From NCBI GenBank assembly GCA_020062665.1, contig JAGUVW010000013.1, positions 62,001 through 126,000 on the forward strand: a stretch of DNA of 64,000 bases, given 5' to 3'. How positions within the stretch are numbered: position 1 is the first letter of the stretch; each line of letters opens with the position of its first letter. The stretch is from Pseudomonadales bacterium. Lineage in GTDB: Bacteria > Pseudomonadota > Gammaproteobacteria > Pseudomonadales > Ketobacteraceae. Shown here in pieces: positions 1-64,000 of the stretch. The translations under genes were made by a program, and so were the position numbers. Below the pieces are notes generated by a model. The model was not told the origin of the DNA and did not search any database. It was given only the letters and a program-made list of their open reading frames with translations.

Positions 1-57
1 GAGCAAGGACTAATCCAGGTAAAAGGCAAGACGATGGTGATTTACGGCACGCGCTGA
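1..57 (+). CDS. vfr: cAMP-activated global regulator CRP/Vfr, C-terminal end only
   Basis: Only the last 18 codons are inside the window; the frame runs from base 1 to a TGA at 55-57. The peptide ends with GKTMVIYGTR, which closely matches the end of Escherichia coli CRP (GKTIVVYGTR) and of Pseudomonas Vfr. CRP/Vfr is a cyclic-AMP-binding dimer with a helix-turn-helix that activates catabolic or virulence genes. The position next to trpC is the one vfr has in Pseudomonas, which supports the call. DNA-binding helices and the cAMP pocket lie outside the window, so ligand binding cannot be judged. Confidence 0.85.
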   Translation, partial: EQGLIQVKGKTMVIYGTR

Positions 58-91
58 CCCATCATCCATTCCAACCGCAGACCGAAACACG

Positions 92-120
92 AAGGGCCCA
101 TACAGGGCCCTTTGCTTTTC
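92..120 (+). terminator. Rho-independent terminator of the CRP/Vfr gene
   Basis: An 8-bp perfect stem (AAGGGCCC, 92-99, pairing with GGGCCCTT, 105-112) with a 5-nt loop is followed by a T-rich stretch to base 120. It starts 34 bases after the crp stop codon. Confidence 0.85.
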
Positions 121-147
121 TGATGCTGATGACCTGGATCGCGACGC

Positions 148-342
148 TTACTGGGGCTGTGAGGCTGGCGCGCTCTCGGTAGCAGGCTGGGTTTCGGGCT
201 CGGGCTGTGCCTGAGCCTGCACATCTTCCACTTCCACCACACCCTGGGGCTGGTTGCTTTCGGCATTCTTTTCAGAGAGCCAATAACCGAAGCCCATATT
301 CAATGCGATCAAGGTTCCGAAGATTACGATGACATGTCCCAT
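148..342 (-). CDS. small single-pass membrane protein, paralogue of its neighbour
   Basis: A 64-residue protein of unknown function. Residues 2-21 form one hydrophobic segment, so it should sit in the inner membrane as a single-pass protein. The rest is a soluble, Gln/Pro/Glu-rich, probably disordered tail. A good ribosome site (AGGAG, 7 bases before ATG) supports the start. It is clearly related to the protein at 482-670: both have an N-terminal hydrophobic helix and then the exact motif QGVVEVE at the start of the tail. A promoter-like sequence lies just upstream. I do not recognise a named family. Confidence 0.7.
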   Translation of the reverse strand: MGHVIVIFGTLIALNMGFGYWLSEKNAESNQPQGVVEVEDVQAQAQPEPETQPATESAPASQPQ

Positions 343-388
343 GTGACGCTCCTAACTCCAAAGTGTGGCCCGATGAGGAAAGGTCGAC

Positions 389-417
389 AGTATATATACC
401 AAGCGACCCCCAGTCAT
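389..417 (-). promoter_or_regulatory. sigma70-type promoter for the 64-residue membrane protein
   Basis: On the minus strand, ATGACT (412-417) and TATACT (389-394) are separated by exactly 17 bases. The start codon of the small membrane protein is about 47 bases downstream. The spacing and -10 box are good and the -35 box is fair. Confidence 0.5.
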
Positions 418-481
418 TTTAAATATGTAAACGCGCGCTCGCGATCCCTGCCTGCGCAGAGACCGCAAAGTCACGCAAATA

Positions 482-670
482 TTATTGATTTACGGCGGGT
501 TTTTCTTCTTTGGCCTTGGCACAGTCAGTGCCCGGTTCACAATCTGGAACAGTTTCTACTTCTACAACACCTTGTGCGGCAGGTTCTTCGTCCTTCAAAG
601 ACTCCGAGCCCACGTACACGATTCCGAAGTTGACGGCGACCAGTACGCCCAACACCACGATCAATTGCAT
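482..670 (-). CDS. small single-pass membrane protein, paralogue of its neighbour
   Basis: A 62-residue protein with a hydrophobic N-terminal helix (residues 2-20) and an acidic tail. It carries the motif QGVVEVE, also present in the protein at 148-342, and a Cys pair in CEPGTDC that the paralogue lacks. A GGGG stretch lies ahead of the ATG. The two genes are in the same orientation, 139 bases apart, between crp/vfr and trpC, and look like an old tandem duplication. Function unknown; the two periplasmic or cytoplasmic cysteines could form a disulfide (inference). Confidence 0.7.
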   Translation of the reverse strand: MQLIVVLGVLVAVNFGIVYVGSESLKDEEPAAQGVVEVETVPDCEPGTDCAKAKEEKPAVNQ

Positions 671-869
671 ATTAATTCCCCAGACAGAATTCCCTTTGTA
701 GTTGAATGAACGAACTCACCCTGTTGTTGATGTTATAGGTAACACGCTCAGCCTAGCCGATATTGAGACGTGCCAGCTGACGAATGTCAACAAGCCTGCC
801 CGCGATACCAGCCATTCGCGCCACTTTAACCGATTTGGCTTCCATCTGGATGGATCAAAAGTAGCAGTT

Positions 870-1670
870 TCAGAAAAAAAGCGCGCGCAGCCGGGCGCCG
901 GGATCTTCGGCGCGCATGAAGGCTTCTCCCACCAGGAAACTGTTGACGCCGTGATCGCGCATGACCTGCACATCCGCCGGCGCGAGAATGCCGCTTTCCG
1001 TGACCACAATGCGGTCCGCCGGAATGTGAGGCAGCAGATCGAAGGTGGTATTCAAGCTGACCTCGAAAGTGTGCAGGTTGCGGTTGTTGATGCCGACCAG
1101 AATCTGGTTCAGCGGCAGTGTGCGCTCCAGTTCCTCGCGATTGTGGACTTCGATCAACACATCCATGCCGTGTTCGCGCGCGCAATCCGCCAGCTCGGCC
1201 ATCTGGTTGTCGTCGAGGCAGGCGGCGATGAGCAGGATGCAGTCGGCGTTGATGGCGCGGGCCTCGATCACCTGATAGGGATCGACGATGAAATCCTTGC
1301 GGATGACCGGCAGCGAACAGGCGGCACGGGCCTGCATCAGGTAGTCTTCGTGCCCCTGAAAAAAGTCGCGATCGGTGAGCACGCTCAGGCAGGACGCGCC
1401 GCCTTGCTCGTAAGAGCGGGCGATGGCAGAAGGATCGAAGTGCTCGCGGATCACACCCTTACTGGGCGAGGCTTTTTTGGCTTCGGCGATCACGGCGGAA
1501 CGGCCCTGCGCCAGTGTACGCTGCAGGCTGGCGACAAAACCGCGCGGTGCGTCGGCCTGCTGCGCCCGCTGCAGCAGTTGCGCTTCCGACACCTTCGGTT
1601 TGCGCTCCACCACTTCTTCCCATTTGCGGGCGACGATTTTCTTCAGGACTGTGGGTGTGTCGTGGCTCAT
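870..1670 (-). CDS. trpC: indole-3-glycerol phosphate synthase
   Basis: TrpC (266 residues, normal length) closes the indole ring: 1-(2-carboxyphenylamino)-1-deoxyribulose-5-phosphate gives indole-3-glycerol phosphate, with loss of CO2 and water, in cytoplasmic tryptophan synthesis. The TIM-barrel hallmarks are visible: [10 protein letters not shown] near residues 63-72 with the catalytic lysine, the [10 protein letters not shown] strand near 120, and the GINNRNL loop near 190. It is monofunctional, without a fused TrpF. Its ATG overlaps the trpD stop by 4 bases (ATGA), so translation should be coupled. It is the last gene of the trpE-G-D-C run. Confidence 0.97.
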
Positions 1671-2704
1671 GCGGATTCACTTTCCTGTTTGAACACGGTG
1701 GTGAGCTGGGCCAGTTCGTTGAGTTTGGCCAGGGCCAGGCCGCTGCCGATGGCATCCTGCGCGAGGGCGACGCCTTCTTGCAGGGAGTCGGCGATGCCTG
1801 CGACGTAAATCGCAGCGCCGGCATTGAGCGCGACGATATCGGCGGCGGGGCCCGGCTCTTTGCCGAGCACAGCCTTGACGATGGCCAGGCTGTCATCGAC
1901 GGAGCTCACTTCCAGGGTGGACAGCGGCGCGCGTTGCAGGCCGAACTGTTCCGGCGTGATGCTGTATTCCTTGATGGCATCCGGCGTGGCTTCGGCGACG
2001 AAGGTTTCGGCATTGATGCTGATTTCATCCATGCCGTCGGCGGCGTGGACCACCATCACGTGTTCACTGCCAAGGCGCTGCAATACTTCGGCGATGGGGC
2101 GGACCCATTGCTTGCCGTAGACGCCCATCACCTGGCGTTTCGCGCCGGCGGGATTGGTGAGCGGGCCCAGCAGGTTGAAGATCGTGCGCACACCCATTTC
2201 CTTGCGCGGACCGACAGCGTGTTTCATCGCGCTGTGATGGGACGGCGCGAACATGAAGCCGACGCCAATGGTTTCCACGCAGCGGGCCACCTGTTGCGGT
2301 GAAATACTCAGATGCACACCGGCTTTTTCCAGCACGTCGGCACTGCCGCTGACGCTGGAGACGGAACGGTTGCCGTGCTTGGCTACCTTGCCACCTGCCG
2401 CCGCCACCACGAAGGCAACAGTGGTGGAAATGTTGAAGGTGCGGGAGCCGTCGCCACCGGTACCGCAGGTGTCCACCAATCTGTCGGCTTTGATTTTCAC
2501 CGGCGTGGCGAGGGAGCGCATGACGCGGGCGGCGCCGGTGATTTCGTCCACGGTTTCGCCTTTCATGGCAAGACCCACCAGAAAGCCGCCGATCTGCGCG
2601 GGCGTGGCGTTGCCGGTCATGATCTGGTTCATCACGTCCGCCATTTCCTGCTCGGACAGGTTCTGGCGGACGATGACTTTTTTCAGCGCGGTTTGAATGT
2701 CCAT
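1667..2704 (-). CDS. trpD: anthranilate phosphoribosyltransferase
   Basis: TrpD (345 residues) transfers phosphoribose from PRPP to anthranilate, the second committed step to tryptophan. The glycine-rich PRPP loop [14 protein letters not shown] (about residues 81-94) and the KHGNRS motif (about 109-114) are present, and an N-terminal helical domain precedes them as usual. It is a stand-alone enzyme, not fused to TrpG. The start ATG overlaps the trpG stop by one base (TGATG) and its own stop overlaps trpC by 4 bases. Confidence 0.97.
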
Positions 2705-3291
2705 CAGCGGTTTTCCAGTTTCAGAAAGTTGTTCAGCAGATCGTGGCCCTGCTGGGTGAGAATCGACTCGGGATGGAACTGCACGCCCTCGATGGCGTAT
2801 TCGCGATGGCGCAGGCCCATGATCTTGTCGATGCTGCCGTCCTGATTTTGCGTCCAGGCTGTCATTTCCAGGCAGTCGGGCAGCGTGTGACGATCCACCA
2901 CCAGGGAGTGATAGCGGGTGGCCTGGAACGGATTATTCAGGCCGCTGAAAACGCCTTCATCGCGATGGTAAATCATCGAGGTTTTGCCGTGCATCACCGC
3001 ATCGGCGCGCACGACGTTGCCACCAAAGACTGCGCCAATACTCTGATGCCCCAGACACACACCCAAAATCGGCAATTTGCCGGCGAAATGTTTGATCGCG
3101 GCCATGGAAATGCCGGCTTCGGTTGGCGAACAGGGGCCAGGGGAAACCACCAGCCGCTCCGGCGCCAGACGCTCGATATCATTCAACGTGACTTCATCGT
3201 TGCGCACCACTTTTACGTCGGCGCCCAGCTCACCGAAATACTGCACCAGGTTGTAGGTGAACGAGTCGTAGTTATCAATCATCAACAACAT
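2704..3291 (-). CDS. trpG: anthranilate synthase glutamine amidotransferase subunit (component II)
   Basis: TrpG (195 residues from the ATG of [11 protein letters not shown]) hydrolyses glutamine and passes ammonia to TrpE. The class I amidotransferase triad is visible: Cys79 in GVCLGHQ, and His and Glu in GVQFHPES near residues 170-172. The frame stays open upstream into trpE, but the family always begins with the [12 protein letters not shown] strand, so the start at 3291 is chosen. It begins two bases after the trpE stop. In many pseudomonads this protein (or PabA) also serves folate synthesis; that cannot be decided here. Confidence 0.96.
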
Positions 3292-3293
3292 AA

Positions 3294-4778
3294 TCAGTTC
3301 TCCACCGGAATGAGGCCGTTGGCGGCCATGGCGACGGCGCGGAAAATCGCGCGGGCTTTGTTCTGCGTTTCTTTCCATTCCAGTTTGGGGATTGAATCCG
3401 CTACCACGCCGGCGCCAGCCTGAATGTGCAGCTGGCCGTCCTTGATTACGGCAGTGCGAATGGCGATCGCCGTGTCCATGTCGCCGTGCCAGGACAGATA
3501 GCCCACGGCGCCGCCGTAGACGCCGCGTTTGACCGGTTCGATATCGTGGATGATTTCCATGGCGCGGATTTTCGGTGCGCCGCTGAGGGTTCCAGCAGGA
3601 AATGTTGCGCGCAAAACATCAAGGCAGGTTTTGCCGTCTTTCAGTTTGCCTTCCACATTGGAGACGATGTGCATCACGTGGGAGTAGCGCTCGACGATCA
3701 TTTTGTCGGTGAGCTTCACGCTGCCGATATCGGCGATGCGCCCCACATCGTTGCGGCCCAGGTCGATCAGCATCAGGTGCTCGGCAATTTCCTTGGGGTC
3801 CGCCAGCAGTTCTTCTTCCATTGCCAGATCTTCTTCCGGCGTTTTGCCGCGCCGACGGGTGCCAGCAATGGGCCGCACGGTGACGGTGCCGTTGTCCACC
3901 CGCGCCAGAATTTCCGGCGAGGAACCGGCAATCTGGAAGTCACCCATGTCGAGGAAATACATGTAGGGCGACGGGTTCAAACAACGCAAAGCACGATAGA
4001 GATCCAGCGGCGGCAGGTTGTAGGGAATCGACATGCGCTGGGAAATCACCACTTGCATGATATCGCCGGCCAGCACGTATTCCTTGATGCCATCCACCGC
4101 TTTTTCAAAATCCGGTTGCGGAAAGCTGGATTTGAAATCGCTCTCCTGCACGGCGAATTTGGGCGGATCGTTTTCCGGCTGCAATGGTTTTTTCAGTTTT
4201 GCCACAATTTCGTCCAGGCGTTGCTGGGCTTTTTCGTAGGCGTTGTTTTGCGTGGTGTCGGCGTGGGTGATGACAAAGAGCGTGCCTCGCAGGTTGTCGA
4301 ACACCACGATGTCGTCGGACACCATCAGCATGATGTCCGGCGTGCCGATAGGATCGGGCTTGGCGCCTTTATCGAGTTTCTTTTCGATGTAGCGCACGAT
4401 GTCGTAGCCGAAATAGCCGACGAGGCCGCCGTCGAAACGCTGCAGGCCTTCCACCCGCGGCACTTTGAACTGCTGCTGGAAGTGTTCGATGTAGGCGAGC
4501 GGATCGTCGACGTGCTGCTGCTCGATGATCTGGTCGCCGTCCTGCAGGATGATTTCGCGGTCACGCACGGTGAGGCGGATTTTGCAGGGCAATCCGATGA
4601 TCGAGTAACGGCCCCATTTTTCGCCGCCCTGGACGGATTCGAACAGGTAGGAATAGGGTTGGTCCGCCAGCTTTTTGTAGGTGCTGAGCGGGGTTTCGAG
4701 GTCGGCCAGCACTTCGCGCGTGAGCGGGATTCGGGTGTAGCCCTGGGCAGCCAGGGTTTTGAATTGTTCGGGTGTCAT
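3294..4778 (-). CDS. trpE: anthranilate synthase component I
   Basis: TrpE (494 residues) converts chorismate and ammonia to anthranilate with the TrpG subunit; it is the first, normally feedback-inhibited step. The N-terminal domain has the tryptophan-site strand ending in [11 protein letters not shown], and the chorismate-binding half has [20 protein letters not shown] and the C-terminal [10 protein letters not shown] segment. The frame extends 99 codons further upstream with no start signal and runs through an inverted repeat, so the start at 4778 ([14 protein letters not shown]) is chosen by family length and N-terminus. It is followed after 2 bases by trpG. The leader holds the foldback element at 4839-4944, with its inner edge about 60 bases from the start. 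Confidence 0.96.
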
Positions 4779-4838
4779 GTTGGGTTCCGTTTGTGCTTCG
4801 GTGCCGCTTTTGGGCTCTTGGTCCGAGCGGGTCGAGCA

Positions 4839-4944
4839 TGGGTGGAACCTGATGCCATTCCGGACACGCCATGAATCCATCCATGGAGGCTGCACAGCGA
4901 CATCCCTGTCGCTGAGCGTCCGGAATGGCATCAGGTTCCACCCA
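4839..4944 (-). repeat. foldback element A: perfect 27-bp arms, 52-nt conserved core
   Basis: The arms 4839-4865 and 4918-4944 are perfect reverse complements (27 of 27). They enclose a core of exactly 52 nt (4866-4917). Read on the minus strand, the core is 46/52 identical to the core of the element at 58167-58278. It contains the hairpin AGCGACA-GGGA-TGTCGCT (4913-4896) and a second hairpin TCCA-TGGA-TGGA (minus strand). The core motifs are CAGGGATG and CATGGATG. Outer partial pairing (GTCGAG, and GTCCGAG at 4821-4827 with CTCGGAC at 4982-4988) may lengthen the structure. It lies on the sense strand between gph and trpE, about 60 bases before the trpE start. Confidence 0.9.
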
Positions 4945-5248
4945 CACTCGACTCGAAGTCCCTGCCAGATTCGCACGATGCCTCGGACTCGATGGCGCGA
5001 ATCCAATGCCCAAGCACTAGCAATTTTCAAATAAATGTTAAAACGTCGTTCAGAAAACCCAGCGCCAAGAATCACTTAGCTCTGAGCAAAGCGGAGATCA
5101 CCGGCGCCATCGCCAACGAAGGCTGGTGAAAAGAGAGGAAGGCTGTTTCGAAATTGCAGTTTTCACGATTGATTACGTCAATGTTCGTTTCGAAAGACGC
5201 TTTAAAACTACACCAGCTTCAAACGCCCTGCCAACTCTTTTTTCCACT
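4945..5248. other. non-coding stretch between foldback element A and gph
   Basis: About 300 bases without a supportable gene. It is more AT-rich than its surroundings and should hold the trpE promoter on the minus strand, but I see no pair of boxes good enough to name. A short dyad (GATTCGC / GCGAATC, about 4968-5003) is present. A tiny open stretch near 5083-5128 has no start and no recognisable product. Confidence 0.4.
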
Positions 5249-5947
5249 TCATAATAACAATTCACGAAAATCATCCAGCAGCCAGTCCGGGTCGCAGGCG
5301 GCCACAGACTCACCGTGGTTGTAACCGTAAGTCAGGGCTGCGCTGACCATGCCCGCCGCTTTGGCCGCTTCCACGTCGCTGCGGCTGTCGCCCACCATCA
5401 GGCTCGCTTTGGGTTTGGCACCCACCTGCTCGCACACATGCAGCAGGGGCAGCGGATGGGGCTTGCGTTCCGGCAGGCATTCGCCGCCAATTACGCTGCG
5501 AAAAAACGCTGCAATCTGAAACTGCTCCAGCAACGGCGTGGTGAACGGCAGCGGTTTGTTGGTGACAACTGCCAGTGGAATACCCAGACCAGCGAGGCCT
5601 TTCACCACTTCTTTCACCCCCGGATAGAGGCGGGTCTGGCGGCCGTTTTCCTGCTGGTAAATCTGTTTGAACAGGGTCAATGCTTGTGCGTGGGCAGACT
5701 CGTCAATTTGCGCCACGGCAGCAGGATCTGCAGTGCCAGCCAAGGCGCGCCTCACCAGTGTGGCGGCGCCATTGCCCACCCAGCCGCGGACTTTTTCCTC
5801 GCCGGCCGGTGCGCGCCCCAATTGCTCGAGCATGCGATCTACCGCCGCCGCCAGATCGGGGGCGCTGTCCACCAAGGTGCCGTCGAGATCGAAAATGATC
5901 AGTTGCGGCAGGTGGTTGTGGAAGTGGGCGACGAGTTTCGTGAGCAC
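5249..5947 (-). CDS. gph: phosphoglycolate phosphatase (HAD family)
   Basis: Gph (232 residues) dephosphorylates 2-phosphoglycolate, which arises for example from repair of oxidised DNA ends. The HAD motif I nucleophile and general acid are in FDLDGTLVD (Asp20, Asp22), motif II is VVTNKP, and motif III/IV is MVGDSRSDVEAAKAAG near the C-terminus, all in order. The alpha-helical cap domain sits between motifs I and II. The start is a GTG directly abutting the rpe stop codon, so the two are co-transcribed and probably translationally coupled. Rpe-gph adjacency upstream of trpE is the standard arrangement in pseudomonads. Confidence 0.93.
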   Translation of the reverse strand: MLTKLVAHFHNHLPQLIIFDLDGTLVDSAPDLAAAVDRMLEQLGRAPAGEEKVRGWVGNGAATLVRRALAGTADPAAVAQIDESAHAQALTLFKQIYQQENGRQTRLYPGVKEVVKGLAGLGIPLAVVTNKPLPFTTPLLEQFQIAAFFRSVIGGECLPERKPHPLPLLHVCEQVGAKPKASLMVGDSRSDVEAAKAAGMVSAALTYGYNHGESVAACDPDWLLDDFRELLL

Positions 5948-6619
5948 TTAGCCGACCTGCGCCAGTTCCGCGCGCATCTGGTCGATCACTGCCTTGTAAT
6001 CGCCTTTGCCGAAAATAGCCGAACCCGCCACGAATGTATCCGCACCGGCCTGGGCGATTTCGCGAATATTGGCCACGCCCACACCCCCATCGATTTCCAG
6101 CCGGATGTTGCGGCCGCTGTCAGCGATGATCTTGCGCGCCTGGCGCAGTTTTTCCAGGGTGTGGGGAATGAATTTCTGGCCGCCGAAGCCGGGGTTCACC
6201 GACATCAGCAACACCATGTCGACTTTATCGAGCACATGCTCCAGGTGATGCAGCGGCGTGGCGGGATTGAAGACCAGGCCGGATTTGCAGCCGCCATCGC
6301 GGATCATCTGCAGGCTGCGGTCGATGTGCTCGCTGGCTTCCGGGTGGAAGGTGATCCAGGTGGCGCCGGCTTCGATGAAATCGCCGATGATGCGGTCCAC
6401 GGGTTTCACCATCAGGTGCACGTCGATGGGGGCCTTGATGCCGTAATTGCGCAGGGCCTTGCAGACCATGGGGCCGATGGTGAGGTTGGGCACATAATGA
6501 TTGTCCATCACATCGAAATGCACGATGTCGGCGCCGGCGGCCAGCACGTTGTCGACTTCCTCTCCCAGGCGGGCGAAGTCGGCGGAGAGGATGGAGGGGG
6601 CAATCAGGTAATCGGCCAT
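5948..6619 (-). CDS. rpe: ribulose-phosphate 3-epimerase
   Basis: Rpe (223 residues) interconverts ribulose-5-phosphate and xylulose-5-phosphate in the pentose phosphate pathway. TIM-barrel metal-site motifs are visible: [17 protein letters not shown] at the N-terminus, [13 protein letters not shown] (about 33-45), [19 protein letters not shown] and the EIDGGV strand. Length and start ([11 protein letters not shown]) match the family. It is the first gene of rpe-gph, and a TACAAT box about 35 bases upstream is a candidate promoter element. Confidence 0.96.
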
Positions 6620-6652
6620 GGCTCACAGCTTCCAGCGAAAAAAAGTGCGCGC

Positions 6653-6658
6653 ATTGTA
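6653..6658 (-). promoter_or_regulatory. -10-like box upstream of rpe
   Basis: TACAAT on the minus strand about 34 bases before the rpe ATG. No convincing -35 box lies at the right distance, so this is only a candidate. Confidence 0.3.
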
Positions 6659-6786
6659 CCCCAGGATTCCCGCTGCGCCCAAAGCGCGGGGCGGATTTCC
6701 GGCGGATTGCTCACTAGCGCCTGCGGGATGAGAATTCCAAGGCCGGGTCTATACTGACCAAATCCTTCCCGCCGGCTGACAAAACC

Positions 6787-7857
6787 ATGAATTTCCGCCT
6801 GATTTTGCCTCTTGTCCTGTTGCTGGCGCTGCCGGTTCAGGCGGTCACGCCGCCGAAGCAGGAACCTGCCCCGGCAGCGGCAGACCCGGCGGCTGCCGCT
6901 GCTGACGAGCCCCCCGTCCTGCGTCTGCCGGCGGAGCGGGAGGAAACCCGCCGCGCCAAGGGGCTGGAACAGCAGCTGGGCCAGATCGATCGCGCCACCG
7001 AAGTCGCCTGGCTGGACAATGGGGAGGATCGATTCCTGGCCCTGTACCGGGCGGATTCCAGCGGCAAGCCTTTCGCCAGCCTGCTGATCCTGCACGACAA
7101 CCGCCAGCATCCGGACTGGCCCGGCATCGTGCGCGGCCTGCGGGAACAGCTGAGCGGCCACGGCTGGAACACGCTGTCGGTGGCCATGCCGGATTATCTG
7201 CCGCAACCCAAGCTGCCGCCGATGCCGGAGCCCACCACAGCGGAAGCAGCCCCGCCGGCGGAAACACCGGCCTCTGACCCGGCGAACAAATCTAACCCCG
7301 GCGATAAAAGCAAACCCGCTCCTGCGACAGCAAAAATCCCCGCCGCGCCCCCGGCGCAAACGGCCACCACTGAGCCCGCCGCTACCGAACCGGCGGCCAC
7401 TCTCCAGGAAGAAAAAAGCGTCGAATACCCCACCGAAAAAGTTCCGGACGTGGTGGATGAACGGGTCCGCGTCGGCATCGCCTTCCTGAAGAAGAAAGAT
7501 CCCGCCCCGGTGGTGATCGTGGCCATCGGCCTGCCCGCCGGCTTCGCCGCCAAGAAAACCCAGACCCTGCTGATCAAGGACGTGGCCGGCATCGTGCTGA
7601 TCGACCCGGTGCAACCAGAAGGTTCCGACTTCAACACCGATCTGGACGCCCTCGACTTGCGAGTGCCCATTCTGGACATCGCGCCGGAATTCGGGCCGCG
7701 CACCAACCCGGCCCTGCGCCTGGCCAACGCCACCCGTGCCCGCCACGAAAGCTACCAGCAGCGCATCATCAGGGGCGCAAAGCCCGGATTCACCGGCTAC
7801 GAGAGCCAGATCGTCAAAACCGTGCGGGGCTGGGGCGAGCGGCTCTTCAAGCGCTGA
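6787..7857 (+). CDS. DUF3530 family secreted protein, alpha/beta-hydrolase-like
   Basis: A 356-residue protein with a cleavable signal peptide (MNFRLILPLVLLLALPVQA). The conserved DUF3530 block (LLILHDNRQHPDWPGIVRGLREQL... and HGWNTLSVAMPDYLP, about residues 98-138) follows. Then comes a long Pro/Ala/Thr-rich low-complexity insert (about 140-215) and a C-terminal half that resembles an alpha/beta hydrolase core. The usual nucleophile elbow would fall in AIGLPAGFAA, which has no serine, so hydrolase activity is doubtful (inference). It is probably periplasmic. A TATACT box at 6750-6755 may serve it. The function of the family is not established. Confidence 0.75.
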   Translation: MNFRLILPLVLLLALPVQAVTPPKQEPAPAAADPAAAAADEPPVLRLPAEREETRRAKGLEQQLGQIDRATEVAWLDNGEDRFLALYRADSSGKPFASLLILHDNRQHPDWPGIVRGLREQLSGHGWNTLSVAMPDYLPQPKLPPMPEPTTAEAAPPAETPASDPANKSNPGDKSKPAPATAKIPAAPPAQTATTEPAATEPAATLQEEKSVEYPTEKVPDVVDERVRVGIAFLKKKDPAPVVIVAIGLPAGFAAKKTQTLLIKDVAGIVLIDPVQPEGSDFNTDLDALDLRVPILDIAPEFGPRTNPALRLANATRARHESYQQRIIRGAKPGFTGYESQIVKTVRGWGERLFKR

Positions 7858-7867
7858 ATACAGGCTG

Positions 7868-7897
7868 TTGACTCCCGGCGCCGATCCCGGCACACTA
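7868..7897 (+). promoter_or_regulatory. candidate promoter of the TetR-type gene
   Basis: TTGACT (7868-7873) is followed 17-19 bases later by a weak -10 region (CACACTAA, 7891-7898). The palindrome at 7900-7919 lies immediately downstream, at the expected transcription start. Confidence 0.4.
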
Positions 7898-7899
7898 AA

Positions 7900-7919
7900 C
7901 GGAATGAATGTTCATTCCG
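7900..7919. promoter_or_regulatory. 20-bp palindrome, probable TetR-family operator
   Basis: CGGAATGAATGTTCATTCCG is a perfect 9-2-9 dyad. It sits between the candidate -10 box and the start of the TetR-family gene at 7932, the usual place for autorepression. GGAATGAA/TTCATTCC half-sites are common for TetR regulators. Confidence 0.75.
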
Positions 7920-7931
7920 CACTTTGAAGCC

Positions 7932-8591
7932 ATGCCGAAGCCTGACTCGCCAAAAATTGAAAAGCCACTATCCGTTTCCGAAGCCAAGGCCCTGCAAAAG
8001 CAGGACGCCATCCTGTCCGCCGCCCTGACCCTGTTTGCCGAACGGGGCTTTCACGGCACCGCCGTGCCCGATGTGGCCGGTCTGGCCAAAGTGGGCGCCG
8101 GCACCATTTATCGCTATTTCGACAGCAAGGAGGCCCTGGTGAACGGTGTATTCCAGCAGGCCAAGGCCTTGCTGCGGGATGAGTTGCTGCAGGATTTCGA
8201 TCCACAGGGGGACGTGCGCGAAGCGTTCCGCCTGTTCTGGCAACGGCTCACCGGCTTTGCCCGGCGCCATCCGCTGGAATTCCGCTTCCTTGAATTGCAG
8301 GACCACGTGCCCTATCTCAATGACGAGAGTCGCCAGCTGGAACTGCAACTGCTGCTGCCGATTCACCTGTTCTGCCAGTACGCCCGCGATCAGGGCATCG
8401 CCCGCGACATGAACGCCGGCACCCTGATGGCGATGATCTGGGGCGCGGTGGTGGGCCTGTTCAAGGCCGAACATCTGGGTTACCTGCCGGCGGTGACCGA
8501 CGACATTCTTTTTCACGCAGAACAGACATGCTGGGACATGTTCTGCCGGGTGCCCAACCCGTTGCCACTCCATCCAGCCCAACCCATCTGA
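7932..8591 (+). CDS. TetR/AcrR-family transcriptional regulator
   Basis: A 219-residue repressor-type protein. The N-terminal TetR helix-turn-helix is clear: ILSAALTLFAERGFHGTAVPDVAGLAKVGAGTIYRYFDSKEALVNGVF (about residues 28-75). The C-terminal ligand domain is divergent, so the inducer is unknown. An earlier ATG at 7908 lies inside the palindrome at 7900-7919; the ATG at 7932 leaves the operator untranslated and is preferred. The gene is followed after 12 bases by an unknown protein (8604), probably co-transcribed and under its control. Confidence 0.88.
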   Translation: MPKPDSPKIEKPLSVSEAKALQKQDAILSAALTLFAERGFHGTAVPDVAGLAKVGAGTIYRYFDSKEALVNGVFQQAKALLRDELLQDFDPQGDVREAFRLFWQRLTGFARRHPLEFRFLELQDHVPYLNDESRQLELQLLLPIHLFCQYARDQGIARDMNAGTLMAMIWGAVVGLFKAEHLGYLPAVTDDILFHAEQTCWDMFCRVPNPLPLHPAQPI

Positions 8592-8603
8592 AGGAGCATC
8601 ACG

Positions 8604-9125
8604 ATGACCACCGCAACCGCAACGCTGCACAGCGGCCTGACCCTGGACGATCTGTCCGCGATGAACGTAGACGAACTGGACGCGCTCTACCGCGAAGGCA
8701 CTCTGCCCGCCAGCTTCAAGGCCCTCGACGGCACCCCGAAAGGCCGCATGCTGGCCATTCGCGGCATCGACAAGACCTTTCTGTTCAACCCCATCTCCGC
8801 GTTCAGCAAACTGAGTCTGTTTCCGTGGGACGGCAAGAGTTTTTCCTCCACCAGCGCCACCACCGGCGACGGCATCAACCGCATCAATCTGGTTAAACAG
8901 CTGAACTGGTTTCCGTTCAAGACTCGCGTGGAACCCTCAGTAATCGACGGCAAGGACTGCATCTATCTGGATTACGAACAGCCGGGCAATCCGTTCTTCA
9001 TTGCGAAGATTCGTGATGAATTGCGGGAAGTGTCGCCGGGTCTGTTCCTCGGCCCTGCCATGTGGAAAACCGGTACCAACAGCGCAGAGCTGGTGCTGTG
9101 GTTTGCCATCGACACCACGCACTGA
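8604..9125 (+). CDS. conserved-looking protein of unknown function, partner of the TetR gene
   Basis: A 173-residue soluble protein with no signal peptide or membrane segment. The strong ribosome site AAGGAG ahead of the ATG and the 12-base gap to the TetR gene indicate an operon. Central and C-terminal features are FPWDGKSFSSTSATTGDG, a DGKDCIYLDYEQPGNPFFIAKIRDELREV stretch (about residues 117-144) and GLFLGPAMWK. The pattern of Trp/Phe/Gly turns and alternating strands suggests a small beta-barrel or lipocalin-like fold, but this is inference and I do not recognise a characterised family. Confidence 0.7.
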   Translation: MTTATATLHSGLTLDDLSAMNVDELDALYREGTLPASFKALDGTPKGRMLAIRGIDKTFLFNPISAFSKLSLFPWDGKSFSSTSATTGDGINRINLVKQLNWFPFKTRVEPSVIDGKDCIYLDYEQPGNPFFIAKIRDELREVSPGLFLGPAMWKTGTNSAELVLWFAIDTTH

Positions 9126-9140
9126 GCCGATGTTGGTAAC

Positions 9141-9172
9141 GCTGATCGCTCTGGCCACGCCGGGCGATCAGC
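9141..9172. terminator. hairpin between converging genes
   Basis: GCTGATCGC (9141-9149) and GCGATCAGC (9164-9172) form a perfect 9-bp stem with a 14-nt loop between the converging genes ending at 9125 and 9190. There is no T-run, so terminator function is only likely from position. Confidence 0.4.
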
Positions 9173-9189
9173 ATGCGCGGGCGGGTGAA

Positions 9190-10164
9190 TCACGAAGTTG
9201 ATGGGTGCGGCTGCTCCACCCTCACCCAGTGACCGTTGCGGTTTTCCACTTCAAAACGCGCCCATTCCACAAAATCCAGGCGCCGGCAAATACCCGTATC
9301 GTAGGCGCCGTCGCCCGCCACGTTCTTGTAAATCACACTTTCCCTGTGCGCCTGCCGGTGAGGCTGGATGTCGATCACCTGCCGGATGCACCAGCGGCTT
9401 CCGGTCTGGCCGTTGCTATAGAAGCGGCCGCCGATGATGGCGTGGGGATGGGAGCTGTGGGCCTCGGCATGACGCATCGCCAGCTCGAACAGCTCGGCCA
9501 GATCTTCCGAGGTAACGTCGATATAGGAATTGAGCTGCTGGATCGCAGCCGCCAGATCTTCATGGGTGAGTTGGGCTCCGCCTGCCGCCAGTGGCACGCG
9601 GGACTGGGTGCGCCGGCGCACGATATGGGCCGGGTAACGGCGCCAGGGAAACAGCCCGTTGAACGCCAGCGCCACCAGCAGAATCGCCACCACATTCAAC
9701 GAAACGGGCGTGAGCAGATATTCATAACCCATGCCGTGAATCTGGGTCCCGCCGATGATGGCGGTCATGGCGGTGGCACCACCCGGAGGATGCAGGCAGC
9801 GCAGGTAGTGCATGGCGCCCACCGCCAGCCCTACCGCCAACGCCGGGGCCAGTGCTTCGTGCTGGCAGACCTTGTAAACACTCACGCCGATAAAGGCCGA
9901 GATCAGATGTCCACCCAGCAAGGGCCAGGGCTGCGACAGCGCGCCGTGCGGCACCGCAAACAGCAGCACCGCCGACGCTCCCATGGACGCCACCATCAGA
10001 TACATGCCGGTGGTATGCAGATACCACTGGGACACCCAATACACGGTGAAAATACCCACCAGTGCGCCAATGGCCGAAATCAGCTTTTCCCCGTGGGTGG
10101 TGGTATTGCTTTCGATGCCCAGGACGGCGCCCAACTCGGACATCCAACGACGAGAGAAAGACAT
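9190..10164 (-). CDS. HPP family integral membrane protein with C-terminal soluble extension
   Basis: From the ATG of MSFSRRW the protein is 324 residues. The first half has four to five hydrophobic segments and the family signature LHPPGGATAMTA, so it belongs to the HPP family; some members are linked to nitrite transport, but most are uncharacterised. The last 120 or so residues (from HEDLAAAIQQLNSYIDVTSEDLAELFELA) form a soluble domain that is not a pair of CBS motifs, the usual HPP fusion. An alternative start 21 codons upstream (10227) is possible. It is a single gene, converging with the unknown gene at 8604. Confidence 0.82.
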   Translation of the reverse strand: MSFSRRWMSELGAVLGIESNTTTHGEKLISAIGALVGIFTVYWVSQWYLHTTGMYLMVASMGASAVLLFAVPHGALSQPWPLLGGHLISAFIGVSVYKVCQHEALAPALAVGLAVGAMHYLRCLHPPGGATAMTAIIGGTQIHGMGYEYLLTPVSLNVVAILLVALAFNGLFPWRRYPAHIVRRRTQSRVPLAAGGAQLTHEDLAAAIQQLNSYIDVTSEDLAELFELAMRHAEAHSSHPHAIIGGRFYSNGQTGSRWCIRQVIDIQPHRQAHRESVIYKNVAGDGAYDTGICRRLDFVEWARFEVENRNGHWVRVEQPHPSTS

Positions 10165-10215
10165 GACAGACCACCACAGCGCACCACAAAGGTGCGGAAT
10201 GCTAGCGGTCTGACG

Positions 10216-10239
10216 GAGTGCACGCAACTGGTGCGTGCG

Positions 10240-10249
<10 letters not shown>
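10216..10249 (-). terminator. hairpin at the 3' end of djlA
   Basis: GCACGCA / TGCGTGC with a 5-nt loop, extended by GGAGT / ACTCC with a bulge, overlaps the djlA stop codon region. There is no U-tract on the minus strand, so this may be a weak or Rho-assisted terminator. Confidence 0.35.
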
Positions 10250-12811
<2,562 letters not shown>

Positions 12812-12824
12812 AGGGGGCAAATTT

Positions 12825-12853
12825 GTGACTCAAAACAAGGGTTCGTGTATGAT
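12825..12853 (+). promoter_or_regulatory. candidate sigma70 promoter of the lptD operon
   Basis: GTGACT (12825-12830) and TATGAT (12848-12853) are spaced by 17 bases in the divergent amgK/lptD intergenic region, about 70 bases before the lptD start. Confidence 0.5.
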
Positions 12854-12921
12854 CACACCAGATCAAAAACAGGGTCAAGCACTCACACCCGTTACCAGGA
12901 CTCCTCCCCCGCATTGCCTTG

Positions 12922-15306
12922 ATGAGATGGACGAATTTTCGCAGACCTGCCCCGGGCGGAATTCTGCTGATCTTGGGATTTTTCCTGCATGCGCTGCCAG
13001 CCCGGGCCGACGACGCCGCGCCCGTCAGTTACCGCCATCTTGACTGGATCAGCAAGAAAGAAATTGCCGACCTGCCGCCGGAACTGCGCCCCAAGCACCA
13101 GGGGCTCTGCTCGGGCATGTACTTCGCACCCGCCGCCAGCGCAACGACAGAATCGGACAACAAGGTGCGCGCCTCCGCCCAGCGCTTCGATACCTCGGCC
13201 GATGGTCGCCTGGAACTGGAAGGCGAAGTGCTGGTGCACCAGGACGGCCGGGAGTTGCGCAGCGACAAGGTAAGACTGGATCGCGCAACCAGCAAAACCG
13301 AACTGGAAGGCAACGTCACCATTCGCCAGCCTGGCCTGCTGATCCGCGGCAACTCCGCGCGCATCGACGGCAAGACCAACCAGCTCGACGTGCGGGATAC
13401 CGATTACGTCGTGCACGATCTGCACGCCCACGGCAAGGCCGGACGCATCCACAACCCCGGCGCCAAGCAACTCATCCTGGATCGCGCCACCTACACCACC
13501 TGCGAACCGGACGATCCCACCTGGGAAATCAAGGCCGACCGCATCAAGCTGGATCAGGCCAGCGGCTGGGGCCAGGTGCGCAACGCCACCGTGGAAGTGG
13601 GCGGTGTGCCGGTTGTGTACCTGCCCTGGTGGCTGTTCCCCATCGACGATCGCCGCCAGAGCGGTTTTCTGTTTCCTGCGCTGGGCAACAGTTCGGAAAA
13701 CGGCATCACCATGGGGTTGCCCTACTACATCAACCTGGCGCCCAACTACGATGCTACCGTCACCCCCACCTACATCGGCCGAAGGGGAACGCTGGTGGAA
13801 GGTGAATTCCGCTACCTGACGGATCACACCGAGGGCTTTCTGGGCGGCGGACATCTGGCCAATGACAAACTGGCCGACGACGAAGACCGGGATATGGTCA
13901 CCTGGAAACACCTGGGCAACTACGGCCGGCTACGCAATGAAGTCGACTACACGGAAGTAGGCGACAGCCGTTATTTCGTGGATCTGGGAACATCCCTGGA
14001 AGCCGGCGCCGACACCCACCTGGATCAGCGCACCAACCTGCACTACTTCGGCGACACCTGGTCGGCCGGCGTCAACGTGCAGCAGTACCAGACCATCGAC
14101 GATGTCATCGCCGACAACGACCTGCCCTACCGCAGACTGCCGCAGATCACCGCCGACACCCAACTCCCCCTGGCGCACGAACCGCTGCAGCTGCGCCTGG
14201 GCAGCGAGTATGTCTTTTTCGAGCACCCCGAGCAGGGCGACCCGGATCTGACCGTGGCCAACCACGCCGACCGGGCCCGCCTGCATGGCAGCCTGGGCTA
14301 CAACTACCGCGGCCCCTGGGGCTTCGTGGTGCCCCGCTACACCTACCGCTTCCGTTACTACAACATCGACGGCGGGCCGCTGGATCAGCAGGAACCGAAC
14401 GTGGACATCCAGCTGTTCAACATCGACTCCGGCCTGTACTTCGACCGTCCGTTCCGCTTTCTGGATCACGACTTCACCCAGACCCTGGAGCCTCGCGTCT
14501 ACTATCTATATGTGCCCTATGTGGAGCAGAACGACCTGCCCCTGTTCGACACCGCCAAGAACAGCTTCGGGTTTGAACAGCTGTTCCGCGACAACCGCTT
14601 CACCGGCGGCGACCGTTTTGGCGACGCCAACCAGGTTTCCCTGGGGGTCACCAGCCGTTTCATCGATCACGACACCGGCCAGGAGCGCCTCAACTTCGGC
14701 ATCGGCCAGATTTTCTACCTGCGCGACCGCGAAGTGCAGCTGCGCCCGCAGGATCCGGTGGAAACCACCGACACCTCGCCCCTGGTGGCCAGAGGCTACT
14801 GGCAGGTGAACAGGCACTGGAGCCTGCGCGCCGAAACCCAGTATGACAACGAGGTCAACAACCTCGACTCCCTGGTGACAGGCGTGGGTTTCCGCAGCAA
14901 GAGCGGCAACCTGGTGAACCTCAACTACAACGCCTACGACGACGGCGCCGTCACCGCCGATCCGGAACTGGAAAAAATCCGCCAGACCGACTTCTCGTTC
15001 ATGTGGACCATCACCGAGAAGTGGGGTCTGCTGGGGCGCTGGGGCTACGACCTGGAACAGCGCCGTTCATACGACAACATCCTCGGTGTAGAATACGAAA
15101 GCTGCTGCTGGCGGGCCCGTCTGGTGAACCGCCGCTACCTGAAGGAGTCCAACGATGACCCCTTCGCCGTCGAAGCCGTTTCCGGCATCTACCTGCAAAT
15201 CGAACTGAAAGGCCTTGGCGGAGTGGGCGGCGACGTCGACAAACTGCTCGAACAAAGCATCTCAGGCTACCAGGATCGGGAAACACTGCGCCCGGTCCGC
15301 TACTAA
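12922..15306 (+). CDS. lptD: LPS-assembly outer-membrane protein LptD
   Basis: LptD (794 residues) is the outer-membrane barrel that inserts lipopolysaccharide into the outer leaflet with LptE. It has a signal peptide ending near ALPARA, an OstA/LptA-like periplasmic beta-jellyroll (about residues 85-200), and then the 26-strand barrel domain, which ends with aromatic-rich strands. The four cysteines needed for the two interdomain disulfides are present: QGLCSG, TTCEPDD and the ESCCW pair. An in-frame TTG one codon upstream exists; the ATG is chosen. It is the first gene of lptD-surA-pdxA-rsmA-apaG-apaH, and its chaperone SurA is next. Confidence 0.96.
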   Translation: MRWTNFRRPAPGGILLILGFFLHALPARADDAAPVSYRHLDWISKKEIADLPPELRPKHQGLCSGMYFAPAASATTESDNKVRASAQRFDTSADGRLELEGEVLVHQDGRELRSDKVRLDRATSKTELEGNVTIRQPGLLIRGNSARIDGKTNQLDVRDTDYVVHDLHAHGKAGRIHNPGAKQLILDRATYTTCEPDDPTWEIKADRIKLDQASGWGQVRNATVEVGGVPVVYLPWWLFPIDDRRQSGFLFPALGNSSENGITMGLPYYINLAPNYDATVTPTYIGRRGTLVEGEFRYLTDHTEGFLGGGHLANDKLADDEDRDMVTWKHLGNYGRLRNEVDYTEVGDSRYFVDLGTSLEAGADTHLDQRTNLHYFGDTWSAGVNVQQYQTIDDVIADNDLPYRRLPQITADTQLPLAHEPLQLRLGSEYVFFEHPEQGDPDLTVANHADRARLHGSLGYNYRGPWGFVVPRYTYRFRYYNIDGGPLDQQEPNVDIQLFNIDSGLYFDRPFRFLDHDFTQTLEPRVYYLYVPYVEQNDLPLFDTAKNSFGFEQLFRDNRFTGGDRFGDANQVSLGVTSRFIDHDTGQERLNFGIGQIFYLRDREVQLRPQDPVETTDTSPLVARGYWQVNRHWSLRAETQYDNEVNNLDSLVTGVGFRSKSGNLVNLNYNAYDDGAVTADPELEKIRQTDFSFMWTITEKWGLLGRWGYDLEQRRSYDNILGVEYESCCWRARLVNRRYLKESNDDPFAVEAVSGIYLQIELKGLGGVGGDVDKLLEQSISGYQDRETLRPVRY

Positions 15307-15323
15307 AACATTAAGGTTATCTC

Positions 15324-16601
15324 ATGCCCCATCGCACACTGCTCGCCCTGATTCTTGCCCTGCTGACGGCGGCCTTTGCCGTCCAGACCCAGGCCAAGCC
15401 GCTGGATCGTATCGTGGCGATCGTGGATGACGACATCATCATGGAGTCCGAACTGCTGGAGCGCACCGCCACCGTCCGCGTCCGCATGAAGGAACAGAAC
15501 ACGCCGCTGCCCCCCAACGACATCCTGATGCAGCAAGTGCTGGAACGCATGATCGTGGAAAGCATCGAGCTGCAGATGGCCGAGCGCGCCGGCATCCGCA
15601 TCGACGACAACCGGGTCAACGAAACCCTGGAAAACATCGCCCGCCAGAACAACATGACCTCCGACCAGTTCCGCAACACCGTCGAGGAAGAAGGCATTCC
15701 CTGGCGCAACCTGCGGGACCAGATCCGTCGCGAACTGGTGGTGGGTCAGCTGCGCCAGCGCCGGGTCGGCGGCCGCATCCAGATCACCGAGCAGGACGTG
15801 GACAACTTCCTCAACTCCGAAGTCGCCAAGACCAACCTGGCCCCGGACTACCGCCTGGGCCACATCCTGATCTCCATCAGCACCAGCGGTGACGTCAATA
15901 CCGCCGAAGAAAAGGCACTGGCGGTGTACCGGGATCTGAAAGCCGGTGCCGACTTTGCCCGCATGGCGGCCCAGCATTCCGGCGGCGAGCAGGCCCTCCA
16001 GGGCGGCGACCTGGGCTGGCGCAAGGCGGCGCAACTGCCCACCCTGTTTGCCGACACCGTGCTCGAGATGAAAGCCGGCGATATCTCCCACCCGATCCGC
16101 AGCCCCAGCGGCTTCCACATCATCAAGGTACTGGAAGTGCGGGGCGGCACCGAGCAGTTCGTGCAGCAGACCAAAGTCCGCCACATCCTGATCAAGCCCA
16201 ATGAAATCCGCAGCGAAGCCGAGTCCCAGCACCTGATCGAAGACATCCGCAAGCGCATCCTGTCCGGCAAGGAAGACTTCGCCGTACTGGCCAAAACCTA
16301 TTCCGACGATCCCGGCAGCGCCCTACAGGGCGGTGATCTGGGCTGGGTGAATCCGGGCACCATGGTGCCGGAGTTCGAATCGCGCATGGCCAGCGCCAAA
16401 CCCAAGGAACTGAGCGAGCCCTTCCGCTCCCAGTTCGGCTGGCACATCCTGCAGGTGGAAGAACGCCGCAACCAGGACATGAGCGAGGAATTCCGCCGGG
16501 GCCGCGCCCGTCAGATGCTGCACCGTCGCAAGTTCGACGAGGAACTGGAAACCTGGCTGCAGGAAATCCGACAGGAATCCTATGTGGAGGTCAAACTCTG
16601 A
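15324..16601 (+). CDS. surA: periplasmic chaperone and peptidyl-prolyl isomerase SurA
   Basis: SurA (425 residues) escorts unfolded outer-membrane proteins, including LptD, across the periplasm. A signal peptide ([18 protein letters not shown]) is followed by the N-terminal chaperone module and two parvulin domains. Each parvulin domain has a HIL(I) strand and an LQGGDLGW loop (about residues 175-275 and 287-385). A C-terminal helix completes the chaperone core. The family and order are standard. Its last codons are overlapped by the presumed CTG start of pdxA (CTGA). Confidence 0.96.
16586..16600 (+). promoter_or_regulatory. Shine-Dalgarno and CTG start context of pdxA
   Basis: GGAGG at 16586-16590 lies 7 bases before CTG at 16598-16600. 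No ATG, GTG or TTG is available in the pdxA frame between here and a GTG at 16661 that would delete a conserved segment. CTG overlaps the surA stop as CTGA. Confidence 0.7.
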
Positions 16602-17593
16602 GCCCACTGCCGCTGGCCATCACGCCGGGGGAACCCGCCGGCATCGGCCCCGACCTGATCGTGCAGCTGGCGCAGCAGGGCGAGGCGAACGACTGGGTAG
16701 TGATAGCCGATCCGGCACTGCTGGAAGCACGCGCACAGCAGTTGGGCCTGCCATTCCACTGGCAACGGTTTGACCCTGAACACCCGGCACAGCATCAGGG
16801 CGGATTGCGTATCTGGCCTGTTTCAATAGGTGAAGAGGTTATCCCCGGCCAGCTCAATCCCGCCAACGCGCGCTATGTCCTGCAGACACTGGAAAGGGCA
16901 GTGGACGGCTGCCGCAACGGCCTGTTCGGCGCCCTGGTCACCGGCCCGGTGCAGAAATCCGTGATCAACGACGCTGGCATCGCCTTCACCGGCCACACCG
17001 AATTCCTCCAGCAGCGCTGTGGCGTGGAGCAGGTGGTCATGATGCTGGCCTGCCCCGGCCTGCGGGTCGCCCTGGCCACCACCCATCTGCCCCTGCGTCA
17101 GGTAGCCGACGCCATCACGCCCGCTCTGCTGGAGCGGGTGATCCGCATCACCCACCACGATCTGATTCACCAGTTCGGCATCGCACAGCCCCGCATCCTG
17201 GTGTGCGGCCTCAATCCCCATGCCGGCGAAAGCGGCCATCTGGGCGACGAGGAAATCCGCATCATCAACCCGCTGCTGGACAAACTGCGCCGGGAAGGGC
17301 TGCAGCTGGAAGGCCCCCTGCCCGCTGACACCCTGTTCACGCCCAAGTATCTGGAGGGCGCCGACGCCGTGCTGGCCATGTATCACGACCAGGGCCTGCC
17401 GGTGCTCAAACACCTGGGCTTCGGCAACGCCGTCAACATCACCCTGGGCCTGCCCATGATCCGCACTTCCGTGGACCACGGCACCGCCCTCGACCTGGCC
17501 GGCACCGGCAAAGCTGACAGCGGTAGCCTGCAGGCCGCCATCAACACCGCGCGCCAGATGCTGGCCGCCCAACAGGAGCACCCCCATGGCTAG
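16598..17593 (+). CDS. pdxA: 4-hydroxythreonine-4-phosphate dehydrogenase, apparent CTG start
   Basis: PdxA (331 residues if started at CTG 16598) oxidises and decarboxylates 4-phosphohydroxy-L-threonine on the way to pyridoxal phosphate. Conserved stretches are [13 protein letters not shown] at the N-terminus, [49 protein letters not shown] (metal and substrate His) and [13 protein letters not shown]. The first ordinary start, GTG 16661, would remove the conserved N-terminal strand. The CTG has an ideal ribosome site and gives the normal family length, so it is preferred. The stop overlaps rsmA by 8 bases. Confidence 0.93.
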
Positions 17594-18413
17594 CGGCCGC
17601 AAACCCTCGTTCGGCCACCAGCCCCGCAAGCGCTTCGGCCAGAACTTCCTCCACGACCCCCACATCATCGACGGCATCGTCCGCGCCATCCGCCCCCAGC
17701 CGACGGACATCCTGGTGGAAATCGGCCCTGGCCTCGGCGCCATCACCGAACAGCTGGTGGATCAGGTAGGCCAGATGGCCGTGGTCGAGCTGGATCGCGA
17801 CCTGATCCCGCATCTGAAGATCAGCTTCGCCACTCGCAAGAACTTCCATATTTATGAAGGGGATGCCCTCAAATTCGACTTTCGCCGGATTCTGGCAGAT
17901 CTGGGCGGCGAGCGACTGCGCATCGTGGGCAACCTGCCCTACAACATATCCACCCCCCTGCTGTTCCACCTGCTGACCTTCCTGCCGCTGGTACAGGACA
18001 TGCATTTCATGCTGCAGAAGGAAGTGGTGGATCGTCTGGCCGCGGGCGTGGGTGACGACGCCTATGGTCGCCTGGGTATCATGGTGCAGTACTATTGCCA
18101 GGTGGAACCGCTGTTCCAGGTTCCGCCCACGGCGTTCGACCCACCGCCCAAGGTGGATTCCGCCATCGTCCGGCTGACACCCCACGCCACCCCGCCGGTG
18201 ACCACGGCCTCGCCGGCCGCACTGGGCAAATTGGTGACACAAGCCTTCAGCCAGCGACGCAAAACAGTGCGAAATGCCCTAAAATCGGTAGCAAATGACG
18301 CTCTTTTGGTGCAGGCCGGCATCAATCCGGAGCACCGGCCGGAGCAAATCGCCTTGCGCGAATACGCAACACTCAACGACCTGATATTGGCCGCTTCACC
18401 GGACGCAGGATGA
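17586..18413 (+). CDS. rsmA: 16S rRNA A1518/A1519 N6-dimethyltransferase
   Basis: RsmA/KsgA (275 residues) dimethylates two adjacent adenines near the 3' end of 16S rRNA late in 30S assembly; loss gives kasugamycin resistance. S-adenosylmethionine motifs are [29 protein letters not shown] (motif I, about residues 41-54), and the catalytic [11 protein letters not shown] (motif IV, NLPY, about 116-126). The C-terminal helical domain with [12 protein letters not shown] is also present. It sits in the conserved pdxA-rsmA-apaG-apaH order, overlapping pdxA by 8 bases and separated from apaG by 3. Confidence 0.96.
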
Positions 18414-18416
18414 ACC

Positions 18417-18803
18417 ATGCAAGCGAACATCACCAGCACTGACATCGCCGTTCACGTGATCAGTGAATACATCCCCGACCAGTCCAACGCCGCCGAACAC
18501 CGTTTCGTCTTTGCCTACCACGTCCGCATCGAAAACCACGGCCGCCTGCCCGCCCAGCTGCTGTCCCGGCACTGGATCATCACCGACGGCAATCAAAAGG
18601 TGCAGGAAGTCAAAGGCGAAGGCGTGATCGGCGAACAACCCACCATCATGCCGGGCGAAACCTTTGAATACAGCAGCGGCGCGGTGCTGCAGACCCCAGT
18701 GGGCAGCATGAAGGGCTCCTATCAGATGGTGGACGCCACGGGCACCACCTTCGATGCCCCCATCCCCATTTTCACCCTCGCCTCCCCCACGGCCCTGCAC
18801 TGA
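18417..18803 (+). CDS. apaG: ApaG/DUF525 domain protein
   Basis: ApaG (128 residues) is a small immunoglobulin-like beta-sandwich protein. The family signature is visible: FAYHVRIENHG, LLSRHWIITDG, VKGEGVIGEQP, and PGETFEYSSGAVLQTPVGSMKGSYQMV. Its biochemical role in bacteria is unclear; related domains occur in eukaryotic F-box proteins and PDIP38. The ATG comes three bases after the rsmA stop, and its own TGA overlaps the apaH ATG (TGATG). Confidence 0.95.
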   Translation: MQANITSTDIAVHVISEYIPDQSNAAEHRFVFAYHVRIENHGRLPAQLLSRHWIITDGNQKVQEVKGEGVIGEQPTIMPGETFEYSSGAVLQTPVGSMKGSYQMVDATGTTFDAPIPIFTLASPTALH

Positions 18804-19618
18804 TGGCCACCTGGGCGATCGGCGATCTGCAGGGCTGTCTGGACGATTTCCGCTGCCTGTTGAAGAAGATCCAGTTCAAGCCGGATCGCGACCAGCTCTG
18901 GCTCACCGGCGATCTGGTCAATCGGGGGCCGGATTCCCTCGGCACCCTGCGTTACTGCCACGATCTGCGCGACAACCTGACTACTGTGCTGGGCAACCAC
19001 GACCTGCACCTGCTGGCGGTGCTCGACGGCGCCGTGGCCTACAAGCGCAAGGACACCTTCGGCGACGTGCTGAATGCCCCGGATCGCAAGCGCCTGGCGG
19101 AGTGGCTGCTGACCTGCCCCCTGCTGCATGAGAACGCCGATTTCGTGATGACCCACGCCGGCATCTATCCGCTGTGGAGCCTGGAGCGGGCCCGCCAGTA
19201 CGCGGCAGAGGTCGAAGCTGTGTTGCAGGATGCCAGCCAGCGTGGCGAATTCTTCGCCCACATGTACGGCAATGAACCTTCCGTCTGGGATGAACGGCTG
19301 CAGGGCTCAGAACGCTGGCGCACCATCACCAACTTCTTCACACGCCTGCGACTGATCGATGACAACGGTCATATCGATTTGATTCACAAGGAATCATTGA
19401 CAGTCAAACCCGAACACCTGCATGCTTGGTACGAACACGCCGGCCGGGTCGCCATCGACAAAACCATTCTGTTCGGGCACTGGGCTGCGCTGCAGGGCAA
19501 CACCGGCGTTCACCACGTCATCGGACTCGACACCGGTTGCGTGTGGGGCAACGCACTCACCGCGTATTGCCTGGATGACCGTCGCGTTGTCACCTGCCAA
19601 TGCCATCACGCCCACTGA
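18803..19618 (+). CDS. apaH: bis(5'-nucleosyl)-tetraphosphatase, symmetrical
   Basis: ApaH (271 residues) splits diadenosine tetraphosphate into two ADP and also removes Np4 caps from RNA. The calcineurin-like metal motifs are in place: IGDLQGCLDDF (about residues 6-16), TGDLVNRGPDS (about 36-46), LGNHDLHLLAV (about 69-79), MTHAGIYPLW and the C-terminal FGHWAALQG and LDTGCVWGNALTAY. It is the last gene of the lptD operon; no clear terminator follows. Confidence 0.96.
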   Translation: MATWAIGDLQGCLDDFRCLLKKIQFKPDRDQLWLTGDLVNRGPDSLGTLRYCHDLRDNLTTVLGNHDLHLLAVLDGAVAYKRKDTFGDVLNAPDRKRLAEWLLTCPLLHENADFVMTHAGIYPLWSLERARQYAAEVEAVLQDASQRGEFFAHMYGNEPSVWDERLQGSERWRTITNFFTRLRLIDDNGHIDLIHKESLTVKPEHLHAWYEHAGRVAIDKTILFGHWAALQGNTGVHHVIGLDTGCVWGNALTAYCLDDRRVVTCQCHHAH

Positions 19619-19994
19619 CCGATTCCGCCCGCTGTTCGCGCTTTTCCACCATCTGATTCTCAAACCACTCCCGCTGATAACCGCGCACTATAACCAGTGA
19701 ACTTTCACCTGCGCGCAATTATTTGAAATTCTCACTTCCCATTTTCCGTTAAAAAAACTACAAATAAGAAAGAGGGTGAATAACTCCTTTCGTTTCAAGC
19801 ATTTTTTAAATTTTTAATCTATGCTGAAGAAAGAACTTATTTTGCACGACGTCGACATCCGGGCAAACTCTACAGCATCGATGTGGTCAAAATTTCGAAG
19901 GCTTTGAATTTTGAGAACGCTTTTTGCTAATCAAACTTACAAGACCTTTTTCCAGCATGACACGACGCGCCAGCCGTAAGCACGAGGTAGATCC
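19619..19994. other. AT-rich upstream region of the prkA operon
   Basis: 376 bases without a gene, far more AT-rich than the rest of the window. It holds A- and T-runs (near 19750-19815) typical of a bent upstream regulatory region. On the plus strand CTATGCT at 19819-19825 matches the -10 element preferred by the stationary-phase sigma factor (CTAYRCT), with no good -35, which would also fit RpoS. I could not find a sigma54 pair, which drives yeaGH in E. coli. Confidence 0.45.
19819..19825 (+). promoter_or_regulatory. RpoS-like -10 element upstream of prkA
   Basis: CTATGCT fits the sigmaS extended -10 pattern and lies about 170 bases before the prkA ATG in a very AT-rich segment. It is a candidate only. 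Confidence 0.35.
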
Positions 19995-21917
19995 ATGAGC
20001 ATATTCAGTCACTACCAAAGCCGATACGAAACCACCCAGGAAGAAGAATACTCGCTGCAGGAATATCTCGACATCTGCAAACGGGATCCCACTGCGTACG
20101 CCAGCGCATCCGAGCGCATGCTGAAGGCAATTGGCGAACCGGAGATGACTGACACATCGATGGATCCGCGCCTGAGCCGGATTTTTTCCAACAAGATCAT
20201 CCGGCGCTATCCGGCGTTCGATGAATTTTACGGCATGGAAGAATGCATCGAGCAGATCGTGTCGTACTTCCGTCACGCGGCGCAGGGACTGGAAGAACGC
20301 AAACAGATTCTGTATCTGCTCGGCCCAGTCGGCGGCGGCAAATCCAGCCTGGCAGAAAAACTCAAACACCTGATCGAGAAAATTCCGTTCTACGCCATCA
20401 AGGGTTCGCCGGTAAACGAGTCACCGCTGAATCTGTTCTCACCCGACGAAGATGGCGTGATTCTGGAAGAAGAATACGGTATTCCCAAGCGCTACCTGAA
20501 AGGCATCATGTCGCCCTGGGCGGTGAAGCGTCTGCACGAATTCAACGGCGACATTTCCAAGTTCAAGGTGGTGAAACTGTATCCCTCCATCCTCGACCAG
20601 ATCGGTGTTGCGAAAACCGAACCGGGCGATGAAAACAACCAGGACATTTCGTCGCTGGTGGGCAAGGTGGATATCCGCAAGCTGGAAGAGTTCGCCCAGA
20701 ACGATCCAGACTGCTACGCGTTCTCCGGCGGCCTGTGCAAGGCCAACCAGGGCCTGCTGGAATTCGTGGAAATGTTCAAGGCGCCGATCAAAGTGCTGCA
20801 CCCGCTGCTGACAGCCACACAGGAAGGCAACTACAACAGCACCGAAGGTATGGGCGCGATTCCCTTCGACGGTATCGTGCTCGCGCACTCGAACGAGTCC
20901 GAGTGGCAGGCGTTCCGCAACAACAAGAACAATGAGGCCTTTATCGACCGTATCTACATCGTGAAAGTGCCGTATTGCTTGCGTGTCACCGAAGAAATCA
21001 AGATCTACGAAAAGCTGCTGCGCAACAGTTCCTTGAACAACGCCCACTGCGCACCGGACACCCTGCGCATGCTGGCCCAGTTCACCACCCTGTCACGTCT
21101 GAAGGAGCCGGAAAACTCCTCGCTCTATTCCAAGATGCGCATCTACGATGGCGAGAACCTGAAAGACACCGATCCGAAGGCGAAGTCCTATCAGGAATAT
21201 CGCGACAGCGCCGGCGTGGACGAAGGCATGGAAGGACTTTCCACCCGTTTTGCGTTCAAAATTCTGTCGAAGGTGTTCAACTACGATCACACTGAAATCG
21301 CGGCCAACCCGGTGCACCTGCTGCACGTACTGGAGAACGCCATCGATCAGGAACAGTTCCCGGCGGAAACCCGCGAGCGTTACCTGCGCTCGATCAAGGA
21401 ATTCCTGGCACCGCGTTATGTGGAATTCATCGGCAAGGAAATCCAGACCGCCTATCTGGAATCCTATTCCGAGTACGGCCAGAACATTTTCGATCGCTAC
21501 GTTACCTACGCGGACTTCTGGATTCAGGATCAGGAATATCGCGATCCGGACACTGGCGAGATTTTCGATCGCAAGTCTCTGAACGACGAGCTGGAAAAGA
21601 TCGAGAAACCTGCTGGCATCAGCAACCCGAAGGATTTCCGCAACGAGGTGGTCAACTTCGTACTGCGGGCACGCGCTAACAACGCCGGCAAGAATCCATC
21701 CTGGCTCAGCTATGAAAAGCTGCGCACCGTGATCGAGAAGAAGATGTTCTCCAACACCGAGGATCTGCTGCCGGTCATTTCCTTCAACCCGAAAGCATCG
21801 AAGAACGACGCAAAGAAACACGAGGACTTCGTCAAGCGCATGGTGGAACGTGGTTATACCGAGAAGCAGGTTCGCTTGCTGTCTGAGTGGTATCTGCGGG
21901 TACGCAAATCACAGTAA
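19995..21917 (+). CDS. prkA: serine protein kinase/AAA+ protein PrkA (YeaG)
   Basis: PrkA (640 residues, normal length) combines an N-terminal AAA+ ATPase domain with a C-terminal PrkA kinase-like domain. The Walker A motif GPVGGGKSS is at about residues 110-118. The Walker-B/sensor region contains GIVLAHSNESEW (about 293-304), and the conserved C-terminal segments follow. In enterobacteria YeaG acts in stationary phase and sustained nitrogen starvation; substrates are poorly known. It heads a three-gene operon with yeaH 11 bases downstream and then spoVR, a trio conserved across proteobacteria. Confidence 0.96.
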   Translation: MSIFSHYQSRYETTQEEEYSLQEYLDICKRDPTAYASASERMLKAIGEPEMTDTSMDPRLSRIFSNKIIRRYPAFDEFYGMEECIEQIVSYFRHAAQGLEERKQILYLLGPVGGGKSSLAEKLKHLIEKIPFYAIKGSPVNESPLNLFSPDEDGVILEEEYGIPKRYLKGIMSPWAVKRLHEFNGDISKFKVVKLYPSILDQIGVAKTEPGDENNQDISSLVGKVDIRKLEEFAQNDPDCYAFSGGLCKANQGLLEFVEMFKAPIKVLHPLLTATQEGNYNSTEGMGAIPFDGIVLAHSNESEWQAFRNNKNNEAFIDRIYIVKVPYCLRVTEEIKIYEKLLRNSSLNNAHCAPDTLRMLAQFTTLSRLKEPENSSLYSKMRIYDGENLKDTDPKAKSYQEYRDSAGVDEGMEGLSTRFAFKILSKVFNYDHTEIAANPVHLLHVLENAIDQEQFPAETRERYLRSIKEFLAPRYVEFIGKEIQTAYLESYSEYGQNIFDRYVTYADFWIQDQEYRDPDTGEIFDRKSLNDELEKIEKPAGISNPKDFRNEVVNFVLRARANNAGKNPSWLSYEKLRTVIEKKMFSNTEDLLPVISFNPKASKNDAKKHEDFVKRMVERGYTEKQVRLLSEWYLRVRKSQ

Positions 21918-21928
21918 GGTGGTGCTGA

Positions 21929-23215
21929 GTGTCCTACGTTGTTGATCGTCGCCTGAACGGCAAGAACAAGAGCACGGTAAACCGGCAGCGGTTTCTGCGC
22001 CGCTATCGCAAGCACATCAAGAAAGCGGTGGACGAAGCCGTCACCAAACGCAGCATCACCGATCTCGACAGCGGGGAAAGCATCTCCATTCCCCGCCGCG
22101 ACATTTCCGAGCCGCATTTCCACCACACCAAAGGCGGCAAGCGCGAGATCGTCCATCCCGGCAACAAGGAATTCGTCACCGGCGACAAGGTACCACGCCC
22201 GCAAGGCGGTGGTGGTGGCAGCGGCAGTGGCAGCGGCGACCCCAGCGACAGCGGCGAAGGCATCGACGAGTTTGTCTTCCAGATCAGTCAAGATGAATTT
22301 CTCGATTTTCTGTTCGAGGATCTGGAATTGCCCAATCTGGTGAAACGCCAGCTGCAGGGTGTCGAGTCGTTCAAGTACACCCGCGCGGGCGTGATTAACG
22401 ACGGCAACCCGTCCAAGATCAATATCGTGCGCTCCATGCGCCAGGCCACCAGCCGGCGCATTGCACTCACAGCTTCCGCTCGCCGCCGTTTGCGTCAGGC
22501 CGAAGACGACCTCAAGGCCATGCAGGCACAGGATCCGATTCTGCGCGACAAACGTCGCGAGGAAGAACTGGAACTCGAAATCACCAAGCTGCGCCGCCGC
22601 ATCAGCAAGATTCCCTTCATCGATACCATCGATCTGCGCTACAACCTGCATATCAAGCAGCCCAAGCCCACCTCGAAGGCAGTGATGTTCTGTTTGATGG
22701 ACGTGTCCGGCTCCATGAACCAGGCGATGAAGGACATGGCCAAGCGTTTCTTCATCCTGCTGTACATGTTCCTCAAGCGCAATTACGAGCGCATCGAAGT
22801 GGTGTTCATCCGACACCACACCAGCGCCAAGGAAGTGGACGAGGAAGAATTCTTCTACTCCCGCGAAACCGGCGGCACCATCGTGTCCAGCGCGCTGAAA
22901 CTGATGCGGGAAATTGTCATTGATCGCTATCCGGTGGACGAGTGGAACATCTACGGCGCCCAGGCATCGGACGGCGACAACTGGAACGACGATTCGCCCA
23001 CCTGCCGCGAAATCCTGATGAAGGACATTCTGCCCCGCGTGCAGTACTACTCCTACATCGAAATCAATCCGCGCCGTCATCAGGCCTTGTGGCGCGAGTA
23101 TGAATCCATCGAAGCGGTAGTGCCGCATTTCTCCATGCAGCAGATCAGTGATCCTGGTGATATCTATCCTGTATTCCGCGAGCTGTTTCAGCGTCGCACT
23201 GCAAAAGCGAGTTGA
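21929..23215 (+). CDS. yeaH: YeaH/DUF444 von Willebrand-A-like protein
   Basis: A 428-residue DUF444 protein, GTG start. The N-terminus is highly basic ([28 protein letters not shown]). A Gly/Ser-rich linker follows at about residues 91-112. The C-terminal half is a VWA-like domain with the MIDAS-type motif MDVSGSM at about residues 256-262. It is always found with PrkA and SpoVR, and the complex probably links kinase signalling to a metal-dependent adhesion-like module, but the mechanism is not known. Confidence 0.95.
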
Positions 23216-23217
23216 CC

Positions 23218-24774
23218 ATGAGTGAACGCCGGCCCATTTCCACCGGATCTGACTGGACTTTTGAACTGATACAGGATTACGACCGCGAACTGGCTCGGGT
23301 GGCCAAAAGCTACGGGCTGGACACCTATCCCAACCAGATTGAAATCATCTCTGCCGAACAGATGCTGGACGCCTATTCTTCGGTGGGCATGCCGGTGGGT
23401 TACAACCACTGGTCGTACGGCAAGCATTTCGTGTCGAACGAGCAGCATTACCGCCGCGGCCAGATGGGCCTGGCGTACGAGATCGTGATCAACTCCAATC
23501 CCTGCATCGCGTATCTCATGGAAGAAAACACCATGATGATGCAGGCGCTGGTGATTGCCCACGCCTGTTACGGCCACAATTCCTTTTTTAAAGGCAACTA
23601 CCTGTTCCGCACCTGGACCGACGCCACATCCATCATCGACTATCTGGTGTTCGCCAAGAATTACATCATGAAGTGTGAAGAGCGCTACGGTGTGGATGAA
23701 GTGGAAAAGGTGCTCGACTCCTGCCACGCGCTGATGAATTACGGCGTCGACCGCTACAAGCGCCCCTACCCGATTTCTGCCGAGGAAGAACGTCAGCGGC
23801 AAAAAGAGCGCGAAGAATATCTGCAGAAGCAAGTGAACGAACTCTGGCGCACCATTCCCAAGCCCTTGGGCAAGCTGGAGAAGGAAACCAAGATCCGCTA
23901 CCCGGAAGAGCCGCAGGAAAACCTGCTCTACTTCATCGAGAAAAATGCGCCGCTGCTGGAGCCATGGCAGCGCGAAGTGGTGCGTATCGTGCGCAAGATC
24001 GCCCAGTATTTCTATCCGCAGCGCCAGACCCAGGTGATGAACGAAGGCTGGGCCACCTTCTGGCACTACACCCTGCTCAACACGCTGTACGACGAAGGCA
24101 AACTCACCGACGGCTTCATGCTGGAGTTCCTGCAGTCCCACAGCGCGGTGATTTACCAGCCGCCGTTCAACAGCCGTTTCTATTCCGGCATCAATCCCTA
24201 TGCGCTGGGCTTCAACATGATGCAGGACATCCGTCGCATCTGCGAAAAGCCTACGGACGAAGACAAAAAGTGGTTTCCGGATATCGCCGGCAGCAATTGG
24301 AACGAGACACTGCACTTCGCCATGCAGAACTTCAAGGATGAAAGCTTCATCCAGCAGTTCCTGTCGCCGCGGCTGATACGGGAGTTCAAGCTGTTCGCCA
24401 TTCAGGACGACGATGCCAAGCGCGAGCTGGAAATCACTGCCATTCACGATGATCCTGGCTATCGCTATATCCGCGAACGGCTGTCGCAGCAGTACAACCT
24501 GTCCATGAACGAGCCCAACATCCAGGTGTACAACGTCAATATTCGCGGCGACCGCTCACTCACGCTGCGGCATGTGCGTCACAACCGCCGCCCGCTGGAA
24601 CACGAATCTGCCGAAGAAGTGCTGAAGCACCTGCGCGCGCTGTGGAAGTTCGACGTGCATCTGGAATCCATGCAGGATGACAAAGTGATGGAATCGTTCC
24701 ATTGCCGCGACAGTGGTTTCGAAGTGCGTAGTGGCGACGTGGACAAGGAACTGGCACTGCTCCACAACGCCTGA
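23218..24774 (+). CDS. spoVR: SpoVR family protein (YcgB)
   Basis: SpoVR/YcgB (518 residues from ATG 23218; a TTG two codons upstream overlaps the yeaH stop). The family is named from a Bacillus sporulation gene, but in proteobacteria it belongs to the prkA-yeaH stress cluster. Conserved blocks include GYNHWSYGKHF, AYEIVINSNPCIAYLMEENTM, AHACYGHNSFFKGNYLF and NEGWATFWHY. The His/Glu pattern recalls a metallopeptidase-like fold, though activity has not been shown. It is the last gene of the operon. Confidence 0.95.
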   Translation: MSERRPISTGSDWTFELIQDYDRELARVAKSYGLDTYPNQIEIISAEQMLDAYSSVGMPVGYNHWSYGKHFVSNEQHYRRGQMGLAYEIVINSNPCIAYLMEENTMMMQALVIAHACYGHNSFFKGNYLFRTWTDATSIIDYLVFAKNYIMKCEERYGVDEVEKVLDSCHALMNYGVDRYKRPYPISAEEERQRQKEREEYLQKQVNELWRTIPKPLGKLEKETKIRYPEEPQENLLYFIEKNAPLLEPWQREVVRIVRKIAQYFYPQRQTQVMNEGWATFWHYTLLNTLYDEGKLTDGFMLEFLQSHSAVIYQPPFNSRFYSGINPYALGFNMMQDIRRICEKPTDEDKKWFPDIAGSNWNETLHFAMQNFKDESFIQQFLSPRLIREFKLFAIQDDDAKRELEITAIHDDPGYRYIRERLSQQYNLSMNEPNIQVYNVNIRGDRSLTLRHVRHNRRPLEHESAEEVLKHLRALWKFDVHLESMQDDKVMESFHCRDSGFEVRSGDVDKELALLHNA

Positions 24775-24792
24775 GTTCGCGCCACAGGAAAA

Positions 24793-25875
24793 TCAGGATT
24801 CAGGATACCAGTTGCCGTCGTCGCGCTTGCGAATCCACTGGTGTGTGTACCAGTAGAAGCGTGGCTGCAGCGGCAGTGACAACCCTTCCGCTTTCGCATC
24901 CACCGGCGCCGTGCAGTTGTAGCGGCTGCGGCCCACGGGAATCGCACCCGGCGCCTGCACCACAAAACGGTTCCCCTCTTCTTTCGTCACGGTGATGGCG
25001 CCCTGGCCGCTGGCAAAGCAGTTCAGCTGCTTCACCCGCGCGTCCAGCGACAACGTCAGGCGCGGCTTGCCCGCTATGCTCCACAACATCGGATCGGCTT
25101 CCCGCTGGCGAATTGGCAACGGCACACTGCTGGCCTTGTGCTGGAACTCCGTCATATCGGCGTAGTGGGCATTGAAGGGAAAACGCGGGGCGAAGCCGCT
25201 GGCCAGTGCATCCTTGTTCACTGCGCCAGACTGCTGGCCGAAAGCGATGTAACCCCGCTCCTTCACCAGCGCGATGATGTCGTCGTCCGCTTCTCCGTAG
25301 GGATAGGCGAAATAGCGGGGGTAGGCGCCGGTTTCCTTCTGCAGCAAGCCATCCGCCGTGTCGATTTCATCCCGCAGCCGCGCCAGCCATTGCGCCCTGT
25401 CCTCGCCGCGCAAGCGCCGCAGCATATGCAGATGGGTGTGAGTGTGATTGGCCAGCTCGCCGCCCATCTGCTGCAACTCGCGCAACTGGTTCCAGCTCAT
25501 GTAACCGCGCTGGCCCTTGTCCACAAAGGACGTGGCCACAAACACCGTGAACGGGAATTCCAGGCGCTGCAGCAATGGCGCGGCGGTGGTGCGGATATTG
25601 TCGTAGGCATCGTCGAAGGTGATCACCACCACGCCGTCGGGCACGGGCTTGTCTGTCTGCAAGTGCTCCACCAGCCGGGACAGGGGCCACACGGTAAAGC
25701 CGTTGTCCTTGAGGAAATGCATCTGGCGCTCGAACAGGGCCGGCGACACGCTGGTGGACGGCGGCGTCCGCTCCGACACATGGTGGTACTGCAGGATCAC
25801 GCCATGACCCGCCGCCAGGGCCTGTACCGCGCCTGACAACCCGTTCACCACAATAAACAATATGATTCGCAACAT
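24793..25875 (-). CDS. polysaccharide deacetylase family protein
   Basis: A 360-residue exported protein: signal peptide (LRIILFIVVNGLSGAVQALA), then a NodB-type deacetylase domain. The metal-binding and catalytic residues are present: TFDDAYDN (Asp88-Asp89 region) and HTHTH (His144, His146, His148). It resembles the N-terminal deacetylase part of PgaB, which deacetylates poly-N-acetylglucosamine, but no pga synthesis genes are nearby. The last 100 residues are a separate beta-rich region with two cysteines (NCFASG and YNCTAP). The substrate cannot be assigned. It is convergent with spoVR. Confidence 0.85.
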   Translation of the reverse strand: MLRIILFIVVNGLSGAVQALAAGHGVILQYHHVSERTPPSTSVSPALFERQMHFLKDNGFTVWPLSRLVEHLQTDKPVPDGVVVITFDDAYDNIRTTAAPLLQRLEFPFTVFVATSFVDKGQRGYMSWNQLRELQQMGGELANHTHTHLHMLRRLRGEDRAQWLARLRDEIDTADGLLQKETGAYPRYFAYPYGEADDDIIALVKERGYIAFGQQSGAVNKDALASGFAPRFPFNAHYADMTEFQHKASSVPLPIRQREADPMLWSIAGKPRLTLSLDARVKQLNCFASGQGAITVTKEEGNRFVVQAPGAIPVGRSRYNCTAPVDAKAEGLSLPLQPRFYWYTHQWIRKRDDGNWYPES

Positions 25876-25949
25876 GCTCGACTGACTGGTCTAAACCTTG
25901 GGGGAGTTGATAGGATACAGGGCTTCCGAACATAAAACAGGTGCGCTCC

Positions 25950-26408
25950 ATGACCTCCATGCCACTCGATATCGAAAAGATCAACCAGATGACCACCGGC
26001 TCCATCCCGCTGGCCAAGCACTGCGGCGCCCAGCTGATCGAACTGGAGCGCGGCCGCGTCAAAATGCGCATCCCCTTCGAGGGCAACCAGAACCACATCG
26101 GCATCATGTACGCCGGCTCCCTGTTCACCATCGCCGAACTGCCCGGCGGCTCCCTGTTCTTCAGTGCCTTTGACGTGACCAAGTGCTACCCGATCGTCAC
26201 CGAGATGTCGATCAAGTTTCTGAAGCCGGCGAAAACTGCTGTCACCGTGGAAGCGACCCTGAGCGACGAGGAAATCGAGCGCGTGAAGCGGGAAGTGGCC
26301 GAGAAAGGCAAATCCGTGTACATCCTGGAACTGCAGTTGAAGGATGAAAGCGGTGAAGTGGTCGCCACCACCACCGCGCGGTATCAGGCAAGGGCACACG
26401 GGCGCTGA
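25950..26408 (+). CDS. hot-dog thioesterase, YiiD C-terminal domain type
   Basis: About 152 residues from ATG 25950 (GTG 25941 and ATG 25959 are alternatives). The hot-dog fold is indicated by the central helix segment NHIGIMYAGSLFTIAELPGGSLFF and by the strand pattern PIVTEMSIKFLKPAKTAVTVEA. It matches proteins annotated as YiiD C-terminal or DUF4442-type thioesterases, which hydrolyse acyl-CoA; the substrate is unknown. It is a single gene, divergent from the deacetylase and closed by a strong bidirectional terminator. Confidence 0.8.
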   Translation: MTSMPLDIEKINQMTTGSIPLAKHCGAQLIELERGRVKMRIPFEGNQNHIGIMYAGSLFTIAELPGGSLFFSAFDVTKCYPIVTEMSIKFLKPAKTAVTVEATLSDEEIERVKREVAEKGKSVYILELQLKDESGEVVATTTARYQARAHGR

Positions 26409-26438
26409 GCGACATTAAGTATTCTGTCAGCGGATGTG

Positions 26439-26473
26439 AAAAAGGGCAGTCACCGGCGACTGCCCTTTTTTTG
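26439..26473. terminator. bidirectional intrinsic terminator
   Basis: AAAAAGGGCAGTC (26439-26451) pairs with GACTGCCCTTTTT (26458-26470) over 13 bp with a 6-nt loop. The A- and T-tracts serve both converging genes, the thioesterase and the lipoprotein. Confidence 0.92.
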
Positions 26474-26496
26474 TTTTGAACACGCCACTCAACTGA

Positions 26497-27270
26497 TCAA
26501 GGCATCTCCGCCTTGAACGTCATATTGATCGTGGTGGCCGTGTCATCCAGCGTGCCGGTGATGGTGCCTTCCACAAACACCGTGCCCCGCTTGGTGATCT
26601 TCAGCGAACCCTGCAACACCGAAATCGTATCGGTTCCCACCAGCGTGTTCAGTGCCGGCCCGTCGAGCGTCACCGTGGCCGGCGCGTTGCCGAACGGTTC
26701 GATATCGAAGGTGCCCACACGCAGGCTGTTCGTCAGGCTCACCGAGAAGCGCAGCATCTCGCCGTTGATGCGAGTGGACATCGTCAGCGTCTCGGCGCTG
26801 CCACTGTCGGCGAAGCCCACGCACACATCCGGCGTCGAGTTGATGGTGGGAAACGACGGTGATGCGATGGAAAAGCTGCCCATGTCATATGCGACATCCC
26901 GATCCATCTTGGCGAAATCCCGTTTGATGGTGTTGTAGCTGTAAGTCATGGTGTCATTGTTCGTCACCGTGATGGGCGCCAGGTTGAAGTAGTAGCCCGA
27001 CAGCTGGTTGCCACTGCGCGTCAGCGCGTAGTTGCGGTAGGCCAGGCTGCAGTCATTCATGGTGAGAGTGGCGCCATTGTCGACGATGGTCGCAGCGGTG
27101 CGCTGGGTGCTGGTGCCAACTTTCGACACCACGCGCCACAGGCCGGAAAGATTGTTGCTGCCGGTAACAGCACGGGGTGTTTCCGCCGGTGTACCGCCAC
27201 CACAGCCGGAGAGGCTCAGACTGGCCAGGGCAAGACAAACGGGAGCAAGCGAGGAAAGTGAAGCGCGCAT
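26497..27270 (-). CDS. putative lipoprotein of unknown function
   Basis: A 257-residue protein from ATG 27270 (ribosome site AAAGG upstream; the frame is open 18 codons further). It has a lipoprotein signal peptide with lipobox LSGC at about residues 19-22, followed by Gly-rich and Pro/Thr-rich linkers. The mature part begins with NNLSGLWRVVSKV and alternates short Thr/Ser/Asn-rich strands, consistent with a beta-barrel or lipocalin-like domain (inference). Two cysteines (MNDCSLAY and PDVCVGF) may form a disulfide. I recognise no family. It is monocistronic. Confidence 0.7.
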   Translation of the reverse strand: MRASLSSLAPVCLALASLSLSGCGGGTPAETPRAVTGSNNLSGLWRVVSKVGTSTQRTAATIVDNGATLTMNDCSLAYRNYALTRSGNQLSGYYFNLAPITVTNNDTMTYSYNTIKRDFAKMDRDVAYDMGSFSIASPSFPTINSTPDVCVGFADSGSAETLTMSTRINGEMLRFSVSLTNSLRVGTFDIEPFGNAPATVTLDGPALNTLVGTDTISVLQGSLKITKRGTVFVEGTITGTLDDTATTINMTFKAEMP

Positions 27271-27361
27271 GGGATCAACCTTTATTGTTCTATTTGATGG
27301 AAGCAACGTGACGTGTTGAATCACTCTAAGTCAGTTGTCCGCGCGCGCGCTTTTACAAACG

Positions 27362-27386
27362 GGCCAGTTCCTGGCTGGAACCGGCC
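27362..27386 (-). terminator. terminator-like hairpin after hemE
   Basis: GGCCGGTTCC and GGAACTGGCC (minus strand) pair over 10 positions, one a G-U, with a 5-nt loop, and CGTTTGT follows. It begins 13 bases after the hemE stop. Confidence 0.55.
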
Positions 27387-27398
27387 GCTTCGAGGGGA

Positions 27399-28463
27399 TC
27401 AGGCGTGGAAGGGTGCCGACAGCTCGTGCACAGCATCCACGAATACTTTGGCGTGGGCAGGATCAGCGTCCAGTGCGATGCCGTGGCCCAGATTGAACAC
27501 ATGGCCGTTGCCCTTGCCGAAGCCGTTGAGTATGCGCTGCACTTCGGCGCGGATAGTGGCCGCGGAGCCGTACAGGGCTGAAGGATCCATATTGCCCTGC
27601 AGCGCAATTTTGTCGCCCACGCGGGCGCGGGCGGGGCCAATTTCTGTCATCCAGTCCAGGCCGGCGCAATCGCAGCCGGTAGCCGCAATCAGTTCCAGCC
27701 ACTGGCCGCCATTCTTGGTGAACAGAATCACCGGCACGGTACGCCCTTCATGCTCACGGATCAGACCCTTCACGATCTTTTCCATGTACTGCAGGGAAAA
27801 CGCCTGATAGTTCGGCGTGCTCAGAACTCCGCCCCAGGTATCAAAAATCTGCACCGCCTGGGCGCCAGCCTTGATCTGTTGGTTCAGGTAATCAATGACG
27901 CTGAGGGCCAGCTTGTCCAGCAAGGCATGCAGCACTTCCGGCTGGCCGAACAGCATTTTCTTGATGGTGCGGAAGTCCTTGCTGGAGCCGCCTTCCACCA
28001 TATACGTAGCGAGGGTCCAGGGGCTGCCGGAGAAGCCGATCAGCGGTACCCGCCCGCCCAGCGCACCCCGAATCGTGCGCACTGCGTTCATCACGTAATC
28101 CAGATCGCGGGCCGCATCCGGCACCGGCAGATCCGCCACGTCCTTTTCCGTGCGCACCGGCTTCTTGAAACAGGGGCCTTCGCCCTCGGCGAAATACAGG
28201 CCCAGACCCATGGCGTCGGGGATGGTGAGAATGTCGGAAAACAGGATCGCCGCATCCAGGTCGAACCGCTCCAGGGGCTGCAGGGTGACCTCGCAGGCCA
28301 GTTCCGCGTTCTTGCACAGAGACAGGAAGTCGCCGGCCTTCGACCGGGTGGCACGGTATTCCGGCAGATAGCGGCCCGCCTGGCGCATCATCCACACCGG
28401 GGTCACATCAACGGGCTGGCGGAGCAGGGCTCGCAGGAAACGGTCGTTTTTCAGTGCGGTCAT
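27399..28463 (-). CDS. hemE: uroporphyrinogen III decarboxylase
   Basis: HemE (354 residues from [14 protein letters not shown]) removes four acetate carboxyls from uroporphyrinogen III to give coproporphyrinogen III in heme synthesis. Conserved parts are [18 protein letters not shown] (about residues 18-35, substrate Arg/Asp), [12 protein letters not shown] (about 77-88), [17 protein letters not shown] and FDTWGG. The frame opens six codons upstream, but the length and N-terminus of the family fit the start at 28463. It is downstream of gltBD, separated from gltD by a strong terminator, so it needs its own promoter. Confidence 0.96.
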
Positions 28464-28543
28464 GGCTGACTCTTCTGGCAAATGGGAATAGGGGTGCAGG
28501 CGGGCCGGATTGGAAACCTGTGGGTCAGGATTATGCCCAAAAA

Positions 28544-28580
28544 ATAACGCCGGTGGCAGGGCTGCACACCGGCGTTATTG
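28544..28580 (-). terminator. intrinsic terminator of gltBD
   Basis: AATAACGCCGGTG pairs with CACCGGCGTTATT (13 bp) around an 11-nt loop. On the minus strand a run of T follows. It lies about 47 bases past the gltD stop and separates the operon from hemE. Confidence 0.93.
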
Positions 28581-28626
28581 CGCGTTTCCTGTTACCGGCC
28601 ATTTAACGTGGCGATAAAAATCAGCA

Positions 28627-34552
<5,926 letters not shown>

Positions 34553-34639
34553 AAGCGAACGCCCTTTATCCAGTAAATTCAATGGGTTATTTGCTATCTT
34601 CGCAGGCGGAACGGTACTGCCGGGCAAAAATGGAGAGCC

Positions 34640-34668
34640 ATTTTACATGTGAAGCACCATGCAGACAA
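34640..34668 (-). promoter_or_regulatory. sigma70 promoter of gltBD
   Basis: TTGTCT (34663-34668) and TAAAAT (34640-34645) on the minus strand are spaced by exactly 17 bases. The start of transcription would be near 34633, giving a leader of about 80 bases before GTG 34552. Confidence 0.6.
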
Positions 34669-34674
34669 ACTGAA

Positions 34675-34706
34675 CCGCCCATAGGGCGGGGCTGGAACAC
34701 CCCGCC
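34675..34706 (-). terminator. terminator region after damX with two competing hairpins
   Basis: GGCGGGG (34685-34691) pairs with CCCCGCC (34700-34706) across 8 nt. GGGCGG (34684-34689) can instead pair with CCGCCC (34675-34680). The two stems exclude each other. The region ends the pil-aro-damX run just before the gltB promoter; there is no long U-tract. Confidence 0.5.
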
Positions 34707-34770
34707 TGATCAGGCACTTGCAAGATTTCGGCCTGAAAATGAGGACGTTAGGGAAAGACCAGGGAGTCGC

Positions 34771-36348
34771 CTAGCGCTGACCCAACTGCTGGTGAATCTC
34801 GGCCACGCTGCGAATCCACGGATTCTGCTGCCGCAGGGACGCCGGCAACTGGCCGATGGCGGCCTTGGCGGCATCACGACTGGGATAGTCACCCTGCACC
34901 ACCACATACCAGGGTTTACCCTGCCGCCAGGTCTTGTAATACGTGACCTTGCGCAGGGACGGATGCTGACTGAGGAAGCGTTTGACGGTGGCTTCCTCCT
35001 GCGCGCCCAACAACTGCAACACGAAGTGATCCTTGGGCAGTCCCAGCAACCAGCTTGCGCGGGCTTCGGGCACTGCCGGCTTTGCCGCAGGCACAGGCAC
35101 CGGTGTTGCAGGCTTGGCGGCAGCCACCGGCGCCGGGCGACTTTCGATGGCGGGCGCAGAAGCAACGACCTCATCTGTCTTTACAGTAACCGCTGCTGGG
35201 GGAGCCTGGGAAATCACAACGGCTGCCTCTTTTTCGGCGGGTACAGGCGCACCGACAACAACAGGCTCAGGCACCGACATGCCGGTTGACGGCGCCACTG
35301 CAGGGGTCTCTGCCGAAGGCTCTGCCACCGGCACGTTCTCTGGCACTGCAGGTTGGGCAGACTCAGCCGCCACCCGCGCCACTTCGGCGAACGGCAATTC
35401 CGTTGTTGCGGGCGCCGTCACCGGTTGCACGGCATTATCCAGCACCACGACATGGGTTTCATTCTGCGGAACGGCATCCTCGGTGGTCGTGCGCCCCAGG
35501 AACAGTGCCAGCAGCACCAAGATCACCGCTCCCAGCGCACCAATGTGCATCCAGGGCAGCGGCGGCTTTTGGTTCACCAGCTTGGGTGCCGGCAGCGCTT
35601 CCAGCAGCACTTCCCGCGCCACGGCATTGATGCGCGCAATGATGCCGCCACTTCCCTCGAAAATCCTCGAGACCTGCTCGGCCGTGAAGCTGACCTGCCC
35701 CAGTCCGGCCGTGTGCATCCGGTATTTCAGGTACTCCCCGGTCTGCACCTCATCAAGGGGGTCTATATAAAGGACGGTGGACTCCGGTAGCGCCTCGATG
35801 AGTCCATGCAGCGCCGGCACCGCCTCCAGTTCCGCCGCATCTACCAGCAGAAGGCATTTCACTGGCAAGCCCGCCGCACCACCGAGCATGGCCTGCAGAT
35901 GGGTCAGCACTTCCTGCGACAACTGCTGCGCGCCAACGATGACACAGACCAGCGTCTTGGATTCTTCATCGGCTGCCGCCGCCACCGCCGGCACCAACTC
36001 CAGATAATTGTCCGGCGTGAACGGTCGCAGCGACCTCCAGGGATCATCCAGTTGTGACAGCAACTGGGAAAATTCCAGCATCACCGTAGCTTCGATGATC
36101 GCCATGTCAAACAGGTCGCGATCCGCCTGCGACAGCAGATGCACCAGCAGATTGCGTTTGCCCACACCGGACGGCCCTACCAGCAATGTCAGGTTGGAGC
36201 CGTAACGCAGCAGATGCAGCAGTTGCTCCCCCAGCTCGGCCCGCCCAGCGCCGGGAAAGAACAGCCCTTCCGCCTGGTTGTCGTTGAAAGGATCCCACTC
36301 CATCCGCAGCTCGTCGCTGTTGTCCATTTCTGTGTGCATTACCGACAT
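34771..36348 (-). CDS. damX: DamX-like AAA ATPase with C-terminal SPOR domain
   Basis: About 525 residues from ATG 36348 (an ATG at 36378 would overlap aroB by 16 bases). The layout is an N-terminal ATPase domain, one membrane helix (MHIGALGAVILVLLALFL, about residues 268-285), and a long Pro/Ala/Val/Thr-rich periplasmic linker. A C-terminal SPOR domain (about 445-520) binds denuded septal peptidoglycan. This architecture and the place after aroB match the DamX cell-division protein of pseudomonads. The Walker A motif reads GPSGVGKR, with Arg where Ser/Thr is normal, so ATP hydrolysis may be impaired. Confidence 0.85.
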   Translation of the reverse strand: MSVMHTEMDNSDELRMEWDPFNDNQAEGLFFPGAGRAELGEQLLHLLRYGSNLTLLVGPSGVGKRNLLVHLLSQADRDLFDMAIIEATVMLEFSQLLSQLDDPWRSLRPFTPDNYLELVPAVAAAADEESKTLVCVIVGAQQLSQEVLTHLQAMLGGAAGLPVKCLLLVDAAELEAVPALHGLIEALPESTVLYIDPLDEVQTGEYLKYRMHTAGLGQVSFTAEQVSRIFEGSGGIIARINAVAREVLLEALPAPKLVNQKPPLPWMHIGALGAVILVLLALFLGRTTTEDAVPQNETHVVVLDNAVQPVTAPATTELPFAEVARVAAESAQPAVPENVPVAEPSAETPAVAPSTGMSVPEPVVVGAPVPAEKEAAVVISQAPPAAVTVKTDEVVASAPAIESRPAPVAAAKPATPVPVPAAKPAVPEARASWLLGLPKDHFVLQLLGAQEEATVKRFLSQHPSLRKVTYYKTWRQGKPWYVVVQGDYPSRDAAKAAIGQLPASLRQQNPWIRSVAEIHQQLGQR

Positions 36349-36362
36349 AGTCTTGTCCAGGC

Positions 36363-37445
36363 TCAGTGATCCGTGCATTGCACGAGTGTGTCACGCAGGT
36401 GTGTGGATGAAAAGCGGGTTGTGATGACGGCCTTGCCCAGCTGCTCCAGCAGCACCAGCCGGATGCGGGCATCCACGTTCTTTTTATCCACCGCCATTTT
36501 GTCCAGGTAGGTGTCCACTGTCATGCCTTGGGGGCCGCGCACGGGCAGATGAGCGGCCAGCAGCAAGCGTTCGACGCGCGCGACGTCAGCCGCACTGATC
36601 CATCCCTCGCGTGCAGAGAGATCCGCCGCCATCAGCATGCCGGCGCCCACTGCTTCACCGTGCAACCATTCACCGTATCCCTGGGCGTTTTCGATGGCGT
36701 GGCCGAAGGTATGCCCCAGATTCAGAATCGCACGCAGATCCGCTTCGCGCTCGTCTGCTGCCACTACCTCGGCCTTGATTTCGCAGGAGCGGCGGATGGC
36801 GCGGGTGAGTGCCACCGGCTCACGCTCCATCAACGGCGCAATATTGGCTTCCAGCCAGACCAGGAAATTCACATCGCGGATCAGGCCGTATTTGATGACT
36901 TCCGCCATGCCGGCAGAAAACTCGCGGGGCGGCAGCGTTGAGAGGGTATCGGTGTCGGCCAGCACCAACCGGGGCTGATGGAAAGCTCCGATCATGTTCT
37001 TGCCCAACGGATGATTGACGCCCGTTTTGCCGCCCACCGAAGAATCCACCTGGGACAGCAGCGTTGTGGGAATCTGAATGAAATCCACGCCACGCTGATA
37101 GGCAGCAGCGGCAAAACCGGTGATGTCGCCAATCACTCCGCCGCCGAGCGCCACCAGCGTGGTAGTGCGACTGTGACGGTTTTCCAGCAGACGGGTGAAG
37201 ATGAGATTCAGGGTGTCCAGGGTTTTGAACTGCTCACCATCAGGCAAAATGATGGTGTCATGCCGGAAAGCGGAAAATCCCGCCTGAACCTGGGCCAGAT
37301 AGAGCGGTGCAACGGTCTGATTGGTGACGATCAGCACCTGTTTGCCCGCCAGCGTTGGCAGCAGGGACGGAATCCGGCTCAGCAGATCCGACCCGATGTG
37401 GATGGGGTAGCTCCGCTCCCCCAACTCGACGCGCAGTGTTTCCAT
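36363..37445 (-). CDS. aroB: 3-dehydroquinate synthase
   Basis: AroB (360 residues) cyclises DAHP to 3-dehydroquinate, the second shikimate step, using NAD and a divalent metal. Visible motifs are [33 protein letters not shown] (about residues 94-114, NAD binding), [21 protein letters not shown] (about 119-139) and [12 protein letters not shown] (metal His, about 243-254). It lies 160 bases downstream of aroK in the same orientation, as in most gammaproteobacteria. Confidence 0.97.
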
Positions 37446-37524
37446 GAACCACCTGTTTCAGCAGAATGGCGCCCATTCTAGCAACAAGCAGGGGGATTCC
37501 ATAATGCAGGCAGCCAGTTGCTGA

Positions 37525-37572
37525 CAACCCCTGCCTCGGCCGGCGACACAACAGCGCTGGTTTCAGGGGTTG
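37525..37572. repeat. dyad in the aroK-aroB gap
   Basis: CAACCCCTG (37525-37533) and CAGGGGTTG (37564-37572) are perfect 9-bp inverted repeats with a 30-nt loop inside the 160-base aroK-aroB spacer. It could be an attenuating hairpin or an RNA-processing site; no U-tract follows. Confidence 0.4.
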
Positions 37573-37605
37573 AGCAGCGGGTTCACACGTGACCGGAGGA
37601 AAGAC

Positions 37606-38145
37606 TCAATCGGGAGACAGGGTTTGCGGCTGCGGCGCTACCAGATCAGCGATCTGCTGGGCCACGTCACGGATATTCGCCACATCCGTGTCGACCACAT
37701 GATCCGCCACTTCCAGATACAGCGGTTCGCGGATCTTGATCAGCTCGGTCAGCACCTTGCGCGGCTCGGCGTTCTGCAGCAACGGACGTTTGCGATCCTT
37801 GGCCGTGCGGGCCAGCTGCTGCTCCACCGAGGTTTTCAGGTAGATGACAATGCCGCGGGCACTGACAGCACGCCGATTGGCTTCCCGGGTGACAGCGCCA
37901 CCGCCAGTCGCCAGCACAATGCCGCTCCGCTGGGTCAGCTCATCGATTACCGCTTCTTCACGACGACGAAAGCCTTCCTCCCCTTCCACGTCAAAAATCC
38001 ACGGAATGTCGGCACCGGTACGGGCCTCTATTTCGTGGTCGGAATCAATGAATTCGTAGTGCAGGATCTGGGCGAGCTGGCGCCCGATGGTGCTCTTGCC
38101 AGCACCCATCGGGCCTACCAGTATTACGTTGGATCGTCCTAACAT
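37606..38145 (-). CDS. aroK: shikimate kinase I
   Basis: AroK (179 residues) phosphorylates the 3-OH of shikimate with ATP. The Walker A motif [15 protein letters not shown] is at about residues 10-24. The shikimate-binding Asp and Arg are in [18 protein letters not shown], and GGGAVTRE and the lid arginine in [13 protein letters not shown] are all present. It starts 12 bases after the pilQ stop; the pilQ-aroK-aroB link is widespread. Confidence 0.97.
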
Positions 38146-38157
38146 GGGCTGCCGATG

Positions 38158-40281
38158 TTACTGAGCAGCCAGCACGTCGGTGACGATACGGGGGGTGATG
38201 AAGACCAGAAGCTCGGCTTTCTGGCTGGTGTTGTTTTTGTAGCGGAACAGACGCCCGATCACCGGCAGGTCACCCAGGAAAGGTGTCTTGACCGTTTCAT
38301 CCACATCCTCCGAGCGGAACACACCTCCCAGTACTACCGTCTGACCATTATCCACGATAACGCTGGTGGTAATTTCATTAGTGTCGATGGATGGGATACC
38401 GTTGAACAATGAACCTACTGAGTCCTGGTTGATCTTGAGATCCATGATGATACGACCATCCGGTGTGATCTGGGGCGTCACTTCAAGACCCAACACGGCT
38501 TCCTTGAAGGAAGTGGAGGTAGCACCACTGGACGACGCTTCCTGATAGGGGATTTCTGTACCGGACTGAATCTTGGCAGTCTGCTGGTCAGCAGTCAGGA
38601 CTTTCGGCGTTGATACGATATCGGCGCGACCATCGGATTCAAGCGCGGAAAGCTCAAGATCGATCAGACCGTGGTCAATGTCGAAATAGCCCAGCGCCAG
38701 ACGACTAGCCTGAGACGCCGTAGCACCAAGATCAACGCCGAGGGAACCATCTCCTACCTGGTACGCACCTTCGTCATAGGTCTCATTCAAACCGTCACGG
38801 TTACCATGAATACCCCAACTGTTGGTGCTTGTACCAGGAAAGCGGTTGTATTGCGCATAGCCCCACTTGACGCCCAACTCTTCTGCAGCCTCTGACCTCG
38901 CAATAACCAACCGTGCTTCGATCATCACCTGCTTCACCGGAATATCCAGCTGTTCCAGCATAAAACGGACTTCATCAATATTGGCGCCGGTATCCTGAAT
39001 CAGCATGACATTGGTACGCTCATCCACGGTGATACTGCCGCGCTCGCTCAGGAAGCCGGAGGATTTCACCAACGCTGAAACTTCCTTCGCCTTGGCGTAA
39101 TTGACGGTGAGATATTCGGTGCGCAGGGGCGCCAGCTCTTTCACCTGCTTCTGTGATTCCAGCTCCAGTTTTTCGCGAGCGGCGATCTCGTCCGCCGGCG
39201 CAACCAGCATGACGTTGCCCACCTTGCGCTTGTCCAGACCCTTGGTTTTCAGAATCAGATCCAGCGCCTGATCCCAGGGCACATTCTGCAGACGCAGGGT
39301 AATGCGACCGCGCACAGTGTCACTGGCCACCAGGTTCAGCTCGGTGAAATCCGCGATCAGCTGCAACACTGAGCGAACCTCAATGTCCTGGAAGTTGAGC
39401 GAGAGCTTTTCACCGGTGTACTGAAATTTTTCCTTGCGCTTGCGTTCCAGCTCGGCACCCGTGATGGGTTTCACGGCGATAGTGAACGTGTCATCGGTCT
39501 GGTAGGCCATGTACTCGTATTCGCCGGTGGGCGCGACAGCAATCTTGGCATTGCCACCCTGCGATGTAGCGTCGATGGTCTTGACCGGGGTTGCGAAATC
39601 AATCACATCCAGGCGACGATTCAGTTCTGCTGGCAGGGACACGCCGACGAACTCCGCCACAATCTTGCCACCTTCCTCGCGCAGATCCACCGGCGCATTG
39701 CGGGTGCTCAACGTGACGATCACCTGGCCTTCACCGTTTTCGCCCCGCCGAAAATCCAGTTCACGCACGCCGCCACTGCTGGCTTTGAGTGCTGGCTGGG
39801 ATGCGCTCGGCGCACTTTGTTCCGCAGGCGCTGCCGCTGCTGTCGGCGCAGCGGCCTGGCCTTCGCCCACGCGCAACACCAGGCTGTTTCCGGCCACATT
39901 GGCAGAATACCCGGCAAGAGATGTCATGTTCACAATCAGGCGAGTGCGCTGTCCGGCCCCCATCACGGTGAGGCTGCGAACGTTACCGTTACCCAAGGTA
40001 TGGTATTTCTGTTCCAAACCATTGGTGACACCCTCCAGATCCAGCGCGATCCGGGCCGGCGCATCAGTGGTGTAACCGGTGGGCTGCGGCGGAGCGCCAT
40101 CAAAGGTCAGCTTGATCTCGACCGCATCGCCGGGCAGTGCTGCCGACTCGACACCTGTCAGTTTGAGGGCCCACGCGTGGGAAGCCAGCATGGTGGCGAA
40201 CACACCCAGACAGAGCTTGGATACCATGGTCGTTACTCGCTCACTTGTTAATTTTTGTGTGTTGTACAGAAAACTTTTCAT
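38158..40281 (-). CDS. pilQ: type IV pilus outer-membrane secretin PilQ
   Basis: PilQ (about 707 residues from ATG 40281, which has a GGGAG ribosome site; an ATG at 40308 would overlap pilP) forms the outer-membrane channel for the pilus fibre. After the signal sequence (cleavage after ASHAWA) come two AMIN peptidoglycan-binding domains (mature parts near residues 35-130 and 160-260). Then follow the N0 domain with LNFQDIEVRSVLQLIADFTELNLV, the N1 domain, and the secretin core with VLGLEVTPQI, VVDNGQTVVLGGVF and TPFLGDLPVIGRLFR. It is the fifth gene of pilMNOPQ. Confidence 0.96.
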   Translation of the reverse strand: MKSFLYNTQKLTSERVTTMVSKLCLGVFATMLASHAWALKLTGVESAALPGDAVEIKLTFDGAPPQPTGYTTDAPARIALDLEGVTNGLEQKYHTLGNGNVRSLTVMGAGQRTRLIVNMTSLAGYSANVAGNSLVLRVGEGQAAAPTAAAAPAEQSAPSASQPALKASSGGVRELDFRRGENGEGQVIVTLSTRNAPVDLREEGGKIVAEFVGVSLPAELNRRLDVIDFATPVKTIDATSQGGNAKIAVAPTGEYEYMAYQTDDTFTIAVKPITGAELERKRKEKFQYTGEKLSLNFQDIEVRSVLQLIADFTELNLVASDTVRGRITLRLQNVPWDQALDLILKTKGLDKRKVGNVMLVAPADEIAAREKLELESQKQVKELAPLRTEYLTVNYAKAKEVSALVKSSGFLSERGSITVDERTNVMLIQDTGANIDEVRFMLEQLDIPVKQVMIEARLVIARSEAAEELGVKWGYAQYNRFPGTSTNSWGIHGNRDGLNETYDEGAYQVGDGSLGVDLGATASQASRLALGYFDIDHGLIDLELSALESDGRADIVSTPKVLTADQQTAKIQSGTEIPYQEASSSGATSTSFKEAVLGLEVTPQITPDGRIIMDLKINQDSVGSLFNGIPSIDTNEITTSVIVDNGQTVVLGGVFRSEDVDETVKTPFLGDLPVIGRLFRYKNNTSQKAELLVFITPRIVTDVLAAQ

Positions 40282-40297
40282 GCGTTCTCTCCCACGC

Positions 40298-40828
40298 TTA
40301 CTCATCACGCAGCACTAGGGTGCGTGGACGCTCGATCCAACCATCCTGACCATCGGACACGATTTCAATGACGTCGATCTTGCTGGGCGTCACCGAGGTG
40401 ATCTTGCCGAAATTCCGGCCGATATAGTTCCCTGGACGCACCCGGTGCAACCCCTGGTCAGGATCACGCACGAGCGCAAACAGAGACCCGCCCGGACGCT
40501 CAAGCGTCCCAACCATGGCGAGCGAATCGATACCGAACTGCTCCAGCACTTCCTTCGGCCGGTTCAGATCTGGCTTGATATTGCTGCGCTGCTGGGGAAG
40601 CGAAGCCAGCTCCACATCCACCGGACGATCAAAGGGGCTGCGCAACGCAGCAGCGCTGTAGGAAAACGCCTTGTACACCTTGAACTCCGGCGGCGGCTCG
40701 ATGCGCCCCTTGGGTTTGCCCTTGATGTCATCCATCCGCGCCCGCAGATCATCGAACTGCGCGTCACCGCCACAGGCGGAAAGCAACAGTGTAATTGAAA
40801 ACAGCACCAAAAAACTTACGCTTCTCAT
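40298..40828 (-). CDS. pilP: type IV pilus inner-membrane lipoprotein PilP
   Basis: PilP (176 residues) has a lipoprotein signal (VLFSITLLLSAC) and links the inner-membrane PilMNO complex to the PilQ secretin. After the lipobox the N-terminal region is flexible and Pro-rich. The C-terminal beta-sandwich contains the conserved LERPGGSLFALVRDPDQGLHRVRPGNYIGRNFGKI segment (about residues 110-145). It starts 2 bases after the pilO stop. Confidence 0.95.
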   Translation of the reverse strand: MRSVSFLVLFSITLLLSACGGDAQFDDLRARMDDIKGKPKGRIEPPPEFKVYKAFSYSAAALRSPFDRPVDVELASLPQQRSNIKPDLNRPKEVLEQFGIDSLAMVGTLERPGGSLFALVRDPDQGLHRVRPGNYIGRNFGKITSVTPSKIDVIEIVSDGQDGWIERPRTLVLRDE

Positions 40829-40830
40829 GC

Positions 40831-41424
40831 TCAGTTTTCCTTATAGCGATAAGTTTTCGCCCGCACCTTCATGATCAGCTCCTGAGACTGATCACCCGCA
40901 GGTGCAATTTCATAGTCGTGCAAAGTCACGATCCGGGGCAGCGCGGACACACCGCTGACAAAGGCACCGAATGCGTGGAAGCCACCCTTCACCTCAATAT
41001 CGATGGGAAGCTCGATATAGAACTCCTTCGACACTTCCGGCGCCAGGGCGATGCTGTTAAAGGTGAGACCAGCGGCCAGACCGGTATGGCTGATATCTTC
41101 CAAAAGACCGGGCACCTCGGCATCCTTGGGTAGCTGCTTCAGAAGGACACCGAAAGTAGCTTCCATCTCTTTCATCTGCTCCTTATAGGCATCAAGGTTC
41201 GCCGCCTGGAAGGCCTTGGATTCATAGGTCTTCATCAGCTCCGTTTCCTGCACCTTGACCTGATCCAGATTGGCCAGCGCATCGGACAGCAACAGGTGAA
41301 ACACCAGGAAACCCGCCACGCCACAACCGATCAGCCAGATCATGATCTTGACCGGTACCGGCCATGAACCAATATTTTCCGGATCCAGATTATTGAGGGA
41401 GTCGATAAACTCTTTCGCGTCCAT
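40831..41424 (-). CDS. pilO: type IV pilus alignment protein PilO
   Basis: PilO (197 residues) is a bitopic inner-membrane protein with one helix (IMIWLIGCGVAGFLVFHLLL, about residues 28-47). A periplasmic coiled coil (about 50-100) and a ferredoxin-like C-terminal domain follow. It pairs with PilN through the coiled coils. The start is 2 bases after the pilN stop. Confidence 0.95.
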   Translation of the reverse strand: MDAKEFIDSLNNLDPENIGSWPVPVKIMIWLIGCGVAGFLVFHLLLSDALANLDQVKVQETELMKTYESKAFQAANLDAYKEQMKEMEATFGVLLKQLPKDAEVPGLLEDISHTGLAAGLTFNSIALAPEVSKEFYIELPIDIEVKGGFHAFGAFVSGVSALPRIVTLHDYEIAPAGDQSQELIMKVRAKTYRYKEN

Positions 41425-41426
41425 GA

Positions 41427-41986
41427 TCAGCCCCCTTCCTTCTCGGCGTCCGGTTTTTCGCGTTGAACAGTGAGGTCAAACTCGTTGGCAGATTTGTCTT
41501 TCTCTGCAGTCTTGACCTTGGACAGGTTGGGCGCTGTCAACATGGGGGAGGCGTCGAGATTGCGCATCAGATTGGATACCCTATTGTTGCTCTCGGCAAA
41601 GCCTGTCACGCTGATGGAGTCTCCGGTGGCCTTGAGCTTGCGATAAAACACGCCATCCGGCACGGTGCGCACGAGCTCATCGAACACCTGCACAACGACC
41701 GGCCGGTTGCCCTGCAGATCCTGAATGATCTTCATGCGTTCGATCAGGGAAGCCCGCTGCTTCTTCAATTCGGCTATTTCCTTGATCTGGGCGTCCAGCT
41801 TCTTGGTTTCCTGGGTGATGAAGTCATTGCGGCGATTCTGGTTTTCGATCTGTGATTCCACCTGCATGTGAACCAGATACACCGCACCGGCACCCAGCAG
41901 GATCATGGCGAACAGCACCATGAAAAACTGACGTTTGAGTTCCTGGCGCCGCTCTTCGCGCCAGGGAAGGAGGTTAATTTTTGTCA

Positions 41987-41987
<1 letters not shown>
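41427..41987 (-). CDS. pilN: type IV pilus assembly protein PilN
   Basis: PilN (186 residues) carries the diagnostic cytoplasmic N-terminus TKINLLPWREERR, whose INLLP peptide binds PilM. A membrane helix (FFMVLFAMILLGAGAVYLV, about residues 21-39), a coiled coil and a periplasmic domain follow. Its ATG overlaps the pilM stop by one base (TAATG). Confidence 0.96.
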
Positions 41988-43144
<1,157 letters not shown>

Positions 43145-43152
43145 TCACGCAA

Positions 43153-43183
43153 TTGAATGGCGCCTCCAATATCGTCGTATAAT
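43153..43183 (+). promoter_or_regulatory. candidate promoter of ponA
   Basis: A perfect -10 box TATAAT (43178-43183) with TTGAAT at 43153-43158, 19 bases apart. The ponA ATG is about 65 bases downstream. Confidence 0.5.
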
Positions 43184-43248
43184 TCACAGTATGGACAATT
43201 TTTTACCATCTCCATCACTCCCATCCGACGGTTCTATCCACGACACTC

Positions 43249-45723
43249 ATGCTTAAATCTCATCCAATCCTGCGCCTGCTGCTGTGGCTGTTTCTGCTGG
43301 CTTCCAGCGGTGCAGTTCTCGTGTTTGCCGGCACTTTGCTCTATCTCGGCCCTAAGCTGCCGCCGGTGGAAAAGATCCTCGAAATACAATTACAGACGCC
43401 TTTGCGGATTTATTCCAGTGAAGGGAAACTGATCGCCGAGTTCGGTGAGAAAAAGCGGACGCCAATTGATTACCCGCAAATTCCGCCGCATTTCATTCAA
43501 GCGATCCTGGCCGCCGAGGATGCGCGTTTCTTCAGCCACCACGGTGTCGATATAAAAGGATTGTCGCGCGCGGCGCTGGAACTGATCTCCACCGGCGAGA
43601 TCCAGAGCGGCGGCTCCACCATCACGATGCAGGTGGCGAAGAACTATTTCCTTACCAGCGAAAAGACTTTCCTGCGCAAATTCAACGAGATATTGCTGGC
43701 GCTCGAATTGGAGCGGCAGCTGCCGAAAGAAAAAATCCTGGAGCTGTACGTCAACAAGATCTACCTCGGACACCGGGCGTACGGGCTTCATGCCGCCGCG
43801 CAGGTGTACTACGGCAAGCCGGTGGCGGAGCTGAGCCTTGCGCAGATGGCGATGATCGCTGGACTGCCGAAGGCGCCTTCCGCGTTCAATCCGATCACCA
43901 ATCCCGCCCGCGCGCTGGAGCGGCGCAACTGGATTCTGGCGCGCATGCTGGAGCTGGGTTACATCGATCAGATCGCCCACGACACTGCCCGCGCAGAACC
44001 GAACACGGCGGAACTGTTCGGCATTCCGGTGGAAGTGGACGCACCCTATTTTGCGGAAATGGTGCGACGCGACATGGTGGAGCGCTTCGGCGAAAAGGCG
44101 GACACTGACGGTTATCGCGTGTACACCACACTTAAAGCCGAAAACCAGATGGCAGCAAACCGTGCGCTCGAAGCCGGCCTGATCGCCTATGACAAGCGTC
44201 ATGGCTATCGCGGTGCGGAAGGCACAATCCCCATCACCGAATCCGGTGAGCTGGCAGAAGGCTGGCAGGACGCCCTCCGCACGTATCGCGCTGTCGGCCC
44301 GCTGCAGCCGGCGGTGGTCAGTGTCGTGAAGGCAGACGGCATCGAAGCCCACCTGCGCAGCGGTGACACCATCTCGATTCCTTTTGCCGCCATGCAGTGG
44401 ACGCGCCCCTTCATCGACAACAACAACCGCGGACCAGCCCCGCAGTCGCCCGCAGCCGTGGTGAAACCCGGAGACGTCATCCGCGTGCAAGCCGACCAGG
44501 ATCAATGGCTGCTGTCGCAGGTGCCCGCCGCCCAGGCAGCCCTGGTATCGCTGGACGCCCACAACGGTGCCGTGGTTGCGCTGGTGGGTGGCTTTGACTT
44601 CCAGAACAGCAAATTCAATCGCGTCACCCAGGCCGGACGGCAGCCGGGCTCCAGCTTCAAACCCTTCGTCTATTCCGCCGCTCTCGATCACGGCATGACG
44701 CCCGCCACACTGATCAACGACGCACCGATCGTGCTGGAAGATGCTGGCATGGAAAACACTTGGCGCCCGCAGAATTCAGAAGGCAAATTCCTCGGCCCGA
44801 TGCGGCTGCGGGAAGCGCTGTACAAGTCGCGCAATCTGGTGTCGATTCGCATTCTGCGGGAAATGGGCGTTCCCTTTGTCGTCGACTATGTGAGCCGCTT
44901 CGGTTTTGATCCTGCACGGCTGCCGGGCAATCTTTCCCTGGCACTCGGCACCGCCAGCTTCACACCCCTGGAGATCGCCACAGGCTATACCGCTTTTGCC
45001 AACGGCGGTTTCAAGGTGGATGCCTGGTTCATCGATCGCATCGAGGACATGGAGGGCAAGGAGGTTTTCAAGGCAGATCCGCTGGTCGCCTGCGATGCGC
45101 TGTGTCGCTCGCAAGCGGAAACACCCGAGCCTGCCGACTCGACGGATGCAGACACCGATATCGACGCAGAGTCACTGCCAACAGAGACAACCGCTGAAGC
45201 TTCAGAGACCGTCGTCAAAGCCCCCCGCTATGCCGAGCAGATTCTGGATGGTCGCACGCAATTCCTGATCGTGAACATGCTGCAGGACGTGGTGCGACGG
45301 GGAACCGCCACGCGGGCGCGGGAATTGAACCGGACAGATCTGGCCGGCAAGACTGGCACCACCAACGATCAGAAAGACGCCTGGTTCTCGGGCTTCAATC
45401 CGGACATCGTCGCGACCGTGTGGGTAGGGTTCGATCAGCCGCAGAGCCTGGGTCGTTCCGAATATGGATCCACCGCAGCGCTTCCCATCTGGATCGACTA
45501 CATGCGCGTGGTACTGAAGGATCGTCCTGCCACCAGCCCGCGCATTCCGGACGGCATCGTCACAGTGCGCATCGATCCCGAAACCGGCAAGCGGGCGCCG
45601 CCGGGTCACCCTGATGGTATCTTCGAATACTTTCGCGAGGAAACCGTGCCGGAACTGGAAGTCGCCGCCGATGGCCGCGTACCACAACCCGGTGACGAAG
45701 CGGAACCGGAACAGCTGTTCTGA
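43249..45723 (+). CDS. mrcA: penicillin-binding protein 1A
   Basis: PBP1A/PonA (824 residues) is a bifunctional inner-membrane peptidoglycan synthase. A short cytoplasmic tail and a membrane helix (about 9-32) are followed by the GT51 transglycosylase domain with AAEDARFFSHHGVD (catalytic Glu near residue 90) and GGSTITMQVAKNYFL. An OB-like insert (about 300-420) precedes the transpeptidase domain with SSFK (Ser468), SRN (in KSRNLVS) and KTGTT near residue 700. An acidic Asp/Glu/Thr-rich insertion sits near 625-650. Divergence from pilM is the usual arrangement. Confidence 0.96.
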   Translation: MLKSHPILRLLLWLFLLASSGAVLVFAGTLLYLGPKLPPVEKILEIQLQTPLRIYSSEGKLIAEFGEKKRTPIDYPQIPPHFIQAILAAEDARFFSHHGVDIKGLSRAALELISTGEIQSGGSTITMQVAKNYFLTSEKTFLRKFNEILLALELERQLPKEKILELYVNKIYLGHRAYGLHAAAQVYYGKPVAELSLAQMAMIAGLPKAPSAFNPITNPARALERRNWILARMLELGYIDQIAHDTARAEPNTAELFGIPVEVDAPYFAEMVRRDMVERFGEKADTDGYRVYTTLKAENQMAANRALEAGLIAYDKRHGYRGAEGTIPITESGELAEGWQDALRTYRAVGPLQPAVVSVVKADGIEAHLRSGDTISIPFAAMQWTRPFIDNNNRGPAPQSPAAVVKPGDVIRVQADQDQWLLSQVPAAQAALVSLDAHNGAVVALVGGFDFQNSKFNRVTQAGRQPGSSFKPFVYSAALDHGMTPATLINDAPIVLEDAGMENTWRPQNSEGKFLGPMRLREALYKSRNLVSIRILREMGVPFVVDYVSRFGFDPARLPGNLSLALGTASFTPLEIATGYTAFANGGFKVDAWFIDRIEDMEGKEVFKADPLVACDALCRSQAETPEPADSTDADTDIDAESLPTETTAEASETVVKAPRYAEQILDGRTQFLIVNMLQDVVRRGTATRARELNRTDLAGKTGTTNDQKDAWFSGFNPDIVATVWVGFDQPQSLGRSEYGSTAALPIWIDYMRVVLKDRPATSPRIPDGIVTVRIDPETGKRAPPGHPDGIFEYFREETVPELEVAADGRVPQPGDEAEPEQLF

Positions 45724-45740
45724 CGCCACACAGACGCGAA

Positions 45741-45783
45741 GGCACAAAAAAACCGGCGCAGTCAGCCGGTTTTTTTTGTGCCC
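45741..45783. terminator. bidirectional terminator between mrcA and maeB
   Basis: GGCAC-A7-CCGGC pairs with GCCGG-T8-GTGCC around a short loop (GCAGTCA), giving a strong A/T-flanked hairpin usable in both directions by the two converging genes. Confidence 0.92.
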
Positions 45784-45793
45784 GTCACACCTG

Positions 45794-47065
45794 TCAGCTG
45801 AAGCGGATATCCGCCAGCGTCGTCAACGGATAGTGTGCTGGATAAGGCTTGGTGGCGACGCCGCTTTCCACCGCCGCCTGCGCCACTGCCGCCGTCACCG
45901 CACCCAGCAAACGCGGATCCATAGGCTTGGGAATGATGTACTCCGGGCCAAACTCCAGATGCATGCCTTCGTAGGCTGCTTCCACCACCGCCGGTACCGG
46001 CTCTTTCGCCAGTTTGCTGATGGCGTGCACCGCCGCGATTTTCATCTTCTCGTTGATGCGGGTGGCGCGGACGTCAAGCGCACCGCGGAAGATGTAGGGA
46101 AAGCCCAGCACGTTGTTGACCTGGTTCGGGTAGTCGCTGCGACCAGTGGCAACGATGACATCGCTGCGCGTGGCCCTGGCCAGCTCCGGACGGATTTCCG
46201 GATCGGGATTCGCCAGGGCAAACACGATGGGGCGCGGCGCCATCAGTTTGAGCATGTCCGGCGTCATCAGGTTGGCGCTGGAAACCCCGATAAACACGTC
46301 AGCGCCGGCGAGCGCGTCTTCCAGAGTGCGCTTGTCAGTGTCGTGCGCAAACGCCGCCTTGAACTGGTTCAGATCGGAACGACCGGAGTGAATCACCCCG
46401 CTGCGATCCAGCACATAGATATGCTTCTTGCGGGCGCCCATTTCCATCAGCAGCTTCAGCGTGGCAACTCCGGCGGCACCGGCACCGATACAGACGATGG
46501 ACACGTCTTCGATGGCCTTGCCCTGGATTTCCAGCGCATTCAGCAGACCAGCAGCAGCGATGATGGCCGTACCATGCTGGTCGTCGTGGAAGATGGGGAT
46601 ATCGCACTGCTCGATCAGCACGCGCTCGATCTCGAAGCATTCAGGCGCCTTGATGTCTTCCAGATTGATGCCGCCGAAAGTGCGGGAGATGCGCTTGACG
46701 GTGTCGATGAATGCTTGTGGTGATTCGGCATCGACCTCGATGTCGAACACATCGATGCCGGCGAACCGTTTGAACAGCACGCCTTTGCCTTCCATGACCG
46801 GCTTGCTGGCCAGCGCGCCCAGGTCGCCCAGGCCGAGAATGGCGGTGCCATCACTGATGACCGCCACCAGATTGCCCTTGTTGGTGTACTTGTAGGCGTT
46901 TTCGGGATCTTTGGCGATTTCGCGCACGGGTTCTGCGACACCGGGGCTGTAGGCCAGGGACAGGTCGCGGGCGGTTTCGGTGGGCTTGGTGAGCTCCACG
47001 CTCAGTTTACCGGGGCGGGGCCGAGCGTGGTATTCGAGTGCAGCTTTATTCAGATCAGACGACAT
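45794..47065 (-). CDS. maeB: malic enzyme, short NADP-type form
   Basis: A 423-residue malic enzyme that decarboxylates malate to pyruvate, giving NAD(P)H. Motifs are [37 protein letters not shown] (substrate Lys region, about residues 73-93), FHDDQHGTA (metal Asp pair, about 159-167) and the nucleotide fold [16 protein letters not shown]. It resembles the N-terminal part of E. coli MaeB but lacks the C-terminal phosphotransacetylase-like domain, as is common for short forms. It is converging with mrcA and has its own promoter. Confidence 0.93.
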
Positions 47066-47177
47066 AGGTAACCACTTCCCTTACATGGGCGCTCTGCGTG
47101 CGCGCAGAGTATTTGGATGCTGTGCCCGAGAAAGGTTGGCCCGCTTCCCCAAGAAATGTGCACAACAGGGGCGACGT

Positions 47178-47206
47178 AGAATAGCCAAATCAATCTGGGC
47201 GCTCAA
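47178..47206 (-). promoter_or_regulatory. sigma70-type promoter of maeB
   Basis: TTGAGC (47201-47206) and TATTCT (47178-47183) on the minus strand with exactly 17 bases between. The predicted leader is about 105 bases and contains a CTCTGCG/CGCAGAG hairpin near 47093. Confidence 0.5.
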
Positions 47207-47261
47207 TACCAGTTTGATCTCAAATGACTATACAGTCGCACATTGCGGCGCTGGTTGGCGT

Positions 47262-48152
47262 TCAGTGCTGGAGCTCGCCGGTGGGAACTGTTTCCCAACT
47301 GCTGGCATGCTGTACATTCATCTGAAATGGTTTGCGCTTGCCTGCTTTGATTTGTTGCACCATGCGCCCACCCCAGGTGTTGCGATCAACAACCCAGCCG
47401 CGCGCTTCCAGCACCAGATCGGTGGAACCAGACCGCTTTCGGGAGGCGGCAACGACCTGATCGAAGGTGTCGCCTGCCAGGAAACTTGCGTGTTTTCGGT
47501 TCAGCTTGAGGGAGATCTGACCCTGCAGATCCACCCAGATCACATTCTTGGTGAGGGAGACTTTTTCCACGCGCCCCACCACGCGTGCGTAGCCGCCTTT
47601 CAGGTTGGGACTGGCGGCGGGAATGGGCTGGAAATACGGATGGCTCCACACCCCTTTGCCCTGCTGACGGGCCTGCGACACCGCTCTGGAATAGCACTCG
47701 CTGTAGGCCAGATTGGGCGGGATGGCCACCTGAAAACCCGCTCCACTATACAATAATTCTGCGATGATGTTGTTGCCCTCGGCGGTAAACAGATAGCCGA
47801 GGGTGCGGCCATAGTGATCCTTTGCCTGCTTGCCGGTTTGCAGCCAGAGCGGTTTGTCACCGATCTTTTCCTTTAGCAACTCCGTGGCCCACTGCCCCAA
47901 AGGTTCTTCGGGTTTGGGCGGGTGGGCGACTTCCGGTGTATTGACACCCACCAGCCGCACACGCCGCCCATCCTTCAGTTCAACCGTGTCACCATCGAAC
48001 ACGGACGCGACCTGCACCGCCTGCAGCTTGCCCAGGCCTCCATCGGGGCCACATCCCGCCTGCTGCCCGAAACCGACCGACGCCCAGGCCAGCAGCGCAA
48101 CAAAAAAGGCCCCGATCGGAGCCTTTTTGAAGAAGCCGGGCTGCCGTCGCAT
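47262..48152 (-). CDS. exported thermonuclease-type (SNase) nuclease
   Basis: 296 residues from ATG 48152. A signal peptide (GFFKKAPIGAFFVALLAWASVGFG) suggests export. The staphylococcal-nuclease fold is at about residues 45-160: VASVFDGDTVELKDGRRVRLVGVNTPEVAHP holds the Asp/Arg/Asp catalytic set, and KDHYGRTLGYLF holds the second arginine. The C-terminal 120 residues form a separate domain, seen as GGYARVVGRVEKV and ISLKLNRKHAS, possibly OB-like. The ATG overlaps the rpmE stop (TAATG), an unusual operon partner. The substrate (DNA or RNA) is not determined. Confidence 0.88.
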   Translation of the reverse strand: MRRQPGFFKKAPIGAFFVALLAWASVGFGQQAGCGPDGGLGKLQAVQVASVFDGDTVELKDGRRVRLVGVNTPEVAHPPKPEEPLGQWATELLKEKIGDKPLWLQTGKQAKDHYGRTLGYLFTAEGNNIIAELLYSGAGFQVAIPPNLAYSECYSRAVSQARQQGKGVWSHPYFQPIPAASPNLKGGYARVVGRVEKVSLTKNVIWVDLQGQISLKLNRKHASFLAGDTFDQVVAASRKRSGSTDLVLEARGWVVDRNTWGGRMVQQIKAGKRKPFQMNVQHASSWETVPTGELQH

Positions 48153-48367
48153 TACTTGGCGCGACGCACCGCGCCGAAACGCTTCTTGAACTTGTCGATG
48201 CGGCCGCCGGTGTCGACGACTTTCTGCTGGCCGGTGTAGAACGGATGGCAGGCGGAGCACACGTCGATGTGGATGTCCTTGCACAGGGTGGAGCGGGTTT
48301 TGATCACGTTGCCACAGGTGCAGGTTGCAGTGATTTCACCGTATTGCGGATGGATGTCGGCTTTCAT
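48152..48367 (-). CDS. rpmE: 50S ribosomal protein bL31, zinc-binding form
   Basis: bL31 (71 residues) bridges the two ribosomal subunits. Cys16, Cys18, Cys37 and Cys40 are all present, so this is the zinc-containing (C+) type, usually replaced by a cysteine-free paralogue under zinc limitation. The start MKADIHPQY and the C-terminal [11 protein letters not shown] are typical. The stop overlaps the start of the nuclease gene by one base. An extended -10 promoter about 80 bases upstream leaves a leader where L31 autoregulation could act. Confidence 0.97.
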
Positions 48368-48450
48368 GGGTCACCTTGGTTGCTCATGCCGCCACCTGAT
48401 CGTTGCCAGGCACCGCATGAATCTTCTGAATGGGGAATATAAGGGCGCGA

Positions 48451-48478
48451 ATCATACCAGAGTCTGGCAAATTGGCAA
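48451..48478 (-). promoter_or_regulatory. extended -10 promoter of rpmE
   Basis: TGGTATGAT (extended -10, core 48451-48456) with TTGCCA at 48473-48478, 16 bases apart, on the minus strand. This is consistent with a strong ribosomal-protein promoter. Confidence 0.55.
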
Positions 48479-48541
48479 GCAACCCAGTAGAGTGTCCGCA
48501 ATCCTGTTTCCAACCTTATTGAATTCATTGAATTTTCCCCT

Positions 48542-50761
48542 GTGAAACCGAGCCGTCATACCGTCATTCAGGTGGCCCTGCCGGTGCCCCTGCGCCAGAC
48601 CTTCGACTACCTGCCCAAGGGGGATATGGCGGTGTCCGGCATCGTGCCGGGACGGCGGGTGAAAGTGCCGTTCGGCAAGCGCCAGTTGATCGGGATCGTG
48701 ACCGGGGTGCTGCCTCATTCGGATTTCGGCGATGACAAGCTCAAAGCGGTATCGGCACTGCTGGACGAGGCGCCGGCGGTCACCGCGCCGGTGTTTCAGC
48801 TGTGCCAGTGGGCCGCCGACTACTATCAGCACAGCCTGGGGGAAGTGCTGGCCGCCGCCCTGCCCACCCAGCTGCGCACCCAGGACGACAGCTGGGAAGC
48901 GACAACGGTGCGCTGGCAACTGACCCAGAAAGGTCGCCTGATCGGCCTGGAACAACTGGGCCGCGCCAAACGCCAGCAACAGGCGTTGCAGATTCTGCGC
49001 GAACATCCCAACGGCCTGCATCATCCCATGCTGACCGGCCTGGGCATCCAACCGGCAGTGTTGAACACGTTGCTCGCCAAAGGCCTGGTGGAACAGCATG
49101 AAGACGGCCCGCCCCGCGAGCACTGGCATCGGGAGCGGGTACTGGCGGAAAGCCCGCTCACCCTTAATGAAGAACAACAGCACGCGCTGGCGGAGATCAA
49201 CAGCGCCGACGGTTTTGCGACCTTTCTGCTGGAAGGCGTCACCGGCAGCGGCAAGACGGAGATCTACCTGCAGGCCATCACCCACTGCCTGCAGCAGGGG
49301 AAGCAGGCGCTGGTGCTGGTGCCGGAGATCGGCCTCACTCCGCAAACCCTGCACCGCTTCCAGCAGCGTTTTGCCGTGCCGGTCATGGGTTTTCACTCCA
49401 ATTTGAACGACCGCGAGCGCCTGCAGAGCTGGCGCAAACTGCGGGACGGCGAAGCGGCAATCCTGGTGGGCACCCGCTCGTCGCTGTTCACGCCGATGGA
49501 AAAACTCGGGCTGATCATCGTCGACGAGGAACACGATCTTTCCTACAAGCAGCAGGAAGGTTTCCGCTACAACGCGCGGGATCTGGCGATCATGCGTGGC
49601 AAGATCGAGAACGTGCCAGTGGTGCTGGGCAGCGCTACGCCCGCATTGGAGACCCTGCACAATGCCCGTAACGGCCGCTACCGGCATGTGGTGCTGTCGC
49701 AGCGGGCGGGTCAGGCGCTGCTGCCGCGCTTCCGGGTGATCGATATCCGCCAGAAGGCGCTGACGCATGGCATGGCGCCGGAATTGCTCGACGGGATGAA
49801 GCAGACCTTACAGGCGGGTCGGCAGGTGCTGGTGTTCATCAATCGTCGCGGTTTTGCGCCAGTGTTGATGTGCCACGACTGCGGCTGGTTCAAGGAATGC
49901 CCCCATTGCGATCATCGCATGACCTGCCACGCCAATCCGGCCCGCCTGCACTGCCATCACTGCAATTACCAGTGCAGCATTCCCCGCTACTGTGGCCACT
50001 GCAAGAGCACGGACCTGCGTCCGGTGGGCATGGGCACCGAGCGGCTGGAAGACAATCTGGCGACGCTGTTCCCGAAATTTCCCGTGATCCGCATCGACCG
50101 CGACACCACGCAGCGCAAACACGCGCTCGCTCAGCATCTGGAGCGGGTGCAGCAGGGTCAGCCTTGCATCATCGTCGGCACCCAGATGCTGGCGAAAGGA
50201 CATCACTTCCCGAAGCTCACCCTGGTGGCGGTGTGTGATATCGACGCGGGATTGTTCGCGGCGGATTTTCGCGCCACGGAACACACCGCGCAGTTGCTGA
50301 TGCAGGTGGCGGGACGTTCTGGTCGCGCCGGGGAACAGGGCACCGTGGTGCTGCAGACGCACCAACCATCGCACCCGTTGCTGCAGACGCTGCTGAACGA
50401 CGGTTACAGCCGCTTCGCCACCGAGCTGATCAACGAACGCAAGCTGCTGGGGATGCCGCCGTTTGGTTATCTGGCGCTGCTGCGGGCGGAAAGCACCGAG
50501 CCGCGTCTGGCGTCCGCGTTTCTGAATCAGATGGGGCAGTGGCTGCAGAATCAGGTGGAACTGAACGGCGTGGAAGTATGGGGGCCGGCGCCGGCACTGA
50601 TGCCGAAGAAAGCGCGGCGTTTCCGCTTCCAGTTGATGTTGCGCTCCGATCAGCGCGGTGCCCTGCAGCGGGTGCTGAAACTCTGCATTCCCAAAGCGGA
50701 GGCCAGTGCCGGCCACCAGGTGCGCTGGAGCATCGATGTGGATCCGGTGACGCTGGACTAG
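48542..50761 (+). CDS. priA: primosomal replication restart helicase PriA
   Basis: PriA (739 residues, GTG start) recognises stalled forks and reloads the replisome. An N-terminal 3'-DNA-binding domain (about 1-105) is followed by a winged helix and the helicase core: Walker A GVTGSGKTEIYL (about residues 231-242), DEEH box near 328 and GSATPA. The zinc-binding cysteine array CHDCGWFKECPHCD to CSIPRYCGHC (about 445-490) sits in helicase lobe 2, with AGRSGRAGEQG near 595. It is divergent from rpmE, as in most gammaproteobacteria. Confidence 0.97.
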   Translation: MKPSRHTVIQVALPVPLRQTFDYLPKGDMAVSGIVPGRRVKVPFGKRQLIGIVTGVLPHSDFGDDKLKAVSALLDEAPAVTAPVFQLCQWAADYYQHSLGEVLAAALPTQLRTQDDSWEATTVRWQLTQKGRLIGLEQLGRAKRQQQALQILREHPNGLHHPMLTGLGIQPAVLNTLLAKGLVEQHEDGPPREHWHRERVLAESPLTLNEEQQHALAEINSADGFATFLLEGVTGSGKTEIYLQAITHCLQQGKQALVLVPEIGLTPQTLHRFQQRFAVPVMGFHSNLNDRERLQSWRKLRDGEAAILVGTRSSLFTPMEKLGLIIVDEEHDLSYKQQEGFRYNARDLAIMRGKIENVPVVLGSATPALETLHNARNGRYRHVVLSQRAGQALLPRFRVIDIRQKALTHGMAPELLDGMKQTLQAGRQVLVFINRRGFAPVLMCHDCGWFKECPHCDHRMTCHANPARLHCHHCNYQCSIPRYCGHCKSTDLRPVGMGTERLEDNLATLFPKFPVIRIDRDTTQRKHALAQHLERVQQGQPCIIVGTQMLAKGHHFPKLTLVAVCDIDAGLFAADFRATEHTAQLLMQVAGRSGRAGEQGTVVLQTHQPSHPLLQTLLNDGYSRFATELINERKLLGMPPFGYLALLRAESTEPRLASAFLNQMGQWLQNQVELNGVEVWGPAPALMPKKARRFRFQLMLRSDQRGALQRVLKLCIPKAEASAGHQVRWSIDVDPVTLD

Positions 50762-50826
50762 CCGACAACTGAAACAGTGCTGCGTATGCCGTTGCCGTGC
50801 GCACGAAACTTTTCAAGCCCTCCGTT

Positions 50827-51996
50827 TCAGGCAGTCTCCTTCTCACTTTGCGGCAGCGTCACCATCGACGCCACCACCTGATCGCGGCCGCGGGATTTCG
50901 CCACGTAGAGATTGTCGTCGGCGCAGCGCAGCGCGTCGTCCACGCTGCCACGATCCAGCTGCACCACACCGATGCTCACGGTGGCAGTGAAACGTTTGTC
51001 ACCCTTGCCGAACTCCCGTGTACGCAACTGCCAGGCAATGTGTTCCGCAATGCGGGTGGCCTGGGTCAACTCCGTGTCCGGCAACAGCACCACGAATTCC
51101 TCACCGCCGAAACGGGCCGCCATGTCGTTACGGCGCCGGCAGGAATCATCGAGGATCTGCCCCAGCGCTTCCAGCACCGCATCACCGGCCGGATGGCCAT
51201 AGCCGTCGTTGATTTTCTTGAAGTGATCCACGTCCAGCATCAACAGTGACAGCGGTTGATGTTTGCGAATGTGGCGCAGCATTTCCAGCTCGAACTTTTC
51301 CAGAAAGGCGCGGCGGTTGAACAGGCCGGTGAGCGCGTCGGTACGCACCAGCGCTTCCAGCTCTTTCTGTTCCTGGGACATGATGTGGGCGATCAGAAAG
51401 AACAGCATCACCATCGGCAATGCAATGCCGGAATAAATGATCCGCAGCCAGAAGGCCCACCAATCGCTGATCTGGTCGCCCAGAAAAATCGGCTGCTGCA
51501 ATAACGGCGCATAGGGCATTGCTCTGGTCCAGAATGCCACCTCGCTGATGACGAACAGAATCCCCATGGCGATAAACACGGCTTTGTAGATCACCGGTTT
51601 GAACAAGGCCCGCACCAGAATCAGCATGCCCACGCACAACAGCATCAGCGGCGAATCCTTGTAGCCATAGCCCAGACTCAGCACGATTACCGCAGAAAAA
51701 ACCGTAAACACCGAAAACAGCGACAGCACCGGCAAATCCCGATCCACATTGCGCAACTGCCAGGCCCGCCGCGCGATCAGCAGCTGGGAGGATATCACCA
51801 TGACCAGCACAATCTGGCTGAAGCTCACCCGCTCCTGCTGGTAGATATGGCGCCACTGCTCACTGGATTGTGCAATCACCGGCATGACCAGAAACAGGGC
51901 GAACAGCGGTAACGGCAACAGCACCACCACCAGACACGCCATCGCATCGCGCTGTTGGCGGAACAGATTTTCAAGCCACTGGATCAGGGCTGACAT
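50827..51996 (-). CDS. membrane GGDEF diguanylate cyclase, with I-site
   Basis: 389 residues. The N-terminal half has about six hydrophobic segments of unknown sensory type. A GGDEF domain (about residues 220-380) follows, with TDALTGLFNRRAF, MLDVDHFKKIND and active-site GGEEF (about 300). An RRND sequence exactly five residues before GGEEF fits the RxxD product-inhibition site, so this enzyme should be feedback-controlled by c-di-GMP. Its start lies 26 bases inside the upstream cyclase gene, with which it probably arose by duplication. Confidence 0.92.
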   Translation of the reverse strand: MSALIQWLENLFRQQRDAMACLVVVLLPLPLFALFLVMPVIAQSSEQWRHIYQQERVSFSQIVLVMVISSQLLIARRAWQLRNVDRDLPVLSLFSVFTVFSAVIVLSLGYGYKDSPLMLLCVGMLILVRALFKPVIYKAVFIAMGILFVISEVAFWTRAMPYAPLLQQPIFLGDQISDWWAFWLRIIYSGIALPMVMLFFLIAHIMSQEQKELEALVRTDALTGLFNRRAFLEKFELEMLRHIRKHQPLSLLMLDVDHFKKINDGYGHPAGDAVLEALGQILDDSCRRRNDMAARFGGEEFVVLLPDTELTQATRIAEHIAWQLRTREFGKGDKRFTATVSIGVVQLDRGSVDDALRCADDNLYVAKSRGRDQVVASMVTLPQSEKETA

Positions 51997-53140
51997 AGCA
52001 CCTCTCCGATTCCAGACGGGTGGCTACGATCCGGTTGCGACCCTGGGCCTTGGCGAGATAGAGATTGGCATCCGCATAATGCAGCAGCGTTTCGGCCGCG
52101 TGCCCATTGCTTTCCACCACCCCCATGCTGAGGCTGGCCTTGAACGGACCCTGGGCGCCCTGGAACGTAATGCGGGCCAGACTTTCCTGAATCCGTCGAC
52201 ACACGCTCTGGGCGCCGGCCAGGCCGGTGTCCGGCAGAATGATGGCAAACTCTTCGCCGCCGATGCGCGCCGGCAGATCCGAGGGTACCCGCATATGTTC
52301 CCGCAGCAGATCCGCCAGGGTTTTCAGCACCTGATCCCCCACCAGATGGCCGTGAGTGTCGTTGATTTTCTTGAAGTGATCGGCGTCGATCATGACCAGA
52401 CTGAGCGGATGCTCGCTGCGCCCCAGGCGTCCGCATTCCTGATCCAGCCGTTCCATGAAAAAGCGCCGGTTGGCCAGCCCGGTGAGCACGTCAATCTGGG
52501 ACATGGTCTTGAGGCGTTTTTGATGGTAGTCGTAATGACCGAACAGCACCCAGATCAGCAGGCAATAGGCAACGACGCTGACGTACTGAATCCCGGTGCG
52601 CAGCATTTCTGCCCAGAAATCATGTTGCCCGTCTACAAAGGCTCCCGGGCCATATCCCGGCGCGTAGCGCACCATGCCGGTAAAAATGGCCAGATCGTTC
52701 AACCCGATTGTCAAGAGTCCCAGCCCCAATCCCAGCGCGGTGGAACGCATGTCCAACATCAGCAGGCCACAGGGCACCAGGCCGATGATGACAATATTCG
52801 ATGGATAGGTGAGGTTACCGCCCAGAAAGGCTGTCACCATAAAGCCCGTGGTGGCCAGCAGTGTAACGGCTGCGTAGACATGGGGGAGCGGCCGGGTGTG
52901 TCGACGACGGGGCCACAACCAGATCAGCATCCCGACCAGAATGGCCATAACCAGCAGAATGCAGACCCCTCCGCCGATGATGAATTCAGGCACCAACAGG
53001 TTGTTAAAGGCAGGGACGATCAGCCCGATACCGGGCGCCACCGTAAATGCCAGCAGGAATGGCAAGGCGGTGCAGATTGCCAGGATACTGCGCTGTGCAG
53101 GGGTGGCATTGCTGAAGAAGTCACGAAGTCTGTCCAGCAT
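51971..53140 (-). CDS. membrane GGDEF diguanylate cyclase, without canonical I-site
   Basis: 389 residues, the same length and layout as the cyclase downstream: about six membrane segments, then a GGDEF domain with IDVLTGLANRRFF, MIDADHFKKINDTHGH and GGEEF. The position of the inhibitory site reads VPSD rather than RxxD, so product inhibition by the usual route is not expected. The two genes overlap by 26 bases and are co-transcribed. The membrane halves share little obvious sequence, so the inputs may differ (inference). Confidence 0.92.
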   Translation of the reverse strand: MLDRLRDFFSNATPAQRSILAICTALPFLLAFTVAPGIGLIVPAFNNLLVPEFIIGGGVCILLVMAILVGMLIWLWPRRRHTRPLPHVYAAVTLLATTGFMVTAFLGGNLTYPSNIVIIGLVPCGLLMLDMRSTALGLGLGLLTIGLNDLAIFTGMVRYAPGYGPGAFVDGQHDFWAEMLRTGIQYVSVVAYCLLIWVLFGHYDYHQKRLKTMSQIDVLTGLANRRFFMERLDQECGRLGRSEHPLSLVMIDADHFKKINDTHGHLVGDQVLKTLADLLREHMRVPSDLPARIGGEEFAIILPDTGLAGAQSVCRRIQESLARITFQGAQGPFKASLSMGVVESNGHAAETLLHYADANLYLAKAQGRNRIVATRLESERCYVSPDPVA

Positions 53141-53344
53141 GGCGTACCTTGTCGTTATTATTATGGGTGTACGTTTTTCATTCTATCGAGACTTGCCAAT
53201 CACGCCAGCACCGGCAACGACACATAACCATTCGTTACGCATTGCAATATTCGCGCGTTGCCAGCTTCCGGTGAGGATCAATGAAAATCCAGTCCGCCTA
53301 AGGTAGCATGCGACGATCATTCCCCCAGAAACAAGGAGTAAGCC

Positions 53345-53629
53345 ATGGCAGACCAAAAGCAAGATGCAGGCGTGATCACCACCCTGGCAGAACGTCTGAC
53401 GCATTTCCGGTTGCCCCGCGCGATGGATATTAAAGCCAAGGTCGACAAGGGCGAACCGCTGGACGAACTGGATATTCGTTTTCTGCAGGATGTGTTTGAC
53501 GATGCCCAAACGGCCCGCTCCCTGCTGGCACGCCATCCCGAGCTGGAAGACATCGCCTCCAAGGTGGTAGCGCTCTATCACGAAATTACCTCCAAAGCGC
53601 TGGAAAACGAACAGAAGCAAAAAAAGTGA
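53345..53629 (+). CDS. small helical protein of unknown function upstream of SulP
   Basis: A 94-residue soluble, charged, apparently all-helical protein; AAGGAG precedes the ATG. It contains DIKAKVDKGEPLDELDIRFLQDVFDDAQTARSLLARHPELEDIASKVVALYHEITSKAL, and its hydrophobic positions recur every three to four residues. It ends 7 bases before a SulP transporter, so the two are probably translated from one message. No family recognised. Confidence 0.75.
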   Translation: MADQKQDAGVITTLAERLTHFRLPRAMDIKAKVDKGEPLDELDIRFLQDVFDDAQTARSLLARHPELEDIASKVVALYHEITSKALENEQKQKK

Positions 53630-53636
53630 AGCCGGC

Positions 53637-55250
53637 ATGAGCAGCCTGCGCCTGGATATCGTAGCGGGACTCACGGCGGCGGCAGTAGTTCTGCCCAAGG
53701 CCATGGCGTATGCCACCGTGGCGGGATTGCCGGTGGCGGTGGGTCTCTACACCGCTTTCGTTCCAATGGTGGTCTATGCGCTGCTGGGCAGTTCCCGCGT
53801 ATTGAGCGTAAGCTCCACCACCACGCTGGCGATTCTGGCCGGCACCCAGCTGGGCCTGGTGGTTCCCGATGGGGATCCAGCCCGGTTGCTCACTGCCACC
53901 GCCACACTCACCGCCCTGGTGGGGGCGCTGCTGATACTGGCCGCCCTGCTGCGGCTGGGATTCGTGGCCAATTTCATCTCGACCTCGGTGCTGACCGGTT
54001 TCAAGGCCGGTATTGGCCTGGTGATCATTCTGGATCAGGTTCCCAAGCTGCTGGGCGTGCACATTCACAAGGAAGGCTTCTTCCGCGATGTGTTCAGCCT
54101 GGCCAAGGTTCTGCCGGACACCTCACTGCTGACACTGGGGATCGCGGCGATAACGCTGATCGTCCTGATCGGAATGGAACGTCTGAAACCCCATTCGCCG
54201 GCGCCGCTGCTCGCGGTGAGCGGAGGCATTGCGGCAGCCTGGTATTTTGGCTTCGGCGCACATGGTGTGGCTCTGGTGGGCAGCATTCCCCAAGGCCTGC
54301 CGGCACTGACGCTGCCGGATGTGACACTGGTGGAAAAACTGCTGCCGGGCGCCCTGGGTATCGCGCTGATGAGCTTCACCGAATCCATCGCTGCAGGGCG
54401 CGCATTCGTCAGCCAACAAGATCCCCCGATCCATGCCAACCGCGAGCTGGTGGCTACTGGCGCAGCCAATCTCGCCGGCGCGCTGCTGGGCTCCATGCCA
54501 GCCGGTGGCGGCACGTCCCAGACAGCGGTGGTACGGGCCGCCGGTGCCCGCAGCCAGAAGGCGTCGCTGGTGGCCGCCGCCATGGCCCTGGCTACCATGC
54601 TGCTGCTGGCACCGCTGCTGGCACAATTGCCCTTTGCGGTGCTTGCTGCCGTGGTCATCGTGTATTCGGTGGGACTGATTCAGCCGAAGGAGTTTCTGGC
54701 CATACGCCAGGTGCGCACCATGGAATTCCGCTGGGCCGTAATTGCTTTCCTGGGCGTCCTGGTGTTCGGCACGCTACAAGGCATCGTGGTTGCCATTATC
54801 GTGTCGCTGATCGGCCTGACCAGCCAAACGGCCAATCCACCGGTGTATGTGATCGGCCGCAAACGCAACGAGGACGTGCTGCGCCCGCTGACGCCGGACC
54901 ACCCCGATGACGAGTCCTTTCCCGGCCTGCTGATCCTGCGTCCGGAAGGCCGCATCTACTTCGTCAACGCGCCCACGGTCATGGAGCACATCCTGCGCCT
55001 GGTCAAAGACCACGCTCCACAGGTTGTGGCACTGGACATGAGCCGGGTATTCGACATCGAGTATTCCGGGTTGCAGGCGCTGACGGAGCTTGAACGGCAG
55101 CTGGCGAAACAGGGAATTGAACTCTGGCTGGCGGGCCTGAATCCCAAGGCACTCGACGTCATGCGGCACAGCCCGATGATCCAGACCCTGGGTGAAGGCC
55201 GCATGCTGCCCAACGCCAGGGCCGTCATTCACCGTTTTCAGTCACGCTAG
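53637..55250 (+). CDS. SulP/SLC26-family anion transporter with STAS domain
   Basis: 537 residues. The SulP signature DIVAGLTAAAVVLPKAMAYATVAGLPVAVGLYTAF is right at the N-terminus, so there is almost no cytoplasmic leader. About 12 membrane segments run to residue 400. A C-terminal cytoplasmic STAS domain (about 430-530) has GRIYFVNAPTVMEHIL and ALDMSRVFDIEYSGLQAL. Such proteins carry sulfate, bicarbonate or dicarboxylates with protons or sodium; the substrate cannot be read from sequence. No carbonic anhydrase or sulfate genes are adjacent. Confidence 0.92.
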   Translation: MSSLRLDIVAGLTAAAVVLPKAMAYATVAGLPVAVGLYTAFVPMVVYALLGSSRVLSVSSTTTLAILAGTQLGLVVPDGDPARLLTATATLTALVGALLILAALLRLGFVANFISTSVLTGFKAGIGLVIILDQVPKLLGVHIHKEGFFRDVFSLAKVLPDTSLLTLGIAAITLIVLIGMERLKPHSPAPLLAVSGGIAAAWYFGFGAHGVALVGSIPQGLPALTLPDVTLVEKLLPGALGIALMSFTESIAAGRAFVSQQDPPIHANRELVATGAANLAGALLGSMPAGGGTSQTAVVRAAGARSQKASLVAAAMALATMLLLAPLLAQLPFAVLAAVVIVYSVGLIQPKEFLAIRQVRTMEFRWAVIAFLGVLVFGTLQGIVVAIIVSLIGLTSQTANPPVYVIGRKRNEDVLRPLTPDHPDDESFPGLLILRPEGRIYFVNAPTVMEHILRLVKDHAPQVVALDMSRVFDIEYSGLQALTELERQLAKQGIELWLAGLNPKALDVMRHSPMIQTLGEGRMLPNARAVIHRFQSR

Positions 55251-55260
55251 TCCGGGCGCT

Positions 55261-55282
55261 GTGGGCGGCAGATTCCGCCCAC
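55261..55282. terminator. hairpin between converging SulP and PPK2 genes
   Basis: GTGGGCGG (55261-55268) and CCGCCCAC (55275-55282) form an 8-bp perfect stem with a 6-nt loop. It is GC-rich, without a T-run, in the short gap between converging genes. Confidence 0.55.
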
Positions 55283-55294
55283 CCGACAGGTGGA

Positions 55295-56152
55295 TCAGTA
55301 TTTCTCGTCCACGAATTTGAAGGGATAGTTGACGGGCTTGTACTTGCCGATCTTGCGCTTGGGCAGCTTCACCTTTTCCATCGGCACGTCTTCGTAAGGG
55401 ATCTGGCTCAGGATGTGATTGAGCACGTTCAGCCGCACCCGCTTCTTGTCCTCGGAACGGGCCACAAACCAGGGCGCCCAGGCGGTGTCGGTGTGGGTGA
55501 ACATGTCGTCGCGGGCCTGGGTGTAATCGTCCCAGCGGTTGTAGGACTTCACATCCATGGGCGACAGTTTCCAGATCTTGCGGCCGTCGTGAATGCGGTC
55601 GCGCAGGCGGCGTTCCTGCTCTTCCGGGCTCACTTCCAGCCAGTATTTCAGCAGGATGATGCCGGATTCCACCATGGCCTTTTCCACCAACGGCGCCTGA
55701 TTGAGAAATTTTTCAACCTGTTCCGGCGCGCAGAAGCCCATCACCCGCTCCACCCCTGCCCGGTTGTACCAGCTGCGATCGAAGATCACGATCTCGCCGG
55801 CGGCGGGCAGGTGATTGAGGTAGCGCTGGACGTACATCTGGGACTTTTCCCGCTCGGTGGGGGCCGGCAGCGCCACCACCCGGAAGATGCGCGGGCTCAC
55901 CCGCTCGGTGAGTGCCTTGATGGTGCCACCCTTGCCGGCACCGTCGCGCCCTTCGAACACGATGCACACCTTCAGGCCCTTGTGCACCACCCAGCGCTGC
56001 AGCTTCACCAGCTCCACATGCAGGCGCTTCAGTTCCTTGTTGTATTCCTTGCTGGACAGGGGCTCCTGCACGCCTGTCTCGGCGGCGGCCTCCAGTTTTT
56101 CCTGCTTTTCCAGTTTGCCCTGCTTGTCCTCGTGCTTATGCTTCTTTCCCAT
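55295..56152 (-). CDS. ppk2: polyphosphate kinase 2 family protein
   Basis: PPK2 (285 residues from MGKKHKHEDKQG) moves phosphate between polyphosphate and nucleotides. Walker A is VFEGRDGAGKGGTIKAL (about residues 66-82) and the Walker B/lid region is IVIFDRSWYNRAGVERVMGF. The basic Lys/Glu-rich leader is common in this family. Class I enzymes (nucleoside diphosphate users) have this architecture, but the class is not certain. The frame runs 67 codons further upstream with no family similarity; the chosen ATG has a GGTGGG ribosome site. It is divergent from argS. Confidence 0.92.
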   Translation of the reverse strand: MGKKHKHEDKQGKLEKQEKLEAAAETGVQEPLSSKEYNKELKRLHVELVKLQRWVVHKGLKVCIVFEGRDGAGKGGTIKALTERVSPRIFRVVALPAPTEREKSQMYVQRYLNHLPAAGEIVIFDRSWYNRAGVERVMGFCAPEQVEKFLNQAPLVEKAMVESGIILLKYWLEVSPEEQERRLRDRIHDGRKIWKLSPMDVKSYNRWDDYTQARDDMFTHTDTAWAPWFVARSEDKKRVRLNVLNHILSQIPYEDVPMEKVKLPKRKIGKYKPVNYPFKFVDEKY

Positions 56153-56361
56153 ATCCCACCTGTATCCCACCTGTGCAGAAACTTCCGCCGGCGAACTGCC
56201 CACGGCACCTAAACTGGTTTCCAAGCATAGGGGCCGAGGGCAAACGCCGGCAATGGGCTGGATCAAGAAAACGCTCTCTGGCCATCCCCTGCCCAAACGG
56301 GGATAATCAACGGCCATTTCGCCCGACCTTGCCAAACCACCAGACAATTGCATCCCACATC

Positions 56362-58146
56362 ATGAAACAGACCCTGGAAAACCTGCTGGACACCACTTTC
56401 GACGCCCTCGTCAGCCAAGGCACCATTCCGGCGGACGCGCCCCGCAAGATCCAGGTGGACCGCACCAAGGACAAGTCCCACGGGGATTTCGCCACCAACC
56501 TGGCCATGACCCTGGCCAAGTCCGCCGGCATGAAGCCCCGCGATCTGGCCGACAAGATCATCGCCGCCCTGCCCGCCAACACGGCCATCACCCAGGTGGA
56601 CATCGCCGGGCCCGGCTTCATCAACTTCTTCATGTCCTCTGACAGCCGCTTTGCCGTGGTGCGTCAGGCGCTGGAGGACGTGACTGCGTTTTCCTCCCCC
56701 AACGTGGGCAACGGCGAGAAGGTGCTGCTGGAATTCGTATCCGCCAACCCCACCGGGCCCATGCACGTGGGTCATGGCCGAGGTGCTGCGTACGGTTCGG
56801 CACTGGCGAATGTATTGAAGGCCACCGGCTACAAGGTGCATCGCGAGTACTACATCAACGACGCCGGCCGGCAGGCGGACGTGCTCGCCGTGTCGGTGTT
56901 CCTGCGCTACCTGGAAGCCTGCGGCCAGAGCGTGAAGATTCCCTCCCGCGCCTATCCCGGCGAATACGTGAAGACCTGTGCCGAAGCACTGAAGGCCAAG
57001 GTGGGCGAGGATTATTTCCGCCTCTATTCCGAGGTGATGGCCGATCTGCCGGAAGATCCGGCGGACCCGCTGGAAAGCGACACCGCCGCCACCCGCGAGG
57101 CCATCAAGGCGAAAAAGGAAGTGCATCTGGATGCGCTGATCGAGCGCGTGCGCTCGCTGCTGGACTCCGACTACCGCAAGCTGCAGGACTTCGCCCTCGA
57201 TGCCCAGATGGACTCCATCCGCGCCACGCTGAAGGCCTTCAACGTGGAATTCGACCAGTGGTTTTCCGAACGTTCGCTGCTGGATTCCGGCGCCATCGGT
57301 CACGCCATGGATCTGCTGAAACAGCGCGGCCATGTGTACGAGAAAGACGGCGCCCTGTGGCTGGCCACTTCGCAGCTGGGCGATGAAAAGGATCGCGTGT
57401 TGATCCGCGACAACGGCATTCACACGTACTTCGCCGCCGACGTGGCCTATCACCTGAACAAGCTGGAGCGCCACTTCGACACGCTGGTGGATGTGTGGGG
57501 TGCGGATCATCACGGTTACATCGCCCGGGTGCGGGCGGCGATCGAGGCACTCACCGGCCAGGGCGATAAATTCCACGTGGCGCTGATCCAGTTCGTCACG
57601 CTGTCGTCCGGCCGCATGGGCAAGCGTTCCGGCAATTTCGTCACGCTGGCGCAGCTGATTGAAGAAGCCGGCAACGATGCAACGCGGTTTTTCTATCTGA
57701 CCCGCTCGCCGGAACAGCACCTGGAATTCGATATCGATCTGGCGCGGTCGCAGTCATCGGAAAATCCGGTGTTCTATCTGCAGTACGCCCACGCCCGCGT
57801 GTGCAGCATGGTGCGGGAACTGGGCGAGCGCGGTTACGTCTATGATCAGGAAGCGGGGCTGGCCGCGCTGGCGGATCTGCCGGAAGCCGCCGCCGAGGAT
57901 CTGGCGAAACGCATCGCGGCCTGGCCGGAAGCGGTGGCCGGTGCCGCCCGCAATCGCGCCCCGCACCAACTCACCCACGTGTTGCGGGAACTGGCGCAGG
58001 AATTTCACGCCTGGTACAACGGCAACAAGGTGCTGGTGGAGGATGCGAATGTCCGCAACGCGCGCCTGGCACTGGCGATTGCGGTGAAGAATGTGATTGC
58101 GAATGGTCTGGCGCTGCTGGGTGTGAGTGCGCCGGAGAAGATGTGA
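56362..58146 (+). CDS. argS: arginyl-tRNA synthetase
   Basis: ArgS (594 residues) charges tRNA-Arg; it is a class I synthetase. The N-terminal Add1 domain (about 1-110) is followed by the catalytic HIGH-type sequence VSANPTGPMHVGHGRG (HVGH, about residues 128-143), the KMSKS counterpart SGRMGKRSG (about 414-422) and the C-terminal DALR anticodon-binding domain ending at PEKM. The frame is open 63 codons upstream; MKQTLENLLD is the family start. It is followed by foldback element B and the SPOR gene. Confidence 0.96.
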   Translation: MKQTLENLLDTTFDALVSQGTIPADAPRKIQVDRTKDKSHGDFATNLAMTLAKSAGMKPRDLADKIIAALPANTAITQVDIAGPGFINFFMSSDSRFAVVRQALEDVTAFSSPNVGNGEKVLLEFVSANPTGPMHVGHGRGAAYGSALANVLKATGYKVHREYYINDAGRQADVLAVSVFLRYLEACGQSVKIPSRAYPGEYVKTCAEALKAKVGEDYFRLYSEVMADLPEDPADPLESDTAATREAIKAKKEVHLDALIERVRSLLDSDYRKLQDFALDAQMDSIRATLKAFNVEFDQWFSERSLLDSGAIGHAMDLLKQRGHVYEKDGALWLATSQLGDEKDRVLIRDNGIHTYFAADVAYHLNKLERHFDTLVDVWGADHHGYIARVRAAIEALTGQGDKFHVALIQFVTLSSGRMGKRSGNFVTLAQLIEEAGNDATRFFYLTRSPEQHLEFDIDLARSQSSENPVFYLQYAHARVCSMVRELGERGYVYDQEAGLAALADLPEAAAEDLAKRIAAWPEAVAGAARNRAPHQLTHVLRELAQEFHAWYNGNKVLVEDANVRNARLALAIAVKNVIANGLALLGVSAPEKM

Positions 58147-58166
58147 GAAAGCAGCACGGATCTGCA

Positions 58167-58278
58167 GGCCGGGGAAGGCGGGAGGCAGTTCGGAAGGCTC
58201 AGCGACAGGGATGTCGCTGCGCAGCCCCCAGGGATGGGTTTACGGCGTCTTCCGAACTGCCTCCCGCCTTCCCCGGCC
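58167..58278 (+). repeat. foldback element B: perfect 30-bp arms, 52-nt conserved core
   Basis: The arms 58167-58196 and 58249-58278 are perfect reverse complements (30 of 30). The core 58197-58248 is 52 nt. The core holds AGCGACA-GGGA-TGTCGCT (58201-58218) and CCCA-GGGA-TGGG (58227-58238), both presenting CAGGGATG. The core is 46/52 identical to that of element A on the opposite strand, while the arms have no resemblance except a GGA near the core. It starts 20 bases after the argS stop and ends 35 bases before the SPOR gene, on the same strand as both. Confidence 0.92.
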
Positions 58279-58313
58279 CCGCTCCAATGACCAGATAAAA
58301 ACAGGAGCCCCGA

Positions 58314-58811
58314 TTGGCCCGCAAAAAAAAATCCCAACCTGTTCCCCCCTGGGTCTGGCTGTTCACCGGCGTGGTGACCGGCCTGTTCCTGGCGTTCCTC
58401 TATCATCTCGCCAGCATCAAGACCACCACACCCCAGCCCCGCGCGGTAGAAGCCAAACCGGCACCCCGCAGCAGCAAACCCTCCACCAAATACGACTTCT
58501 ACACCCTGCTGCCGGACAAGGAAGTGGTGGACGCCACCACCCCGCGCCCCAAAACCACCCCCAAACCCGATGGCAAGCCCGACACCTTCCTGATCCAGAC
58601 CGGCTCCTTCCGCTCTGCCCAGGACGCCGACCGCCGTCGCGCCGAACTGATCCTGCTGGGCCTGGACGTGAAGGTGCAGGCAGTGGAACTGGGCGGTGAA
58701 ATCTGGCATCGGGTCCAGATCGGCCCGCTGGATTCCGACGCCAAGCTGGACGCGGCCAAGACCACCCTGAGTGAAAACAAGGTGGAATACCTTGTCACCC
58801 GCTTGAAATAA
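58314..58811 (+). CDS. FtsN-like SPOR-domain protein
   Basis: 165 residues, TTG start with AGGAG six bases ahead. It has a short basic N-terminus (ARKKKSQPVPP), one membrane helix (WVWLFTGVVTGLFLAFLYHLA, about residues 13-33), a Pro/Lys/Thr-rich periplasmic linker and a C-terminal SPOR domain (about 88-165: FLIQTGSFRSAQDADRRRAELILLGLDVKVQAV). SPOR binds denuded septal glycan. The place between argS and hslV is where pseudomonads have their FtsN-type division protein; the essential-region helices of FtsN are not obvious. Confidence 0.88.
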   Translation: MARKKKSQPVPPWVWLFTGVVTGLFLAFLYHLASIKTTTPQPRAVEAKPAPRSSKPSTKYDFYTLLPDKEVVDATTPRPKTTPKPDGKPDTFLIQTGSFRSAQDADRRRAELILLGLDVKVQAVELGGEIWHRVQIGPLDSDAKLDAAKTTLSENKVEYLVTRLK

Positions 58812-58862
58812 ACCGCCCCGCCCCCATAACCCTCCACTGCTCTGTCCAATCAAGGAGTTCCC

Positions 58863-59408
58863 GTGGAACAGTATCGAGGCACCACCATCCTCTCCGCCCG
58901 TCGCAATGGCAAGGTCGTGATCGGCGGCGACGGCCAGGTCAGCCTGGGCAACACCATCATGAAAGGCAATGCCCGCAAGGTGCGCCGCCTCTACAACAAC
59001 CAGGTGATCGCCGGATTCGCCGGTGGCACCGCCGATGCCTTCACCCTGTTCGAACGGTTCGAGGCCAAGCTGGAAAAACACCAGGGCAACCTGACCCGCG
59101 CCGCCGTGGAGCTGGCGAAAGACTGGCGCACCGATCGCATCCTGCGTCGCCTCGAAGCCCTGCTGGCGGTGGCCGACAAGGAAGCATCACTCATCATCAC
59201 CGGCAACGGCGACGTGATCCAGCCGGAAAACGATCTGATCGCCATCGGCTCCGGCGGCCCCTTCGCCCAGTCCGCCGCCCGCGCGCTGCTGGAAAACACC
59301 GAATTGAGTGCTCGCGAGATCGTCGAGAAAGGCCTGCGCATCGCCGCCGACATCTGCATCTACACCAATCACAACCTCACCATCGAAGAACTGGATTGCG
59401 CCCGCTGA
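58863..59408 (+). CDS. hslV: ATP-dependent protease peptidase subunit HslV
   Basis: HslV (181 residues, GTG start with AAGGAG) is the proteasome-like peptidase of the HslUV (ClpQY) complex. The N-terminal threonine nucleophile lies in [25 protein letters not shown]. Here it is preceded by MEQYRG, a six-residue propeptide that must be removed, as in several related bacteria. The core includes [16 protein letters not shown] and [14 protein letters not shown]. It is followed after 16 bases by hslU. Confidence 0.96.
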
Positions 59409-59424
59409 GCGCCGAGAATTTCCC

Positions 59425-60768
59425 ATGTCCGACATGACACCCCGTGAAATCGTTTCCGAACTCAACAAGCACATCATCGGCCAGGACAACGCCAAGCGCG
59501 CCGTGGCCGTGGCGCTGCGCAACCGCTGGCGCCGCATGCAACTGCCGGAAGACCTGCGCAACGAAGTCTCGCCCAAAAACATCCTGATGATCGGCCCCAC
59601 CGGCGTGGGCAAAACCGAAATCGCGCGCCGCCTGGCCAAACTGGCGAAAGCGCCGTTCATCAAGGTGGAAGCCACCAAGTTCACCGAAGTGGGCTACGTG
59701 GGCCGCGACGTGGAATCCATCATCCGCGACCTCGCCGACATGGCGGTGAAAATGCTGCGCGTCGAGCAGATGGAAAAGCTGCGCCACAAGGCCGAAGACG
59801 CCGCCGAAGATCGCATCCTCGACGCCCTGATTCCCCCCGCCCGTGATCAGTGGGGCAACAATGTCGAGAAGGAAGACGAATCCACCACCCGCCAGCTGTT
59901 CCGCAAACGCCTGCGCCAGGGCGAGCTGGACGACCGCGAAATTGATATCGAAGTGGCGCAAACCAGCGTCGGCGTGGAAATCATGGCACCGCCGGGCATG
60001 GAGGAAATGACCAGCCAGCTGCAGAGCATGTTCTCGAACCTCAACAGCGGCCGCAAAAAGAAAAAGCGCCTGAAAGTGAAGGAAGCGCTCAAGCAGATCC
60101 GCGACGAGGAAGCCGCCAAGCTGGTGAATGAGGAAGACATCAAGGCCAAAGCCATCGAAGCAGTGGAGCAGAACGGCATCGTGTTCCTCGATGAAATCGA
60201 CAAGGTGTGCAAGCGCGGCGAAACCACCGGCAGCGATGTGTCCCGCGAAGGCGTGCAGCGGGATTTGCTGCCGCTGATCGAAGGCTGCACCGTCACCACC
60301 AAATACGGCATGGTGAAGACCGACCACATCCTGTTTATCGCCTCCGGCGCATTTCATCTGGCGAAACCGTCCGATCTGGTGCCGGAACTGCAGGGCCGCC
60401 TGCCCATCCGGGTGGAACTGGACGCGCTGTCCGCCGATGATTTCGAACGCATCCTGACCGAGCCGGACGCCTCGCTCACCGATCAGTATGTGGCGCTGAT
60501 CAAGACCGAAGGCCTCGACGTGCAATTCGAACCCGCCGCCATTCGCCGCCTGGCGGAAGTGGCCTGGCAGGTGAACGAGCGCACCGAAAACATTGGCGCC
60601 CGCCGTTTGCATACGGTGATGGAACGGCTGCTGGAGGAAATCAGTTTTGATGCCGCCGATCTTGCCACCCGTCACGCCGGCTCACCGTTCCTCATCACAC
60701 CCGCTTACGTGGATTCACGCCTGAAGGATCTGGCCGGCGACGAAGACCTCAGTCGCTACATTCTGTAG
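59425..60768 (+). CDS. hslU: HslUV protease ATPase subunit HslU
   Basis: HslU (447 residues from [14 protein letters not shown]) is the AAA+ unfoldase that feeds HslV. Walker [16 protein letters not shown] is at about residues 56-70. The variable I domain with long helices runs about 110-245, and Walker B is in [12 protein letters not shown] (about 251-262). The C-terminal tail ending DLSRYIL inserts between HslV subunits. The open frame extends upstream inside hslV, but this ATG matches the family. Foldback element C follows 38 bases after the stop. Confidence 0.97.
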
Positions 60769-61069
60769 AACCCTGCCGACGCAAGAACACGGAAGCCCGA
60801 CGAGAAGCCGCTGGTGGGATGATGAGACTGGAACGTTTGCGGCCATGGATGGCCGCGAACGAGCCTACATGGATGTACTCGTGGCGGTTCCAGACTCATC
60901 ATCCCGCCAGCGGCGCCCACTTACCATCTTCACCCTCTCTCCAAAACATGAACCGGTCAGAAAACTCTGCCGCGCGGTCGCTGCGGCGATATAAAACCGT
61001 CATCTCTTTCGCATAGAATGCCGCCGCTTTAGCCTTTGTCTTTTTTTCGACTTTTCCCGGTCTCGCCCA
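60769..61069. other. intergenic region after hslU holding foldback element C
   Basis: About 300 bases. The first half holds the foldback element (60807-60914). The second half is more AT-rich and should carry the promoter of the heme-sensor operon; a TAGAAT box at 61012-61017 is the best -10 candidate, with no clear -35. Confidence 0.45.
60807..60914 (+). repeat. foldback element C: 28-bp arms, 52-nt core
   Basis: The arms 60807-60834 and 60887-60914 match as inverted repeats at 26 of 28 positions; one exception would be a U-G pair. The core 60835-60886 is again exactly 52 nt. Its first hairpin GCGGCCA-TGGA-TGGCCGC (60839-60856) has the same offset as in elements A and B. The second, TACA-TGGA-TGTA (60866-60877), is closed further by CGAG/CTCG. 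Both loops present CATGGATG. Core sequence outside the motifs is diverged from A and B. It lies 38 bases after hslU on the same strand. Confidence 0.88.
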
Positions 61070-62002
61070 ATGAAAATCCGTACCCGTTTCAACCTCGCCC
61101 TGCTACTGGTGTTTGTGCCCGGCTTTGTCATCGGCATCTGGATCACCCACGCACTGCTGGTGAACAACGCCAAAACCGATGTGCTGGCCAACGCCGGCCT
61201 GATGATGGAAACCGCCACCTCGGTGCGCAGCTACACGGTGGATCACGTCAGCCCCCGACTGCGCCCGTTGATGCAGGCGGAATTTCTGGCGGAAACCGTG
61301 CCCGCCTTTGCCGCGGTGGAAACCTTTGCGCGCCTGCAGAAAAGCTATCCCGATTACTCCTATCGCGAAGCCACACTGAATCCCACCAACCTGCGCAACC
61401 GCGCCACCGATTGGGAGAACTATCACATCATCCGTCCGTTTCGCGCCGGAACCACATCCGGCGCAACGCTGGAACAGCTGGTGGGCGAGCGCGTGGGCAA
61501 CGACGGCAAGCGCTTTCTGTATATTGCCCGCCCCATTCGCATCACCAATGCCGCCTGCCTGGCCTGCCACAGCACACCGCAGGCCGCGCCACCGGCACTG
61601 ATCAAAACCTATGGCGACCGCCACGGTTTCGGCTGGCAACAGAATGAAGTGGTGGGCGCGCAGATCATCACCGTGCCATTCGAGCTGGCGATCCAGAACG
61701 CGCAACGCGCGGTGTGGGCGGTGAGCGCCGTATTGCTGGGCCTGCTGGCGAGTTTGTTCCTGGTGCTCAACATCATGCTTGACCGGGTGGTGATTGCACC
61801 CATCCGCCGCGTCTCCCAGCAGAGCGAACAGATCAGCCTGGGCAATCTGGACATTCCGGAATTCAGCGAACGGGGCGCCGAGGAAATCGTGCAACTGCAA
61901 TCCGCCTTCAACCGCATGCGCCGCAGCATCCAGAAAGCCATGCGCGTCGTGCAGCCGCTGCCGGCACGCCGCCCGCTGCAAACCGCGAGCGAGGACGCCT
62001 GA
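61070..62002 (+). CDS. membrane c-type-heme sensor (DUF3365/Tll0287-like) with HAMP, no output domain
   Basis: 310 residues. Two membrane helices (about 8-28 and 200-225) flank a periplasmic DUF3365/Tll0287-like domain carrying one c-type heme motif, CLACH, near residue 163 (AACLACHSTPQAAPP). A cytoplasmic HAMP domain (about 226-280, VIAPIRRVSQQSEQISLGNLDIPEF) ends in a short basic tail. There is no kinase, GGDEF or methyl-accepting domain, so the signal must pass to another protein. The next gene starts one base later and is the obvious candidate. Confidence 0.82.
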   Translation: MKIRTRFNLALLLVFVPGFVIGIWITHALLVNNAKTDVLANAGLMMETATSVRSYTVDHVSPRLRPLMQAEFLAETVPAFAAVETFARLQKSYPDYSYREATLNPTNLRNRATDWENYHIIRPFRAGTTSGATLEQLVGERVGNDGKRFLYIARPIRITNAACLACHSTPQAAPPALIKTYGDRHGFGWQQNEVVGAQIITVPFELAIQNAQRAVWAVSAVLLGLLASLFLVLNIMLDRVVIAPIRRVSQQSEQISLGNLDIPEFSERGAEEIVQLQSAFNRMRRSIQKAMRVVQPLPARRPLQTASEDA

Positions 62003-62003
62003 C

Positions 62004-62765
62004 ATGACGCTCGCCACCGCATCCCCCATCGCCGCCTTCGTAACCGGTATCGAATTGCAGGGCAACACGCCGGATCTGCCTGCGCTGGGTGCCGATTTCC
62101 ATCGCGTGCTGCTCAACGATCTGGGCTTTTTCCATCACCTGCAACCGTGCGCCACACCCGCCGGGCGCTTTCTGTTGCTGTGGATTCAACCTGACACGGA
62201 TGACAATGAACGCTACTGGCATTCTCTGCGCACACTGAACGATCGCCTGGATGAACTCGGGGCGGAACGCAACACCGTGATCACCCGCCTGCTGGTGCAC
62301 CACGGCATTGTGTTCACCCGGAAAAACGCGACGCTGGACGAATACGTGGGCTCCGCGATTCGCACCGTGCAGATGGAACTGACGCGCATGCCTGTCACCA
62401 CCGGCCGCGCCGCGACAGCCGCACTGGCGGCGCAGATGACGAAACAGAATGCCCTGGGTGTCGCCGTGTCCGAACCCCGACGCGGCGACAGCGTCTATCC
62501 GCTCTGGGGCCTGCAACTCAAACCCGCCATCACGGTGAAACGGGTACAGCCGGGGCTACCACGGCTGACGCACGTGGACATCGAATACGTGCGGGAACAG
62601 ATGGCGCGGCAGATCGGCCCCTTTGCCAATACACTGGTGCACACCGCCGTGCGGCGAGCGCGCTCACCCCGCGATCTGGTGCTGAGCCTCAGCCTGGAGA
62701 TCGACGATCCCCGCGCCCGCACCCGCTTCGTCCAGACCCTGAATGCCTATTTCGACAAATCCTGA
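62004..62765 (+). CDS. unknown cytoplasmic partner of the heme sensor
   Basis: 253 residues from ATG 62004, one base after the heme-sensor stop. No signal or membrane segment. The N-terminal 140 residues alternate strands and helices and include LVHHGIVFTRKNATLDEYVGSAIRTVQMEL, which recalls the substrate-binding half of class III nucleotide cyclases, though metal-binding aspartates are not evident. The last 65 residues (VDIEYVREQMARQIGPFANTLVHTAVRRARSPRDLVLSLSLEIDDPRARTRFV) resemble the helical DUF8082-type domain found at the ends of bacterial Ser/Thr kinases. Both assignments are tentative. Confidence 0.7.
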   Translation: MTLATASPIAAFVTGIELQGNTPDLPALGADFHRVLLNDLGFFHHLQPCATPAGRFLLLWIQPDTDDNERYWHSLRTLNDRLDELGAERNTVITRLLVHHGIVFTRKNATLDEYVGSAIRTVQMELTRMPVTTGRAATAALAAQMTKQNALGVAVSEPRRGDSVYPLWGLQLKPAITVKRVQPGLPRLTHVDIEYVREQMARQIGPFANTLVHTAVRRARSPRDLVLSLSLEIDDPRARTRFVQTLNAYFDKS

Positions 62766-62834
62766 CACTGGCAATGGCGGCCATTTCGTACCATCATGGC
62801 GCTATTCCTCTCACTGCCACGCTGTCTGCTCACC

Positions 62835-63203
62835 ATGACTCCGACCGAAATCAAACTCCACACCGAATCCCGCGAACTCGAACTCGTCTATGCCGGCGGT
62901 GAATCCCACCGCCTCAGCTACGAACTGCTGCGCGTGCTGTCGCCTTCCGCCGAAGTGCGCGGCCACGGCAAACCTGTCCTGCAGACCGGCAAGAAGTTCG
63001 TCACCATCCGCGACATCGAACCGGTCGGCAACTACGCCATCAAGATCACCTTCGACGACGGCCACGACTCCGGCCTGTATTCGTGGAGCTATCTGCACGA
63101 ACTGTGTAGCAACAAGGACAAACTCTGGAACGACTACCTGCAGCAACTGGAGCAGGCCGGCGGCAAACGGGAACCGTCCATGATCGGCTCCTGGAAGCCC
63201 TGA
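62835..63203 (+). CDS. DUF971 protein, gamma-butyrobetaine hydroxylase-like N-terminal domain
   Basis: 122 residues from MTPTEIKLHTESRELELVYAGGESHRLSYELLRVLSPSAE. This small domain is also fused to gamma-butyrobetaine hydroxylases and occurs in some iron-sulfur proteins; alone its role is unclear. The later ITFDDGHDSGLYSWSYLHELC segment is highly conserved in the family. The frame is open 13 codons upstream; the chosen start matches homologues. A DUF971 gene near hslVU is typical of pseudomonads. Confidence 0.88.
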   Translation: MTPTEIKLHTESRELELVYAGGESHRLSYELLRVLSPSAEVRGHGKPVLQTGKKFVTIRDIEPVGNYAIKITFDDGHDSGLYSWSYLHELCSNKDKLWNDYLQQLEQAGGKREPSMIGSWKP

Positions 63204-63234
63204 CCAACTGCCTTTTCGCCGCAGGAGCGCCGCC

Positions 63235-64000
63235 ATGTCCACGGTCATCAACAGCATCGCGTACCGCAAAGGCCACCGCATCGGTGACGTCGCCATCGAC
63301 GACATCAGCGAAGCGCTCACGCAACCAGACACCTTCATCTGGCTGGGGCTGCACGAACCGGACATGCCCCTGCTGCGCAAAATGCAGGAAGAATTCAGCC
63401 TGCACGAACTGGCCATCGAAGATGCGTCCAAGGCCCACCAGCGCCCCAAGCTGGAAGAATACGGCGACTCCCTTTTTATCGTGCTGAAAACCGCACTGCT
63501 GAAAGATGACAAGGTGACACTGGGCGAAACCCATCTGTTCGTCGGCAGAAATTTCATCGTCTCTGTCCGCCATGGCCCGTCGTCACCCCACATCGGCGTG
63601 CGCGAGCATTGCGAGAAATCCCCGCGCATGCTGGAAAAAGGCCCCGGCTTTGCACTCTACGCACTGATGGATTTTGTGGTGGATCACTACCAGCCCATCG
63701 TCACCCAGTTCGGCCAGCAACTGGAAGAACTCGAAGCCACGCTGTTTAAAGGCAAATTCGACAAACACGTGATGGCCCACATGTACGATCTGAAACGCCA
63801 GCTGCTGCGCCTGCGCAACATCATGCTGCCGCTGGATGAAATCTGTGGCCAGCTCATGCGCTTTCACGAGGATATTGTTGCCAAGGAACTGCGCGCGTAT
63901 TTCCGTGACGTGCGCGACCACGTGGCGCGACAGATCAGCGTAGTGGACAGTCTGCGGGAAATGCTGTCGGCCGCCATGCAGGTGTACCTGGCGCTGGTGG
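63235..64000 (+). CDS. corA: CorA family magnesium/cobalt transporter, 3' end cut off
   Basis: 255 complete codons are in the window, from an ATG with AGGAG seven bases ahead; the gene runs off the end. The visible part is the cytoplasmic funnel: FIWLGLHEPDMPLLRKMQEEFSLHELAIEDASKAHQRPKLEEYGDSLFIVL is the standard CorA N-terminal block. The long stalk helix follows (HMYDLKRQLLRLRNIMLPLDEI to LREMLSAAMQVYLALV). The membrane part and GMN motif lie beyond base 64000, so ion selectivity cannot be checked. Confidence 0.92.
   Translation, partial: MSTVINSIAYRKGHRIGDVAIDDISEALTQPDTFIWLGLHEPDMPLLRKMQEEFSLHELAIEDASKAHQRPKLEEYGDSLFIVLKTALLKDDKVTLGETHLFVGRNFIVSVRHGPSSPHIGVREHCEKSPRMLEKGPGFALYALMDFVVDHYQPIVTQFGQQLEELEATLFKGKFDKHVMAHMYDLKRQLLRLRNIMLPLDEICGQLMRFHEDIVAKELRAYFRDVRDHVARQISVVDSLREMLSAAMQVYLALV

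Follow-up and report, generated by a model that had tools for sequence, protein, structure and literature searches.

The long inverted repeat that lies between gph and trpE in the window (a stretch of 64,000 nucleotides from a contig of a Pseudomonadales bacterium, family Ketobacteraceae), called element A in the following, represents a single copy of a TwoAYGGAY-type repeat that is dispersed in intergenic regions of gammaproteobacteria, and it is not specific to the tryptophan genes. The copy is genuine and belongs to a motif that is known, though with no explained function, and it is probably not a special tryptophan switch. The reading that we tentatively prefer, judging from sequence comparisons, is that of a dispersed fold-back with a head that would bind CsrA/RsmA and that, at trpE, would be a passenger or a secondary element and not a trp regulator. 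An Rfam motif with no assigned function is thereby seen to be a dispersed repeat with a strand-specific mismatch bias and a paired evolution of its arms.

The element in the gph-trpE spacer

The coordinates of the features are collected in Table 1, where the names of the genes, as well as those of trpG, trpD, trpC and hslV, are based on NCBIfam.

Table 1. Features of the gph-trpE region and further copies of the element in the window.
Feature	Positions	Strand	Basis and remarks
trpE	3294-4778	-	TIGR00564, 586.6 bits (cut-off 517.7)
Element A, long inverted repeat	4828-4955	-	38-nt arms and 52-nt core
3' arm of the stem	4828-4865	-	inverted repeat I1
Conserved core with two ANGGAY-loop hairpins	4866-4917	-	52 nt; common to copies B and C and to copies in other genomes
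Hairpin 2 of the core	4868-4890	-	GCC/GGC base, loop CATGGATG, TTCAT bulge; conservation, covariation, sequence
Hairpin 1 of the core	4895-4914	-	loop with ACAGGGATGT; fold, covarying stem
5' arm of the stem (on the trpE strand)	4918-4955	-	inverted repeat I1, 38 nt, and fold
Attenuator-like hairpin followed by TTTT	5086-5052	-	fold; separate from element A
trpL leader peptide	5166-5098	-	VKTAISKQPSSLFTSLRWRWRR, GTG start, ending RWRWRR before the stop; separate from element A
Promoter-like TTGGCA-18-TAGTTT	5234-5205	-	upstream of trpL; similar TTGGCA by eye in spacers of relatives
gph	5249-5947	-	NCBIfam
Copy B	58167-58278	+	20 nt past argS stop; 30-nt arms, 100% complementary, 52 nt apart
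Copy C	60807-60914	+	38 nt past hslU stop; 28-nt arms, 93% complementary, 52 nt apart

The initial annotation had described a fold-back between gph and trpE with a 27-bp stem, and the inverted repeat was indeed recovered and found to be significant against shuffled sequences, with a folding energy of the minus strand of -101.5 kcal/mol compared to -54.2 on average for the shuffles (z -11.8; 0 of 200 shuffles). The 27 bp correspond to the perfect inner part (4839-4865 with 4918-4944) of the longer 38-nt arms, which are 92% complementary. The distance of about 60 bases from the inner end to the start of trpE that was given holds for this perfect part, and 49 nt separate the nearer end of the full arm from the trpE ATG at 4778. 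The placement of the GGA motifs on the trpE strand was likewise correct, and the element is in the trpE sense inside the predicted trp leader, as had been suggested. The paired-GGA pattern occurs four times in the window, compared to an expected 0.09 occurrences. The sister species (G001, 75% DNA identity) carries a copy at the corresponding position, whose arms are paired but unrelated to those of element A.

Tryptophan control

The initial annotation also proposed that the element acts as a leader regulator of the tryptophan operon, a reading that we consider very improbable. In its favour are the location within the predicted leader, on the trpE strand and 49 nt before the ATG, and the copy that is kept in the sister species. 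The accompanying remark that no classical Trp-rich leader peptide could be found did not stand, however, because trpL is present upstream and is kept in relatives; an RWRW-type leader was found at 11 of the 15 trpE loci examined, the window included. A distance of 96 nt separates the attenuator-like hairpin from element A downstream of it. What would make the element a trp attenuator, namely a leader with Trp codons and a terminator formed by the element, was not seen, as both features lie at 5166-5052, outside of it. With the trpL leader and the hairpin upstream, the response to tryptophan is thus likely to take place by ordinary attenuation.

The gph-trpE spacer could be measured at nine of the 15 loci (five were excluded because the wrong side was read and one because no neighbour was found), and the fold-back element is present in two of these nine, both belonging to this genus. 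Element A is hence a genus-level addition to the trp leader. That the same element is found beside unrelated genes speaks further against a trp-specific role.

Dispersal and relation to the Rfam family

In this genome the core pattern is found in at least 14 places, while the reversed-pattern control gives none. With a stricter pattern, matches were obtained in 19 of the 96 genomes searched, counting this one. When a genome collection was scanned, at least 116 stretches matched, those listed being from gammaproteobacteria or assigned to Pseudomonadota, and a scan of viral contigs for the element gave no match. The copy number ranges from 1 to 57 in 28 genomes, which were chosen for having a match. 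It is important to point out that in one genome (G121) many copies were observed no more than a few tens of bases away from contig ends, which indicates that assemblies break at these repeats, and the copy numbers are thus probably underestimates.

Using a permissive Rfam scan, element A was found to match RF01731 (TwoAYGGAY) at 4827-4956 on the minus strand, scoring 46.3 bits where the cut-off is 43. The predicted fold follows the plan of this family, that is, an outer stem bearing two hairpins with AYGGAY-like loops. A fast Rfam scan did not report RF01731 for element A, and gave no match to it for the copies at 16 other loci; many copies, for example those in Stenotrophomonas, score under the cut-off. 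RF01731 was reported in 14 of the 96 genomes (this one and relatives), in six of them above the cut-off, and in none of 14 control genomes.

In a published table, RF01731 is listed as probably an RNA, not cis-regulatory, and from human gut, gamma-Proteobacteria and Clostridiales (PMC2864571, available portion). Binding of CsrA to TwoAYGGAY has been proposed in a text whose available portion terms the outer stem not well conserved (PMC4333381). In the available portions of two further papers, the motif is named in a table only (PMC11701678) or is not named (PMC9788540). A description of these dispersed repeats was not found in the open-access literature that was searched. The form seen here, namely a dispersed fold-back with a constant head, paired locus-specific arms and a bias on one strand, does not appear in the available portions of the published descriptions.

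The core and its resemblance to a CsrA site

The conservation of the core was evaluated for 155 of the 172 elements with distinct arms (see below for their selection). The GGA motifs, the GCC, the CA of loop 2 and the GGC are forced by the search pattern. Both loops were found to be ANGGAY, with the GGA motifs ca 23-24 nt apart. Among the unforced positions, A11, with which the ANGGA of loop 1 begins, is conserved in 150 of the 155 elements, A27 is present in all 155 although G was also allowed, and C10, T43, A46, C47 and G51 are conserved as well. The stem pairs of both hairpins covary across the set, and hairpin 2 has a conserved TTCAC bulge and a GCC/GGC base.

The core loops, CANGGAYG, resemble the CsrA binding consensus. 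Sequence and fold together place paired ANGGA sites in hairpin loops on one predicted RNA, and binding of CsrA by element A is plausible. CsrA does not account for the TTCAC bulge and the GCC/GGC base of hairpin 2. A csrA gene was found in 19 of the 19 pattern-positive relatives, which carries little weight given a background of 90 of 96 relatives, and one genome (G077) without a csrA match nevertheless has an RF01731 match below the cut-off. If the CsrA head is real, there would be up to dozens of unrecorded CsrA sites per genome.

Variable arms around a constant core

The stem of the element is usually 23-37 bp long and its sequence is locus-specific. For 11 copies in this genome, 84% of the core positions are common, compared to 37% of the outer left-arm positions. 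For 21 copies in G121, the cores are 97.8% identical, while arm positions 6-25 are only ca 52-65% identical and 95-99% paired. (The rows of one genome, G113, were apparently out of register in this comparison and were left out.) At an orthologous site, 16 distinct Stenotrophomonas sequences have 97.3% paired cells, compared to 84.0% when shuffled and 33.8-40.3% when slid. Changes on both sides were found in 16 of 42 pairs, which is less striking, as the shuffle mean is 12.9 and 15 of 500 shuffles are as high. The arms thus differ by locus yet stay paired via compensatory change. The 12 copies in a Luteimonas genome (G115) have near-identical arms and diverged flanks, which means that the arms can travel with the core.

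At the Stenotrophomonas site of the 16 orthologous sequences, three arm types are combined with several core types, and in one genome (L246) the core at this site is inverted inside unchanged arms. Similar swaps of whole alleles are seen in 14 aligned sequences at a second site. The L246 element alone accounts for all 13 swapped pairs among 290 orthologous pairs, indicating a single inversion event.

These observations lend support to another explanation, in which the element is a REP-like non-autonomous DNA element. Here, the GGA strand would be active as single-stranded DNA in folded form during replication, recombination or transposition, the core would be the site of a DNA-acting protein, and any role as RNA would be incidental. 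The exchange of cores and the one inversion fit this explanation, as do the near-identical cores with differing arms throughout G121 and the wide range of copy numbers among the 28 chosen genomes. On the other hand, no clean empty site was found at the two Stenotrophomonas sites that were searched for a filled/empty pair, where the idea under examination was that the arms are made from target DNA at insertion. Also, no recurrent neighbouring gene, be it a mobility gene in general or a RAYT-like one, was found within 1.2 kb of the elements examined.

It was also observed that inserts of ca 70-90 nt with palindromes are present inside the GGA loops in five sequences (L249, L250, L251, L391 and L410), similar ones recurring at two different loci. 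They would fit an exchange of cores among sites, or else an element that has the loops as its target.

Mismatches in the arms

In total, 352 elements were found. Of these, 46 had weak stems (score below 14) and another 134 had arm 12-mers in common with an element earlier in the set; without both groups, 172 remain. Mismatches were counted excluding the inner six and outer two arm positions, and the genes were called with a home-made codon-usage finder, not with a published program.

Read on the GGA strand, the arms of the 172 elements have 153 G.T mismatches and 29 A.C mismatches (P 1.5e-21), and 120 purine-purine compared to 12 pyrimidine-pyrimidine mismatches. The ratio of G.T to A.C is 52:5 where both neighbouring genes run with the GGA strand and 35:8 (P 4e-5) where both run against it. 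It is 25:6 in the convergent context and weaker, 16:6 (P 0.05), in the divergent one. The bias is thus found on the GGA strand whichever way the genes run, so that this strand itself is kept foldable, and its persistence against the neighbouring genes means that their transcription does not explain it. These results argue that the folding of the GGA strand is under selection.

The contexts of the 172 elements are 50 co-oriented, 41 anti-oriented, 28 convergent and 26 divergent, with a missing neighbour in 21 cases and an overlap with a predicted gene in six. A smaller first sample had given 29 co-oriented, 26 anti-oriented, 27 convergent and 8 divergent sites, and none of its 107 elements was located within a gene. 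The low number of divergent sites in that sample was not borne out by the larger one.

One could also envision an mRNA 3'-end element, the stem of which would protect the transcript coming from upstream or bring it to an end, in analogy to REP/BIME hairpins. Copies B and C, which follow closely behind argS and hslU, and the many copies near 3' ends would agree with this. However, copies running against the neighbouring genes are as common as those running along with them (41 and 50, respectively), the larger sample has a fair number of divergent sites (26), the bias tracks the GGA strand and not the gene strand, and copies A, B and C are not followed by a T-tract. We consider this explanation improbable.

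According to the reading that we prefer, that of a dispersed fold-back with a CsrA/RsmA-binding head, the GGA strand would fold into a long locus-specific stem carrying the two small ANGGAY-loop hairpins. When this strand is transcribed, the two loops could bind one CsrA/RsmA dimer, with the stem acting as a sequence-independent clamp that presents both of them, and the many copies might serve as local or titrating CsrA sites. One copy would then have entered the trpE leader downstream of the existing trpL attenuator, where it may be a passenger or at most a secondary CsrA-responsive element.

RNA or DNA folding

The mismatch spectrum was further analysed with a model in which strand-symmetric mutation is weighted by the mismatch energy of either RNA or DNA, on either strand. 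The log-likelihood is -745.5 without weighting, -698.7 with RNA energies and -657.9 with DNA energies of the GGA strand, and the DNA energies are better than the RNA ones in 100 of 100 bootstraps. Energies of the complementary strand did not help the fit. The preference for DNA is driven by the G.A mismatches, of which 80 were observed compared to 31 expected; the corresponding numbers for A.C are 29 and 94.

As a small control for the RNA side, 52 terminator-like hairpins were considered, which have 24 G.T, 4 A.C, 11 purine-purine and 8 pyrimidine-pyrimidine mismatches. These hairpins differ from the elements in purine bias (P 7e-4) but not in the ratios of G.T to A.C (P 1.0) and of G.T to G.A (P 0.15). 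Since the better fit of DNA is set against this small terminator-like control only, a CsrA-type role of the RNA and a role of the DNA strand are both kept in consideration.

The explanation in terms of a REP-like DNA element gains from the better fit of the DNA energies and from the independence of the bias from the gene strand, both of which count against the CsrA reading. It is weakened by the control, which represents the RNA side only and differs solely in the purine bias, and it would also make the CsrA-like loops a coincidence. Taken with the points on mobility given above, we regard it as possible but somewhat doubtful. If it is true, a supposed RNA family needs to be reclassified.

One can go further and suggest that TwoAYGGAY is not, or not only, an RNA, but a gammaproteobacterial single-stranded-DNA fold-back, the constant core of which would undergo exchange, conversion and occasional inversion between sites, with the two arms being rewritten together. 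Its head would mimic a bivalent CsrA site and thereby connect the Csr network with a DNA repeat of the REP-like kind. We judge this broader proposal to be rather unlikely.

Comparison with known systems

The elements share with TwoAYGGAY the two GGA-loop hairpins on an outer stem and, unlike in the available portions of its published descriptions, they are dispersed in multiple copies and have arms that are locus-specific but paired. The GGA motifs in hairpin loops and the pairing of sites are also reminiscent of the CsrA-sequestering sRNAs of the CsrB/RsmZ type. The elements differ from these in that a unit has only two sites, a genome contains many such units, and no promoter of their own was identified. 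One weak match to PrrB_RsmZ (26.5 bits, cut-off 44) extends into the edge of a copy in Stenotrophomonas.

As for the REP/BIME palindromes, for which GTAG and CGTC families are described in the available portion of PMC3733652, the likeness is that both are short fold-backs lying between genes in multiple copies, frequently paired head to head, but the present elements have much longer stems and sequence-variable arms. Membership in the CGTC/GTAG families was rejected, as the aligned elements have no invariant GTAG or CGTC tag; the absence of the REP-type GTAG tag is a further point against the DNA-element explanation. The trp attenuator with trpL shares the spacer with element A but is a separate feature upstream of it. 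A general warning follows, namely that copies in leaders and at 3' ends should not be taken as gene-specific regulators.

Finally, some observations were made at individual loci. In Stenotrophomonas (G142, L381:365-940), a larger repeat of ca 560 bp, with many copies per genome at 71-85% identity, holds two head-to-head elements. At another locus, both elements (L230:1949-2048, plus strand, and 2236-2351, minus strand) are overlapped by sub-threshold matches to the Yersinia sRNA Ysr224 (27-28 bits, cut-off 70), which may reflect a remote relationship or no more than the length of the hairpin. A cobalamin riboswitch (RF00174, 73.7 bits) is present at L153:126-294 on the plus strand, in a locus that was included on account of its element.

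Follow-up and report, generated by a model that had tools for sequence, protein, structure and literature searches.

A dispersed YPAL/TwoAYGGAY-type repeat of Gammaproteobacteria with twin candidate CsrA-binding hairpins on long stems whose arms co-evolve

We analyzed three foldback elements in a 64,000-nucleotide stretch of a Pseudomonadales genome (assembly GCA_020062665.1, contig JAGUVW010000013.1, positions 62,001 to 126,000; here called the window). Judged by the homology of their cores, they are copies of a dispersed noncoding repeat of the YPAL/TwoAYGGAY kind, a relative or variant of YPAL rather than YPAL in the strict sense. We consider it reasonably probable that the element is a small mobile repeat at gene 3' ends that is transcribed into a twin candidate CsrA-binding hairpin on a long stem. 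The family itself is already known; its breadth, the unification of several named families, and the co-evolution of its arms are new here.

Element A (4839 to 4944, minus strand; arms of 27 bp, core of 52 nt) has a gph-like open reading frame (ORF; 5249 to 5947, minus strand) on one side and trpE, also on the minus strand, on the other, with the ATG of trpE about 60 nt downstream. The argS stop codon (ORF end, 58146) lies 20 nt ahead of element B (58167 to 58278, plus strand; arms of 30 bp, core of 52 nt), and 36 nt past the element comes a SPOR-domain-like ORF (58314). The core of element B (58197 to 58248, plus strand) carries the loop ACAGGGATGT in hairpin 1 and the loop CCAGGGATGG in hairpin 2. 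Element C (60807 to 60914, plus strand; arms of 28 bp, 26 of them paired, and core of 52 nt) belongs to a different subtype and lies 38 nt past the hslU stop codon (60768). Each element has the orientation of both of its neighboring genes. Recomputing the Watson-Crick pairs of the arms gave 27/27 for A, 30/30 for B, and 26/28 for C, and cores A and B were identical at 46 of 52 positions, the same value as in the preliminary description of these loci. Core C was identical to cores A and B at 17 to 19 of 52 positions when compared position by position; it keeps, as that description had also stated, the twin-hairpin layout at nearly equal offsets, with ANGGA at core positions 11 and 35, the second motif being one position further along than in A and B (11 and 34). 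The folding z-scores of the three elements were −9.9, −12.5, and −10.0 against dinucleotide shuffles, and a search for inverted repeats (24 bp, at most 2 mismatches, 52-nt spacer) returned three matches in the window and none in three mononucleotide shuffles. The reported arm lengths of 27, 30, and 28 bp around 52-nt cores thus hold for the three loci, but the 52 nt is not a fixed rule, since the distance between the arms varies genome-wide from about 48 to 56 nt by subtype; in the same genome-wide comparison, pairing extended past the arms as first delimited in some copies.

A covariance-model scan of the genome had been suggested at the outset as a check on the family, and it yielded many more copies. 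The pattern of two loops, CANGGATG-N10-40-CANGGATG, matched 41 times across the 5.78-Mb genome, and the reversed control pattern did not match at all. The covariance models (A1 and R1) were built from 26 copies of this genome only, and the E values of R1 are rough by design. R1 gave 41 matches in the same genome, about 40 of them convincing, and 71 in its sole congener (G001), which was analyzed at 57 of the 71. Among relatives, 25 of 58 had matches, with a patchy distribution, and in a sample of 370 Gammaproteobacteria, 73 did. The units are about 106 to 140 bp long, and their cores, sorted by eye, fall into at least four subtypes.

Next, we compared the family with named repeats and RNAs. 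The preliminary description had known of no named family with such a rule and had taken cores of a known repeat class as evidence against its proposal; in substance, a known class is what we found. The 168-nt RU-2/YPAL unit, as printed in PMC2759123, contains the family core, with local alignments of 45 to 55 nt, and 131 of 134 elements aligned to this unit with a higher score than each of 50 shuffles of the same element. Furthermore, the Rfam model RF01731 (TwoAYGGAY RNA) had 10 matches in the genome of the window, all on R1 elements and 4 of them over the gathering score of 43 bits, and none in 14 control genomes; its cut-off was passed in G000, G001, G017, G019, and G054. For RF01731, CsrA-type loops and CsrA binding have already been proposed, and the external stem has been called "not well conserved" (PMC4333381). 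Within the window, an Rfam scan at the gathering threshold gave no match, all three elements being below the RF01731 cut-off; element C scored 36.8 bits over its full length (cut-off, 43). Matches to microRNA families, obtained in the window with an E-value threshold, lay far under their cut-offs on both strands and were rejected as artefacts of long hairpins.

The elements share with YPAL/RU-2 a homologous core (CGTCCGCGCCAAGGATGGCGCGG..GAGCCTACATGGATGTATTTACGGCGT), twin hairpins on a long stem, multiple copies, intergenic placement, and the occurrence of empty and filled sites. For YPAL, three reviews (PMC2759123, PMC2229807, and PMC2267715) give 60 intergenic copies in Y. pestis, target duplications, and empty and filled sites. 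YPAL is described as a largely uniform unit of 167 to 168 bp with 60 to 100 copies in Yersinia, whereas the units here are shorter and their arms differ in every old copy; because they do not form an end-to-end uniform unit of about 168 bp, we file them as a relative or variant. RF01731 resembles the elements in its poorly conserved outer stem and its two ANGGA-loop hairpins, which lay inside an outer stem in 132 of 134 copies. It is filed by Rfam as cis-regulatory and has Y before GGA, whereas the elements usually have G or T. The tandem G-A closure outside the arms, a feature from the RF01731 literature, was found in only 11 of 132 copies and was set aside. R1 also picked up YPAL-like copies on Enterobacterales plasmids (32 to 68 bits); as a plasmid query, RU-2 matched 17 plasmids and the window core matched none. 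The consensus of RF02770 (Ysr224, a Yersinia small RNA [sRNA]) is the reverse complement of the family core, and, unlike the elements here, RF02770 models the antisense strand with Yersinia-type arms. One YPAL-like plasmid copy passed RF02770 on the opposite strand (72.4; cut-off, 70), and Ysr224 appears to be a model of the YPAL core read from its antisense strand.

The loops are the constant part of the element. ANGGA occupied both loops in 132 of 134 copies, with a start-to-start spacing of 23 to 25 nt in 129 of these 132, and the hairpin stems vary through compensatory swaps while the ANGGA of the loop stays. The consensus of CsrA ligands selected by SELEX is RUACARGGAUGU, and one CsrA dimer bridges sites 10 to 63 nt apart, with an optimum above 18 nt (PMC7652899). 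The loops of core B fit this consensus, and the elements have the sequence features of a paired CsrA site (GGA in a hairpin loop, the consensus, and two sites 10 to 63 nt apart). From these features, we predict that the two loops are likely docking sites of CsrA/RsmA, a global regulator. SELEX ligands mostly had no more than 4 contiguous pairs (PMC7652899), and candidate binding could be weakened because the stem of hairpin 1 is longer than in those ligands. The genome of the window has a single csrA, and csrA was present in all 44 of the 44 element-bearing genomes tested; CsrA was also found in 35 of 39 element-free genomes, and because it is nearly universal, this co-occurrence weighs little. 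Two element carriers, G029 and G316, had 9 and 8 CsrA-family matches, and G029 also had 64 element matches. The elements resemble CsrB/CsrC and RsmX/Y/Z in presenting GGA in hairpin loops, with CsrA binding proposed here; those RNAs come from sRNA genes at single loci, carry many sites, and are not dispersed, whereas the elements are two-site units repeated across the genome and lack a promoter signal of their own. Our literature search found no paper connecting YPAL with CsrA, and the accessible portion of a paper on Alcanivorax sRNAs, some of them CsrA related (PMC9788540), does not mention these repeats.

We then examined how the arms change. Past the inner 6 bp, arms of different copies compared in register were 32% identical (132 nonredundant copies), and arm pairing within copies was about 93 to 95% Watson-Crick. 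In an alignment of 95 copies taken from relatives, paired bases filled 97.4% of the cells and the covariation score was 0.718 (0.164 for shuffled and at most 0.111 for slid controls); fitting this alignment to the model biases the counts in the model's favor, and the sliding control dropped to 32 to 43% paired. The trpE and hslU sites are also filled in G001, with related cores and completely different arms. Across relatives, we found 24 shared-site comparisons, one of which (L051/L166) joins different core subtypes and may represent an independent insertion. Of the changes in four orthologous pairs between G010 and G014, 10 were double and compensated, 7 were single and passed through G-U, and 1 was of another kind. 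The arms are constrained to pair, free of constraint on their sequence, and they change by drift and compensation.

Recent copies have arms in common. Twelve copies of G115 hardly differ, even in their arms, and in G414, eight copies have common arm ends and differing middles; these common arms rule out the arms as independent inventions. Close pairs in G414 had 22 differences, all doubly compensated and none single, in pairwise counts that are not independent events. The idea of a family with a conserved interior and element-specific arms was therefore borne out, but the arms are not independent of one another: as read from these alignments, they share a common ancestral arm, and their two sides evolve together. 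Mirrored indels occur in two genomes. In G088, CTCTC--CGGGG/CCCCGG--AGAG stands against CTCTCGCCGGGG/CCCCGGCGAGAG, and in G414, one base is inserted in both arms. Because mirrored indels are hard to obtain via separate mutations, we take them as a signature of arm-to-arm template switching, and we infer that template switching in a quasipalindrome causes the mirrored changes. Template switching has been documented for RNA hairpins (PMC8794818); those cases and ours have in common mirrored indels and compensatory changes of several bases in the two arms, and those cases come mainly from rRNA and other RNA genes, whereas ours is a dispersed bacterial repeat.

Scoring arm pairs symmetrically on the ANGGA strand, we counted 98 G-U and 21 A-C (P value = 4 × 10−13; P values are indicative, since kinship among the copies makes them less than fully independent). 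When a transition strikes a G-C or A-U pair, one strand acquires G-U and the other A-C. The bias was also seen at fixed arm positions 7 to 22 (44 G-U versus 7 A-C) and, at the same positions, in copies antisense to both neighbors (9 versus 0). The roughly fivefold excess of G-U over A-C on the ANGGA strand indicates that the GGA strand is the folding strand. The bias may have a cause at the DNA level, such as the folding of single-stranded DNA during mobility, and its persistence in the antisense context favors an explanation that we nonetheless consider unlikely, namely, that the element is a purely selfish MITE/REP-like repeat whose mobilizing enzyme recognizes a folded single-stranded DNA hairpin and whose match to CsrA sites is incidental.

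Gain and loss of copies also bear on this explanation. The argS-SPOR site, which holds element B, is empty in G001, with a spacer of 12 to 14 bp and no arm remnant, and it is also empty in other family members with a readable argS 3' end; the spacers are too diverged for insertion junctions to be placed. Capture of the arms from the host target is ruled out by the empty site, which has neither arm. At most sites, the two congeners have no copies in common when their sets are compared. The empty and filled sites in relatives, which YPAL also shows, and the patchy distribution are consistent with a selfish repeat, as are the nearly random orientation to genes, the recent multiplication of copies with identical arms in G115, the embedding in larger inverted repeats in G115 and G088, and the YPAL target-site duplications of 3 to 26 bp reported in PMC2229807. 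The freely varying arms, however, leave a transposase no terminal sequence apart from a weak preference for A at −1 (69%); the conserved part is the ANGGA loop pair at its spacing, precisely what determines a CsrA site; and same-site copies in diverging genera are still paired long after insertion, which is unexpected for dead insertions.

The copies, with their differing arms, did not show the common terminal sequence of a MITE. Flank similarities between copies of the same genome numbered only six, of which five were artefacts caused by paired elements with a common spacer, and a terminal sequence common to copies was found in G115 and G088 only, where the unit lies inside, and apparently hitchhikes in, a larger inverted repeat. 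In G115 (L236-L242, L264-L267), a larger repeat flanked by the inverted sequences CAGCCTGTCGGACTT ... AAGTCCGACAGGCTG encloses about twelve near-identical copies, a MITE-like unit with the hairpin as cargo; in G088 (L243, L245, L246, L262), copies lie inside another inverted-repeat unit with the ends AAATACGTGTTCCGAATTCC. Oppositely oriented pairs of elements about 65 to 125 bp apart were also observed (L191, 3001 to 3238; L192, 3001 to 3292; L200, 3001 to 3277; L144, 3001 to 3275). Across the flanks of 134 elements, A stands at −1 of the 5' arm in 69% and G directly after the 3' arm in 54%; these bases are possibly part of the true unit end.

With genes called by a home-made hexamer-based caller, 131 of 134 copies were intergenic, and where a stop codon preceded them, the gap was mostly 5 to 50 nt. 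This is the placement ascribed to YPAL, which De Gregorio et al. in 2006 reportedly described as inserting closely past stop codons. Copies occupied 23 convergent and 7 divergent spacers, and the small number of divergent sites ruled out a divergent-promoter element. Promoter-like signals entering the 134 copies were not in excess from either side, which ruled out a promoter-bearing sRNA gene. Relative to the flanking genes, 58 copies were in the sense and 39 in the antisense orientation, a weak bias (P value = 0.07). Because of this weak bias and the lack of a promoter-like signal, transcription may not include the GGA strand in about a third of the copies, and with 39 antisense against 58 sense copies, at least some cannot be ordinary 3' untranslated regions (UTRs). 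The 39 antisense copies are the main weakness of an RNA reading.

In the 9 nt past the 3' arm, the GGA strand had a mean of 1.5 T, with 5 or more T in 3 of 134 copies; the opposite strand had 5 or more in 20 of 134. An intrinsic terminator is ruled out by the missing T-run on the GGA strand. The enrichment between convergent genes would suit a bidirectional terminator or REP-type attenuator with an interior conserved by chance, but this already disfavored alternative is highly improbable, given the GGA strand without a T-run, the minority of copies with one on the opposite strand, and an interior that is sequence specific and homologous across families. We also weighed a role solely as a 3'-end mRNA stabilizer or processing signal, in which the loops matter for folding rather than for CsrA and the long stem either stops 3' exonucleases or is an RNase III cleavage site. 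Placement just past stop codons, extremely stable stems, and pairing that is constrained while the sequence is free agree with such a role, and YPAL RNAs are reported (PMC2229807) to affect the stability of upstream transcripts. We judge it improbable, since it leaves unexplained the invariant ANGGA in both loops at a fixed spacing with a varying stem, and the T counts show that the element is not an intrinsic terminator.

Our preferred explanation remains a mobile repeat transcribed into a CsrA-binding hairpin. Its unit is a long stem capped by two short hairpins, with ANGGA loops about 23 to 25 nt apart on one strand only. Because the copies lie mostly beside gene 3' ends in short spacers, many would be transcribed, either in an operon spacer or in a 3' UTR. 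The folded RNA would then have a rigid stem that holds out two CsrA/RsmA docking sites, most probably for a single CsrA dimer. Locally, the transcript could be protected or destabilized, as reported for YPAL-bearing mRNAs; globally, the roughly 40 to 70 copies per genome might titrate CsrA. The arms would drift and stay complementary by compensatory change, aided by arm-to-arm copying. More tentatively, and as a possibility that we hold to be somewhat doubtful, the repeat, present in about a fifth of the sampled Gammaproteobacteria, may seed dozens of two-site CsrA/RsmA hairpins near gene 3' ends that together form a distributed sponge and regulon, turned over by insertion and with template-switched stems.

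These comparisons unite the YPAL repeats, TwoAYGGAY RNA, and Ysr224 (modeled on the wrong strand) as one widespread repeat, and a testable function follows, namely, two-site CsrA docking at gene ends. The arms offer a natural experiment on the persistence of long perfect RNA stems, with mirrored substitutions and indels within one genome. A single genome may carry dozens of ready-made candidate regulator sites at gene ends. If the two-site docking is real, an insertion can bring a gene under CsrA or enlarge the CsrA sponge, and the fast rewiring of Csr/Rsm regulons would be explained.
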